From Polytrichum commune (taxonomy: Eukaryota; Streptophyta; Polytrichopsida; Polytrichales; Polytrichaceae), in the NCBI GenBank assembly GCA_950295325.1, contig OX485804.1, forward strand, positions 35,466,001-35,530,000: a stretch of DNA of 64,000 bases, in the 5' to 3' direction. Made by a program: the position numbers and the translations under genes. Of the stretch, positions 1 to 64,000 are shown in pieces; the first letter of the stretch is position 1; every line of letters starts with the position of its first letter. The notes under the pieces were generated by a model, which did not search any database, had not been told where the DNA came from, and saw only the letters and a list, made by a program, of their open reading frames with translations.

Positions 1-640
1 ATCACACGTTTCATATCCTAGGAGAAAGTGGGCTAGTCGAGAAGAAGTCTATGGGCGATGAAAGCAGGTTCTGGCTTCTGGTGAGGCCACGTTGCTTGTG
101 CTTTCTCGACCGTCGGATTTGACCGATGTAACCCTCCTCCCCTAATCTCCTCCGTTCCTGCCACCACTCATCCACTGCGTTGGAAAGAAGTAGCCATTTA
201 AAGACCCCTTCTACCTTGTAAGTTACCGTAACTCATGACCAATGTATCCTTTGATGCTCCATGCTCTCATGTCTTCTTCCTTCATCATTCTCATCGTTTG
301 CCATCATCAAGATGCGTTTTCATGATGCGAAAGTTGTTTGATTATGCGGCCGTGTTGAGACGTTCAACTATCCGTGTGGAAATGATATTATTGATTCTAT
401 ACCTACTTTGCCTCGTGCACCCAACAACTTGCAGGCATGTGACACTTCGGTAGTTGCCACAATGAGTGTGTTTCTTTTGGTGGCCATTCAAGGCCAAAAT
501 TGCGTAATAATTTCATTGCTTCCTTTCAACCTCGAGTGAAAAATTGCCAAGCGATAAGTTAAAGATAAAAGACATAGCTATATGCTTGCGTACAATAACC
601 GAAACGGGTCAATGTTTTTCATTAGCTAAATCTATTGTAC
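1..640. other. Gene-free flank
   Basis: I see no gene, RNA or clear element here. Short open frames exist but have no recognisable protein content, and stops are frequent in every frame. Confidence 0.5.
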
Positions 641-724
641 ATTATTATGTTGATTATATAATTTAGTGAGGGTTGGCTAATAGTGTGAGTGGGGAGTTAG
701 TGAAGGTGATATAGTATGAAACTA
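640..724 (+). mobile_element. Fragment of T1 TIR-element end
   Basis: The text from about 661 (atttagtgagggttggctaa and onward to gtgaaggtgat) matches the left end of the complete T1 element at 4543-4975. It lies directly against the next T1 copy, which begins at about 725. It looks like a solo end or a partly deleted tandem copy. Confidence 0.5.
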
Positions 725-2330
725 CAGTGATTATCCCATTTAGTATGTGTGGTATTAATTCCCGAAACATGCACTATGTTGTCAAATCTCAAAGTTAGTG
801 AGGGTTGAGATTTTTACTAAGTGATAATATATTCTTGAATACATGCTCGTTTACCATACATTTCAAGATAATCCGAGGAATAGTTTCAGAACACGAGTAA
901 GAAATCGATATATTTTTAGGGGTCGTTTTGGATTAAAGGATCGATTATTGAGCACTTGAAAGTAATGAAGACAGTTCCTCGTAAACCAAGAAAACAACCA
1001 AAAGCATTAATGCGTGTTCTAAGGTATATGTAGAGTGCATAATTTGTTTTGTTTTAAAGAGGCTTTTTCTTCTTGTTCTTTGTTTCAATGGGCACCACTC
1101 ACTCCTTAGGCATGTTCTAACATTTAGACACTAAAGAGAGCTTGCATTGAGAACTCCCAGCACTTTGACACTTTGGGCTCCCAAAACCCTAGATCTTATG
1201 ATGGCACTACTTTCATAGAGTAAGGAAGTTTAGTATCACCTTCACCCACGGGTAGGTCACTCTAAGGCATTTTTGTGCACCACGTGCGGCTGGGTTTTTT
1301 TTGTTTTGGGGCTATTTACCTTCAAGGGTTGAATTAAAGCCTCCCTATAATTACTTAAATTTCAAAAATGGCCCATTTGTTTGCACCCTTCCATTACTTA
1401 TATTGTCCAAGTCACTGCAATTTTTTGTACTCTATATTCCTTTTAAGTAATAAAAGCTAATCTACTTCCTAACGCATTGACGAGTGTTAAGGGAAACCAT
1501 GGAAACAAAGAAGGGTGCAAACAGTAATATCATTGCAAACAAAGTTATGAAGAAAACACATAGGAGACCATAGCAAACATACTAAACATACCTTCTAGGA
1601 TCCTTATCTTCAGCCCCTATATTAATTTTACAAAAACATAATGGCCCACATTTTATGTCCACTAACTTACTTATAATGGGATTGTCTACATTTAATGGCC
1701 CCTTCATTATTTGGAATTCCTTTATAATTTTTATTTCAAATGATTTTAATCCTCTCTATATTATGCCGCACGCACGGGTAGATCACTCTAAGGCATTTTT
1801 GTGCACCACGTGCGGCTGGGGGTTCTTTGTTTTGGGGCTATTTACTTTCAAGGGCTGAATTAAAGCCTCCCTATAATTACTTAAATTTCAAAAATGGCCC
1901 ATTTGTTTGCACCCTTCCATTACTTATATTGTCCAAGTCACTGCAATTTTATTTACTCTATATTCCTTTTAAGTAATTTTGGACAAACGGAAATCCCAAT
2001 TATCATCCATCCCCGTGAGTCCTAAACCCATTTACATACCATACTAAACATACCCTCTAGGATCCTTATCTTCAGCCCCTATATTAATTTTACAAAAAAA
2101 AAAAATGGCCCACGTTTTATGTCCATCTAACTTACTTATAATGGGATTGTCCACATTTAATGGCCCCTTCATTATTTGGAATTACTTTATAATTTTTATT
2201 TCAAATGATTTTAATCCTCTCTATATTATGCCGCACGTCGTTTTTAAAATGCACTAAGTGACCTACCCGTGCCTTCACCAATTTCCCACACGCACTATTA
2301 GCCCACCCTCACTAAATGGGGGTAATTAAA
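725..2330 (-). mobile_element. T1 family TIR element, interrupted by a hAT-like insertion
   Basis: The left terminus reads cagtgattatcccattta. The interior from 731 to about 1245 is the reverse complement of the T1 copy at 4543-4975, including gtagagtgcataatttgtt, the caccactcactc block and an aaaccctagatcttatg-like block. Similarity resumes after the hAT-like insertion as cacgcactattagcccaccctc and ends near 2330 in a decayed terminus. Roughly 890-1000 has no counterpart in the other copy and may be a further insertion. T1 has no coding capacity and its superfamily is not resolved. Confidence 0.65.
1247..2271. mobile_element. hAT-like non-autonomous element with 8-bp target duplication
   Basis: The termini are perfect 15-bp inverted repeats: cacgggtaggtcact at 1247-1261 and agtgacctacccgtg at 2257-2271. 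They are flanked by an identical 8-bp direct repeat, ccttcacc, at 1239-1246 and 2272-2279. An 8-bp duplication is typical of hAT (and P) superfamilies. The inside is a head-to-tail duplication: unit 1 is 1247-1772, and unit 2 starts at 1773 with a second copy of the terminus (one mismatch) and runs to about 2237. Each unit ends in ccgcacg. No transposase is present. A diverged relative of the second half lies at 50299-50430. Confidence 0.85.
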
Positions 2331-2336
2331 CGTAGT

Positions 2337-2450
2337 GCCACCATAAGGTCTAGGGTTTCGGGAGCCCAAAGTATCTCGTTGCTTGTTCATTTGGTTCTCT
2401 TGCTCGGTGGTTCTTCCACACTACTACAATATCATTTAACAACACCTATA
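2337..2450 (+). mobile_element. T1 fragment, opposite orientation
   Basis: The sequence gtagtgccaccataaggtct followed by agggtttcgggagcccaaagt matches T1 at about 4630-4670 in the same orientation. It is inverted relative to the T1 copy that ends just before it. Confidence 0.45.
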
Positions 2451-2458
2451 GAAATAAA

Positions 2459-2480
2459 AGTTGTTGTTGTTGTTGTTGAC
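2459..2480 (+). repeat. (GTT)n microsatellite
   Basis: A short run of GTT trinucleotides with no gene context. Confidence 0.8.
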
Positions 2481-4399
2481 ATAAGGTATTCTTGAGCATA
2501 CTAATGTCAAGTGTCAATGTTGTATACATTACTCAACTTGTAGACCCTTGTGTAACATAGGCATATACAACATAACATTATTAAAAATAATCACGCCAAG
2601 ATATTAGTAAGTGCACTTGAACGCCAAGTGTCATAAGGTGACTTTAATGATGAAGTTGTTGATCATTATTGTAACCTAGAAAATACGGTAAGTGACACTA
2701 TTATGCATGTGACACTAAATACCATAAATGGTGTAGTCCCACCCACCAACCTTAGCCTCTATGTGTGTCCATCCAGTATGCAATAAACCTCAAAAGAAAT
2801 TACTTCTTCATAGATCCCCCATAGATCCTTTTTTTTTTTTTTTGGTATGATGGGCATGGCCTTGCCTATGGGTGGGTTTATATTGAAGTCTTGGTCCAAG
2901 CAACTTGGGGCCCAAGACACACCTTAACCCTTTATTGAACCCGGGTGCTTTTAAATGAACTTGGGATTTTCATATTACCCATGATGTTAAGGGTAGTTCA
3001 ACCCACTCTCACCAACATTTTTTAATCAACCACATGTTTATGGAAATCAACTATGATATGGAGACATGGGAACAAATACCTCTTCATTTCTACAAAATTT
3101 GAGAAAACATAGTGATTGCAAAGTTGAAGTTGTCAAGTTTGGGGCAACCAATGAGATCTTGATTTTGAATTTGGATGACATGGTGGATGAAATCCTCGTA
3201 AGAAACATGCATGGTGATGTGAAACTAGAATACATATATGTGAGGACTTTAATTTTCAAATTTGGAGTTTGTATGTCATTCTAGAGGTGATCAAAGTTCA
3301 TTGACCAAATGACGAGTGTCTCTCATAATGAGTTTGAATGTCATTTTATTAGCAGAATTGGGTCAAAGTGATGCCCACACTACAAAAGATGGCTAAGCCT
3401 GACAATGGGCAACACCCACAAACAAGAAAACCCACTTCCTTATTCCAGTCTTAGTGGACTTCTACAAGCTTGGAAATCACTTCAAAGCATTGTTGTCCTT
3501 AAAAAATAACAAAATCGGATGAGACTTGCACCTATCTATTTTTTAATGCCCCCGCCGAAGACAATAACAACTCAATGGAAATCACTCCGGATTCCAGATT
3601 GGACCCAACCTTGACCATTGATTTCCCAAACTGGGAGGTCTTTAAGAAAAACATGAAGCCGCCCTAAAGTTGACAGGATAAGTGATTTTTCATATCTTGG
3701 ACCCAGACCCACCTCCACTGGGTGTAAGATCTCAGCCTATAGAATCACTAACTTTTGGAATTTCTTTGGTCTTGGACCCTAGTGTAAACCCACCCTAAAA
3801 GCGTGGTCAAAATGTGAAGAAAGATCCTCCAAAATATATATAAGCCCAACAAAGGTTCGACTAGTAATGGCCCTTTGTGACGGACAATAAATTTGGGAGG
3901 CTAGGGCGGAGCTCGTGAGGAGAGCCCCCCCCCCCCCCCATGAAAGTATAGGTAACCTACATGCTTCTTCCTTGCATGTCCCCATAAATGCCAATGTTAC
4001 ATCATACACCAAATGTATGGACGGGCTTTGTACCAAAGGACATGAGAGGCCATGTCCTCCCACATTATCTCCTTCAATGGCTTGTAAGGTACACGCCGGA
4101 CAAAGGCAAGGGACAACCATTTCATCCGCATTTATATAGGGACTCATAAGCACGCTCCGGCCCACGTGGCGGCGACAATTTAAGTTGAGGTCGCTTCAAT
4201 GGCACCAAGACCATGAAAAGGTTGAAGCGCCGAGCGTCGTATCATATATTGGTGAATTTTCAAATGAGTCTTGCTAGCAATTGATGAGCGGAATCCAACG
4301 CACTAAAGTATGTCTTATTTGAATTCCGTATGCAAAAGTTGTATGGGCTCAAAGTTGTGTATTGGTTGTGGATATTTTTTAGTCAACGATGTATGTAAA
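2481..4399. other. Gene-free stretch with diverged repeats and a C15 tract
   Basis: No supported gene. A gtgacactaaataccata end of the TTTAGTG-type repeats lies at about 2706. The text at about 3750-3800 (tttggtcttggaccctagtg, gtaaacccacc) is the reverse complement of a segment near 7935-7985, so it belongs to a dispersed repeat. A pure C tract of 15 lies at 3925-3939. The 128-codon minus-strand frame over 3779-4165 crosses this tract and shows no domain. Confidence 0.5.
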
Positions 4400-5188
4400 G
4401 TATGTGGGTGTTATTTGGTTACTCGTCTTAATCAGGACCCTATAGTTGATTGGTTTATAGTTAGGTGAGGATCTAAGAACAAACATCCTAAAGATGCATG
4501 TTTACAAGAGATTGGACTATGTCTTCATGTTTTTATAAACTACATTGATTATCCCATTTAGTGAGGGTGGACTAATAGTGCACGTGGGAAACTAGTGAAG
4601 GTGATCATAAATATCTTTATGCTATGACATTAGTGCCACCATAAGATCCAGGGTTTCAGGAGTCCAAAGTGTTAATATGCCGGAAACTCTCAATGCAAGC
4701 TCTCTTCGGTTACTTGGTGTTAGGAGATGCCTCGTGAGTGAGTGGTGCTCATTGAAAAGAAGGAGAAGCCACTTTGAGCTCTCCGAAACAAATTATGCAC
4801 TCTACAAACATCTTAGAGCATGCACTAAATTTCTTATAGTGTATGGCAAATGGGCATGTATTCATGAATTTAGTATCACTTAGTAAAAATGGCAGCCCGC
4901 ACTAATTTTGGAATTTGGCAAAATAACTCATGCTTCGGGAATTAGTACCACACGCACCGAATGGGATAATCAGTGTGAACCTCATTGGGAGGACCGTATA
5001 TATTCACTTTAGGAATCAACAAACCTACAATTCCCATGTTCATAGCTAAATCAAGGGAGGTCTCCTTTTCAATCAAATTTGTGTTGATTCTCATTGTAGA
5101 ATTGTTGATGCAACACAAGTTATGTTCTGTAAACCTAATCGGTAGAAGCTGGAGAACATGAAAAACGAACCAAATGACACCCACATAC
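4400..5188. mobile_element. H2 (PIF/Harbinger-like) MITE, split by a T1 insertion
   Basis: The left TIR is gtatgtgggtgttatttggt and the right TIR ends caaatgacacccacatacc followed by tta. The flanks 4400-4542 and 4976-5188 together correspond to the uninterrupted copy at 28251-28622, including the block ttgggaggaccgtatatatt and the block gatgcaacacaagttatgtt. The intervening 433 bp is a T1 element. The left TTA-type target site has decayed (taa then a). Confidence 0.75.
4543..4975 (+). mobile_element. Complete T1 TIR element nested in H2
   Basis: The left end cattgattatcccattta and the right end gaatgggataatcagtg are inverted repeats; one pair in the first 13 differs. The element is 433 bp, non-coding, and interrupts an H2 copy. 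I could not assign an unambiguous target duplication. Other T1 ends lie at 725 and at about 54186-54296. Confidence 0.7.
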
Positions 5189-8100
5189 CTTATTGGGCAA
5201 GGATTTGAGGTGTTGAGTTTGGCTGGAATGTTGGTTGTCCATCAACTTTGAATGACCTTATGCTAAGATGGAATTTCACCAAAGCAAGAAAGGAACTAAG
5301 ATATGAGTGTCTATAACAAACACTTCCAACTTAACATACATGTTTAGTTGCTGGGTGGAATTGTGAGCTATCTCATATGTTTAGCAAATGTGAATCATGA
5401 AGATTGTTGTTTCAAGTGTCAAAATCGGAATTGAGATGCAAACTTATAGGAGTCAAAGGAAGAAAAAAAGCTTTCTCTTTATGTATTCACATAAGCCTTC
5501 CCAATTGTATAAACTACTAAACTTGGAATGGTAACCTTACTTTGAGCATATAGTCCAATCTCATCATTAGACATATCTTTTTAGCATCTATTTGTAATTA
5601 CAAGCCTTGTCATATACCACTCACCTATAGGCTTCTACATAAGACAGGTGTTCAATTAAGTCCTATATACCTTAGGTTTCACCCAAGATTGTTAACAATA
5701 CATGTTTAATGTATATGGCTTTTATGTGCTCACTTTCAATAATCAAGCACATGTATTTGAGTGGTATATGGCGAGGCCTGTTGATATGGATGGACACCAA
5801 AAAGACACGTGTCATGTTGAGATTTGACTATATGCTCCCTATGCAATCAAAACATAAACACCATTCTCACGTCTGTTATTGAAGAAGAAGAGCTCCGGTC
5901 TCCGAAGAAGACCGGAGTGAATAGAGTGTATGTTCGTAAAAAAACATCCTTGGCCACACCCTAGGGCAATGGCATTAGATGTAAAACTACTTCACCCTTT
6001 GCAAGAAGTAGACATTACATTAGTGACTCATAGCCGTTACCAGTAACCGGTAGTATGTGACCGTTATTAGCGGAGATCATTCAATATCATGGCACTACTA
6101 CAAGGGAAGAGGTATAACTGGTTGTAAGTTTGTTTCTTTGGTTATGACATGCCTTGTAGCTTTGTGATAGGTTGTCAATTCTCTAGCCGTCGTTTACGAA
6201 CAAGTATCGAATGTGCATATTGTATGACGATTATATTGATTTGTTTGAATGTGTTTTTGATTTTCATGACAAGGAGTTTAAGTTTTGTTTTCAATTTTTT
6301 CATTGATGGGATGTGTGTTATGGCTCTTGCACCCACAACTAAGACCATAGGTGGACAATTGTTGACATAATTGAGAGGGCCTCTATGATTTGATGCTAAA
6401 TGGTCACATTGTATGTGGAGTTGGATGTGCCAACCACATGACCATGCACTTTAGGTATTATTCAACATCATTGACAATATATGAATCATCGCTTAGAATT
6501 TGTGGAAGTCATGTTAGGGGGTCTAGGTACAAAGACCTAATCTTGATAGGTTTACAACCGATTTATCCCTTTGTAATCTTACGATGCTAGTTTGGGACAA
6601 AATTATTGCTAATTATGGGATATATATATATATAGACACACACACACTTGAGCTATAAAAGGTTTTCATTGTTTACATTTTCATTTTGCATGGTTGCCAT
6701 GTATTATTAGCCCTGATTCAACAAGGGCTCAGGCTTTCTGATGTTTATGTAAACTTATTCTTCTTATGGTACATATATATCTGAGTGGTGTGGTGTTAAG
6801 TTAGATCTAAGAGCGTAACCCAAGAAGCCACGTGTTAAAAATAGATTGGTCTATGTGCAAACAAATTTATGAATCATTGAAGACTCAATAGTCAAGGAAT
6901 TCGGGGGGACTTGGGCAGTCATTTAGAGAATCAACACACATGCAATTTTAATAATCTTAACTAAATCAAGAAAGGTATGATTTCTGATGATGCTTTAATA
7001 TAGATTTTGCAAATGTAACACAAGTTTTGTTGCTCAAATCTAATTGGTAGAAGTTGGTGAACACCCACATTCCTCATATGAAAAGACTTTGGCGATAACG
7101 AGTCTTCCATAGGTTGAGCGCAACTTCATCTCAAGTGGGTCCCATTAGACTAAATTGAAGGGCTATGATGTCATTTTCAGAGCCAAAGTAAGTTTTAAGC
7201 AATTATAAAACCCTATAAGTAAATAGAAGTTCAATGTGTTTTTGCCTTCCCAATGAACGTGTTCACCACACCAGAGGATTTGCTACACTAACTACGGAAA
7301 TTGTGCAATCTTGCCACATACTCCCGGCCATTGATGTATGTGGTCACTCTTTTTTATATAAGTTGAGTGGCATATGGCAAGGTTTTGTAGTTGAGAGCAA
7401 ACACCAAAAGAATACGTGGTCCAATGTGATAAAATAGATATAAAAAAATGTTATTCTAACCTCTTAAAAGTCTTGCATCTCAACTCCAATTTTGAATTTT
7501 GAAACGATGGTTTCCACTAATTGCCAATCCAATTCAAAGGCCAAAATTATATGTGGAGTTGGAAGTGCCCATAATAGGGATATGCACCTTAACTCGGACA
7601 TGGTCATCGGTGAGCCGCATTTCATGAAATAGTCACGAGTAGTTGCGATCCGTGCTTGTACTTAGGTACGATTTAGAAGCATGGGTGTGAGTGCATGGCC
7701 ACACTTGGTCTAATACGGTGGCCTTAAGGCGTTCCTAGTGCAAAGCGTGAGCTTCGCATAAGTTTTTAGATGTGCAAACTTGCATCTTTATCAAAGTTGA
7801 ATAAACTATATTTTTTAGCTTGATGAGAGCTTGGGATACCGAACATTGTACTTAATGCCAAGAAGCGACAACATATTGAGTCAAAGCCGACGTTGAATGC
7901 AAGAGTGATGTAGGGTACTTAGAACGTATGTTTTGGGTAGGTTTACACTAGGGTGCAAGACCAAAGAAACTTCAAAATTGAGCTTTCTTATTGGTCAAGA
8001 GCAAAATTTGGACCCAAAGATTCTACACTAGGGACTTAGGTCAAAGTTTGAAAGAAAATGAAGTGGAATAAATGTGGCACTGCTTTCATACCAAAATCTT

Positions 8101-8359
8101 GGTAGTTCTAACTCGAGAATATCTTACTTTTAATTGAGAAACCAATTTTCAAGCTTGGGTTCAATCTTGAGTTCGATAACTATAGTAAGGTATCCCCTAT
8201 TATTATGGGTTGCCATATGATGTTACATGTTGTTCTAACTTCTTATTGAAAATGCATATTTTACTAAGTATGTTGCATCATGTTCCTTGATATGCATGCT
8301 AACTACTTGTGTGGGTGCAGGAACCGTCAAGTACACAACTCCATTACCCTACATAGGTT
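5189..8359. other. Repeat mosaic without genes
   Basis: Diverged H2-like segments recur at about 5750-5850, 6780-7110 and 7350-7440. They are recognisable by 'agtggtatatggcgaggcctg', 'gacaccaaaaagacacgtgt' and equivalents. The stretch 7930-8050 is a dispersed repeat seen inverted at about 3750-3800. No open frame here has a recognisable domain. Confidence 0.45.
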
Positions 8360-8640
8360 TAAGTGAAGTGATTCAAAACTATATCCTAACTTTGAATTTT
8401 GTGAAGGAAAAAATCATAATTTTTTTTTAAAACACGTCGATCTACAAATCCAAGGAATTTATGTTGACAAAAATGATTTCAAGAAAAGTTAACATATTTT
8501 AGAAGACGGTGCAAGTATATATTGTGAACACGTAGTTGTCTAAATTTTGTTTAAAACATCATAGAATGACATAAAATTGATATTTTTCTACAAGTTTTCT
8601 ACTGATACCCTTAAGTTTATAACGAATTCACGGAATCTGG
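8360..8640 (+). repeat. Dispersed repeat, inverted copy at 27360-27660
   Basis: The order of blocks (caaaactatatcctaacttt, gtcgatctacaaatccaagg, gacggtgcaagtatatattg, gtctaaattttgtttaaaac, ctacaagttttctactgat) is found in reverse complement at 27360-27660. The shared order over about 280 bp shows common descent, probably from a transposon. No coding sequence is visible. Confidence 0.6.
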
Positions 8641-9499
8641 AAAAAAACCTAACTCCATAGTATTTAAGGTCATGAAATCTACGTCCAAAACTAGAATTGG
8701 CCATTACCTTTTGAGCAGTACTTTTAATGATAAGTTTTGAAGGTCTCATGTTCATATTCTATATTTGAGTACCCAACACAACAATGAAAGGCGCCACGGA
8801 AAACAAAATCCAATTCAAACTACAATTTGCTACCACTTTTAGGCATTGGACCAAAAACACTACGGTTTTCGTACACTGAAGCATTTTTTTCATGCTTGCT
8901 CCCATGTAATATGGCAAAAAATGATATCCTTGTCAAAAAGTTGTAGCAACGTCTAAATCATATGATAACCCGCACTAAGAGGTGATACTATTTAAGCTTC
9001 CATTAGAAATAAAATGCCCATATATTTTGGACAAGGAAAGATCACATCTATAATAAGGAAATTCAATGTAAGACGGTTTTATTTTGGCCGACGACCTAAG
9101 CGTTCATCAATTCATTTTCTAATATAGAACTATTTGTAGCATTGAGTTGCATGCATGATTTTCCTCTATACCTCATGAAACTCATGAAGCACTCACATCT
9201 CAAGAGGGACTTTGACACTAGGGTCACTTCAAGATTATGCTTGCGAATTTCCGTCAATCCTTAGTACATATATATCATACAACCAATCCTTTGTAATTTT
9301 GATCACTTTTCAAAGCATCACTTCTAACTGCATAAAAGGAGGATGTAGTTAAATTTTGCAATTTTAGGTTGTGTGATCCTTGAATGGTGCCTCACAACAC
9401 CTCTTTTATATGAGTTCTATAGAAGCCTTGGAATTTTGTGTCACGTTCTAGAAAATACTACATTACCAAGGGTCCTCATTTGTAATTGGGATAGAAGAA
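8641..9499. other. No gene seen
   Basis: AT-rich sequence without supported features. Confidence 0.4.
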
Positions 9500-10080
9500 A
9501 CAAGAAACAAAAATAAAAATATGGACGAATTGTTTCTTGTTGGTTCATTTAACCATGTGAAGTATGGGGAGTGAACGCCACTTGCATGTGAACTTGAACC
9601 AACATGTAGATAATTTCATGTAGGGAGTAAGCGTAAGTGAAATGACTCCCAAGTAGCTTACTCATTGCAACCTAAAATAAGTCGCATTCTTAAATTTTGA
9701 AAACAAATTATTTTGCATGGAAATGTAGGCACAAAGTTGGGCGATTACAGTGTTGAACATGATGTTGTTTTCAAAGAATGCTTTGACACCAATATATCCT
9801 ATGTGTACTCAGGTTTATCTAGAGCAGTTAAGTGGTGTAATGAAATAGTTAAAAGCTTAAATGCTACATGCTTGAGAAATGGAAGGCAATTGTGTGCACA
9901 TACATATGAGAGGAACCTTCTTCAATCTCCTTTGCATTGCTAAGCACACTTAGAAGTTTGCACTTGACCCATGAGGTAGGGAGGACTTCACTTTTATCAT
10001 ATTGTGATTCCTTATTTACTCCCTTTTGAAAAATTGTTTTTGGCACAGGAGAGGGAAAATACAGTAAATAGTCTTGTTAC
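9500..10080 (+). repeat. Dispersed repeat shared with 27880-28230
   Basis: Both places share, in the same order, an acaagaaacaaaaat-like block, a ttggttcatt(t)aaccatgt block, gaaccaacatgtagata, gcgactcccaagtag (gaatgactcccaagtag here), a gcacaagtttgcatttgagcc-like block and ggcacaggagaggg. The short frames over this region are inside the repeat and are not credible genes. Confidence 0.55.
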
Positions 10081-12234
10081 TGTGGGTGGAAAATTAGCAT
10101 AGAAGTAATTAACGTGGGCCACTCAATTGTGTAGTCGGAGTGAAAATAACGTCAGTTCAAGACCTTGGGTCTTCCCTTTACTATGCTTCAAGAGTTCCAA
10201 CCAACACCTTGCATAATATTTAAATAGTCACGTTACATCAAAAGTAGCATGACATGAAAATTTACTGACATGAAAATTTATGCACGTCAATTTTCTAGAA
10301 AAAAAAATCATGCCCCATAATAATTTTATATTGGAGATTTGGCATGGATTGAAGACAAACATGGGATCTAGAAGATTATCGTGCCCTAAATTGAGACGAC
10401 TTTAGAATGAAGTGTGAGTGAATCAAGCTTTGAGGGGACCCAACAACCAAGATTACGACAATACTAGGATAAATAGGCATCTAAAACAAATGGGGAGGAA
10501 AGTACGGTAAAAACGCCTAGTTCTATCAATGACCTCAATCTTGACACCTACTTTTCTTCCAAAGTGGAGAACTATGTACTTCAACATGAATACCAATTGT
10601 GTTATTATAAGGACTAAAAACAAAAGGGGATTGTAAGATCGACCACATAGATGCGAAAATTTGACTTTTAAGCGCACACATGAAGAGGACGCGAGGTATT
10701 AGCTGAAATGTAAAGAATGAGGAAGCATAGCTTATATCTTGCTCCTCTTCATGTGTACGATGAAAAAATAAATTATTAAGAGGTCATGTGACCACACGAC
10801 ACGAGTTCGCGGTTGTTTTAACCAATGAATGGTCGATTTAACAATCCCCAAACTGAATTTGTTGAAAGAGACAAAATGTCAAAGATCAGCACTGCCACAA
10901 CCGACTTTGGGGAGGCATGTGTGACTAGGAAGGGTAGATTGAGGTTTTAGGCTTGAAACATTTCTATGGAAATTGAACACGCTCATATTCATGTGATTTT
11001 AATGTCCTTGTGCTCATAACAAAACTCCTAATCCAAATAAAAAATGGACGATTTGTATGAGTTAGGTAAGGGACCACACTGCCCAAAATGGTGTCTATGA
11101 TAGGCGCTTCTACCTCATGTTAGAGTTATCATACAAAGATCGGTCTCCGACACAAGACAAGCTAATGAGTTCTTGATAGAAAAGTATGGTAAAACAAGCC
11201 ACAAAAGGTAGACAAACCTTTATCAATTCCTTTTATTATTTAGACATCTCTATTTGACCGGTATGTGGTTTGGTATGACTCCAAAAATGGATTCTAGAAA
11301 GACGTTTGTGTGAATTGCATGCTATTATATGACAACCATTCTAGACTCAATAGCCAACAAATTGGGGAAGACCTAGAGTAGACAGACCTATTTATGTTAA
11401 CTTAAGCAATTTCACATAAGTGTAGTATATGTGTGATATTGAGGGGATTTTTCACAAGTCTGGAAATTGATATCACAACGTTCAACAAAAAGAATCACAA
11501 TTTATTTCCAAGTTTAAAAATTACTATAAATTTTCAAAGGCAAGATTCTCTACCAACCACATTCACAACATAGGTCGACCTATTTCCAATAACTAGGAGG
11601 CGGAAACTTGAGTACAATTAATGCCCTTTTGACTTACTTTTTCCATCACGCCAAATGTGATGGCAACATGTGTGATTCTCATGACTTTTTCTATCATGTT
11701 AGAAAGTGATAGCTACATGTGTGGAAGTTCACGACTTTAGGGGAATCTATGTATTAAGGTTGGGGGGTTATCAAAATTTGGTTTGTCTACTCTATACAAC
11801 CATTGAATGAGCACGAGAATCGTCACTTTGACAATGCATAAGATAGTCACATGAACTCTGAAAACTATAGTAGAGGCTTCTATTCTTGATCAAAACCCCA
11901 TCGGCAATCTATAGAGTATTGTAATTCCGTTCATGTTGGGATTCAATTTCGATCAGGCCGAAACCAATAGTGCCATGACACATATCCTGGTTTTGAATTC
12001 TAATGTGAGAAGGAATGAGTGGTTTACACGAGCAGTTCCGATAGACTCCAAATATTGATCATATGTCCGGGCCAACTTTTGACTTCAAAAATTCACAATA
12101 ATTTCAATTTAAGGAATAAAACTACCAAAAAATTTGCACCGCCTTATACTTCTCCAAACCTAGGGTAAAATTTCTTAAGTGATTGGTTATGGAGGCATGT
12201 ACTTTATGAGGAAAGTGACTACAACCTCGATATG
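10081..12234. other. No gene seen
   Basis: Nothing supportable. A weak H2-like segment may lie near 11265-11350. Confidence 0.4.
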
Positions 12235-12250
12235 GATTTGCTAACCATCT

Positions 12251-12389
12251 TTTTCTTTTTTTCTTTTTTTCAAGAAAGAGAAGGCTGACAGGCCAGCGCC
12301 AAAGCACAGGAGGCAGTTCACCACCTGGCAAGTTTTCCATCAAGTAGAGAGGAGATTTCATAGCCGGGATTCGAACCGCCAACCTCTTA
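12251..12389 (-). mobile_element. 5'-truncated tRNA-derived SINE with 16-bp target duplication
   Basis: Read on the minus strand, the element starts next to ggttggcggttcgaatcccg. This contains a perfect RNA polymerase III B box (ggttcgaatcc). It continues through tgaaatctcctctctacttg and ends in an A-rich tail (gaaaaaaagaaaaaaagaaa). It is flanked by identical 16-bp direct repeats, gatttgctaaccatct, at 12235-12250 and 12390-12405, the signature of LINE-assisted retroposition. Compared with the copies at 31074 and 62572, the first ~70 bp including the A-box region are missing. Confidence 0.85.
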
Positions 12390-12405
12390 GATTTGCTAAC
12401 CATCT

Positions 12406-14329
12406 CACACTAAGCAAATCGTGTGTTTCATATGATAGGAGAAGTCGGAAAAAGGTTTCCATTTAACACTCATCTACCTTAGGCCACATGGAGCTTTGTA
12501 CAAGTCCTCATTACCTGACAACTGTCCTGGTGACGGTTGTCCAGCTGTGCTCTTTTTGTCTTGCCAGCTCAGCACATTGTCTCATCCAAGTCACCTACGG
12601 TCGTCACATAATAAGTATACAGAGAATCCAAGGAGGTCTCTCTGTCGTAACTTCACACGTCTGCATTTACTGTTGAATTTATTGGTTCCTGTTACTACTA
12701 AAGACGGTGTCACTAAGATTTATTTTTTATTTTTTTAATTCTTATTCTTTGTGAAAGTAAATAATGATTTTACGCCTTTCGAATCAGTGTTAGAATTCTC
12801 ATGCGATCTTGGAAGCATGGTTGAAGATTGGGCACCTCGATGTTGAGAATACTCATGTAGTGTGGCTAGCCATGATATCATTTTTTAAGGACACATGGTC
12901 TTACTCCTTTGGTAAGATGAATTCACACAATTGTGAACTCCATTTCATGATTTTACAAATCAATCTAGCAATAGGTTCTATCAACTTCATTGGAATTTCG
13001 GATTGAGTTCACTTTATAGACAATCAATTCAACTGGAACTTTCAACCAATTTCACTGCATGTTGCGAGCAACTTCATGGTTTGGTGTTCACATTCACAAC
13101 TTCGAAATATGAATACCATGAATTGTATGGCTTTATTTCACACAAAACGGTACATCGTGTATAAGATTTTCCTAATTACTTCCCGTGACTAGCTCTACCA
13201 GAATTTCTATTGACCTCTCGTATCCAACCTTACACCATGTCTTTGTTGATTATTTGTACGTCATCATTGATGTGAAGGGAGTGATGTTTGTCATTGTTGA
13301 AAATCATCTGGTTCACAACACATCAACTTGAGGGTAAATCCAACTTGACTTCGAAGGGCTTTTGAAACACAACTAATAGATACATGGCGTAGGAATTTAA
13401 AAACTTCATTCAGTTGACGATGGAGAGATTCTATAGTGATGTTTGGATCTACATGAAGCCTCTCTACTAATCATTGAATGCATTCATCTTGTAAAATTGG
13501 ATATTGAACTATGTGTTTGGGTGCTAATCGATCAATTTCTTCAAAAGCTCATGTTATGCTCCTGATAGTCTCGTAAGGACAATCATAACGTTCACATGTT
13601 GGCTTAAGATAAGATGAAATGTACGACTTTTGAGTGAAGTGCATCATCTTTGCGGTTATATCTTCGTATGCGACTGGGCATAGCTACATCACGCCCTTGC
13701 AAATTCAATGACTATGTAGGAGACGACTCAAGTGATATAGACCAAAACCAACGACGTGTTTGTAAAGGAACCAACTAAGTCATAATATTTGGTCACTTTA
13801 CAGTAGGCCCTCACAAATTCTATGATTATCTAGGAGATGACTCGAGTGATCATATTAAATAAATGAGATTCACCGATTATAAGTAATCATACAATTTATT
13901 GATTTATTCACTTTGGTATTTTCACTATAGTTGACTTGAGTGATCTAGATAAATCATGAGTTCTATGATTATCTACAATTTGTGAATTTGAATAAACTTT
14001 GCCAATCTAAATGAAATCTAGGTACCAAAGTTTGTGATCACAAAGAATTTGAAGAGAAAATAGAACATATAGTACTATCACATTCTGTTGACTCGTGCAG
14101 AAGAGGCCTTGAGGCAATTAACCATTATAGTATCTCATAAGAGACCCTGAGCATGCTAGAGAACTGGATCAACACACTATAGAACTAGAAATTTGTACTT
14201 CAACATACAAAATCGCTTCCAAATTGATTGTACTATTAAACCTAGTACAAGGCTCTCACCAACAACTAGAGGTTGTGAAACGAGAAGGCAAGAAGTTAAG
14301 AAGTTGAGAATACAAGAGCCTCTTGGTTT
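12406..14329. other. No gene seen; local direct repeat at 13690-13850
   Basis: The text 'caaattcaatgactatgtag gagacgactcaagtgat' near 13699 recurs as 'caaattctatgattatctag gagatgactcgagtgat' near 13809. This is a diverged tandem duplication with a period of about 110 bp. Otherwise nothing is supportable. Confidence 0.45.
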
Positions 14330-14935
14330 TTAGGTAATTGGTTTGGAAGATTCATGAAGTTGCTAGAGGTGAAGGTCCACTATCATGAAATTGAGGTTTG
14401 CCACATTAGAAGAATCATGTACTAATTTAGAAAGTTCATGAAATTGGTCGAACATTTTGGTAACATGAGTTGGAAGGTTCATGAAGTAGCTTGGAACCTT
14501 CATGAGATTGACTTTGCACTTCCGTGATGTCATATTACCAAAGGAGTAATATACAACCATGTACATAATTTATATGAGCCTCACAAAGTTCGTAATTGAT
14601 GTTTGATATATTTAAGTGTGTAAAACCTTCTTATATATGTTGTCTTATGTCAAGGAAAAAATAAAAGTATACTCATACTTGACATTGATGGACATAATAC
14701 AACATATGTATTGGCATCCAAGCCTCAACGACACCCATGTTGTGTATTTGAGTTGAAATTTTCAATAATATCAAGGTCTGCAAGTGATGCAAAAATTGCA
14801 CTTGAAGAGTAAATCCATTTAAGATAAGGTCAATTTTGACAAAATTAGCTCAAAATGGGATTATGTAGCTCAAATACGCGTCTTTGTGCATGGAGAGGCC
14901 CAATATGTGCCTCTTGGACGCTTAATAGGATATAT
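14330..14935 (+). repeat. Dispersed repeat; its second copy is split by the hAT-like element at 58538
   Basis: Shared blocks include gttgtcttatgtcaaggaaa, tatactcatacttgacattg, caacatatgtattggcatcc, 'tgcacttgaagagtaa' and 'gcatggagaggcc'. They appear in the same order at about 58390-58537 and 59842-60070. The first part (tcatgaaattga, gcacttccgtgatgtcat, gagtaatatacaaccat) also recurs at 44340-44410. Confidence 0.65.
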
Positions 14936-16960
14936 AGGAGCGAACTTCATGACCAACTTTTGAAGGCACTTTAAAAAGATGCTCTCTAAAGTTTGATAAG
15001 GAGTTATTCTTTATGCAGTTCTTCGACACCTCGAGAATGTCATGATTGAGATTCAACTTGCTGAAAACCACCTACCCCACCCAAAACCAACATCCTCAAA
15101 TCGAGCATAATAGATAAACATTGCATTGAGAATGTCCACCACCTTAACATCACACTCCCATGTTGAACCTAGATTTGTTAACTCTTGCATACGAATTATA
15201 AAGAAGTCATACTTTGGTGTGCCGAAAACCCATGTCAAATGCTAACGGTACTAATTTAAAACAATTAATAATGCTATATATATATACATATATGCTCAAT
15301 GCTTGAAGTGACGGTAGGAGAATCATTTACATGATAGTTTATACCTCCTCATAAATACTCATTGCCTTATAAAGTCTAGATGCTCATTGAAAACTTGTAC
15401 GTCCCTCGTAACACTTGACCCAATAAACAATGTGGCCCAATATTATATTGAATCCCTAGTACCCACACATTACCCGTGAACTCATACAGTGTGGCCTTTC
15501 CCCATTTTCTTCCTTTTTGTTCACATTTGGCTTGGCCGTTCAACAACATATATAATGTCCGCATGTTTCACGCCATACATTCCCGGGGCCTTACAAGGGT
15601 AAAAGGGCGGAATGTTTTGGTTCATAGTTCTCACAACAACTTGTCCCTATAGCTTTATGGCCGATTCATAGTAAAGTAATCATCATAGACTAATTTGGGG
15701 TCTTTGACCATGATATAGGTGTTCGTTTATGTTTAAAATGACAACATCTGGTTCTACATAAGAATTTGTGTTTCACTCACTTTAATAGTAGGTGTTGTGA
15801 ACATGTAGTCCAAAAGAAACCTATCATAATACACATAAAGTCAATTGTCTGTCAAAAAGTTAGAAGATCTCCAAATGATTACAATTATTGGCCCACTACA
15901 AACACATAACATTATTCAAATTTGTAACAATGTTTTGTGGGACTGACAATATTTCATGATATTTCCCATTGTAAGACTGAATGGTTCGAGTAGTTGGACA
16001 CCCTAAACCCATCATCCCCCTACAACATCCTCTATGTGTTGGTTTATATGCCATGTGTTTTGGATCGACATTCTCAAATAACTAGGGATGTGTATACCAT
16101 TTCTCGTCTTTACAAACCGTAGAAGAAGTCATGTTCAAAATCAATGGTTGCCACAAATGCTACAATAATTGCCAGTCCTTTCTTTCCCAGTATGCATCGA
16201 AGCAATTTCAGGTACATAAAACCACAAACACCAACCATGGCGACTTAGTCTACAAGGGAATCACAACCCTAGCAAATCCACCTATCTTGCTGGTAGTAAA
16301 ACTTTCCGTGCTGGCATTATAACCATCCTGACCTTTGCCAACAATAGGTTTGAAATTTGTTGTGCACAAGTGAACATCCCTCACATCACAAAAGCCCACC
16401 AAGGTGTTAGTTTTAAGTTCTCAATAAATCCTCGTCTTCTACAAGACTTACTAGAACATGCCCCACAATCACATGGGCAAAGTTGGCCTCCACATAAATA
16501 TTCACAATACAATCAAATAGATTTATGCTTACTTAGGATGAATTGAACACTATTTTTATTCTGGCACTTCACAACATAGTAGTTGGGGCCAAGGAAGTTG
16601 AAAGAGAAGAAATTTCTCATGTGTCTACCACCATAGAGCTCCATGGCTTGTGCAAAGCATTTAGAATTATTGCTAAACCTCTAACCGTTATGCATGTGAT
16701 TCACATTAGTTGTAGAATCTTTTATGAAATTCTAGAGGTCAGGTTTGCCCCCAAACGACCCGTACCTATGTGCACAAACAATGTTCTTGCAAAATTTAAG
16801 AATATCAACTTGTTGAATGCATGACTTATGTATCATGCAATGAAACTCATCTCATTCTCAACTTAGCAATGCTAGCTCTAGCTACTTTGAGTTTGAACTC
16901 CTCAACTCTAAGGTGGGATCTAACTTGCCTACTATTGGATGACAATTCACATGGTTGTCG
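14936..16960. other. No firm gene; one foldback-element fragment
   Basis: A fragment of the foldback family lies at about 15906-15975 (cataacattattcaaatttg, tgtgggactgacaatattt). Open frames at 16131-16322 and 16543-16824 have no recognised domain. They may belong to the same decayed unit as the remnant that follows. Confidence 0.4.
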
Positions 16961-17997
16961 CTAATCCAATCTTCTATCATAACCAATGTCCTCAATTCCC
17001 CTCTTTGAAAGCAAAGCATCTTCCCGTATAACTTTGCGTCTAAAATCGGTTTCCTGTAGAATTTGATTAAAAGTCACACAAGTAAAATTTGAAAATGGAA
17101 CACCTGTAACCACAACATGGGAGTAACGCTTATGCTTGAAGCACCCGTCTATTAATACATCAAGCTCGTGCAATTGGACCGAGGCACAAGTTCGTGGCTT
17201 TGTCACCCAATTCATACCATAGTGATTGTCTAAAAGTAAACCAAAAACCTCATACAAATTTGTCACCATAGTTAGTGTTTCTTGACCAAATTAACCCCTA
17301 ACAAAGAAAGGAGGTTACCATGTGCTTACATGTGGATCCAACACTCACATCTTCAATGAGGGATTGGGAAACTCTACTATTTTAAAACCAACTTTGAAGT
17401 TTTTTTGACTTGGACAAATCACGATTGAATGGCTTGCATGCCCTTTCCTAGATGTTGACAAAGAGTGAGAACCGTGATTGTCCGTTAGGGCATCTTGAAT
17501 TTTGGAATTGTGTTTAAGGCTTTCCACATCGTTATTTAGATTAGCCTATGGGTTTCATTTGGGCAAACACAATTGGTAGAAATCTCCACAATACATGCAT
17601 CGCAATTTGAACCAAAACAACCTAGCTTTAGGAGCCTCAACAAAACCAACAATGAGAGATATCACATCACCGATTTTATTTCTATCATTAACATGATCTA
17701 TAATATATTTCCCCTCATTTATCAGCCTCTTGCGATAAGCTAGTGTCAACACAATTGCCTTACCTTTGCAAGTAATGGACTAAGGGTGATCACAAAAAGG
17801 CATACCCTTACAACAACAACACCAATTGGTAGTGTAAATTAAAGACACTATATGCTTCTTGCCAAAGTTGGCAAATAGGTTGTGAATCCCAACTTGGTGT
17901 CATCAAAACTAGTACCCCCAAAGTCTTTTTGGCACTCTCCATAGTATAGTTTCACAACAATAACCCTGCCCTAATCCCATGATCTAAGCATCAATTG
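16961..17997 (-). pseudogene. Degraded coding remnant, function not recognised
   Basis: Three successive minus-strand open frames (17752-17555, 17527-17345, 17269-16961), and an untracked one upstream of 17800 with residues RVIVVKLYYGECQKDFGG, have protein-like composition but are separated by stops and frame changes. The 102-residue frame 17269-16961 is the longest. A Cys pair (CMYC) lies near 17590. This could be a decayed transposon ORF or an intron-containing gene that I cannot assemble. I do not assign a function. Confidence 0.25.
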
Positions 17998-18523
17998 TGG
18001 TCCTCAATGTTGCCGAATTGGCTTTTCATTATAGAATACCCACAACACAAGTTGGTAGGCACCTCACAACCACATGCTGCCTCCTAATTTACCCGAGTTG
18101 TTGTGTCCTAATTTGCCCACCTCATGCACAAAAATCAAGCGTGTCATAGCTTGGTAGATAACACTCCTAATTATGAAAGGATGGTGGGTGTAGTTTGACT
18201 TATACGAAGGTGACTAGCCCACATATCATCAAGGTGGTGGCTAAATCACCATGTATTACTCACCCAATACTTAGATATGATTGTATTGCCAATTAGGAGC
18301 CAAAAATAGGTGTCACCAATTTTGCGAAGGTGACTTGCTTGTTTTTATGTGGTAGTTTTCCTTTGTAAATTGGTTGAAATAAAGTCCTCTCCATAACAAA
18401 GCGTAAGCACTAACCGTATTAACCTCATCTACCTTAGTTGCTTCCCTTGAGACCCCCCCCCCTTGCACAAAAAAAAAGGCATCAGATTGGGGTCAGTCAC
18501 GAAATCAAGCACTTCTACCTTAA

Positions 18524-18879
18524 GGTAGATGGGTCTTAAGTGGCTCGATTTCTTAATTGGACTCCTTGATTTGATTGGTATGTGATTCGATGAGGATCAA
18601 TCATCAAAGAGTAGACATCATAAAGACACATGTTCAAAAGAGATTGGACTACATCTTCAAGTATTAAGAGCTACTCTACACTCAATATTGAACACAATTG
18701 AGAGGACCTATGTATTCATTTAAGAAGTCAACAAACATGCACTTCCGATAACCATAATTAAATCAATTTTTACAAATGTTTTCATCGTAGATTTGCTAAT
18801 GCAACATGAATTTTATTGTGTGAATCATCCTGGTTGAAGTTGAAGAACATGAAAACGAACCAAATAACACCCACATACC
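18524..18879. mobile_element. H2 (PIF/Harbinger-like) MITE
   Basis: The left end ggtagatgggtcttaagtgg lies after taa at 18521. The right end ccaaataacacccacatacc is followed by tta at 18880. The interior blocks gacacatgttcaaaagagat, tggactacatcttcaag, caattgagaggacctatgt and gatttgctaatgcaacatg match the copy at 28251-28622. It is non-coding. Confidence 0.7.
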
Positions 18880-19454
18880 TTAAGCTTATTTTGTTTCTAA
18901 AGTTGCAAGTCAATTCACTGAGGCTTACGCTAAACCTCAATATCTTGTTGTCAGGTCTGTTGGAATACACTAGTGGGATTCCTAGTGAAATAATGGAAGA
19001 GTATTCCTACTTTTATACATCTGCGGTTTGTCGAGCTCTTCACCACTTGCCAAAGCTCAACTTATCTTAATGCCTTTTTGACTGCAAAAGTCACAAGGTT
19101 GGCTTTGTACATGAAGCCCAATAAACACTAAGCTTATTATACATTAAACTTTCAAAGGGGGCCACTTACTTCGTGGCCCGGCCATGGCTAGCCTTTGTCC
19201 CGGTATGAGGAGAACACTTACTAAGTTATGTGTCCATGTATGGGAATTGGCTGGGGCAAAACAACATGTACACTGGTTCCTTGGAGGCAAGGGTTTAGGC
19301 ATCCAACAAACACGAGTGTATGGGTTGGTTCATCCAAATCATGGGATATGTACCTTGCGATTGCCTCACCCAGCAGATTCAACCTGAAAAACTCTGACAG
19401 TGGTGAAGGAGTTTAAATGTAGAATGAAATGAGCTTAATTGGGTTGAATAATGC

Positions 19455-19500
19455 TATGTAAGGCATGTGGGTGTCACTCGGTTTGTATTTCTCGTTCTCC
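19455..19500 (+). mobile_element. Solo H2 end
   Basis: Here taaggcatgtgggtgtcact continues with cggtttgtatttctcgttctcc. It matches the H2 terminus and abuts the H1 element that begins at 19522. Confidence 0.4.
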
Positions 19501-19521
19501 ATCATCTAATAATCAAATTTA

Positions 19522-20463
19522 GGGCCACTTCACACACGAGACCGAGAGCATGTGACCATTGCACTTCAAGCACTCACATTGGTGGAAATGGTGGAGCCAG
19601 TCCAAGTTCGCTTCACACTATGCTTGAGGGACCAGTGGAGTTTGTGAAAGCAAGATGGATGTAAAGTCTACATGGATTCCTACATGCCATCAAATGGATC
19701 ATGTTTCATGGTCACTTGGATTATTATCAAAAATCACCTCTTGGAGGTAGGCCTAACACAAAATTGGGAGACCATGGCACTCCAAACGTTCACAACCGTT
19801 AATATATTCTAATTTATCATGTGTGAAGACTAGTGTTGCATTTTTTTTATTATAGAGGTCGGAGGCGGCATTATGAAATACATTTTAAAAGATTTCAAGA
19901 CATGTTAATGTTTTTAAATTGAAAAGCATTGAAGACATCAATTTGTGAGGTCCTTGGCAAACCATTGTCGAAAACATTCCCCTCCTCTAGGATCAGTTCT
20001 TTGAGCTCTTCTTTGCCCAAGTATCGACGTAAGACTGTGCATGGATCATCCCCTAATGCGAAATCCGTACTCTAGTATCCGTCAATTCGTGTGGCAGGGC
20101 TTAGGGCTCAGGCTCTGCCGTTGAGTTTAAATATACTAATGCTATATGGTAATATGGAACAATTGACGAAGTTGCGCGTGTTTATATATGCCCTATTAAC
20201 CTAGATTGACTTTAATAGTGAATTTATTTAAAAAAAACATATAAGATAGCCTCAAAATTTGATGAGTGTTTTAAATAAATGAAAAAAAGATGAACCCCTA
20301 GTGAGGACCTACATAAATAGAAATTCATTGAAATAGCATTAGGTTGAGGGCCCGTGACCACACTATATAATTTTGGAGGTGTTTTGGGACGGCCTTTGGA
20401 CATTTTTTTTTGGGTTCTCACAATTTCATGGTCACGGCTCTTGGCTTGTGTGTGAAGTGGCCC
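19522..20463. mobile_element. H1 PIF/Harbinger-like MITE
   Basis: The terminal inverted repeats begin gggccacttcacacacgaga on the left and, on the opposite strand, gggccacttcacacacaagc on the right. Similarity extends about 40 bp inward to a gtgaccat block. The flanks carry TTA at 19519-19521 and 20464-20466, the 3-bp target duplication typical of PIF/Harbinger. The element is 942 bp. The small frames inside (for example 19467-19664) are not credible genes. Confidence 0.85.
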
Positions 20464-20609
20464 TTACTTCTTTAAAATTGTGTTGCATTAAACAAAACTA
20501 GGGTGAAACATCAACATAAACCATATTGAAAATTCAACATGCTCTAATTTACTTATGCTCTATCAGAAGTCATCGACAAAGGTCATTGTGTTCATCATTG
20601 AAGCTGGAG

Positions 20610-20760
20610 TTCTTAATCAAATTTGAAATATGGAGTCCAATCTCTTCCAAAACATGTGTCTTTGTGGTATTTGTTCTTCGATTCTCACCCAACCACACAC
20701 CATTCAAATATAGGCTTCCGATAAAGAAAAGTAACCAAATAACACTAGCATGATCTTAAC
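20610..20760 (-). mobile_element. H2 fragment, inverted
   Basis: Reverse-complement H2 blocks are present: gagtccaatctcttccaaaa, catgtgtctttgtggtattt, aaccacacaccattcaaata and aaaagtaaccaaataacac. The terminus is missing. Confidence 0.5.
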
Positions 20761-21845
20761 GTACTCATAGTGGGTCCTTCACACGGAGATCTAACCTCTT
20801 ACTGCAGTACTATGGTGATATTACAACAACTTTGATAAAGCGATGGGACTTCAGTCAAGTGAACTTCTAATTCAATGATTTACGTACGATAAGTATGATG
20901 TGACATTTTGTACCCTCATTTGTGGTATTACCAAGTTAGATTCTACGAGACCACACATATTCAAGCATAGAAACACTATCATTGAAAATATCGACATTAT
21001 TCACACTATTCATACCAACAATATTCATTATCCATGCCGTGTCAATTTCTTCCTCTTTCTAAAATTTCTCCCATGAACATAAGATAGCGGAGGCCCATGT
21101 CAAATACTAAATATAGATTGGAACATAACCATGCAACTAAACAATGTTATGCATGCTTCATCATAGATTGTCAATAATAGAATCAGGCAGTTCTATAAAT
21201 CAAGCATCATTCACATCAACACGTAACTTACAAAAAGCCAAATGTACAGGTCATGACAATTCTCGGCCGATGAGCTGTGTTCATGGGCCTGACATTAGAT
21301 TTGAGAATAAAGACTCTAGATGCTAGAATCCCAGTGCTTTAGACTGAATATGAAGTAAGGGCAGCTGAACACAACTTACCAATTGCGTAATGTCATGGTC
21401 CACGACTTGCTTAGAAAGATCGATGTTCTAATGCAAGACTCCGGGAACAATGAAGTCCAAAGTTCGGCTGACGTTTGCTCCACGAGCATAAATTCCTTAT
21501 TACGTGCAAAGCTAAGACATATAACTTATTGTAAGTAACTTAACTGTGTGCCAGAGGCCAGGCCCCGGGTTGAGTTAATAACAAAAGCTTTGAAGACGAA
21601 ATTGTGTAAGTGTGTATCAATTCTCATATAATTTGGACTCGACCCAAAACGCATGCTGCCAGAGTTACGTGGGCCTGAGCCATCAATGGGAAGTAGGCTC
21701 ATTAATGAACCATTGCACACGAAGGCACAGGTCCAAATCCCACTCTGACATGTCTCATTTAATACCAGCCTATTTTGAAGTTTGCGTTAAAAAATACTTC
21801 CATATTCTCCAGAAACGAACAAATTTCTAGCGTTATTCCAAAGAC
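20761..21845. other. No gene seen
   Basis: Nothing supportable between the H2 fragment and the second H1 element. Confidence 0.4.
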
Positions 21846-21848
21846 TAA

Positions 21849-22438
21849 GGGCCACTTCACACACAAGGCTGAAGGCCCTTGACCATGGCAATGTAAGAGC
21901 TCTCATTGGTCGAAAAGGCAGAGACCGTCCAAGTTCACTTCACACTAGGAGTTGAACGCCTAAAGGCCCAAAGAAAAGTTCGTGGATGAAAAGTCTACAT
22001 GGAGTCCTACATGGTTGGTTGTGGATAAGGGTGCCTGGTCTACCGGAAATTGCGTCAGACCCACCTCCAAGAGGTGGGCTTGACGCAAATTTCGGGAGAC
22101 CATGACCTTTTTAATAAATTTTCCAGCATGACAAATTTCAGGATAGACTGCATGGCAGATTCCAAAATAGATTCCAGGACAAACTAACACCACCAAATAA
22201 TTATCTTAAATTGATAAACTTGAAGACATATTATATTAAACCAAATCCTCCCCTCTTTTTCCGCCAACAAAATATGCAATGGTCCCGCAAAATGGTTCAT
22301 TCTCACTTCAAACTATGCTTGAGGGCCCAAGACTACATAAAATGGCTTTCCCAACACCCATGGTACGGCCTTTGGATGAGAGTCAAGAGTCCTCACCATT
22401 ACAAGGTCACGACTCTTGGCTCATGTGTGAAGTGGCCC
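21849..22438. mobile_element. H1 PIF/Harbinger-like MITE, second copy
   Basis: The ends are gggccacttcacacacaagg and, at the right, cttggctcatgtgtgaagtg followed by gccc. TAA target duplications lie at 21846-21848 and 22439-22441. The element is 590 bp, shorter than the copy at 19522. Subterminal blocks (aaaagtctacatggagtcct, cacttcacacta) are shared with that copy. Confidence 0.85.
22040..22093. repeat. Hairpin inside H1
   Basis: The arm gaaattgcgtcagacccacc with tc is followed almost directly by gaggtgggcttgacgcaaat with ttc. This forms a near-perfect inverted repeat of about 22 bp per arm. The corresponding part of the first H1 copy (about 19735-19775) has the right arm only in decayed form. 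Confidence 0.7.
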
Positions 22439-22457
22439 TAATGTGGTGGCTCATGGT

Positions 22458-22572
22458 CATAACATTATTCAAATCTATAAAATTGTTATGTGGGACTGAT
22501 AGTTCTTTACAAAATATTTTTTGTATTCAGATAATCCCACAGAACATTGTTGTGGATCTGAATGATGTTATG
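22458..22572. mobile_element. Foldback-family MITE fragment
   Basis: It starts cataacattattc and ends gaatgatgttatg, with tgttatgtgggactgatag inside and a ccacagaacattgttgtgga block near the right end. This is the same family as 26890-27210, but it is short and diverged in the middle. Confidence 0.65.
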
Positions 22573-24289
22573 GTGGATTGGTATTCATAACATGACTAAG
22601 CAACAAGGCGTTGCACCGTGGGGTCAAATTTTTTGTGAGTTGAAATGTTATTTTTATGTAGGGTTTCTCTTGCCAAATGAACAACACTCAAATCAAGTGT
22701 TGTTTTATGGTGTGCCTTGCGACTGGGAGTTGGGGATTTTCTAGAGTTGTATTATTGGAGATGAAGGCTTTTCCTTAAGAGATTAGGAATCAAGATGTAG
22801 TTGGGGGCCCATGTGAACTGGTGTACCTATTGGGCATGTTTGAAATACGTATTATTAGTGATAGACAATTGAATCCAACACACCAAAGTATGTCTTATTT
22901 GAAATATGTACATAGAAGCCACACTGATGTGTGCAATTAGGTTGCCTACATTGTTTTATCCACATTTCACACTATTTTGAATATATATATATATATTGTC
23001 ACAAGAATAAAATAGATTAATAATGTGATTGCTATGTGGATGAATGAACATGATTATAAGTTTATGTGATTTGGTTTTGACCAAGATCATTTGCTAGGGT
23101 AAAGAGGCCACCTATTTGTGAAGGCAACGTAATTGCACATATCAATCTAGATGGGTCCAAAGGTTTACCAATGGATGGCCCAAAAGTAGCACAGGAGTAT
23201 GGTGTTAATGTGGTGGACATTCTCACAATCAATACATGCTAATTATGCAAGATTTTAAGGTGTTGGTTTAGGCGCCATTTACCTTATATTTAAGGTTCAC
23301 ACTGTAGTATGGTTTTGGTTACAATAGATGACTAAATATATTTGTGTGTGTGTGTGTGTGTGTGTGTGAGTGAGACGATGAGATTGGAGTATTTGCCCAG
23401 GATTTAACAACATTTTAGATTCAACCGGGAATTCTCTTGGAGGAGCATGAATGATGAAGTTAACACCATGATAGAAGAGATGATACAATCTACACATCAT
23501 ATCGGTTCTTGAATCACTAAATTGCAATTCACCTCCACAAGACAATGACGAAAGCATCATGATGTCTACGTAAACTCATGCACTGCAAAAACAAAAACAT
23601 CAGTAAGACAAACTACATCAGGAAATTGTTTGTTTTAAACCGATTTGATCCCCCAAAAATTATAAAAATCCATAAACTAATCTAGTGAAAAGCCAACTGG
23701 ACAAAATTGACCCTAACATATAAGAACTTAGTTTTCACTAGAACCCCTTCACCCGCAATGAATGAGTTTACATAGACATCACAAAGCCCAAGCCGGGGAA
23801 CGACATGTGGGTACTACGGCACAGGCCAAATTAAGTTATATAGACGACATGATGTTGAACCAAGGGCCGGACATTCGAGGGTTTTTTTTTGCATTTGTTG
23901 CTATGCATACAAGAGAATAAATTGCGTACCTTGTGTTGTTTGTTTTTCTCTCCAAAATGTCAGAAAATCTGAAGCATGCAGGCGAGGATTGAAAATTTCA
24001 CCAGAAAGACATTCTCCAGCTAACCTCGAATTCATCAAGATCTTGTACTTGAAAGGCTCGCATGTCCGTTTGGTAAAGCTGTCAAAAGAGTTCCTCAGGC
24101 AGATGATATGAGCACTGATTTCAAAGCAAGGTATGTGGGAATGATTCACTTTGTATTTCACGTTTTTCATGATCTCCAACTTCTTCCGATTAGATTCGTG
24201 ACAATACTTGTGATGTTGCATTAGTAAATCTACGATGAAGCATATGCAAAAATTGGATTGGAAATCGGACTTTCTTTGAATTAGTTACG
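22573..24289. other. Gene-free; AT and TG microsatellites
   Basis: An (AT)n run lies near 22981-22997 and a (TG)n run near 23342-23368. No gene is supported. The short minus-strand frames at 23297-23560 and 23901-24221 have no recognisable domain, and the first runs through the TG repeat. Confidence 0.5.
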
Positions 24290-24522
24290 GTTGTTGGAAG
24301 CGTATGAATGTTGGTTTCTTGATTGAATACATAGGTCTTCTGAAGTGTGTTCAATATTGGGTGTGAAGAATTGAATCAAATTTTTTTGAAGACGTAGTCA
24401 AATCTCTTTTATGGCATGTGTGTTTATGGTGTTTGTTTTTTGATCCTCGGTAGACTACACACACAATGACATATAGGTGTACGGTGAAGAGAAGTAACGG
24501 AATAACACCCGCATACCTTAGT
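24290..24522 (-). mobile_element. H2 fragment with right terminus
   Basis: It ends gtaacggaataacacccgca followed by taccTTA. Inverted H2 blocks are present (gtagtcaaatctcttttatg, atgtgtgtttatggtgtttg). Confidence 0.5.
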
Positions 24523-25044
24523 TGATAATCAACCTAAAGAAATCTTGTGTGCTCTCTTTGCACCATGAGATTCACAGTCCTTATACAAGCACTTCCAGCT
24601 CCACAAAATGTTTTGGTAGTTGGATCATACCAAGAATAATTTCATTTGGTTAGTAATTGCAAATATGGAAGATTGTGGTTTCAAGTTTCAGAGTTGGAGT
24701 TGAGATGCAAGAATTTTAAGAGGTAAAAGTGACAATTATCTCGCCTTCTAAGTAATCGCATAGGGCCTCTGTAACGAACCTCTCACCGGTTTATCACCAC
24801 CTTCCACACTAACACGTATCAACCCAAAACAATCATAGACCAAGTAGGTCTTGGTTAAAGCTCAACCACCCGACCATAGGAGAGAGACCAAAGGTGCTCT
24901 CTCCTCCCCCGAGCTTCTTCTTATGCCGAAGTACTACTTTTACCTTCTATCTTTACATATAGTAAAAGTATCATATTCATAGCTCTATCTTTTAGTTCTA
25001 CTATGAATCTTCTATCTTTGGTTCTTCTAGAACCTTCTTTCATC

Positions 25045-25400
25045 TCTTATCTCAATCTCATTCTTCCAATTAGAATTGTCTAATTCCAATTGGATTCATC
25101 CATCCTTCTTTTTAGTTGGAATTGTCTAATTCCAACTAGATCTATCTATTCATTAAGAGTTGTCTAACTCCAATGAATAACATTCATCTTTCCAATTCTG
25201 GAGTGGTCCAACTCCAATGCACCTCATCGAGAGTTGTCTAACTCATGTGCACGTGTTCTCAATATGGAATGGTCTAATTCCAATGCACTATATGCGGAGC
25301 TGTCTAACTCCAGTGCACATGTTGTCAATCTGGAGTTGTCTAACTCCAATCCATCCATCTTCAACTAGGAGTTGTCTAGCTCCCATCATCCTCCGCTTAC
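25045..25400 (+). repeat. Palindromic minisatellite, about nine units
   Basis: Each unit, 31-45 bp, has a short dyad of the form ggagtt-gtct-aactcc followed by aatgcac or similar. Units begin near 25068, 25112, 25151, 25198, 25229, 25263, 25294, 25331 and 25367. Substitutions are often compensated on the other arm (ggaatt/aattcc versus ggagtt/aactcc), so the dyad is kept while the sequence drifts. Confidence 0.8.
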
Positions 25401-25429
25401 ACACTGGCACACGTGGTTAGAATATTCAA

Positions 25430-25680
25430 TTATCCATCAATATTGGTAGTTACCTTACAATGACACTACCGTTGATGACTAGGTGTCCATACACCCAACC
25501 TCGTCATTATGGTATACATTAGATATCACATTGCCAATTAGCCTTGTCGTTGAGGACGCCTCGTCATCGTAGGATGGCAACTAGGTGTAGTTACTTTACA
25601 ATATCATATTGTTAATTAGCCTCGTCGTCATAGGATGACAACTAGGTGTAGTTACATTACATCCTCCACATTGTCTTCAC
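25430..25680 (+). repeat. Diverged tandem repeat
   Basis: The blocks 'gatgactaggtgtc', 'aggatggcaactaggtgtag' and 'aggatgacaactaggtgtag', each followed by ttac, recur with a period of about 75-80 bp. They are separated by ttagcctcgtcgt-like text. Confidence 0.6.
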
Positions 25681-26889
25681 TATTAAACCTAGAATGGTGG
25701 ATTTGAGCATACATTTATTAAAGTCCAATCTCATCGTAACACACCCCATTCTTGGTTCCCTTTCTTGACTACGAGCCCTGCCATAGAGAGTTCAAACATA
25801 GCTGTCCAATTAAGAAGAGTGATCACATAAGGTACACTTGCCTCAACCACATTGGACAGCTTACCTAATGTACGTGGCCCTATTGTGGGCACTTCCAATT
25901 GCACACTCATGTTTATTGTTGGATTGCATTGAGAATTGTGTCATGTGCCGGTTAGCAATTGTGGATCAACACAACATTACTAAGCGACTACACAATGGTC
26001 TCTTTTCAAAGAAAGAGTTTTTTTTTTTATTAAAAAAATCCAATTTTATAACTACATGTGGTAATCTTCACAGTGCACAACGTGAGTATTCCCCATAAAC
26101 ATGGAATCCCCAAATTAAAGGAGAATCATGCTCGTCTGATACCTGGTCCCACGGAACGTAACCAAGGAGCTTAGTGTGCAAGCGAAGTGTCATTTCAAGA
26201 GTCAAAGTATACAGAGCCTCCAATTAGGTATTCTTTTTTCTCATTAAATCATCACATAGGTCCTCTCAATTATGTCAACAATCGAATCTAGAATGGTGTC
26301 TGTACTTTGAAAACATAGTCCAATCTCAATGTTAACATGTCATTTCAATGTCCATTCTTAGTTGCAAACCATGGGCCATACACCACTCAAACATAGGCGT
26401 CCAATCAAGAAAAGTGACCATGTAAGGCTATTACACCTTAATGAAGAAAAATGCACAAAACTCTATACACTTACATTAGAGGCTTAAATTATACTAGCAT
26501 GACGCGTGCCATTGAGCACCTCATTCAATAGCCCCACCTAAGTTTGTCCTTCCCAACCTTGACCCAGATCTCAATACTCTCACAAAGGCTGCTTCGGGGA
26601 ATAAGCCCGTAGGCCCATTACTTATTATTAAAGTGTGTGCAACCCCTTCTAGGTGGTTCTATATTCCTAGTCTTACAACTTTATTGAATTCTATACTATA
26701 AGTTGAAGAAACCCATAGGTGGTGGATTCTATGAGTTTTTCAATTGTCACCTGTGTGCAAGCATGGTAAAGTGGACCAAAATAGTGTTCTGGTATGCTAA
26801 AACCATTTTTTGGGGGGTCAAATGCCTAAAAGAGTAGCAAAGTGTTGTTTAAACTAGGATTTTTTTAAAATAAATTTTATCATGGTGAG
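25681..26889. other. No gene; H2-like segment at 26220-26440
   Basis: The region 26260-26420 is H2-like in reverse complement (tcacataggtcctctcaatt, acaccactcaaacataggcg, aaaagtgaccatgt). Nothing else is supportable. Confidence 0.45.
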
Positions 26890-27210
26890 CATAACATTAT
26901 TCGGATCCATAACAATGTTATGTGGGACTGGTAGTATTCCACGTAGTATATATTCCTGAATATTCCCCACATTCATTATTCAGATCCATGACAGTGTTAT
27001 GTGGGACTGACAATATTCCACGTAGTATTCCCGGATATTCTCCACATTCATTATTCAGATTCATAACAATGTTATGTGGGATTGACAATATCCCTTGTAG
27101 TATTCCTGGATATTCCCCACATTCAGACTGAATGTGGGAAACACCTGGGAATATTGCGTGGAATATTGTCAGTCCCACATAACATTGTTATGGATCTGAA
27201 TAATGTTATG
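26890..27210. mobile_element. Foldback element with internal tandem units
   Basis: The ends cataacattattcggatcca and tggatctgaataatgttatg are inverted repeats. The left arm holds three tandem units of about 60-75 bp (attattcagatccatgacag, tgttatgtgggactgacaat, attccacgtagtattcccgg). The right arm is a single inverted unit starting near 27125. The transcript of either strand would fold into a long hairpin. The 86-codon minus frame over 26918-27178 is a product of the repeats, not a gene. Relatives lie at 15906, 22458, 54067 and 60836. Confidence 0.8.
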
Positions 27211-27359
27211 ACCTCTATTTTTGCATAAAATACTCAAATATAGAATATCAAGTTGAGATATTTAAAATTTATCATTAAAGTGATGCTCAAAAGCACATGA
27301 TTGAATTTGGTTATGAACATAGATTTAATGACCTTAAATATTTTGAAGTTGGAATTTTT

Positions 27360-27660
27360 TTTCTTCATATTTCTTGAATTCATTATATACTTGAGGTCAT
27401 CATTGCAAAAACTTGTAGGAAATCATCAATTTAATATTATTTTATTTTATTTTAAACAAAATTTAGACAATTACTTGTTCAATATCACCTACTTGAACAC
27501 CACTTGCACCGTCTACTAAATTATGTAGATTTTTCTTGGAATTTTCTTTGTCATCGTAAATGGCTTGGCTTTGTAGATCAATAGGTTTTTTTGGAATGTC
27601 TATGAAATTTTTCTTCACAATATTCAAAGTTAGTGTATAGTTTTGATAATTGTCACTTGA
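27360..27660 (-). repeat. Inverted copy of the repeat at 8360-8640
   Basis: Blocks aaaacttgtaggaaatcatc, aaaatttagacaattac, cttgcaccgtctac and ttgtagatcaatagg are the reverse complement of the 8360-8640 repeat, in mirrored order. Confidence 0.6.
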
Positions 27661-27879
27661 ACCTAGGCATGGATCAGGACTTGTCCACTTTACGGTGCTT
27701 GCAATCGTAACAACAGTTACTCGTATAAGAAATTTCCAATATCAATTTTTACAAATGAGTCAATGAGGATAAATTGACGAAGTTGTGCAAGTGATGATCT
27801 TTCATGTGAAGAGAGAAGTACATTCAATTGTCAATCCAAGATGAAGAAATTTTTTTTTAAAAGATCAATCGGGATACTA

Positions 27880-28230
27880 GAAACAACAATAAGAACCAAA
27901 ATCTCTTATTGGTTGTCCATTCATTAAACCATGTAATCTACGGAAGGAAGCGTCACTTGGAAGGGACTGAACCAACATGTGGATAGTTGTTTGTATTGAG
28001 TAGGAAAAGCGACTCCCAAGTAGACTAGTCACCCAACACTTAGATGCTCGAGGATGAAAAACTATTGTGTGTAACCTTCTTCAAGATAAGTTCTCCTAAA
28101 AACATATGCACAAGTTTGCATTTGAGCCATGTGACCTGGGAACACGTCATGACATGAATCTTTTTCTTTCTTTTCTTTTCTCCTTTCCCCATTATGCTGA
28201 ATGAGTTTGGCATAGGGGAGGGTTACTTAG
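27880..28230 (+). repeat. Second copy of the repeat at 9500-10080
   Basis: It shares gaaccaacatgtggatag, gcgactcccaagtag, cacaagtttgcatttgagcc and ggcataggggaggg with the 9500 copy, in the same order. Confidence 0.55.
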
Positions 28231-28250
28231 TGCTTTCGAATGAAGTTTTA

Positions 28251-28622
28251 GGTATTTGGGTGTTATTTGGTTACTTATCTTAATTGGACACTTATGTTTG
28301 ATTGGTGTGTGGTTAGGTGAGGATCGAAGAACAAACACCCTAAAAAACACATATACAAAAGAAACCAAACTATGTTTTCAAGTTCTATTGATCACTTCAC
28401 ACTCACTAGTGAACACAATTGGGAGGACCTATATATTTAGTTAAGAAATCAAGAAACGTGCACTTCCAATGACCATAACTAAATCATGAGAGGTCCGATT
28501 TCCAATCCGATTTGTGTTTATGCTTCATCATAGAATTGCTAATGCAAGACAAGTTTCGTTGCGTAGACCTAGTCGATAGAAGTTGGAGACATTAAAAAAC
28601 AACCGAACAACACCCACGTACC
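28251..28622. mobile_element. H2 PIF/Harbinger-like MITE, best copy
   Basis: The terminal inverted repeats are ggtatttgggtgttatttgg on the left and, on the opposite strand, ggtacgtgggtgttgttcgg on the right. TTA is duplicated at 28248-28250 and 28623-28625. The element is 372 bp and non-coding. It is the reference for the other H2 copies (4400, 18524) and fragments. Confidence 0.85.
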
Positions 28623-31073
28623 TTACATAGGGGAGCCAACAAAGAGGTGAAGATCCAAGGTAGAAATACCATAACCTGTTAACCACCTTCTAGCCGTGCA
28701 CTAGACCGCCGTCAGAGTGGTGAAGTGCCAATTCTAAAACGGATCATGGCTCGGCGGCAACTTCAATGCGTGTACACTTAGTGTAGCCAATGCGAGTCAA
28801 GTGTTAATGTACTCATGAGGTATCCGATTCAGGCGATGTTCTATATGGAAATGCGGATTACCGTGTTCAGTGTAGGGAGAATCTAGTGAACGAGTAGGGG
28901 GTTGGACAACTTTCCACTTTGAAAAATTGTAGCATTTTTTGTATAGGGCAGAAAAAATATGAAACAACTTCATGCATTCTTCATGAATCCTTCTCATTGA
29001 TCTTGGAAAATGATCTCATGATTGTCAGACCAGATTTTCAATGCGAATTAATCACCTTATTTTTACGGGTTATGATATTTCGACCTTAAAGTTCACTTTG
29101 GGTGTGATCCCGAGACGAAGTGAGAATTGTGTTGCATCAATCATGTGGAAGCAATGATTGGTATTCAAAATTGGTGTGCCTCGGAGTGATTTGGGAGTTC
29201 AGTGACGTAGTAGTATGATATACCCTGCAAACTTCCTTGGAAAAAGTGTAGAAAAAACACGAACCATAAGTATTTCCGCAAATGTGTACAAAAGTCCCAA
29301 ATAGGTAGTAGTTAAGGTGGGTGGGCCTTAGTGTGTGGTCATTCTTCTTTAATAGGACACTTATTTTGGAGTGGTTTATGATAGGGTTTGTAGTCAAGAA
29401 TGGACACCAAAATTTCACATGTTATGATCAGATTGGACTATATGGCAACTCAAATTATACATGCTATTTTAGTTTAGGTTCAACAATCAACACTCTTGTG
29501 AAGGGCTATGTAATCACTCAAAGAAAAGACTTGAAATCTTCATTTGTTGGGATGGGCTTTGTGGGTTGCAGAATCTCTCTGTTCTCTTTTGTTTTGTTTG
29601 GTACTGGTGTGTTATGCTTCATAAGGTGAAGTATTCCTAAAGTGAAGTATTCCTCAATCACATGATTGAAGTGCAAGTGAGGTTTCCAATCGCATGTGGT
29701 CATTTTCACCCCTATTGGTTCTCGTTACAGAAATCCAGTGTCTCTTTTGTTAATTCTGGGCCCTTTAAGCTTAAAAATTGATTTTTGCATTATAATATAC
29801 TTGGCTATGTTTTTCTTTTTGCAGTGCAAATGAACGTGTTTTTTTGCCAATTGATTGCATTTTCACCCTAGGGAATATTTGTAGGGGGCCCCGCTCAAAG
29901 AGTAAGACACCTGGCCTTGGCCAACAATTGAGCCAAATGTATCAGCTAAAATTGTATCAATCTTCAATAATTTGTGGCATATAAAGCTAGTACAATTAAG
30001 GTATGCAAGCCTAAAATGGTCATTTGTCTTAATCAGATGCCCATATTCAAGTAATACATGGCAAGGCTTGTATTTGAGATCTAACACCGGAAAGATGTGA
30101 ATTACTATGAGATTAGATATGTGCTAAAGGGATGCTGACCACTCTAAGTGCAATAGTTTATAGAATTGGGAGGGTCTATGTCATCATGTAACTACTGAAT
30201 GCTACAAAGGATTTTGGGTTCAAAATGGGTCATCTTGAAACCCCCTCATTTAGGATTTATTGGTAAATATCGAGATGCATTTAACACAATCTAATCCTAT
30301 GGATGTGAAGAAGTTGAAGTCAATAACTTTATTGTTTGTAATAGTCAAAGTTACACTTTGCAAGATTATAACAAGTTACATATGAGCAGAGGTATGATTT
30401 GGACAACATTGGAGTTTGTTTGGGAGGGTATACAAAGTGACGAGGCACACATTATGTTTAGGAGTTTCGACAAAGCCTATTGGGGGACTCAAAGACAAAG
30501 AAACAACATCTCCATCACAAGAAACTTCATTTCATTTCCTTTTGATGGAAATCTATGCCAAATCTTGTAATGCCAAAACCCTTTAAAAATGCCTCAAAAT
30601 TACTCGGACACAATCTTAAATTTTGAAAAGCAACATGGTCAATGTCTTTTTGAGATAGTTATCAAGTGCCTGGCAAAATGTTGGACCATTTACACATAAT
30701 TTGAATATCAACCAACTACCTCATCGGGAAAAAAATGGCCACTGCTCTTACTACCCTCGATTGCCATAAAACAAATTACATCTATACTAAGCTCACGGAA
30801 TGTTGGCAAAATTTGAAACTCATTTGAGTATATTAGTATATCATAACCCCACTTCAAATGTCTCCCATGGACATGCATATCTACACCGGTATTTAAGAGA
30901 TAAGGGAAAAGAGAGTGACCACTTTGATCTCTTATAACTCATGCATCGCAACTTAGATTCTTAAAAAATTGAGATGATAATCTTTGTGTTCATAATTGCT
31001 AACATGATGAAATAATTCCTGATCAGATCCAATGAACAAAATAGTTTGTGGAGTTGGAAGTGTCCACAAGAAT
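28623..31073. other. No gene; two H2-like fragments
   Basis: H2-like segments occur at about 29325-29440 and 30000-30125. They carry the repeated 'aggacacttattttggagtg' and 'gattggactatatg' themes. Open frames such as 29321-29629 and 30358-30570 have no recognisable content. Confidence 0.4.
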
Positions 31074-31250
31074 GATCTGAGATGACCCTAAACTACCAAA
31101 GAATAGTGGAGAAGTACCCACAACGGAATGAAGTGGTTGACAGTTCAATTCCCAATCAAGAAATCTTCTCTCTACTTGACATAAAAGCTAGCTAGCTAGC
31201 CATATGTCTCATGTGTTCCAATTTTTTTTTTAAATAAAAAATAAAAAATC
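31074..31250 (+). mobile_element. tRNA-derived SINE, plus strand
   Basis: The head tctgagatgaccctaaacta precedes the A-box-like tagtggagaagtaccc and the B-box-like cagttcaattccc. These are followed by aagaaatcttctctctactt, a gctagctagctagcc run and an A/T-rich tail ending aaataaaaaataaaaaatcc. It aligns over its whole head with 62572-62700. A partial target duplication (tccacaa) flanks it at about 31062 and 31249. Confidence 0.7.
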
Positions 31251-32753
31251 CACAATAGGAAGATTACATGATTGGTGCAAGGTTCAGGAGTACCACGAAG
31301 AGGAATGTGTGCCAGCTTTGGAAGTTAGGGCACTCATCTGTGAACATTCAATGTATCTTTCAAGACTTCAATTCATGTAAGCACTCCAGCTCAGTCTGAA
31401 AGGGACATTGTCAGATGCAGCATTCCTACTTTATTTCAGGATATCACTGATTTCAAGACCAACATTTTTGAGGTTTTGAAGTTTTCTCTAAAAATTGGAG
31501 GGAGGGAATCAATGGACGGGGAGAACTGACTGCTTGAGTTACAGATGAACCGATTGAATTCGAGAGATGACCGGTTGAAGCTGAAGACTTCAGGAAAATT
31601 TACCAATCATTTAAAAGGAATTTAGAGAATATACCTCAAATATATGAAGAAATACCAAAAGATGTCAACAAGTTGTAACCAGTTGGACTTGGAAACACTA
31701 GGATCTCAACCAATTATGTTTAGAAATCTCCCTGGACATTGGAGGGAATTATTGTGTACAACCGGAATTAGTTTACTCAAGGTTGTTTGAGATGAATCAG
31801 CAACAAACATTTAGGGTCAAATTTTAATGTTGGATGGATGAGAGGTTCGCTTCTACATGATAATTCTCTCTCTCTCAAGATTTTATATGCCCCTGAGGTG
31901 GTAAAACAGCAAAATCGGGTTGATCCTTCATGTGTTGAGTACTGGGTTTTACATTACCATCCAACCAGTGAAATTTGGTTGGTCGATCTAAAGAAAAGGG
32001 CCAATAATAGACTGTTGCGTTCCTTAGCCAAAAGCTGTTGATAATGCCTGTAGAACTCCATCCACACAGAAGGTTCATGAGTTTTTGCCTCAAATATGGA
32101 AATTATGATATATATACACTGATGTCAAAACTGATCATATTACCAACATCTTGACCTATTATTCTTAGAACATTGTGCAAGTGGAGATGAGAAGAAATTT
32201 GCATCCTGTGTGTACTGAACTTGATTTGCATCATCTGCATTCACGTTGCTCAGAACTGTTTTTTGTCAAACATCCAAAACATTGACAAAGCAAGGTCTCT
32301 GAAAATGATTGCCTGCATGCATCTTACTAATTCCATGCCGGTCCCAAATCTGAAAAATAACTGAGCTTCCAAGACCAAGTGAATTAAACCTTCAGAAAAC
32401 ATGAGCAATAAATTAATTGAGAGATATTCTATCTATTAATTGCCGATTGTACAAAACTTACTAAGACAAAATTCCCAGGAACACAATTATGGTTCCGATA
32501 ATAAATACAATGACAAGTGAAGATTCTTGCCTATTATACAGTTCGAGCTGCAAGCTTCAGCTGTTGGTAAAAACACCTGTGTTTACAAACGCTACACATT
32601 CATACTTGCGAGAAGATTTAACAAAGCAGGGTTGCCATGATGCATCAGGACTCCTGCCATTTTCGAGATATTGTGCCAATGGAACTCCACTTCCATTCTT
32701 TAGGAGGAAGATCAATGCACGTTCCCACCTTCTGAAGAGATGTCCATTGATGA
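31251..32753. other. Intergenic, 3' flank of the WRKY-like gene
   Basis: No gene seen. Part of 32400-32753 is likely the 3' untranslated region of the minus-strand gene that ends at 32754. Confidence 0.4.
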
Positions 32754-35700
32754 TCAGATAATCCCATGACCAAGTAATATCACCTTTGGGATCTCTTTTA
32801 CCTTCTCATTTACGATGCAGTTACGCTTGCCTACTTGCTCCAAGTGTGTCATAGCATGATTGACAAATAATGGGACCACATACACCTGTGAGTATTCTCG
32901 ACACCCACTATCCTCGAGTAGACTGTTGGAGATTTTGAAGCGCTCAACGAGCTCCCGACTTATCTCAAAAAGGTAGGAAGAGTGCTCATCTTCATCTTGT
33001 GGGCCCCAAGTTCCTTTAATTTGAGGCTTCAAAGTTGAGCAAAGACCACTTTGAGCATACCAACGCCGCGCCGTGGTTTGTCGCCACACGTCCCTTGGAA
33101 CTTCAGTTTGAAAAAAGAATTCGTAGGCTAAACGGGCCTCTCCCATGGAAGACTTGTCACAGAAGCCAAAACCCTCGTGTAGTTGTTGACTGCCCAATTC
33201 ATAGCCTTCGTAGTTTGTACCCGAAATACTCGTGGTTCGATTCACACCACCTTGAGTTCCTACAGATATACCCCCCAAGACCTGAATAGATGCCGAAAGG
33301 TTTGTTTGATTTTGTAGCTGATTGCTGTTTGCACTTGTCGAACTAGTGGCCATGTAACCCCTCACAGTTTCCCCTTTGTGCAAGAGCTCATAGTCTTCAA
33401 GAACAGACGTGTCCTCCACCTGGCATTTCAATGACACATTTATGTGATCTTGGTACCAGCCGAAACGGTCCTTTTCACGAGCGTTTGGACCCCCATCCCC
33501 AAGAGGGCACTCTGCAAGGATCTCCACTGATATCGACTTATGATCCTTTCGTTTCTCAAAATCAAAAGTCAGTGTTGGGAAAATCTTGGAAACTTTGGCC
33601 AAGCTTTTTGGTGGTGGCACACCAAATTCTGTGGAGTTGACGATACCCCCACGACCCGGGCGTATTGTAACTCTTAATGACAAAGCTCTGTCCATGGCAG
33701 ATACAAGTCCATCCTCCGTCCTCCTACCCCCAGTAGAGTCTTGTTCGTCCCCGTCGCCATTTGCACCTCCGTTGGACCCAATTCTCAGTGTGAAGAAATC
33801 AGGAATATTCAGTATGGAACTAAGGGTATTACCATTGGAGAAGTTGCCCTGACCTTGCTTTCCACCTCCAGAAGCACCGTCTGTGTGTTGCCGGCCTGAA
33901 ACTGACTCATCCTGTTACACATAGCCATACCCTTGTAATAAGTGGTAGGCAATCAACAAATCATTGAATGTTTACCCACCCTCTTATCCACACAGAAAAA
34001 TGACAGAAGTGTCTTTGAACAGCTAGGAAAATAAATTAAAGAAAGAGGGAAACAGAGGCCTTGAAACCATGCACACAAGATCGAGCCACACTAATTTCTT
34101 CAAAATGAATTTCCTATTGTTAGCAACCACACCTAGGTAGATATAAGAGTCAATTTTTCATTGTCCATCGTAGTGGGAAAATGGTATGTAGCACCTTTCA
34201 CAAGGCTCACTCATATGTAATGTCATTTTGATACTGGTTGGGTAGGTTCTTTGATACCATTATTGATATTATGTTCATTTATACCATGCTTTCAACTATA
34301 TACCAGTCAAACATTGATGCATACATGCATGTTACGGAGGCATCTGTGCACGTATGGGGCCTAGAAATTACCTGTGCAGTCAACAAGTGTTTTGCAACAG
34401 CCCAAAGCAATGGCTCTGCTACCTCCAGTTGTTGTTGATCACACTTTACAGCACATGTTCCAGGATGGTTTACACCAACACCAAACATCTCCGCCATCTC
34501 GAAGGGGGTAAGTCCCAAGCTTTGCTTATCCTGCACTTCAGGCACCGTAACTGCTACAACCTGAAAAGTGCAATGCTCATCAAGGGCTCCTGCCCACAAT
34601 AAACCCCACTCATTTTCTTCGCATCCGATGAGTTCAATGTTGAACCCGCTCGTCATCCTCACTTTGGAGTAGTCCAGCCCAACCCCAAGTACACAAGACA
34701 TGCTCTCTCCATCTAAGAAGACAAACTCGAGGAAATCACCTATCTCTGCTGAGTTTAGAACAACTCGTCCAGCAACTAGAATCTCTTGACCAGTTTGTAA
34801 TTTGCGTAGACGATCCAGGTCCTGAGAGGAGATAGGTTCTAAGATGCTGCAGTTTTCATCCAATGTAATTGATGAGTTATCGTCACTGTTAGAAGCAATC
34901 AACAGAGTTCCATTGCGAGTAGAATCATCATCAGGTTTGTCTAAGGTGCAAGGAGAACTTTCTGGAACTGTTTTCATGAGTGCGAAAGTATCAAGACTTT
35001 GCTTGGTATTTGCATATCCCTGGTCAAGGGTGAAGTCTTGTGATTGACCCCAATCCTGCGATGGTCCAGGAAAGTCCCAGGATTGAGAGCCTACAGCAAC
35101 TTGAGAACAATCCCATTCTTGGGTACCGCCTGAAAGCAGATGGGGATCCTCCAAAGGTGTACCCATCATCTCTGTGCCATGTTCCAAAGAACTCTCTTCC
35201 CCACTTCTGTGCCAACAGGGATCCTCATCACTTCTTTCAGAAATTTCTTCACTGTCCACATCCAATGCTCCAGAGATCTCTACTGCTACAGGGTCCACTT
35301 TCCGTCGCAAACTCATCGAGGTTTGCAAATTTTTAACCCAACTGGGCTGTGGAGCCTGCACTACTGGTCCCTTGCACTTGCCTCCTCTTCCAGCACCTCT
35401 TCTTGACATGATTCCGTGCTCCACTCCTGGCTGCACATCCCTGGACTCATCTCTCTGCCTTTTCTGAGGGGGGGCCATGCATGAATGGCTGCCAACATAC
35501 ATCACCTCTTCTGTTTGAGACTGCCCATTGATCGATGTGATTACTACTTTCCTAGCTCCACAACCATCAGCAAGACATTCGTAATTATAACTGCAACATT
35601 ATGTAAACATTAGAGTAAGGCTGCCGTGTCCAAAATATTAGATGATAAACATTGGACAAGGGGGATGACCTTATAAGGATTCAGGCTCAAAACCACACCA

Positions 35701-38169
35701 CCCCACCCTACTCCAAAATTGGAGAAGGCTCAAAATCCAAACATAAGCACTTGTATTTCCAAACCATTTTCCAAATAGCCGAAAAGCCTGTTTCACACTG
35801 CTTGATAATGGGTATTTGTGTGTAATTCCCCGGTAATGGCTTAAATGCACCTAAATTAGGCGGAATTCAGTTCCTTCCGATGGTGAGAGCCTTTTTAAGG
35901 GTAGGCTTCAGGCTCTGGGGTGGGCAACCAAATCTCAATAGCACCCAAACCCAATCCCCCCACAACTTTTCCATCTTCTATTCAGATTCGAGATGGGGTG
36001 GCCAGATAAGACATCCATGAAACTGCAGAAACTGCTCTTTATGACAGAAATTATGATAAAAACTACAGAGTGGTTCACCATGGGAAACACTATAGTGTGG
36101 CCCACATTATTAAACACTGTCAAGGAAATACAATGTGCGGTCCTCACAGATAAAATATTAGAACTCATTATAACATACAATTACTATAAATTGAAAGTTG
36201 TGCATCTCAATTTGAAAGTTTGAGTTCATGTGTCTTATTTTCCATCCAGATTTTTAGACCCTAACTTAAAAAAGTCACTGAAAATATGATAATAAGGTGA
36301 TATACCTGTTTCCTCGACTCCCAGCAAAAGACTTGCTGCCACACTTGCACCATTTGTAATCATCACCCTGATTCTGAGTTGATGAAGCTTCTTCTGACTT
36401 GCTTGCTGCAGACTCTGTAACCAAGCTTTGCTGTAGCAATGCATGCACTTGGTCCCTGGGAGCAGGCATACAACCAGAATGAAATGCTGTTAGTAGCCCT
36501 CAATAAACTGCAAAGTTTTGAGAAGAAACACCATTCGCATGAACAAAGGAGAGACTGACTCATATACCTGTAAAACTCAAGACCACAATCGATTATAAAG
36601 AATGTCTCCAATGTCTAAGGGCACTGACTAGTGACTCCAATGGTTCCAACAAAGTCATGTAGTTAATAACAAATTTGTCCAGCCAGAACAATATAAAGAA
36701 AGGTAGAGAACTCAGAGCAATGACAACAGGACCAACCATTGTGCTTCTAAAATGGTTCTGAGTTAGCTGGCTCCAAATAATTTCTGTTCAAAGACCTGGG
36801 CATTGCTCAAATTGTACATGTGGGCAAACCAGGTAACTACGCTTCAATGTAAAGCGCGGGACAAGTTAACTAATTGGACAGAATCTGCAATCGTGGTGGG
36901 ATGTTGGAGAAGAAAATAGCCCATGTGTGACAGAACAATCTATGGATTTCACTACTACACTTGATTGTTCTACCTTGACATTTAATGCAAAGTGAAGTCT
37001 ATTCACAACAAGAAAGCAGTGAATGATGACATGCATTTGGAATTTGGTTGACTGACTATGAATATCTCTCAGTCTGACATGAAGTCAGGAGGATTCCAAG
37101 AATATCGGAAATGTACATTGACATGTGCAAATCAGCTTGTGGAAACAATACAAACGTCCAGAAACTTTGTATTCAGAGGAGAAAATCAATTGATTTAGAA
37201 TTTGTTCTATCAGGGCCAATGATTTTGTACCAGAACCCGTAAAAGTACTGTCTTCCAGTTATCTCAGTTCTAAAAATGGCCTTTTCATGACAGTCTTGCA
37301 AAGTTCCGGCTACCTTATAAGATCTCAACAATTCGTAAAAAGACATTGTAGAACACATGCTCAGAGCAACAACTTTCATTAAAACCTAAATCCCCTAGTC
37401 ATAAAAAACCAATATGTGAAATTTCAAACCTGTGTGATCGGCTCAGGCGTTTTGATTTATGTCGAGAAAGCTTTTTGGAATGACGACGCGCAAAGATTGA
37501 TGGAGTTTCCTTGAAAATAATATCATTGACATCATCACTCATGGCTGGGGTGAGCCCTGAAGGACTTAAAGAATTACCAGATGCAGTTGATGTCCTGGAT
37601 GGTAAACTACTGTGAGGTCCACGTGCTAGTTTCTCAGCAGGTGTCATTTTCGGAGATTTACCTGCATTGTTCAACTACCAAATTAGAACCAAGGTTTGAT
37701 TTACACCAAAACACTATGTTCCAGGTCGAATGCTCATTTTAATCATGAAGTTTTCCAAAAACAGCCACGATCCAATTGACCACTTTATCGATACACCAAA
37801 CTTTCCATTTAGATTCAATAACCAATATGAAGCACGGAGTGCACGCATTGATCATTCCGAGATGAGTACTATAGTCAGGAAGATACATTACTACTCCATA
37901 ACTCCGTATCGATTCTGTTTCTCTTTTAGTTTGTCACAACTACATGTGGTTTGATGTAATTCTACATGTTATAGGATTGCAGTCCTGCTGTTCCTCGTTC
38001 CTGGTCAATTCACCCCATAATGACAAAGTTCATCAAAAATTTTAAAATAAATAATCAGTGAGATCCCTCATGAAGGTCCGAAACACTGATAGCTTTGGAG
38101 CTCACCTGAAGAGGAAGGGAAACTGGAAACTCTCGGGACCCGCCTCTTGACAGTGGGCTCTTGATCCAT
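32754..38169 (-). CDS. WRKY-like zinc-finger protein with SQ/TQ cluster and novel C-terminus
   Basis: Five exons were read on the minus strand: 38169-38106, 37661-37430, 36455-36306, 35590-34372 and 33911-32754. All introns are GT-AG, and the 2823 nt give 940 residues. Residues 79-99 are a strongly basic, nuclear-localisation-like stretch. Residues 130-186 align with a WRKY domain: W134 starts WCKCGSK where WRKYGQK is usual, then G144-S145, then C154-X4-C159-X24-H184-X-C186. Downstream text INGQSQTEEVMYVGSHSC mirrors the DGQ...YKG.HNH end of WRKY zinc fingers. The intron at S149 is phase 2 and lies five residues before the first Cys, the position of the plant R-type WRKY intron. Residues 305-333 hold five S/TQ motifs. 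I do not recognise residues 390-940. A DNA-binding nuclear regulator is inferred. The altered heptapeptide makes W-box binding doubtful. The gene faces PNO1 head to head. Confidence 0.85.
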
Positions 38170-38879
38170 CCTTGAAACCCTGGCCTAAAATCCTCACTCC
38201 ACAGTTCAACACCGAAATCTGAAGCTCTATCGTTTCTGACTGTCCAACTTCCTGCTAGAAATCTGAGCTACACGGATACTTTCCCATTGACACACCGCTG
38301 TCTTCCGTAATTTGGAGCCCTCCTACCTTGCCTCCTCCAACGCCGCAAAGCTGGAAACGGAGGTTAAATCCTTTGCCATCGTGCTGCCATAAATTCCACA
38401 ACTGCTTACTTTGCCACCGTAGTATGTCTCCCTCCATCACATATGAAAGTTGCCCTCTTAACCTACCCACATCTGCGATGTTGTAATTATCGAAACCCCA
38501 AGGTTGTAAGTTGAAGTCGAAGCAATCTCGCAATCTTGCAATCGTATGTGAATCTAATCCTCCGACATGGTCACAGCGACTGCTGCGTGCTTCTATGATG
38601 CGAGTAAAGTGCCGTTACCTGGAATGGCGAATGGAAGAATATCTGATAACCATGATGAGATCGGATCTGAAGGGGTTTGGGGTTTCGATCGACATTCGGC
38701 TTCGTTGTTCGCCGTTTCTCCCCGATCCAACCCAGAAGCTTTTCCCGACGCGGTCGTAGAGTGGTGTCTGACCTCAACTACTTGAAAGGCATGTCCACGT
38801 CAGCTTTAGATGCGTCTAAACCAATGAGAATGCGCCATGTGGCAATTTATGTCCTTCAGAACACAGCTAGAGCTTTCAC

Positions 38880-39040
38880 AGGTGCTTACTGGGTGCGGGT
38901 AGGGTCAAGACCCTGGGTTCAACCGAACGCAGGCCATGATGCAATTGAGGGGCTTGGCATCTCGGCCGTTCATTATGGGCGGTGGGGATCTTTGGGCAGT
39001 TTCTATCTTTTGTGGCCGGGCAGGTAGGGGGACATGAGGA
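38880..39040 (+). repeat. Possible SINE-like block in the PNO1 promoter
   Basis: The block has a B-box-like cctgggttcaaccg near 38911 and a GC-rich body unlike its surroundings. I found neither target duplications nor a second clear copy in the window, so this is tentative. Confidence 0.3.
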
Positions 39041-39059
39041 AGCCCAACCTTAAACCCTA
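39033..39059 (+). promoter_or_regulatory. Site II and telo-box motifs upstream of PNO1
   Basis: The sequence agcccaacc at 39032-39040 contains TGGGCT on the opposite strand (site II). Next comes taaaccctaa with the telo-box AAACCCTAA at 39051-39059, 42 bp before the ATG. In plants this motif pair is known from promoters of ribosomal protein and ribosome biogenesis genes, which fits PNO1. Action here is inferred from motif and context only. Confidence 0.65.
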
Positions 39060-39100
39060 ATTCTTTCTGCGCTCCAACTCGATCTTCGAAGCGCAGGGCT

Positions 39101-40177
39101 ATGGCGGGCGAAGAAGCTGCTGCCGCTGCTGGCCTCGACCACCACGGCAACGGCGATGCGCAGCCCATGGCTGTCCACGAGGAGCAAGGCGCGGCCGCCA
39201 GTTCCAGGGACTCCTCGGGCCAGGATGTGGCCATGGATCTCGTTCCCCCGCCCAAACCCCAATTCAAGGCATTGTCCGCACACGAAATAAATGGAGGCAA
39301 GTTCGAGTTTCGCAAGGTGTTTGTGCCTGCACATCGGTTCACGCCACTCAAGGAGCATTGGATGGAAATCTACACGCCTATATTCGAGAACATGAAGATC
39401 GACATCCGTATGAACTTAAAGGTGAGCCTGCTAGGGTTTGCCAAAGTTTCTTTGCTGAATTTTTACCGCTTTCGGTTTAATTGATAGAAGCACCTGGATA
39501 GGAGGTGTTATTCTCGCGAATTTGTCGTCGAAGGCTGGAGGTACAAGGTTTCTACGTTGTATGTGAAACGAGAGAGTGGACTCCGAATTGTGCTGTTACT
39601 TCATCATCGAGTTGGTCTAACTCCATATGTAATCCTGAAACCTTGCAATACGAGAATTAGATGGCCTTGGAAGACTACTGCTCCTTTCAAAGTTGCTGGA
39701 AAATACATTAGGGTTTTGGCTTCCTTATTCTGACTTGCTCTACAATTTGTTCAGGCTCGGAAAGTGGAGCTAAAGACGCGGACAGACACACCTGATGCCG
39801 GATCTCTTCAGAAGTGTGCTGATTTTGTACACGCCTATATTCTGGGATTTGACATTCAAGATGCAGTTGCTTTACTACGACTCGACGATCTCTATGTGGA
39901 ATCCTTTGAAATTAAGGATGTAAAAACCCTAAAAGGGGAACATCTTTCTCGAGCCATTGGACGGTTGTCAGGCAAAGGAGGCAAGACAAAGTTTGCAATA
40001 GAAAACTCTACACGCACTCGAATAGTCATTGCTGACACAAGAATACATATATTGGGCTCGTTTGCAAACATTCGGGTTTCTAGGGATGCACTTTGCAGTT
40101 TAATTCTGGGCTCTCCTGCTGGGAAGGTGTACTCCAAGTTGAGAACTGTGTCGAGCCGATTGGCCGAGAAATTTTGA
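39101..40177 (+). CDS. PNO1: Pre-rRNA-processing protein PNO1 (Dim2/Rrp20 family, KH domain)
   Basis: There are two exons, 39101-39421 and 39755-40177. The phase-0 intron runs from gtgagc to ttgttcag, and the product is 247 residues. PNO1 binds the 3' end of 18S pre-rRNA with the endonuclease Nob1 and acts in late maturation of the small ribosomal subunit, in nucleolus and cytoplasm. The N-terminal ~45 residues are Ala- and Asp-rich and variable. The conserved core begins near FEFRKVFVPAHRF and continues through HWMEIYTPIFENMKIDIRMN. The second exon holds the KH region with the GKGG loop at 180-183 and the signature ENSTRTRIVIADTRIHILGS. The C-terminus GKVYSKLRTVSSRLAEKF is the family ending. 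The start was chosen because it is the first ATG in frame, directly after the telo-box region. A single complete copy with no lesions. Confidence 0.95.
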
Positions 40178-41505
40178 AATGCGCCTGCTCCATTCTTTAT
40201 CCTCTATACACATGTGTTGGCTATACTCAAATTTCTTTGGAATGTCTAGACCTGTAGGATGAACGCAGTATTCTTTCACAAGCTTCAACTGTTGTAGTCC
40301 AGAAGTTTTTCTCCATCACAAATCGGGAAAGAGGCTTTGGCTTTTAGAAGGTGATCGAAGTTGTTCTCCTGGATTTTGCATCACATTCAGCACAGATATT
40401 CTCGAGGATTTGGTTAGGTGTGAACAATTCACACTGGGCTTGAATCAGAGTCAGTCCCTTCTGCATTTGAGTATCGAAGCACCTCTTGCAAGGACCCAGC
40501 AAGCCCTACTCTAATGCTGAACACTTATTGTGGACAATTGATTCTCTTGAATCGTGCAATTTAAATGGACTCTTATCTGGTACATAAATCTTTTACACTT
40601 ATGAGGACAGATGTGAAGATATTTTTGCTCATTTTTCTCTATGTATGCGTGTCGTTTATGGAGCTCTGTCTTGTGGCAATCGCTCTAAATGAGTGCCAGT
40701 ATTCATGAAAATTGTATTTCTGTTGCATGAGCAGGAAAAGTCCTGAATTTAGGTAGCCAGATGAGACAAGTAAGCATTCTGACTCATGGAACCTCTCAAT
40801 GCAAGAAAACATTCTTGTGAAGAGGATGACACTTCAATGTCAGTCAGCAAGGCCATTGAGCATTGTTGTGAGTGTTCTATTCTGTGCTAAGGTGCAATAG
40901 AATTCTCAAGTAAAATGGTGTTCAACAGTGGGCAACAACTTTGCAACACTTGCATAGGTGTAATTTCACATGCATTTCAAATTTCTAATGCATGAATGTG
41001 CAGTGACAACATGTGATGTTAAGTCGTTTTGTCTATTGGATGCCATGCACATGAAGTAAGTTATACCTGCCGGTTGTGAGATCTCTCTTGGACATTTGCC
41101 TGATATGAATGCTGGTGTTATGAGAAGTATACTTGGGTTGAGGCTCTGCATGCCAAGCAGGGAAAAAGTTTGGATTCTGTATATTGAGTACCTCTACCCA
41201 GATGTGACAAGATAGCTTTTTGACCTTGAACGGAACCTCGTACTCTGTCAAACTTGACTTTGCGCTATTCATCACTTGAACACATTTTCATTTGATTGGA
41301 TTCTGAAAATTATTCAAGATTTGGGTCCCAATACACAGCAGGGGTGCCCTTGGATGCAGATTTATGTTTGGAATTTAGTCTGATGAGAGTTTTCTCATCT
41401 GAAGCTAAAACTTGACATCAATACCTTGTATCTTGTTTTGACAATCTTCCATAGTGCATTCCAAAGTTGAGAACTTGTTGAAAATTTACTCAGCATCGGT
41501 GGAAA
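40178..41505. other. 3' flank of PNO1, no further gene seen
   Basis: The first few hundred bases are probably the PNO1 3' untranslated region. No open frame with recognisable content lies here. Confidence 0.45.
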
Positions 41506-42080
41506 GGTGCCCAAAAGTTACGGGCCAAGCACTCCCTGGGCGGCCCTTGAAGGACCTGGGTTCCAACACTAAAAAGTAAAAAACTGAATGCGACAGTAAA
41601 ACCGTTTGGTTAAGAAGTTTTATTTATTGTAGGGTAACATGCAAACAGTGTGTTCATTGCGTTGGGGTGAAACGTAGTCATTTTTATTGCATTTTGCAGC
41701 ATGTGCGGTGGCTTGCCTTGGTTAAAGTCACTTTTTTTTTTAATAAGGCCAAAATTTTGGGAGAAATGTACAACTACTCACTCAGTTGTCATGCCTCCCT
41801 AGTGGCTTAAAATAGTTGCAAGGCAACACAGTTGGGCACATCGCATGGGCTTCCACAACCCAAGCACCCCTTGGAGGACACGGACTGCAATAGTAAAAAG
41901 TGAAAACCTAAACACAATAATTAAAATATGTGGTTAAAACAAATGATTTTATCATCAGGTAAAACATAGGCAGTGTGTTTATTGTGTTGGGGTAAAACAC
42001 AAGTTGCATTTTTACTACATTGTGTGGCTTGTGTGGTGGCTTGCCTTGGAAACAACCACTTTTTGTTTTATTGTTCCGCC
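41506..42080 (+). repeat. Diverged tandem duplication, two units
   Basis: Unit 1 (about 41506-41745) and unit 2 (about 41820-42065) share, in order, a gggc..agcactccctggg / aagcaccccttgg block, aaaaagtaaaaaactgaat / aaaaagtgaaaacctaaa, cagtgtgttcattgcgttgg / cagtgtgtttattgtgttgg, and gtggcttgccttgg. They differ by many substitutions and small indels. There is no coding sequence. Confidence 0.7.
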
Positions 42081-42261
42081 GCTCACCTGGCTACCTGGAA
42101 GCTAAAAACATATGCATGGCAACATAGCTGAGCCATGTGTCCAACCCTAGAAAGTGGCATCCTTTCTGAGATGTAAAAGCAACCATATCCAATAGGATTG
42201 TTTCATGGTCACTAAAATCAAAGGCTCTCCAGACAATAGTGCTTGAAAGTGTTGGGTTGTA

Positions 42262-42432
42262 TCCTTCTCTCTTTTTGTCCTTTTTTTGGAACACAAGAAG
42301 TGTGTAGTCACTTATCTAGTTTTTCCGTCAAGTACAGAGAAGATTTCACGATTAGGAATCAAATTGCCAACCACTCCATTCAATTTTGGGTACCTCTCCA
42401 CTATCTTCTGGTAGTTTAGGACCATCTCAGAC
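42262..42432 (-). mobile_element. tRNA-derived SINE, minus strand
   Basis: On the minus strand it reads gtctgagatggtcctaaact, an A-box-like tagtggagaggtaccc, a decayed B box (ggcaatttgattcct), then gtgaaatcttctctgtactt and an A-rich tail (ccaaaaaaaggacaaaaaga). It is the same family as 12251, 31074 and 62572. Its head is complete. Confidence 0.7.
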
Positions 42433-45130
42433 ATAGGTTATATCTTTCTCACCATGTCAACACATCATGTGTTGCATAGAATTTTGTACCTAAAACTAGA
42501 CCTTAAAAGTGTGTGTGACTAATCGCTGCCAAAACTTAGTCAATCCTTTGCCTTTCATGTGATAAATTATATCCAAGAACCATTGAAGGAATTTTGAATT
42601 AAAAAAAAAGAAAATGCTATGTAGGAGGCTTTTCTAGTCAAAGATCAATTAGAACGTTGATTCGGATGAGCGTAAAATTCAGTCCGAGGGGTGAGCTACC
42701 ATTGAATTCTATAATGGTCAATTTGCAAGGTCATAGTGTTAATCACCCATGAGACTACCATGCACGTAACTGATCGTAACCAACTACATTATAACATGGT
42801 ATTTAGTGTCACATACATTGTTGTAAAGAGTTATACTAAATTGTCTCCAACATTAGAAATGTCATATCCAATAATTGTCAACATGACACCATTTCCACAC
42901 CATTTGCCACGGCTAGTTATTTTTTAAATTAATATTTTGTTGACATTGTGATGTTTAGTGTAAGAAGTGAATAAGGACAAGTGGATGAACCAACAAGGTG
43001 GCAACATAAAGTGATCCATCATGATTAGTGTAATGATCCACCTCATTTACAAAAATAATTGGTTTTTGCAAAACCCATAAATTGATATTACTACCTTGCT
43101 CTAAGGCAATAAAGCTATCAATTTTCTGCTTGATGATGATATGGTGTAGGCCAAAGTAGAGAAAGGATATAGTCTTCCAAAGAGCTCGAACTACCTCGAA
43201 CTCCATAATAGCGGAGAATTGCTTGTCAGAAGATTGGTTACAACCCCCACCATCGATGCCACCACACAAGAATATTATGAAGGGAGGGAGATGGAGTACT
43301 ACAAGTTTGCGAAGCCACACTCCAACACGCGTTTTGTATTTGTCATAAGTGGACCTTTGGCAACGAGGGAAATCCTTTTGACCAAGGGTTTCCCCCTCAA
43401 CGGTGCCTTTCTCCACACCAATGTCACAAACCGCACGGATCAACTAGACAGAGTCAACACCGAAGCCACCCGCTATGCACAAAGTCTTGCCCTCATGATT
43501 GTAGTCAAAAGGTTATAACACATGCCATGCACAAGACCCCATCTCAACAACTCTCCACACCCTCATGGATTAAGGTAACATTACTAACATCAATTTTAAT
43601 AAAGTTGAAAGTGACGTCCCCAACCGTCACGATGGCATAGCATTCATTCAATGTTTTAACCCAACACCCTACACTATGTGGTGCAACTGTTGGCACATCC
43701 TGCTCCTAGGCAAATTTGTTGACTCATTCCGCATGCCCTCAGCCTTGATGGAGCAAGGCCTAGTGCCCAAGCCAAGGCAATGGGACGTACCTCCGTCCGC
43801 CAAGCAATGGCTCACACAATGGCATCATGGATACAACCCCCCCCCCCCCCCCACCACCACCACATTACCGCATCCATGATGGATATACATGCAACCATTT
43901 GTAGCAAAGGGGAGAAACAAGACTAGAGACTAGATAACAAAATTGCCACCCTCCACATTGACCTCATCTCCAACACCAAAAGAAAGGTGCTCGCATTTGA
44001 GGCATGCACAAGAGAAGATGCCTTAATATGTAGCACGAAGGTATTCGATAGGCTTGGCAAAATGTCACTCAAGTTCTAGACTTTCGAAATATTGGAAGGC
44101 TGGAATACTGGAAGATATGCTGGAATTTTCCTGTTTGATTGTTTGTTTGTTTTTTTTCTTCCCTCCATATCCTTACTAACACTAAATTCAAACATGTAAC
44201 TTCCACATATTACCATAGTTGATATTTAGTGTTTGAGTTTACATTTAATGTTACTTACTTTCATAGGCTTATTGACATTTAGTGTATGCGTTTGTACTTG
44301 ATGTATCGGGCACTAAATATCCTTTTTAGTGTAGCTTGTAACCTTCATGAAATTGAGTTTGCACTTGTGTGAAGTCATCTTAGCAATGGAGTAATACAAC
44401 CACTCATGGTTGATTGCCTTTCTAAAGGGTCAATTTGGCAAGGGATATTTGTTAGTGTGGGCTTGTGGCCGTGCCCGGACCTTTGAATGAGCATCTGGCG
44501 CGGCCTGTAATTGAGGTCCTGGGACACCTCAATTGAGACCTGGATTGGGAACGTTCCAGAACAACGAAGGACCGTGGAGCCCAAGCATTCGAACCTAACC
44601 CTAATTAATACTTGCATTGTCTCACCACACCGTCCAATTTCATTCCGCATTCGGGAATGAAATTGGAAGGAAGGCTGGCAGGAAACACATCTCTGCCGCA
44701 GAATTTTCCTGGAAATTAATAGTTGCAATTTAAGCTGGTTCTGAGCGAAATTGGTTCAGACATGGCCATTTCTGTTTGCAGTTTGCCTTCTGGTTGACGG
44801 TGGGGGGGTTGGTGTTTGATGTAGAAGAGTGAATTTACCAGTATGCTCTGTGGAGGAATTCAGAAGTAATTTCTGCCAATTCCAGAGGATTTGACTACGC
44901 GAGCACTCATGCAGGAGATCTAGCATTGATGTGAATGTTTTAAGTGCATTGGGAGGTTCAAAATCGACAATCAGAGATCGTGGTCTGCTACTAAATTTTG
45001 GCAATTCAGAGATTTGGCTTCTTCTGAGGAGATTGCACTATTGACATTGTCGTAGAGGAAAGGACGGAAGGAAAGGAAAGCTTCAGTTTTCGTAAGATTA
45101 GCAGCGAGTAAGGAAAAGAGGAGGAGGAAA
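42433..45130. other. Intergenic with TTTAGTG repeats, a C16 tract and unassigned open frames
   Basis: No supported gene. Repeat ends of the TTTAGTG type lie at about 42800, 44224, 44277 and 44320. A C16 tract lies at 43837-43852. Opposed open frames at 43443-42955 (minus, 162 codons) and 43219-43518 (plus, 99 codons) overlap. Neither shows a recognised domain, so they may be transposon remnants. About 44340-44410 matches the repeat at 14330. Confidence 0.45.
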
Positions 45131-48100
45131 ATGAAGAACGAAGATGAAGCAGCCTCGTTGCAAACAACGGTATCTGAGCTACTAAAACAGCTTCAGAAGA
45201 AGCAAACATTCGAGAGCGCCGCAAGTGCTTTGTCCACGCTTATCCAAGACCACTACGCAGAGGCAGCTCCAGCACAACAGAATTCGGTACTCTACTTCTT
45301 CTATATTTGTTTCCATAATCTGCTCAAAATAAATAACGATTATCGCCGAATGTCAGGAGCTTTTATTGGTACGCATTCGAGATAATTCAAAATAGTTCAT
45401 GGTGATGGTGCTCTGCGTTGATCATATTTAGGGGTTTATCGATTGAGGTGTTTCGTTGAATAACAAGTGTATAGCTTCTTTTGACTATGATGCGTACTTG
45501 ACCTTAGCTTGAAGAACTGCCTTTAGTTTCATTGAGACTGAAGTATCCAGGGATGAATTGTCCTGTACCCTGTGTCAATTCTTCTGTGTTCTTATATATA
45601 TAGACTTGATTCATCTATGTAAGAGCAACCACGTGATGCAAGTAAATATCTGCTTCTTAGTCTTGTGGTGGATATGTTGAGTGTTGTATTTCAAATCGCC
45701 ATAGCAATTAATTTTTACAAGAGTCTTAATATAATTGGTACTCTGTTCAGTTGTCACAACGAATATCACCGAAAGTCAGGAGCTTTTATTGGTACACATT
45801 CGAGATGATCCAAAATAGTGCGCGGTGCTATACTTTGATTATGTTAAGGGGGTGTATGAATTGAGGCGTTTTGATGAATAATAAATTGGATAGCTTCTGT
45901 CGACTATGATGCTTATTGCACTTGGGTTGAACTTCCTTTAGTTCTAGATAGACTGAAATATCCAGGGATGCATTGTCCAACCCTGCGTCAATTCTTACGT
46001 GTTCCTATACATGACTTGAATTTTTGATGCAAGGGCAACCCGGTGATATAAAAAAATGTGTTTTGCATGTGTTGAGTGTTTCTTCCAAATTGCCGCAATA
46101 ATTGAGTTGAAAAGGAGTTTTGATATATTAGGCAGGTGCTTGGTACACTTCTTCCGAATTCATGTACTTGCTGGAGTGGTTTGTGGTGAGTTGGACTCTC
46201 AGTCAGATGGATTGTATATAATTTTAGGATCATGGTTGATATGCGCAGATGTATGCAGCAGTGTGCAGGGCAGCCACATTGCTGACGACAAGATTCACTG
46301 CAGTTGCATTTTGGATAGTGGGGCTCCAGCTTTTTGAATCTGCTGCAGCTGTTGTGACACGTCCTGAGGAGAAAAAGAAAATTCGCGGGTACATCAAACA
46401 AGCGAGTGAAGTTGTAGGGGAGCAGACAGAGAGGGAGGATGCTCTGCCTCCTAGCATGCGAGCAGGCACCAGTACGATTCTACAAACCTGATGAAGACAC
46501 TTCACTCAAATCTATAGAAGGATGAGAGTTGCAGGGTTTTGGTGCAGGGTATTGGTAGTTCTTTTCACAGTGCTCTGCATTTTACTTTTGAAATGCAGAA
46601 TTATTGAAGTCTTTGGGTGGTGATATTTTGTGTGGCTGATTGATTGTTTATGTTCAGGTTCATCAGGCTTTTTGTTTGAAGGCCAATTGACTGTAGGTGC
46701 AGAACCTCCTCCTCCTCAATGGTTACAGTCTCAGAACCTTTTCACATCTCTATTTCGAGATCAAGTTCAGCAGATGGCAGAAAGAGAAGCTGCAGTTGCT
46801 GCAAATGAACAAGGTATTTCTTTGTATATTCCCATAGAAAACATGAACCCAAGATCTTTGTTTACTCTAGTGCTTTTCTGGTGTTAATACAAAGTCCACA
46901 ATTTCCGACCATGGATCAGAATCAAGAAACTCCAGTCGTACTTGATGTGGGATATTTTCCTCATTCCCATCAACGATTTTATAAGTGTGACTATATTACC
47001 CTGCTTCATCATCGCTCACTTGGAGATTTCTGTCACTTTTAGCAATACATGATAGGTGCTTTATGTGACACACCATGTTTCCATCATCTGAAAGGTCTAG
47101 CATCAAAACTTTCAATTTGAGTTGCTTGTGGCTGTTGTAGGATGATGTAAAAACCCTGTAGTGTATTTCTTCTTTGTCAATCTGTTGCAAGCAGCCAAAG
47201 TTTTTTGTGCCATCATGTTCTCACACCAGTTCTACCAGTAGATTGTGGAACTCTGTGATTTGGGCAGTATTTGGTACTCAATTGACACTGAGCTTTGTGA
47301 TGCTGTTGAAGGTAACGAGACTGAGGAGGATAGGGGAAGCCAAGGGCGAACTGTCCAACAACTCACTGAAGAGCTTCAAAGCATAATGGAGACTGTGAAT
47401 GCCAGAGTTGCAGGACAGAACCTGCCAATGAGTGATGAATTTGTGGGTTTAGAGGAGGCCATTCAGGCAACCCTTCAGGTAACTCAGGTTTAACTAACTT
47501 GTCTTGTAAATATTCTAAACACTCGTGTTGGTACTTATGAAATTGATCATTACTTAATGAATTATCACCTCTTTGTACCCTGCTGAATTGACCAGTCTCC
47601 TATTGTCACGACTAACATTGTCTTGTGAGGAGGAAGTTTGCACTCTTCATAAGTTGCGGAGGTATTGAGACTTCACCATTCACTGACAAAGTGCACATTG
47701 TCATTTCGATTCTTTCCCATTTTTCACAACTTTGTCCTTACAAAACTTGGGTTCCTTTGCTTCTCTAGTTTACCACTTGTTGGCGAAGGATTATGTGAAT
47801 ACGTGGGATTTTTAAACCATGCTAGTACAGTCTATGATTTGTTTCCTGGTTCTGACTTTAGATGAGGTGGATTTGATAAGTGAATTGTAGATAACTGAGT
47901 CTCATTATTAGGAAAACTTTTCTATGGTGCTCAGGAAATTGGAAGTGTACCTCGTGGTCCACCCCCAGCATCAAAAGAGGAAGTTGCAAAGCTCCCAATA
48001 GTAGAAGTGACGCAGGCATACTTGGAAAAAACGGGAGAAGGTGCTGAATGTGCAGTTTGTCAGGAGCCTATGGTGGCGGGGGATAAATTGCAGGAGATGC

Positions 48101-48525
48101 CCTGCAAACACAATTTTCACCCAGATTGTCTCAAACCCTGGCTGGTACAGAGAATTTATCTAGATCTTATTTTGTTACATTGTTTGGTCAGGATGAGGGT
48201 TTTTGATTCAGGAAGTAACTAAAATGTGCTGGACACAGATTTTCCTGTGTGTCCTAGACTATGTGATTGAGGAATGAGGTGAGTGTGGGAGTGAATGTTT
48301 GGATTTATTTTGAGGGCTACTCTGACATATGAATTCTTGATTGATATCTAATTATCTTATTCTGTGTGACAACAGGATGAGCACAACTCTTGTCCAATAT
48401 GTCGACATGAAATGCCAACTGATGACCACGAGTATGAGCGACAGAAAGAACGTGATAGGGAAGCTGAGGAAGAGAGGAAAGGGGCTGAAAATGCGCTACG
48501 AGGTGGAGAGTTTATGTATATTTAA
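45131..48525 (+). CDS. AIP2: RING-H2 E3 ubiquitin ligase, AIP2-like
   Basis: Six exons (45131-45286, 46249-46471, 46658-46813, 47312-47478, 47935-48144, 48376-48525) give 1062 nt and 353 residues. The product resembles Arabidopsis ABI3-interacting protein 2, which ubiquitinates ABI3 and so dampens abscisic acid signalling. Conserved blocks outside the RING are RFTAVAFWIVGLQLFESA, GFLFEGQLTVGAEPPPPQWL and GPPPASKEEVAKLP. The RING-H2 ligands are C273, C276, C291, H293, H296, C299, C310 and C313, with W303 in the E2-contact position. The tail (EERKGAEN to GGEFMYI) is the family's C-terminus. It is about 40 residues longer than Arabidopsis AIP2, mostly in the middle region. Exon 2 uses the donor CACCA|GTACGA, chosen because it keeps phase 1. 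The target protein here is unknown; ABI3 is inferred from the family only. Confidence 0.9.
45344..46012 (+). repeat. Duplication inside intron 1 of the AIP2-like gene
   Basis: The sequence at about 45344-45595 is repeated at about 45767-46010. Shared blocks are gtcaggagcttttattggta, cattcgagat, gattgaggtgtttcgttgaa / gaattgaggcgttttgatga, gactatgatgc, atccagggatg and gtcaattctt. Unit 1 begins in the 3' part of sequence that still reads open from exon 1. The copies differ at many sites. Confidence 0.75.
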
Positions 48526-49197
48526 GTCCGAGTTATATTTGCAGACACTACCTATTTGTTGTTTGAGTGTGGTGTTCTTGTAGATCTCAGGTGGGGCAGT
48601 AAGTCTGAAATTGTTGCAGATTTCTAGAAGGTCCCGTGTATATAAATGTATTGCACTTGGAAGGTTATTTAACCAGGCCCAAAGCATTGGATGTCTGAAT
48701 TCATTCTTAGATAATATATTGTTGTCTTCCTTGAAGCACACTTCGAAGCTCATGTCCTGCTACTCTAGTGATTTTGTTGGAGATGCTCTGAATATGTGCT
48801 ACAATGTAGCTCCTTGCTTCAACTATTTGGTTTCTATATCTACGATTCCTTTTGCCCTGGCTTTGCGATCATTTTGACACGCAACACTGAATGTGTTTGA
48901 AAACAACAATAAAAAGCTGGAAGGAGTGATTGTCAGACAAAAATTACCTGCAATTGGTAGCACAATCTCAGCAAATGTATGCAGGTTATCGACAAACACC
49001 TGATTGCAACCAAATTCTACGTCTTCAAACTTGTGCAGTCATAAACTCGAGAATTTTGTATACTTTCTTGCGTAGACTGCCTAAACGAGCCAAAGTAGTC
49101 AGAAGCTGGCAATTTGTCAGACTTGTGTCATGAAATTAGGCTGCTATCACCAGGACTTTGAATTGCAGTGACAAAATTTAGTGTGAATCATAGAACA
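48526..49197. other. 3' flank of the AIP2-like gene
   Basis: Probable 3' untranslated region followed by intergenic sequence. The short frames at 48496-48877 are not credible. Confidence 0.4.
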
Positions 49198-49583
49198 CTA
49201 CACTAAATATGATGTTTATTGCCATATGGTATTTGATGTTACTATGGTAACTTTTTCGGATGACACTTCTTATGAATAGGTTTACAAAGACTGCCATGGA
49301 TAATGGATGAGTCTCATCCATTGGCCAAAACCCTACCTTCTCTTGTCAACAACTTATGATGAAAAATTGTCATGGATGATTGAAATATGGATGAAAGATC
49401 ACTTAGTAAGTGACAGTAATTGCAACACTGTAAATCTATAATCCCCCAAAAAATTTACAAGAATGACAAACAATGTTGGGTTAACATTTAGTGTTGGTGA
49501 CACTGTACCACGGTTTACAATTAGTATTGAGCAAGACAATTAGAAGTGGGTGACACTAAATAAATATCATATTTAGTGTACTT
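49198..49583. mobile_element. TIR element with TACACTAAATATGAT ends
   Basis: The left end ctacactaaatatgatgttt and the right end aaatatcatatttagtgtac are inverted repeats of about 20 bp with one or two mismatches, enclosing about 385 bp of non-coding DNA. A TA dinucleotide may be the target site, but this is ambiguous. Confidence 0.6.
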
Positions 49584-49726
49584 TCCCTACACAAGATTAA
49601 TTGCGGTCCAGAGATGATGCCAAACACATAGGACAATGGTGTAAGTTATAAAACTAACCTTGGAAAGGTTACATTAATTTCTTGGACTATCAAGTTGATA
49701 TTATACTCTATCTCATGGAGGTTAAA

Positions 49727-49952
49727 CCGTTTATGGTATTTACTATTGTCACTTACAATTTGGGATTACACAATGTTACACTTACTGTACGTCTTACTCT
49801 CAATTTCAAATTTTACTACCAGAGGTTGAATAGGTTGTTTAGCTAATATAAAAACACAAGTGGTTTTACTTCATAAGTTTTTACATTCTTGATATATAGT
49901 CATAGCACCACGTAACTTCAAATAGTATATGACACTAAATACCATAAAAGGT
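49727..49952. mobile_element. Second TIR element, TATGGTATTTA type
   Basis: The left end ccgtttatggtatttactat with tgtcac pairs with the right end gacactaaataccataaaag, enclosing about 225 bp. The same end (cactaaataccata) occurs singly near 2712 and, inverted, near 42797. Confidence 0.55.
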
Positions 49953-50298
49953 GTATTGTACTCCGCTATTTTAAGAAAGGAATCCACATTTTTGACATCA
50001 TCTTGATTTACTTTTAGTCCCATACGCCTTTTGATTTCTTGGACTTTAATTACATATATATTGTATACATACAACTTTTTCCACAAACACTATTGCAACC
50101 ACAAGTTCATACATGTGATTGCAAAAAAAAAACTTGTGCATGAGGATCATATTCTAGAAAACAGAAACACATTTTCCCATGTACATCAAACACGTTTTTC
50201 CATCCATCCAACATGCAACATGCTTACAAACGAATCATACTACACACAACTCCTAGTATCCAAAAATTCAACCCCAATATTCATTATACTAAGAAGTA

Positions 50299-50430
50299 TT
50301 GGCCCACATTTCATGCCTACTTTTGATGGGCCCTTCATAATTTGAAGTTCCTTTATAATTTTTACTTCAAATGAATTTAATCCTCTTCATACTATGTTGC
50401 ACGCTGTGTGTAAAATGCACTAAGTGCTCC
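50299..50430 (+). mobile_element. Relic of the 1247-type hAT-like element
   Basis: Blocks ggcccacatttcatg, gggcccttcataatttg, cctttataatttttacttca, aatgaatttaatcctct and aaaatgcactaagtg correspond in order to the second half of the element at 1247-2271. The terminal acctacccgtg has been lost. Confidence 0.65.
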
Positions 50431-50739
50431 ACCTGAGGTCATAACTTGGTGAGCCATGGTCCATTGTTATGGGGGAGTGAGGCTCATTGTTCATTAGTTA
50501 CGGGCCCAAGCAGAGGGGGTCACCATCATATCAAAGCTGTATTATAAATTATGATATAAAGACCTAATAGGGGAATTGGCTTATTAACGAAAGCCATGGA
50601 CGATAATTTTTAGGGTAAAAATGTATCTATGTATGTTTTTTTCACCATGATAAAAGAATTCAAAATAGTGTGGAATGTTGATAAATAAGCGTGGGGCAAC
50701 CTAATTGCATATATTAGTGTTGTCCATAACACATCCTGC

Positions 50740-50795
50740 GTGGCGCATCCATCCACGCATCCATTAATTCATCCATCCATCCATCCATCCATGAC
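50740..50795 (+). repeat. (ATCC)n microsatellite near the next gene
   Basis: Repeated catccatccatcc lies about 260-310 bp before the start codon of the next gene, so it may fall in its promoter or 5' untranslated region. The 200-codon frame starting here (50740-51342) runs over exon 1 in another frame and is a shadow. Confidence 0.7.
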
Positions 50796-51052
50796 TTATT
50801 TATTCATCCGTCTGGTTCTCGCTGGCGGCGAGAAACTCTGTTCATCCGGACTCAACGGCTCGCTCGCTCAAACATCGCTCGCTTCCTACAAAGGAAGCCC
50901 TTCTTCCTTCTTTCCCATCTATCTCTCCCATCTCACCCTCCGTCCCATTCATCAACCTTTCGGAATTTTCACCAGATTTCAGGAGTCCTACTTTCTTTGC
51001 AATCCGCCACTTACTCTTGGAATCTTTCCTAAAATTTCATTGCTCACGCGAA

Positions 51053-52859
51053 ATGGAGGCGACGAAGATGAGAAGCCGCCGGCGCTCTGCCGCTGTTGGC
51101 GTCACCCCGATCAAAGATGGTGTGTTATCATATGCCTTCCTTCACATTTCCCCCCATTCTATTGCCATTGCCATTGCATTGTGCAATGCTCGTTTCTAAG
51201 ATTGGAACGTAAATTCAACATAAGTATTAACAACTTGGCCGGATTTTTGTGCGAAGATTTGGATCGATTTTTGTGTTTGTGCTTATATTTTGTTGTCTTG
51301 TTCCGATTGTGGTTTTGCAGCTCTTATAAGCAGCGCCGCTAAGAAGGTTGGAGTGAAGAAGGCCTCGCGCAAGGTGTTGGCAGACAAGACGAACTCTACG
51401 CCTGTTTCAGGCTTGGTTCCTGCGGCTACGAAATCTGAGAGGCGAGAGGGAGCTGAGGAGGATCGGGAAGCCTCTTCACCCTGTATGCGAGGGGAGGATG
51501 CCCTCCGTTCTCAGGTAGTTAAGTTGAATAACAGACGAATCCAAATTTTTTGGCTAATCCTTCGAATCCGGTTGTGAATTATTGGAGTTTAATGTAGGCC
51601 TGGTTTCTCCCGCAGGTTCACAAAGAACTGACGATGGCTGTCACCCCTGCTAACGGCCTATCAGCAAGCAATGTTTATGCTGTTACACCGGAGTTCCGGA
51701 TCCCGTTGGCGTCTTACGAGGATGAGGATGTAGTACCTGCTCCATGTGTGGAGTCTCCAGAAGCTGCCTCGCCTTCCAACCAGGTACGTAATGTCATTGT
51801 GTACTTGGAGCTCTGTTTCATACCTGTATGGTGCTTGGAAAATGGTTGTTCAATTTGGAAGGTATGAGGGAGGTGTGATTATTGATGACATTGTGCACAT
51901 GAATTCACACGACACACGTCATACAATATACCTAACATAATTACATCAATCATCTCATGTTTTACGCACACATTACGCATTAAAAATTTCTTTCGAAGTG
52001 ATTTCAGTTATCTATCCAGCAGTGCATTCCTCCTTGCCGAAACAGAGTTTGGAAAAATGATGCTCGAAGTAGTTGGTGATCTGTCTATGTATACATTGAA
52101 CTCGATGTCTCAGAAGCTTCTAACTATCCGGTGGTTATCTATCTATATGAACAGAAGGACGCGCCTGCCCCTGCTGAAACAGCGTATCCTGCTGCCACTG
52201 TGTTGGATCATTCAGCTGAATGGGTAGGAAGGGATGTGGACGAAGTCACACTCTGTGGAGACGACGATTTTTCCGACTGCTCTGTTGTTGTCAACGTGAG
52301 CTCGCCAGCCGTTGCTCAACTCGGCGCTTCGACAACTGATGCGTACAGTATGGTCTCTCCTAATCCTAGTGCATTCTCCGCTAGGTGGCTGCAGAGAGCC
52401 AGCCCTTTGAAGGTGAAGATCGCGGACGACCACTACGACAACGACGCTGAGGACGACTATGAAGGATGTGACGAGTACGATGAGCAAGAGGATTATGATC
52501 AGGATTGCGAGGAGCTTTGCCATGGAATTAGCCGAATCTCCGTGGCAGAACAAGCAGGAGGATTGCCAGAACACAAGGGCAGGCATGTTCGGTTCAATTA
52601 CAACAGCAAAGATGAAATTGAAGAGGAAGAAGGTAATATCAATATCTCCATTGCACACCTGACTCGCTCAGTTCAGATTCCAAAACATCGTCAGGGTTTA
52701 GGGTTACAAATCTTTGACATTCAAATGTTTCAATTCTTCTGACAGTTGTGTACTTGTTTTTCTCATGCAGTCGTGCGTCTGAGAGGTCTGCCAACTCCGA
52801 GAGGAAAGCATCTGAGATTTCCAGAAGCATCTGAGGAACCTGAAGTGGGTGCCGTCTGA
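51053..52859 (+). CDS. Acidic protein with APC/C destruction box; probable cell-cycle protein
   Basis: Five exons (51053-51119, 51321-51514, 51616-51783, 52155-52632, 52771-52859) with GT-AG introns give 996 nt and 331 residues. I do not recognise the protein by name. Its N-terminus is basic (KMRSRRRSAAVG) and carries VTPI, a Ser/Thr-Pro site. Next is RKVLADKTN at residues 39-47, an exact fit to the destruction box RxxLxxxxN. Further S/T-P motifs are at STP, VTP, ESP and VSP. Residues 234-263 are highly acidic with repeated Asp-Tyr. The C-terminus has two tidy blocks, GRHVRFNYNS (285-294) and LRGLPTPRGKHLRF (about 306-319), which look like conserved docking motifs. The architecture (D-box, proline-directed sites, disordered acidic middle) suggests a mitotic regulator degraded by APC/C. 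This is inference from motifs. Confidence 0.85.
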
Positions 52860-54066
52860 CAACTCCATTTAGTGACGAAAATACTTCTATTTAGTGCAGA
52901 ATCTATTTAGTGCAAAATACATAGTAGGGAGACCGACCTTATATGGCACACATTGTCGCCAATCTTGAACTCCATATATCCTCGTAGTCGTCATACTAAT
53001 GTAAGCAACCTATAGGAAAGTTGTTCAGTGCTCGCTGAGCAGCCTTTTAGCACATGAGGAGCAATTTTGCATCTACGTAACTTATTTTGTTCACAGCTTG
53101 TAACCTATTCCTAGAGAAGTGCTATGCAGTACTTTGTACCTCAACGTCATGTCCATGGTTTGTGGTTCCCTTACATGTGCATTGTCCAATACTTTTTGTT
53201 TTGGATTTGGTTGTTTTGCATTCTATACCTTCTATGTTCTGTTTTTGGCACGTGGTTGAATAGGGGTCTGGTGTTTTTAGGATATTTTGCATCGAATAAT
53301 TGACGGTGAGATATCAAAAATGGTATAACTGGGTTTGGCCCTCATTGAACGCCTATCATGCACAGGGGACGACGAAAAGTTCCGAAAAAAAGTTCCATTG
53401 AGTTAGAAAGCTTACTCTGTTGTAAGACTTTTTCCAGCGAAAGCGGCGGCAATAGTTATTTTTTGGATTTTACCAGTGCCATAAGCCTCTTTCATAAGAT
53501 TATATATAAACTAACATAATATACGTAGGTAGGGTGCACATTAAAGCCCAAAATAATGTCTTGAGCGAGAAATTATAACCCTCTACCTCCTAAGAATAAC
53601 CCAATTGACGTGTTTACCAATGCATTCCAAGCCACGTGAATTCAGCGACCTTAATTCCATGTTTATTCGATCCCATCCCAAGCTCTACACATCCCCTCAC
53701 TACGGCATTCTGTATGTAGTCGTACATTTAGTCATCAAATGTAGCCGTGGGTTCGGTGTTGATGACTCAAACTAGTCACATTGTATTTACTGAGTCAGTG
53801 GATCCAAACATGTGACTTCCAACACTAATTTCTTCACTACATATAGTCATGCGCTGAGCGCAGATAATCATGTATTGTTCACATATAGTACAGGAGCAAT
53901 GTAAACAGGTCTAAGGTCTGCAAATGGCTATGGTTCACTAACCTGCCAATACGGAAGACGAAACAGGGCTGACAACCTCTTCACTCCGGTTTGGTGCACT
54001 GGATCATTGACCCCCCCGTGTCACCAATTACAGACACATTGAATAGGATCCTTGACTATAAAGTAA
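52860..54066. other. 3' flank; three TTTAGTG motifs, no gene
   Basis: Directly after the stop codon, atttagtg occurs three times between 52867 and 52913 (atttagtgacg, atttagtgcag, atttagtgcaa). The rest, to 54066, holds no supported feature. Confidence 0.5.
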
Positions 54067-54175
54067 TCTTAACACATTCATGCCTTTATTCAAATCCATA
54101 ACACTGTTCTGTGGGTATAACAATATTCCACAGAATATTCCCGTATGTTACCCACATTCAATCCGAATATGGTGA
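54067..54175. mobile_element. Foldback-family fragment
   Basis: It contains ttattcaaatccataacact, ccacagaatattcccgtatg and ccacattcaatccgaatatg. It matches the left arm and centre of 26890-27210, with decayed ends. Confidence 0.6.
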
Positions 54176-54185
54176 ATAAACAATG

Positions 54186-54298
54186 CTTCCTGAATTCCTA
54201 AAGTAGCACTAATTTCATGGCGTAAAGAAATGTAGTGTCCCCTGCACTAATATCCCACTCACTATCAGCCATCCCTCACTAATTGGGATAATCAGTGT
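54186..54298 (-). mobile_element. T1 element end
   Basis: The text ends cactaattgggataatcagt followed by gtag, the T1 terminus. Preceding blocks (tcccactcactatcagccat) match the T1 subterminal region. The opposite end is not found nearby. Confidence 0.55.
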
Positions 54299-54730
54299 AG
54301 CACAAAAGATTGCACTGTGAATTCTATGTGACAAATATTGCAGAGTTCGAGTTGGACATGCATTCCAACAATGGTACATATCACAAATTGAGGTGCATCA
54401 TGATTCTCCCATATCCCACTCAACAAATTTCTCGAACCACACAGAAAAACATGCACACATGGCTGGTTACAAACTTCGCAATAATTGTTAACCCCAGTGT
54501 TTGTGCCGTGTCATTTCGCATTTGATACACAGCAATGACTTTCCATTCACAAGTACTCTTTCTTGACAAGCCCATATCCACCCTAACTTTGTAAAGAGAC
54601 ACCAAAGGCCTCACAAAATTATATTCAAAACGAAATCGTCATGGCACCACAAGAATGCCCCATGTTGTAGCTTGAACCATGCGCATGGACAAATATAGCT
54701 GCCCAAAATTTTTGATATATATACAGAAGT

Positions 54731-56584
<1,854 letters not shown>

Positions 56585-56949
56585 GGCGCTCACTTTCTGA
56601 CCCGTTGCAAACGACGCACGGAAATTCTCGTGAAAACTCCTCTTCTGGCTCCAAGAACTTATCACACCGACAGCACAAAGAGGAATGCGTGTAGCAGGAG
56701 AAATTGGACGCAATTGAGAAAAGGTTACAAGAGAAGGATACTTGACACGCCCGATGTTTTGAAAATGAAACTGGAATGAAGCGGCAGAGGTTTAAGAAGC
56801 AGCGTAAAGAAGGAAACGATACAAAGCATAGGGGCAAGAGCAGCCACGCGCACTTGTCTCCGAACCTTCCGAATCGCTGGTCTTCTTCGTTCTTTTAGTA
56901 GCCCAACCGACCGTGGTTACTTTCTAACATAACCCTGGTTAAGCACCAA

Positions 56950-57808
56950 GGGCCTGTTCACACGGGATCCCAAGTCCCAACATGGAGGCCAAGTCCCAAC
57001 TTTTGAGCCTCAAAGACAACCATTGAAATGTGCTCAATTATCAAAATAGTTGGGTCTAGATAAATTTATCCACAAATATTTGCGGGACTTGTGTTCAAAG
57101 TTGGGTCTAGCTTTTCCAGGGGAAGGTTCTTAGAGCGCTACAGGAATAACACCCTTTGAGGTGGCCACGTTGCCCTTACATTCCCATCACATTACCATGC
57201 CTTGGTTGACACTGTAGAACCCTAAATCTGACCTCGGCGAGCAACAAGGGAGGATGTATGGAGCCTACACTCGATCGATCAGATCACTCGGATCTCACCA
57301 CGTGCCCTTGGAGAGGGTTAGCATTTGGTCGCTCATTTGGCCTCAAGACTCTAAATTCCTCCGAACTCCCAACTCACAAATCTAATCTACACAAGGGTTA
57401 TAGTCGATGATGATGATGATGATGTTGTTGTTGTTGTTGTTGCAGTGGAGCGTATCTTGGAGTGGATTCATGAGATCACAGAAGTAAGTAAACATATGAT
57501 TGATCTGTATATATTGAAAGTCGCAGCATGTGAATTGGGGAGGGGCAATTTGTTAAAATTAGGTAGAATTTGTGAGCCTTCCTTTGGCCCTAGTGGCTTG
57601 TTGCTCGACCCAACTCTCAACACAAGTCCCAAGCCTCATCTCCATAAAGTGTTGCCATGTAGTCATCCATGTCCTACTTGACACTTAGGACCTGGGACCT
57701 TGTGTGAAGTGGTCAGTCCCAACTTCCGTGCTCTCAATGGCTAAGATTGCGTGGATTGACCTCATGTGACTTGGGAGTTAGGAATTGACGCCCCATGTGA
57801 ATTGGCCC
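56950..57808. mobile_element. H1-related PIF/Harbinger-like element
   Basis: The left end gggcctgttcacacgggatc and, on the opposite strand, the right end gggccaattcacatggggcg are inverted repeats. The flanking triplets are caa (56947-56949) and taa (57809-57811), a target duplication with one change. Inside are (GAT)n and (GTT)n runs at about 57409-57442. The 78-codon frame at 57445-57681 is not convincing. Confidence 0.65.
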
Positions 57809-57811
57809 TAA

Positions 57812-58537
57812 GATAAGAGGCCATGTTTGGGCTTATGAATGACTCTTGAAGGTAAATTCATTCAAAAGGAAGGTGCTAGGAAGGTCATAATGGGTATCAT
57901 TGTGTTCCTCATGAAACTCTTTTGGCAATGGTGATGATCTCATTCCAATATAAAAAGATGATTGTTCACAAGAGATTTTGAAGGTAAAAAATGAACCAAC
58001 TTTCTTCCTTTTTTGATCCCTTACTGTACATAGTAACTTCATATTATTTTGATTGAAGAATATCAACTTCGTATGGACTCTTTTCTTACCTCAACGTATA
58101 TATCTATACTTAATATAATTTTGAAAGTTTAGACCATAAAATTATTGCATACATTTATCACCATTTCTTGAAAATTGATGATTCCAAATCAACTATAAAC
58201 AGATTATGAAAATTATCAAATATTGCTACAATATTGATGTGATCTTAACAACATTAGCAACATTACAAGTATTTTCCTTTAGGTAACATAGGTCTAGAAA
58301 GCTTAGTTTTAAGATGATCTAATGAAAACCACAATATGCTCCAAAAGAAGGTGAAATGATAACTTTTCCCATTTAACCGTTAAAGGACGTGAGATCTCAA
58401 TATACATCCATATACACAATTTATACGTGCTTCATCAACTTCATAAATCATATGTTATATTTTTTGTTTATAACCTTATTATAAACATTGTCTTATGTCA
58501 AGGAGGAAATAAAATTATACTCATACTAGACATTGAT
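57812..58537 (+). other. Gene-free; first half of a split dispersed repeat
   Basis: From about 58390 (cgtgagatctcaatatacat, acattgtcttatgtcaagga, atactcatactagacattga) it matches 14550-14700. The match stops at the hAT-like insertion and resumes after it. Confidence 0.5.
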
Positions 58538-59833
58538 CTCGGGGGGGGGGGGGGGCACTGGCGAAAAACGTAGGAACTACGTGCGATAAAATATAGGGTC
58601 TTGTATAAAAATTTGGCGTAAAATTTGTAAATTATTAGATGTAGTATAGGGTGCTTTGGGATTGTGAAACATGATTATATGTAATATAGCATTTGACAAA
58701 ACATGATTAAATTACCTAAGTGGTACATATAAAATAGCATGGAGAAAAAGCGATAGTTTCAAAAATTAAATACTTTGCCACCAAAATATGGCATGTTCTA
58801 TATAGGAAGGGTTCAAAAGATAAGGGTGAAGGTTGGTACTAAGTGGGGCAATTGTTGGCAACCCATTGACTTGATGAAACGTGCAGTCCAGAACGGAAAT
58901 AGAGAAACGCTCTTCCCAATTGCTACGGCTTACCTCCATTGGTTCAAAAAACAGTTGTGTCTCAACAAATATAAGTATGTTGAGAGTGACTGTGTGTGGG
59001 TTGATGTGGATGCTATTATCTCAACTGTGTCTCTACTGTATGAATCAACTAGCAAAATCTACACCTTAGATGAGGTAGATGCAAACTCATTGAGTGAGTT
59101 CATTTCAAATAAAAAATAAAACCTGCTAAATTTGTACTATCTCACACATGTGGAGATATAATTTGGAAAAAGGGCTGAATGATCATTAGTATACCTTGAA
59201 ACGTGTAGTAGTCATTTCAGTTCGAGTACCCTCATATCTCCCACATGTGTAAATGGTAGCCTAGCTAGTTTAGGTGGATTTTCCTCCAATGTGTAGGATT
59301 GGAAGATCAAGGCATCAATTGTAAGGATTCTGCAAACCTTGTAAATGTGACTTTGAGACACATGTGGCTGGCCTGTTCCCTAAGACCTCAAGGTTTCTAA
59401 CTGTGTTATCCAACACAACTTTTATTCGTTGGCTCGTGTTGCTTAATGACATGTAATTACAATCTTTTGTTATTATTGTTTAGTGTTTTGCTTTGCCCGG
59501 ACTTCAGTGTGACCTTGAACCCTAAACCCTAGTAAATGTTTGTTTCTCTTACTCTGTACATGTGCTTCTAACAAGAATTCTACTGTATCATACACTTTAA
59601 GGAATGGGGCCAATCAGGGGGAAAAAATACATATAAGTAATATAGGGTACCATAAAATCAACCATCCAAGAATTTATAATTACCAATAGGGTGCAAATAA
59701 TCACAACAATTTACCATTATTTCAAAAATTAGCATCCCTTATAATCCTTTCTCATAGGTAAATAGCCCCCATTTTAATAGATCATTATCGCAGGTGTATG
59801 CAAAATATACAAGGGAGTGCCCCCCCCCCCGAG
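58538..59833 (+). mobile_element. hAT-like element with G-tract termini carrying an ORF
   Basis: The left end is ctc-G15-cact (58538-58559) and the right end is agtg-C11-gag (59816-59833), so the ends are inverted repeats. The 8-bp target acattgat is duplicated at 58530-58537 and 59834-59841. Independently, the flanks join to give the uninterrupted repeat found at 14640-14930, which proves a 1296-bp insertion. It has no transposase. The interior includes acacatgtggagatata with its inverted match atatctcccacatgtgt, and one open frame. Confidence 0.85.
58793..59119 (+). CDS. Uncharacterised ORF inside the hAT-like element
   Basis: This 108-codon frame starts at the first ATG (MFYIGRVQKIRVKVGTKW) and ends at taa. 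An upstream extension to 58775 would need a TTG start. Its composition is protein-like: aromatic and hydrophobic residues are spaced as in a folded domain (ATAYLHWFKKQLCLNKYKY, VDVDAIISTVSLLYE), with an acidic end (LDEVDANSLSEF). The surrounding DNA is AT-rich and full of stops. I do not recognise the family. It may be a captured host exon, a remnant of the element's own protein, or chance. Confidence 0.4.
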   Translation: MFYIGRVQKIRVKVGTKWGNCWQPIDLMKRAVQNGNRETLFPIATAYLHWFKKQLCLNKYKYVESDCVWVDVDAIISTVSLLYESTSKIYTLDEVDANSLSEFISNKK

Positions 59834-59841
59834 ACATTGAT

Positions 59842-60835
59842 GATCAAAATACAACATATGTATTTGCATCCAAGGGCACCCAAGCTACGTATTTAAACTT
59901 AAATCTTCAATAACATCAAAGTGTTTAGCATATTCAGATAATGCACTTGAAAAATAAGTTGATTTCACATAGGCTCACTTTGGACATGATTAGTTAAAGA
60001 ATGAAAGCATGAATATTCTAATTTTTTCCTGAAGAGGCCTAGTCTAGGCATCTTAGATGCTTAGGGGTCAAGGTGGATGTGCCTAATTTGGTTTATGACC
60101 TAAAACATACACTTATATTTGAGTGGTGAATGATTGGGTGTGAATCTACAAGCAGATACCAAAAAGACATGTGTGGAAAATGGATTGAACTACATGCTCA
60201 AAAACTGGTCATTATTTTTGGTATGAATTAAATTTGCAGACATTCTTAGAATAAATATGTACTTGTTGTGCAAGAGTTTGGGGTGTTGTTTTTGGTTGAG
60301 GCCACAGTTGGTTTTAGCACCATCTAAATTATGAGATTGATAATAATATTCTTAAAACTTTTCTTGTTAGCAATTGACAAGGGATCCCAAAGCACCAACG
60401 TCCGCCTTCTTTTAATTTCGTATGCAAAAGTTTTGAGGGAACAAAATCTCATTGGTAGGATGATGTTAAGGTGGTGGACATTGTCAGAATCAACATGTAT
60501 TTGTTGTACATGATTTTAGGGTTGTTTGTTCCAACACCCTCTACCTTAGTACAAGATAATTAGCAAGTCCAAATCAACAACGTACGTTAGCAACTATCCT
60601 CATAGTTTTTGGAGCTCATGTGAATCATCTTAATCATTATCAAAATGAGATGGGTCGTCATGTGGTTGGAGTTTCCAAGTGGCCTACTTCTCAAACAAGT
60701 GATTAGTCACTGAGATGAATGACAAATCCAAGACAAAGACATAGTGATTATTGTCAAATAAGTTATCCAAATAAGTTATTTATTCTCAAAGCCAAGATTC
60801 TCCCTGAAGGGCCACATACATCCCCACATGACATA
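59842..60835 (+). repeat. Second half of the split repeat, then an H2-like fragment
   Basis: From 59842 to about 60070, caacatatgtatttgcatcc, aatcttcaataacatcaaag, atgcacttgaaaaataag and tgaagaggcct continue the repeat broken at 58537. At 60080-60215 an H2-like segment follows (atacacttatatttgagtgg, gataccaaaaagacatgtgt). No gene is seen to 60835. Confidence 0.55.
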
Positions 60836-60932
60836 ACAGACTGAATATGGGGAATATCTGGGAATACTACATGGAATAATGTCAGTTCCACAGAACGAGC
60901 GTGTGTATCTGAATAATGTTATGAATGTTGAT
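60836..60932 (-). mobile_element. Foldback-family fragment
   Basis: The blocks cagactgaatatggggaata, tctgggaatactacatggaa, taatgtcagttccacagaac and gtatctgaataatgttatg are the right arm of the 26890 family. Confidence 0.6.
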
Positions 60933-62279
60933 CGTTGAAACTAGAATATTTGATCATGTAGTCCACTCTTATCTTAACAAAAATTCTTTTTGATATTCAT
61001 TCATAACTTCACACTTAACCGCACACCACTCAAATATATAGGTCTCCTAGTAAGATAATCAAATGAATTGCGCCCAATTCCCTTATGCTTCGTCTAACCC
61101 AAACTTATGTACCACTATCAAACAAAATGCACATGAACCTTCAATTGTATGGAAATTATATTGAGGGGATTGTGAAGTCCACTATATATCATGCTCTTTC
61201 GGGGGGGGGGGGGGGGGGTTTGGGGTTTGGAGCTTCGCCAACATGACAACCACAAAGTTATAGCCAATGGGATGAGAGTCGGAGGAGTGTGTTTGTGTTT
61301 TGAGATGGAGTGGACCTCTCTAGGAGAGCAAAAGGGCATGGCTATATATTCGACAAGTGGCTTTCACATACGTGGTGAAGGGGATGCTCACCACCAAAAT
61401 CTACCTCAAGAAACATCTCCAATGGCTTTATACGATGACATCTTTTTCAAACATTTCTTTTTCCTTTTCTTTTTCATAATGAAAGGCACTCCATCTTGTA
61501 GAGCTTCTCAAGCTCTTTGTTACAAACACCAAGAACGCTTCCTTCAAAGATCAAATGCTCTTCATTTCAGTTCTTGACATTTTACACAATTTTAAGATTG
61601 ATGTCCACCTTGGGGGGTGGTCTCTTCATTGGAAACGTATATGACACGCATGGGCACTCTAAATTAAAACCCCCTCTATATGAGAAGTTTATAGAGAAAA
61701 AAAATGTGTACATTACTTAATCGCATGCTTGAAAATGGACTAAGCTTTTCAATATATTGTGATAAACACCTCCACTACATGTACAAGGTGTAGATTATGA
61801 ATTAATCATGTTTTTAATTACATATGAATCCACTTTCACTTTCCGATGAGAAAATTATTGAACTTTTTTTTTATGATTTTCAATGATTGCATCAAGCAAA
61901 CAAAGACAAAAGCACAATACCTTAGCCACAATATAGATAGCAAAAACTCAAGGGAGCCCATGAGTACTCCAAGAGCCTCTAGCATGTAAAAAACTTAGAA
62001 CCCAAAATGCAAACCCTAATAAGAATGGACGGGATAGTTAGTAAGGACCATTATCATATGACAGTAGTGGATGAAAATGTGTTTTGGATGAAACTAACGC
62101 ATCTTTTGTCAAGATTTTTTTCTAGAACTTAGGGTCGCCTTTTGTACACCTACCTTTACTTCAAAGTTCTAGATAACCTCTTTCAATTGTACACACTAGA
62201 GAAAAACAACACCTCTCCGTTACATATATTATGTAAACTATGTATGCTCATACCTCAAATAATACCCCTTCTTACACTC
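60933..62279. other. Gene-free; G18 tract and inverted H2 fragment
   Basis: An inverted H2-like fragment lies at about 60955-61060 (gcacaccactcaaatatata). A pure G tract of 18 is at 61201-61218. The 128-codon plus frame 61191-61577 begins within this G tract, reading as polyglycine, and is not convincing. Confidence 0.45.
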
Positions 62280-62443
62280 AACACCATATTCAAAATTTTG
62301 GGAAAATTCCATGATTTTAGGAAAATACAGTTTAGGTTGAGTCGACCTAAAATGTACCCACTGGGTACATTTTAGGTCGACTCCACCTAAACTGTCATAA
62401 AATTGGGAGACTGGAAATCTCCCAAAATTTTGAATATGGTGTT
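62280..62443. mobile_element. Long palindrome, foldback MITE-like
   Basis: The outer arms aacaccatattcaaaatttt-ggga (62280-62303) and its exact reverse complement (62420-62443) enclose a centre with a perfect dyad: gtcgacctaaaatgtaccca meets ctgggtacattttaggtcga near 62361. The whole 164 bp would fold into a nearly continuous hairpin. There is no coding sequence, and I cannot assign a target duplication. Confidence 0.8.
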
Positions 62444-62571
62444 ACTCATGTTAGTTCACATGTGATGTGAAGAGTCCACCCCTTAGGGGTTACATGGTCC
62501 TTTCCAACTTAGATTGGTGGATTACTAACTCTAACATGGACAATTATCCACCTATATATTAGGCTAGTCAT

Positions 62572-62821
62572 GGTCCGAGATGACTTTAAACTACCAAGTG
62601 ACAATGGAGAGGTACCCATTTCCGAATGTAGTGGTTGGCTGTTCAAAACATGTTGTGAAACCTTCTCTCTATTCAACAGAAAATAAAACTAGCTAAGTAG
62701 GTAGGAAGCCAAAAGCCCACCCAATGCAAGGTAGGCAGTAAACCCCACCCAACATCAAGAGGATTCTTGAGCAGGGTAGAGCCAACAGGCTCAAATTCAT
62801 GTCATATTGCCTAACATTGGC

Positions 62822-62848
<27 letters not shown>
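62572..62848 (+). mobile_element. Full-length tRNA-derived SINE with 15-bp target duplication
   Basis: Identical tattaggctagtcat lies at 62557-62571 and 62849-62863. Between them, ggtccgagatgactttaaac starts the element, followed by the A-box-like aatggagaggtaccc, the B-box-like ggctgttcaaaac, the family body gaaaccttctctctattcaa, about 130 bp of additional 3' sequence, and a simple (ATT)n tail. This is the only copy in the window with a clean 5' end and both duplications. Confidence 0.85.
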
Positions 62849-62853
<5 letters not shown>

Positions 62854-62863
62854 GGCTAGTCAT

Positions 62864-64000
62864 TTAGATCTCGGGCACCTTGTAACCCATAAAACAATTT
62901 GGTAGTGGTTTTGCCTTTCTTTCTAGTAAAACCATATAGTACTGAAGTTAATCACAAATGTGGAGGAGGGAGTCTTTTCTCTGGATGGATGAGAGGCACA
63001 ATACCCATATTCCAAGTTGAGCTAGAGTCTAGATTCAAACCAGGATTCAAGTAGAAATATTAATGGACATAAATAATTGTCCAAGAATACGGGCATGTGG
63101 TTATTGGTTACGCAATTGATGCTTGCAAATTGCAGAACAAATTAAATCATGTGGTGGAACAAATCTGGAACATAACATTACTCAATGACGTCGGCCTGCA
63201 GAATACGATAGCGAGATGTTGGAGTTTAGGCTAAATCTAACCCTCCATGTGCAGCTTTTTGAGCATCTCACTGTTATATTTTGAGGGCACACGAAGTGAG
63301 AGTTGTATGTTGAGTAATGTTATGGAAACATGCAATGAAAATCCTTCGTATACAACCTTTGAGAACCAGTTCGGAGATGACACCACTCTAGATGTGTGAT
63401 TTTTCAACAAAAATGTGGTTACACAAGAGATGCACTCCAAATCATTTTTATCATGGGGTCCACTAATAGAACTATGTGTATACAATTTTATTATGTTCAA
63501 AATTTATGCATAAGTCTAAATATTACATAAAATAAAGTTCACACATTCTTACCTATATATTTATAGACAAAGGACCCTCCGGAAGTAAGGATTTCAATGT
63601 TATCCTAACTTGGGCTCTATATTAAAGTTTTCAAACTTCAAATTGAATCCACTACTCCACCACCAATATTATGCAATCCATTGTTCATGCATGGTTCATA
63701 CATTTAATACTATATGTTCAAGCACATAGTCCTTCTTAACCCTCAAAGGACCACATGTAGAGTGAAGTAGAATCTAGAGCAATTTTCACGTTTTCAATTG
63801 GGGATATCAAACTGGGTGTTAGTTTAAAGGGAAATCTTCAAATCATCCTTATAGATTGGATTTAATAGTAATGAGGGCATTGATATTTTAATCTTATGTC
63901 ATGTGAGAGTGTTTTGATTATCGAGATTAGGCCGTGAAATCCCAATGACGGTATAATCCAGGAGGTGTTTGAGTCTAGTTTTTGGATGGTGTTGCATTCT
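62864..64000. other. No gene seen
   Basis: Nothing supportable. A ggattcaag-like decayed B box at about 63041 may mark another SINE relic. Confidence 0.4.

Follow-up and report, generated by a model that had tools for sequence, protein, structure and literature searches.

A plant WRKY domain with a retained zinc site and a replaced DNA-reading face, predicted to have lost W-box binding

Results

The minus strand of the window (the whole stretch of DNA analysed, 64,000 nucleotides) encodes a plant protein in which one WRKY domain is recognised. In this domain WCKCGSK takes the place of WRKYGQK, further side chains on the second DNA-contacting strand are changed, and none of the four zinc ligands is lost. 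The WRKY factors form a large family in plants, whose best-known property is binding to the W-box. On balance we favour the reading that this is a derived WRKY domain that has lost W-box binding and now serves as an interaction or dimerisation module in a larger, probably nuclear protein. Such a protein would descend from a classical WRKY factor; the zinc-held scaffold would have been retained while the DNA-reading face was largely dismantled, leaving a folded domain that would act in interaction or dimerisation. The larger protein that houses it would probably be nuclear; its N-terminal segment is basic, its middle is acidic, and its C-terminal region belongs to no recognised family.

We set a predicted gene model of five exons from the reading frame and the splice sites. 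The motif WCKCGSK occupies residues 134-140 (36352-36332, minus strand) within exon 3 (36306..36455), which carries the first WRKY strand. The zinc-finger half of the domain, (S)YNYEC...HSC, lies in the first part (35479..35590) of exon 4, the whole of which (35590-34372) is predicted to be spliced after exon 3 with donor CAG|GTATAT and acceptor TTGCAG|TTATAA. Residues 129-186 of the predicted protein are GDDYKWCKCGSKSFAGSRGNSYNYECLADGCGARKVVITSINGQSQTEEVMYVGSHSC, and the ligands C154-X4-C159-X24-H184-X-C186 are all retained. The combination of WCKCGSK and C-X4-C-X24-H-X-C described in an earlier note on this DNA was thus found in its place, on the minus strand after the predicted splice.

Pfam assigned the 555-residue partial protein to WRKY (PF03106) with E = 3.7e-9 and 37.1 bits, and the match covers residues 130-186, the identical range that the earlier note had delimited as the WRKY stretch. 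In the profile search that the note had proposed as a check, the 64-residue domain reached 42.9 bits (E = 5.7e-11); both queries exceed the curated cut-off of 21 bits, and neither matched any other Pfam family at E <= 1. Three canonical WRKY domains taken from the PDB matches score 97.0, 93.9 and 94.0 bits with the same model, so the domain is markedly diverged yet unambiguous. The exon 3 reading frame alone gave no Pfam match, 60 residues taken from the beginning of exon 4 gave 23.5 bits over profile positions 23-58, and with the two exons joined the match spans the junction; the splice therefore completes the domain.

Comparison of the 64-residue domain with PDB sequences at E <= 1 returned 13 distinct entries: nine named WRKY, one RRS1 (a receptor bearing WRKY) and three phosphoribulokinases, the last at E 0.85-0.88 and taken as chance. 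WRKY33 was the top match (E 1.8e-6), in agreement with the homology previously claimed. A 79-residue query at E <= 10 returned 14 sequences, namely the same ten WRKY-type chains, the three phosphoribulokinases and ribosomal protein S11 (0.73). Chance resemblance to WRKY is rejected on the Pfam E of 5.7e-11, and by sequence comparison the domain is a true WRKY domain. Its heptapeptide keeps four of the seven positions of WRKYGQK. Many accepted members have a replaced heptapeptide according to the part of PMC5112548 used here, so the departure weakens the claim of W-box function and not that of membership. The zinc ligands are of the C2HC kind, with a spacing, CX4CX24HXC, that falls outside both patterns given in the available part of PMC7026264. 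AlphaFold2 run without an alignment on exon 4 alone, as distinct from the spliced domain, gave a mean pLDDT of 32.1, too low to be of use.

Intron 3 (35591..36305, minus strand; 715 bases, phase 2) splits codon 149 (AG|T, Ser149) five residues ahead of the first zinc cysteine, C154. The canonical PR intron of WRKY domains is likewise of phase 2. An intron at the Arg position, some five residues ahead of the zinc cysteine that comes first, is the R-type/PR intron that the intron rule for WRKY domains associates with classical plant members (PMC5018666, PMC4350883). This conserved position places the gene among the classical WRKYs of multicellular plants and not on the remote WRKY-GCM1 branch, contrary to the earlier suggestion of a deeply diverged WRKY-GCM1-superfamily factor. 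A FLYWCH/GCM1-type relative is rejected on the same intron and on Pfam, which listed none of the FLYWCH, GCM1 and FAR1 families at E <= 1 for the partial protein or the domain. The gene is therefore a diverged classical WRKY. The sequence is nearest to a group I N-terminal domain and the intron fits the other classes. Our yardstick being ten solved WRKY-type sequences, we leave the group unassigned. A tblastn search of the window found no second WRKY domain.

We mapped the DNA-contact positions by alignment onto GhWRKY17 and AtWRKY1-N, using the mutant data in the available parts of PMC12905487 and PMC7026264, respectively. Among the GhWRKY17 positions there reported to abolish or nearly eliminate binding, 6 of 11 are replaced here and 5 are kept. 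Alanine mutants abolish binding at seven of these, four of which are replaced (Y252C, Q254S, R264S, Y266N) and three kept (K255, Y267, R278); the four nearly-eliminating positions divide evenly into replaced (R250C, P256S) and kept (W249, K251). The two positions where mutation has a moderate effect have changed as well (K258A, K268E). Mapping onto AtWRKY1-N shows three of the five non-binding alanine positions replaced (Q121S, Y133N, R135E), with K122 kept and an Arg at K144. The earlier note's observation that DNA-contacting residues are replaced while zinc ligands are kept therefore stands, and the change extends past WRKYGQK: the beta 3 replacements, which that note left out, are an addition to it.

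The two cysteines alone need not abolish binding, because the AtWRKY1-N mutants R2A, K3A and Y4A still bind DNA in the data of PMC7026264 seen here, and the effect of the heptapeptide Gln varies between WRKY domains, as stated in the available part of PMC12905487. The beta 3 replacements favour loss. From the residue mapping, binding to the W-box (TTGACC/T) is most likely lost.

The main rival to loss of W-box binding is a changed DNA target, in which the domain still binds DNA at another site, its base preference altered by the Cys and Ser residues of the reading strand. We consider this rather unlikely. Several retained features would suit it: the heptapeptide keeps K3, G5 and its last Lys, named the key residue in the part of PMC7026264 used here, and the equivalent of GhWRKY17 Arg278 is present, as are the four zinc ligands. 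W1 and the Tyr267 equivalent are retained too and speak against loss of W-box binding. Persistent binding by the R2A and Y4A mutants of AtWRKY1-N (PMC7026264, same part) points the same way, as do the basic flanks, with Lys/Arg:Asp/Glu ratios of 11:2 at residues 70-100 and 10:4 at 187-240. However, beta 3 has lost contacts too, with Ser for Arg264, Asn for Tyr266 and Glu for Lys268, and the domain has a net charge of 0, whereas five canonical ones carry +6, +7, +7, +8 and +4.

Outside the domain, the predicted protein begins in exon 1 (38106..38169, minus strand), which runs from the ATG to the donor CAGGTGAGC in phase 1 and starts MDQEPTVKRR. Exon 2 (37430..37661, minus strand) has a strongly basic end, RRHSKKLSRHKSKRLSRSHR; across residues 70-100 there are 11 Lys/Arg against 2 Asp/Glu, and the basic stretch of this exon may be NLS-like. 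Residues 187-240, after the domain, hold 10 Lys/Arg and 4 Asp/Glu. The remainder of exon 4 (34372..35478, minus strand) encodes an acidic stretch and a Trp/Phe-containing stretch, together at about residues 240-345 (18 Asp/Glu and 5 Lys/Arg at 240-310; six aromatic residues at 300-345), followed by residues 403-555 without a recognised family. This residue composition suggests a nuclear signal and an activation region. The strongest 19-residue hydropathy across 919 residues is 1.29, which indicates no membrane segment, and a membrane fusion of the WRP1 type is rejected on that value.

Exon 5 (32820..33911, minus strand) likewise has no recognised family and follows exon 4 across a predicted phase 0 junction. 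Between them, the two exons leave about 500 residues on the C-terminal side of the WRKY domain (32820-34830, minus strand) without a Pfam family or a PDB match. At E <= 10, Pfam returned no family for four C-terminal pieces (a spliced one from residue 403 to about residue 612, and 33150-33689, 32817-33200 and 32563-32802); at E <= 1 the whole exon 5 frame matched nothing and the whole 555-residue partial protein matched WRKY alone. In the PDB, neither residues 403-555 nor exon 5 matched a sequence at E <= 10. The mean pLDDT of exon 5 from AlphaFold2 without an alignment was 32.8. Pattern searches gave 88 matches for exon 5 in prokaryote contigs, 7 for exon 5 in viral contigs and 4 for the domain in viral contigs, none of them confirmed; as these collections hold prokaryotes and viruses, the null result says little about plants. 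The C-terminal region could prove to be a new plant domain.

In the predicted model the four introns measure 444, 974, 715 and 460 bases in order, every donor reads CAG|GT, and the exon phases are compatible. The protein has about 900 residues, translation up to 32820 giving 919; that end is our own cut, since the exon 5 frame stays open to 32757. Where it stops, a second frame (32560-32805, minus strand) is open for 82 codons, and codon scores give no basis for choosing between the two. The change of frame near the 3' end of exon 5 would come from a frameshift, from an intron that escaped the prediction or from another last exon.

Whether exons 4 and 5 belong to one gene is a question independent of the readings of the domain. 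A WRKY gene ending in exon 4, with a separate gene around exon 5, is possible, although we lean clearly against it. Exon 4 is open beyond its donor to a stop near 34279, exon 5 contains an internal Met, and its acceptor has no obvious pyrimidine tract. Against this, the donor CAG|GTAATT, the acceptor GTAACAG|GAT and a matching phase connect the two exons.

A decaying or recently inactivated WRKY gene, its substitutions reflecting relaxed constraint and not a new role, appears improbable to us. The stop of the exon 5 frame at about 32757, with the other frame open over 32805-32560 and codon scores that favour neither, is what such a gene might show. But exon 4 is open for 406 codons and exon 5 for 364, lengths with chances of about 6e-11 and 7e-10 given the start and frame and the window's stop frequency, which argues against an old pseudogene; the four CAG|GT donors, the compatible phases and the retained zinc ligands also speak against decay.

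Elsewhere in the window, a frame at 39734-40174 (plus strand) encodes PNO1, an rRNA-processing KH protein and divergent neighbour of the WRKY gene (Pfam KH_PNO1_2nd, E 1.8e-43; PDB 7suk_SO, named PNO1, E 4.3e-59). The frame at 39038-39481 resembles the start of PNO1 by eye, and Pfam gave it no family. A RING-type zinc finger frame lies at 47899-48219 (plus strand; Pfam zf-RING_2, E 1.6e-10) and presumably encodes an E3 ubiquitin ligase like AIP2. Tandem repeats occur at 25199-25350 (66 bases, 2.3 copies) and 26895-27125 (75 bases, 3.0 copies), and Rfam gave no matches over the window.

Discussion

A natural copy of the domain in which the zinc scaffold is kept and both DNA-contacting strands have lost side chains would offer a clean test of which residues serve the fold and which serve DNA reading. 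If the preferred reading, loss of W-box binding and re-use for interaction, is right, it would be a further case beside legume WRP1 of a WRKY domain put to other use. As to the two new cysteines, Cys135 and Cys137 are two apart on one expected strand, which makes a disulfide between them unlikely. A bolder proposal, that Cys-Lys-Cys on the former reading strand binds metal or bridges a dimer and that the C-terminal module of about 500 residues represents an undescribed family, is speculative, and we give it little credence.

Altered heptapeptides are not rare, and the earlier note's statement that few natural variants are tolerated was overstated: the available part of PMC5112548 gives 20 replacements of W-R-K-Y, including W-R-K-C, W-K-K-C and W-H-K-C. 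W-C-K-C is not among the replacements given there. In rice, group 1N domains with WRICGQK and WRMCGQK are described in the part of PMC544883 used here. WCKCG, looked for in the main texts of the papers available, turned up in a single paper, which by its title concerns brain injury and not WRKY.

The best solved match, WRKY33 chain 6j4g (31.5 bits, 22 of 58 aligned residues identical), has in common with the present domain the C-X4-C spacing and a GSH close to the end. We take this chain to be the N-terminal domain of WRKY33. It starts DGYNW, the N-domain consensus in the available part of PMC5112548, which fits that identity. The domain described here differs from it in WCKCGSK, in the terminal Cys ligand and in the R-type intron, which is absent from group I N domains (PMC5018666). 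Group III domains (C2HC) share the H-X-C end of the zinc site, and the R-type intron is also found in that group (PMC5018666). Their spacing is CX7CX23HXC in the part of PMC7026264 used here, whereas the present one is CX4CX24HXC, and membership of group III is rejected on that difference.

The closest functional precedent is GmWRP1, in that a lone, diverged WRKY domain does not bind the W-box. As described in the available parts of PMC4449531 and PMC8871812, legume GmWRP1 and its Medicago counterpart MtWRP1 (PMC8871812) carry a lone group-I-N-like WRKY domain with an altered heptapeptide (WRKYEDK in GmWRP1; WKKYEEK also occurs in legume WRP1) fused to an unrelated region. With W-box DNA, GmWRP1 gave no band in EMSA (PMC4449531, same part), and its WRKY domain may be an interaction module. 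The WRP1 proteins carry a transmembrane domain at the N terminus and localise to the Golgi, whereas no membrane segment is indicated here. What distinguishes the present domain from the known variants is the extent of the loss, on both DNA-contacting strands, together with the C-terminal extension.
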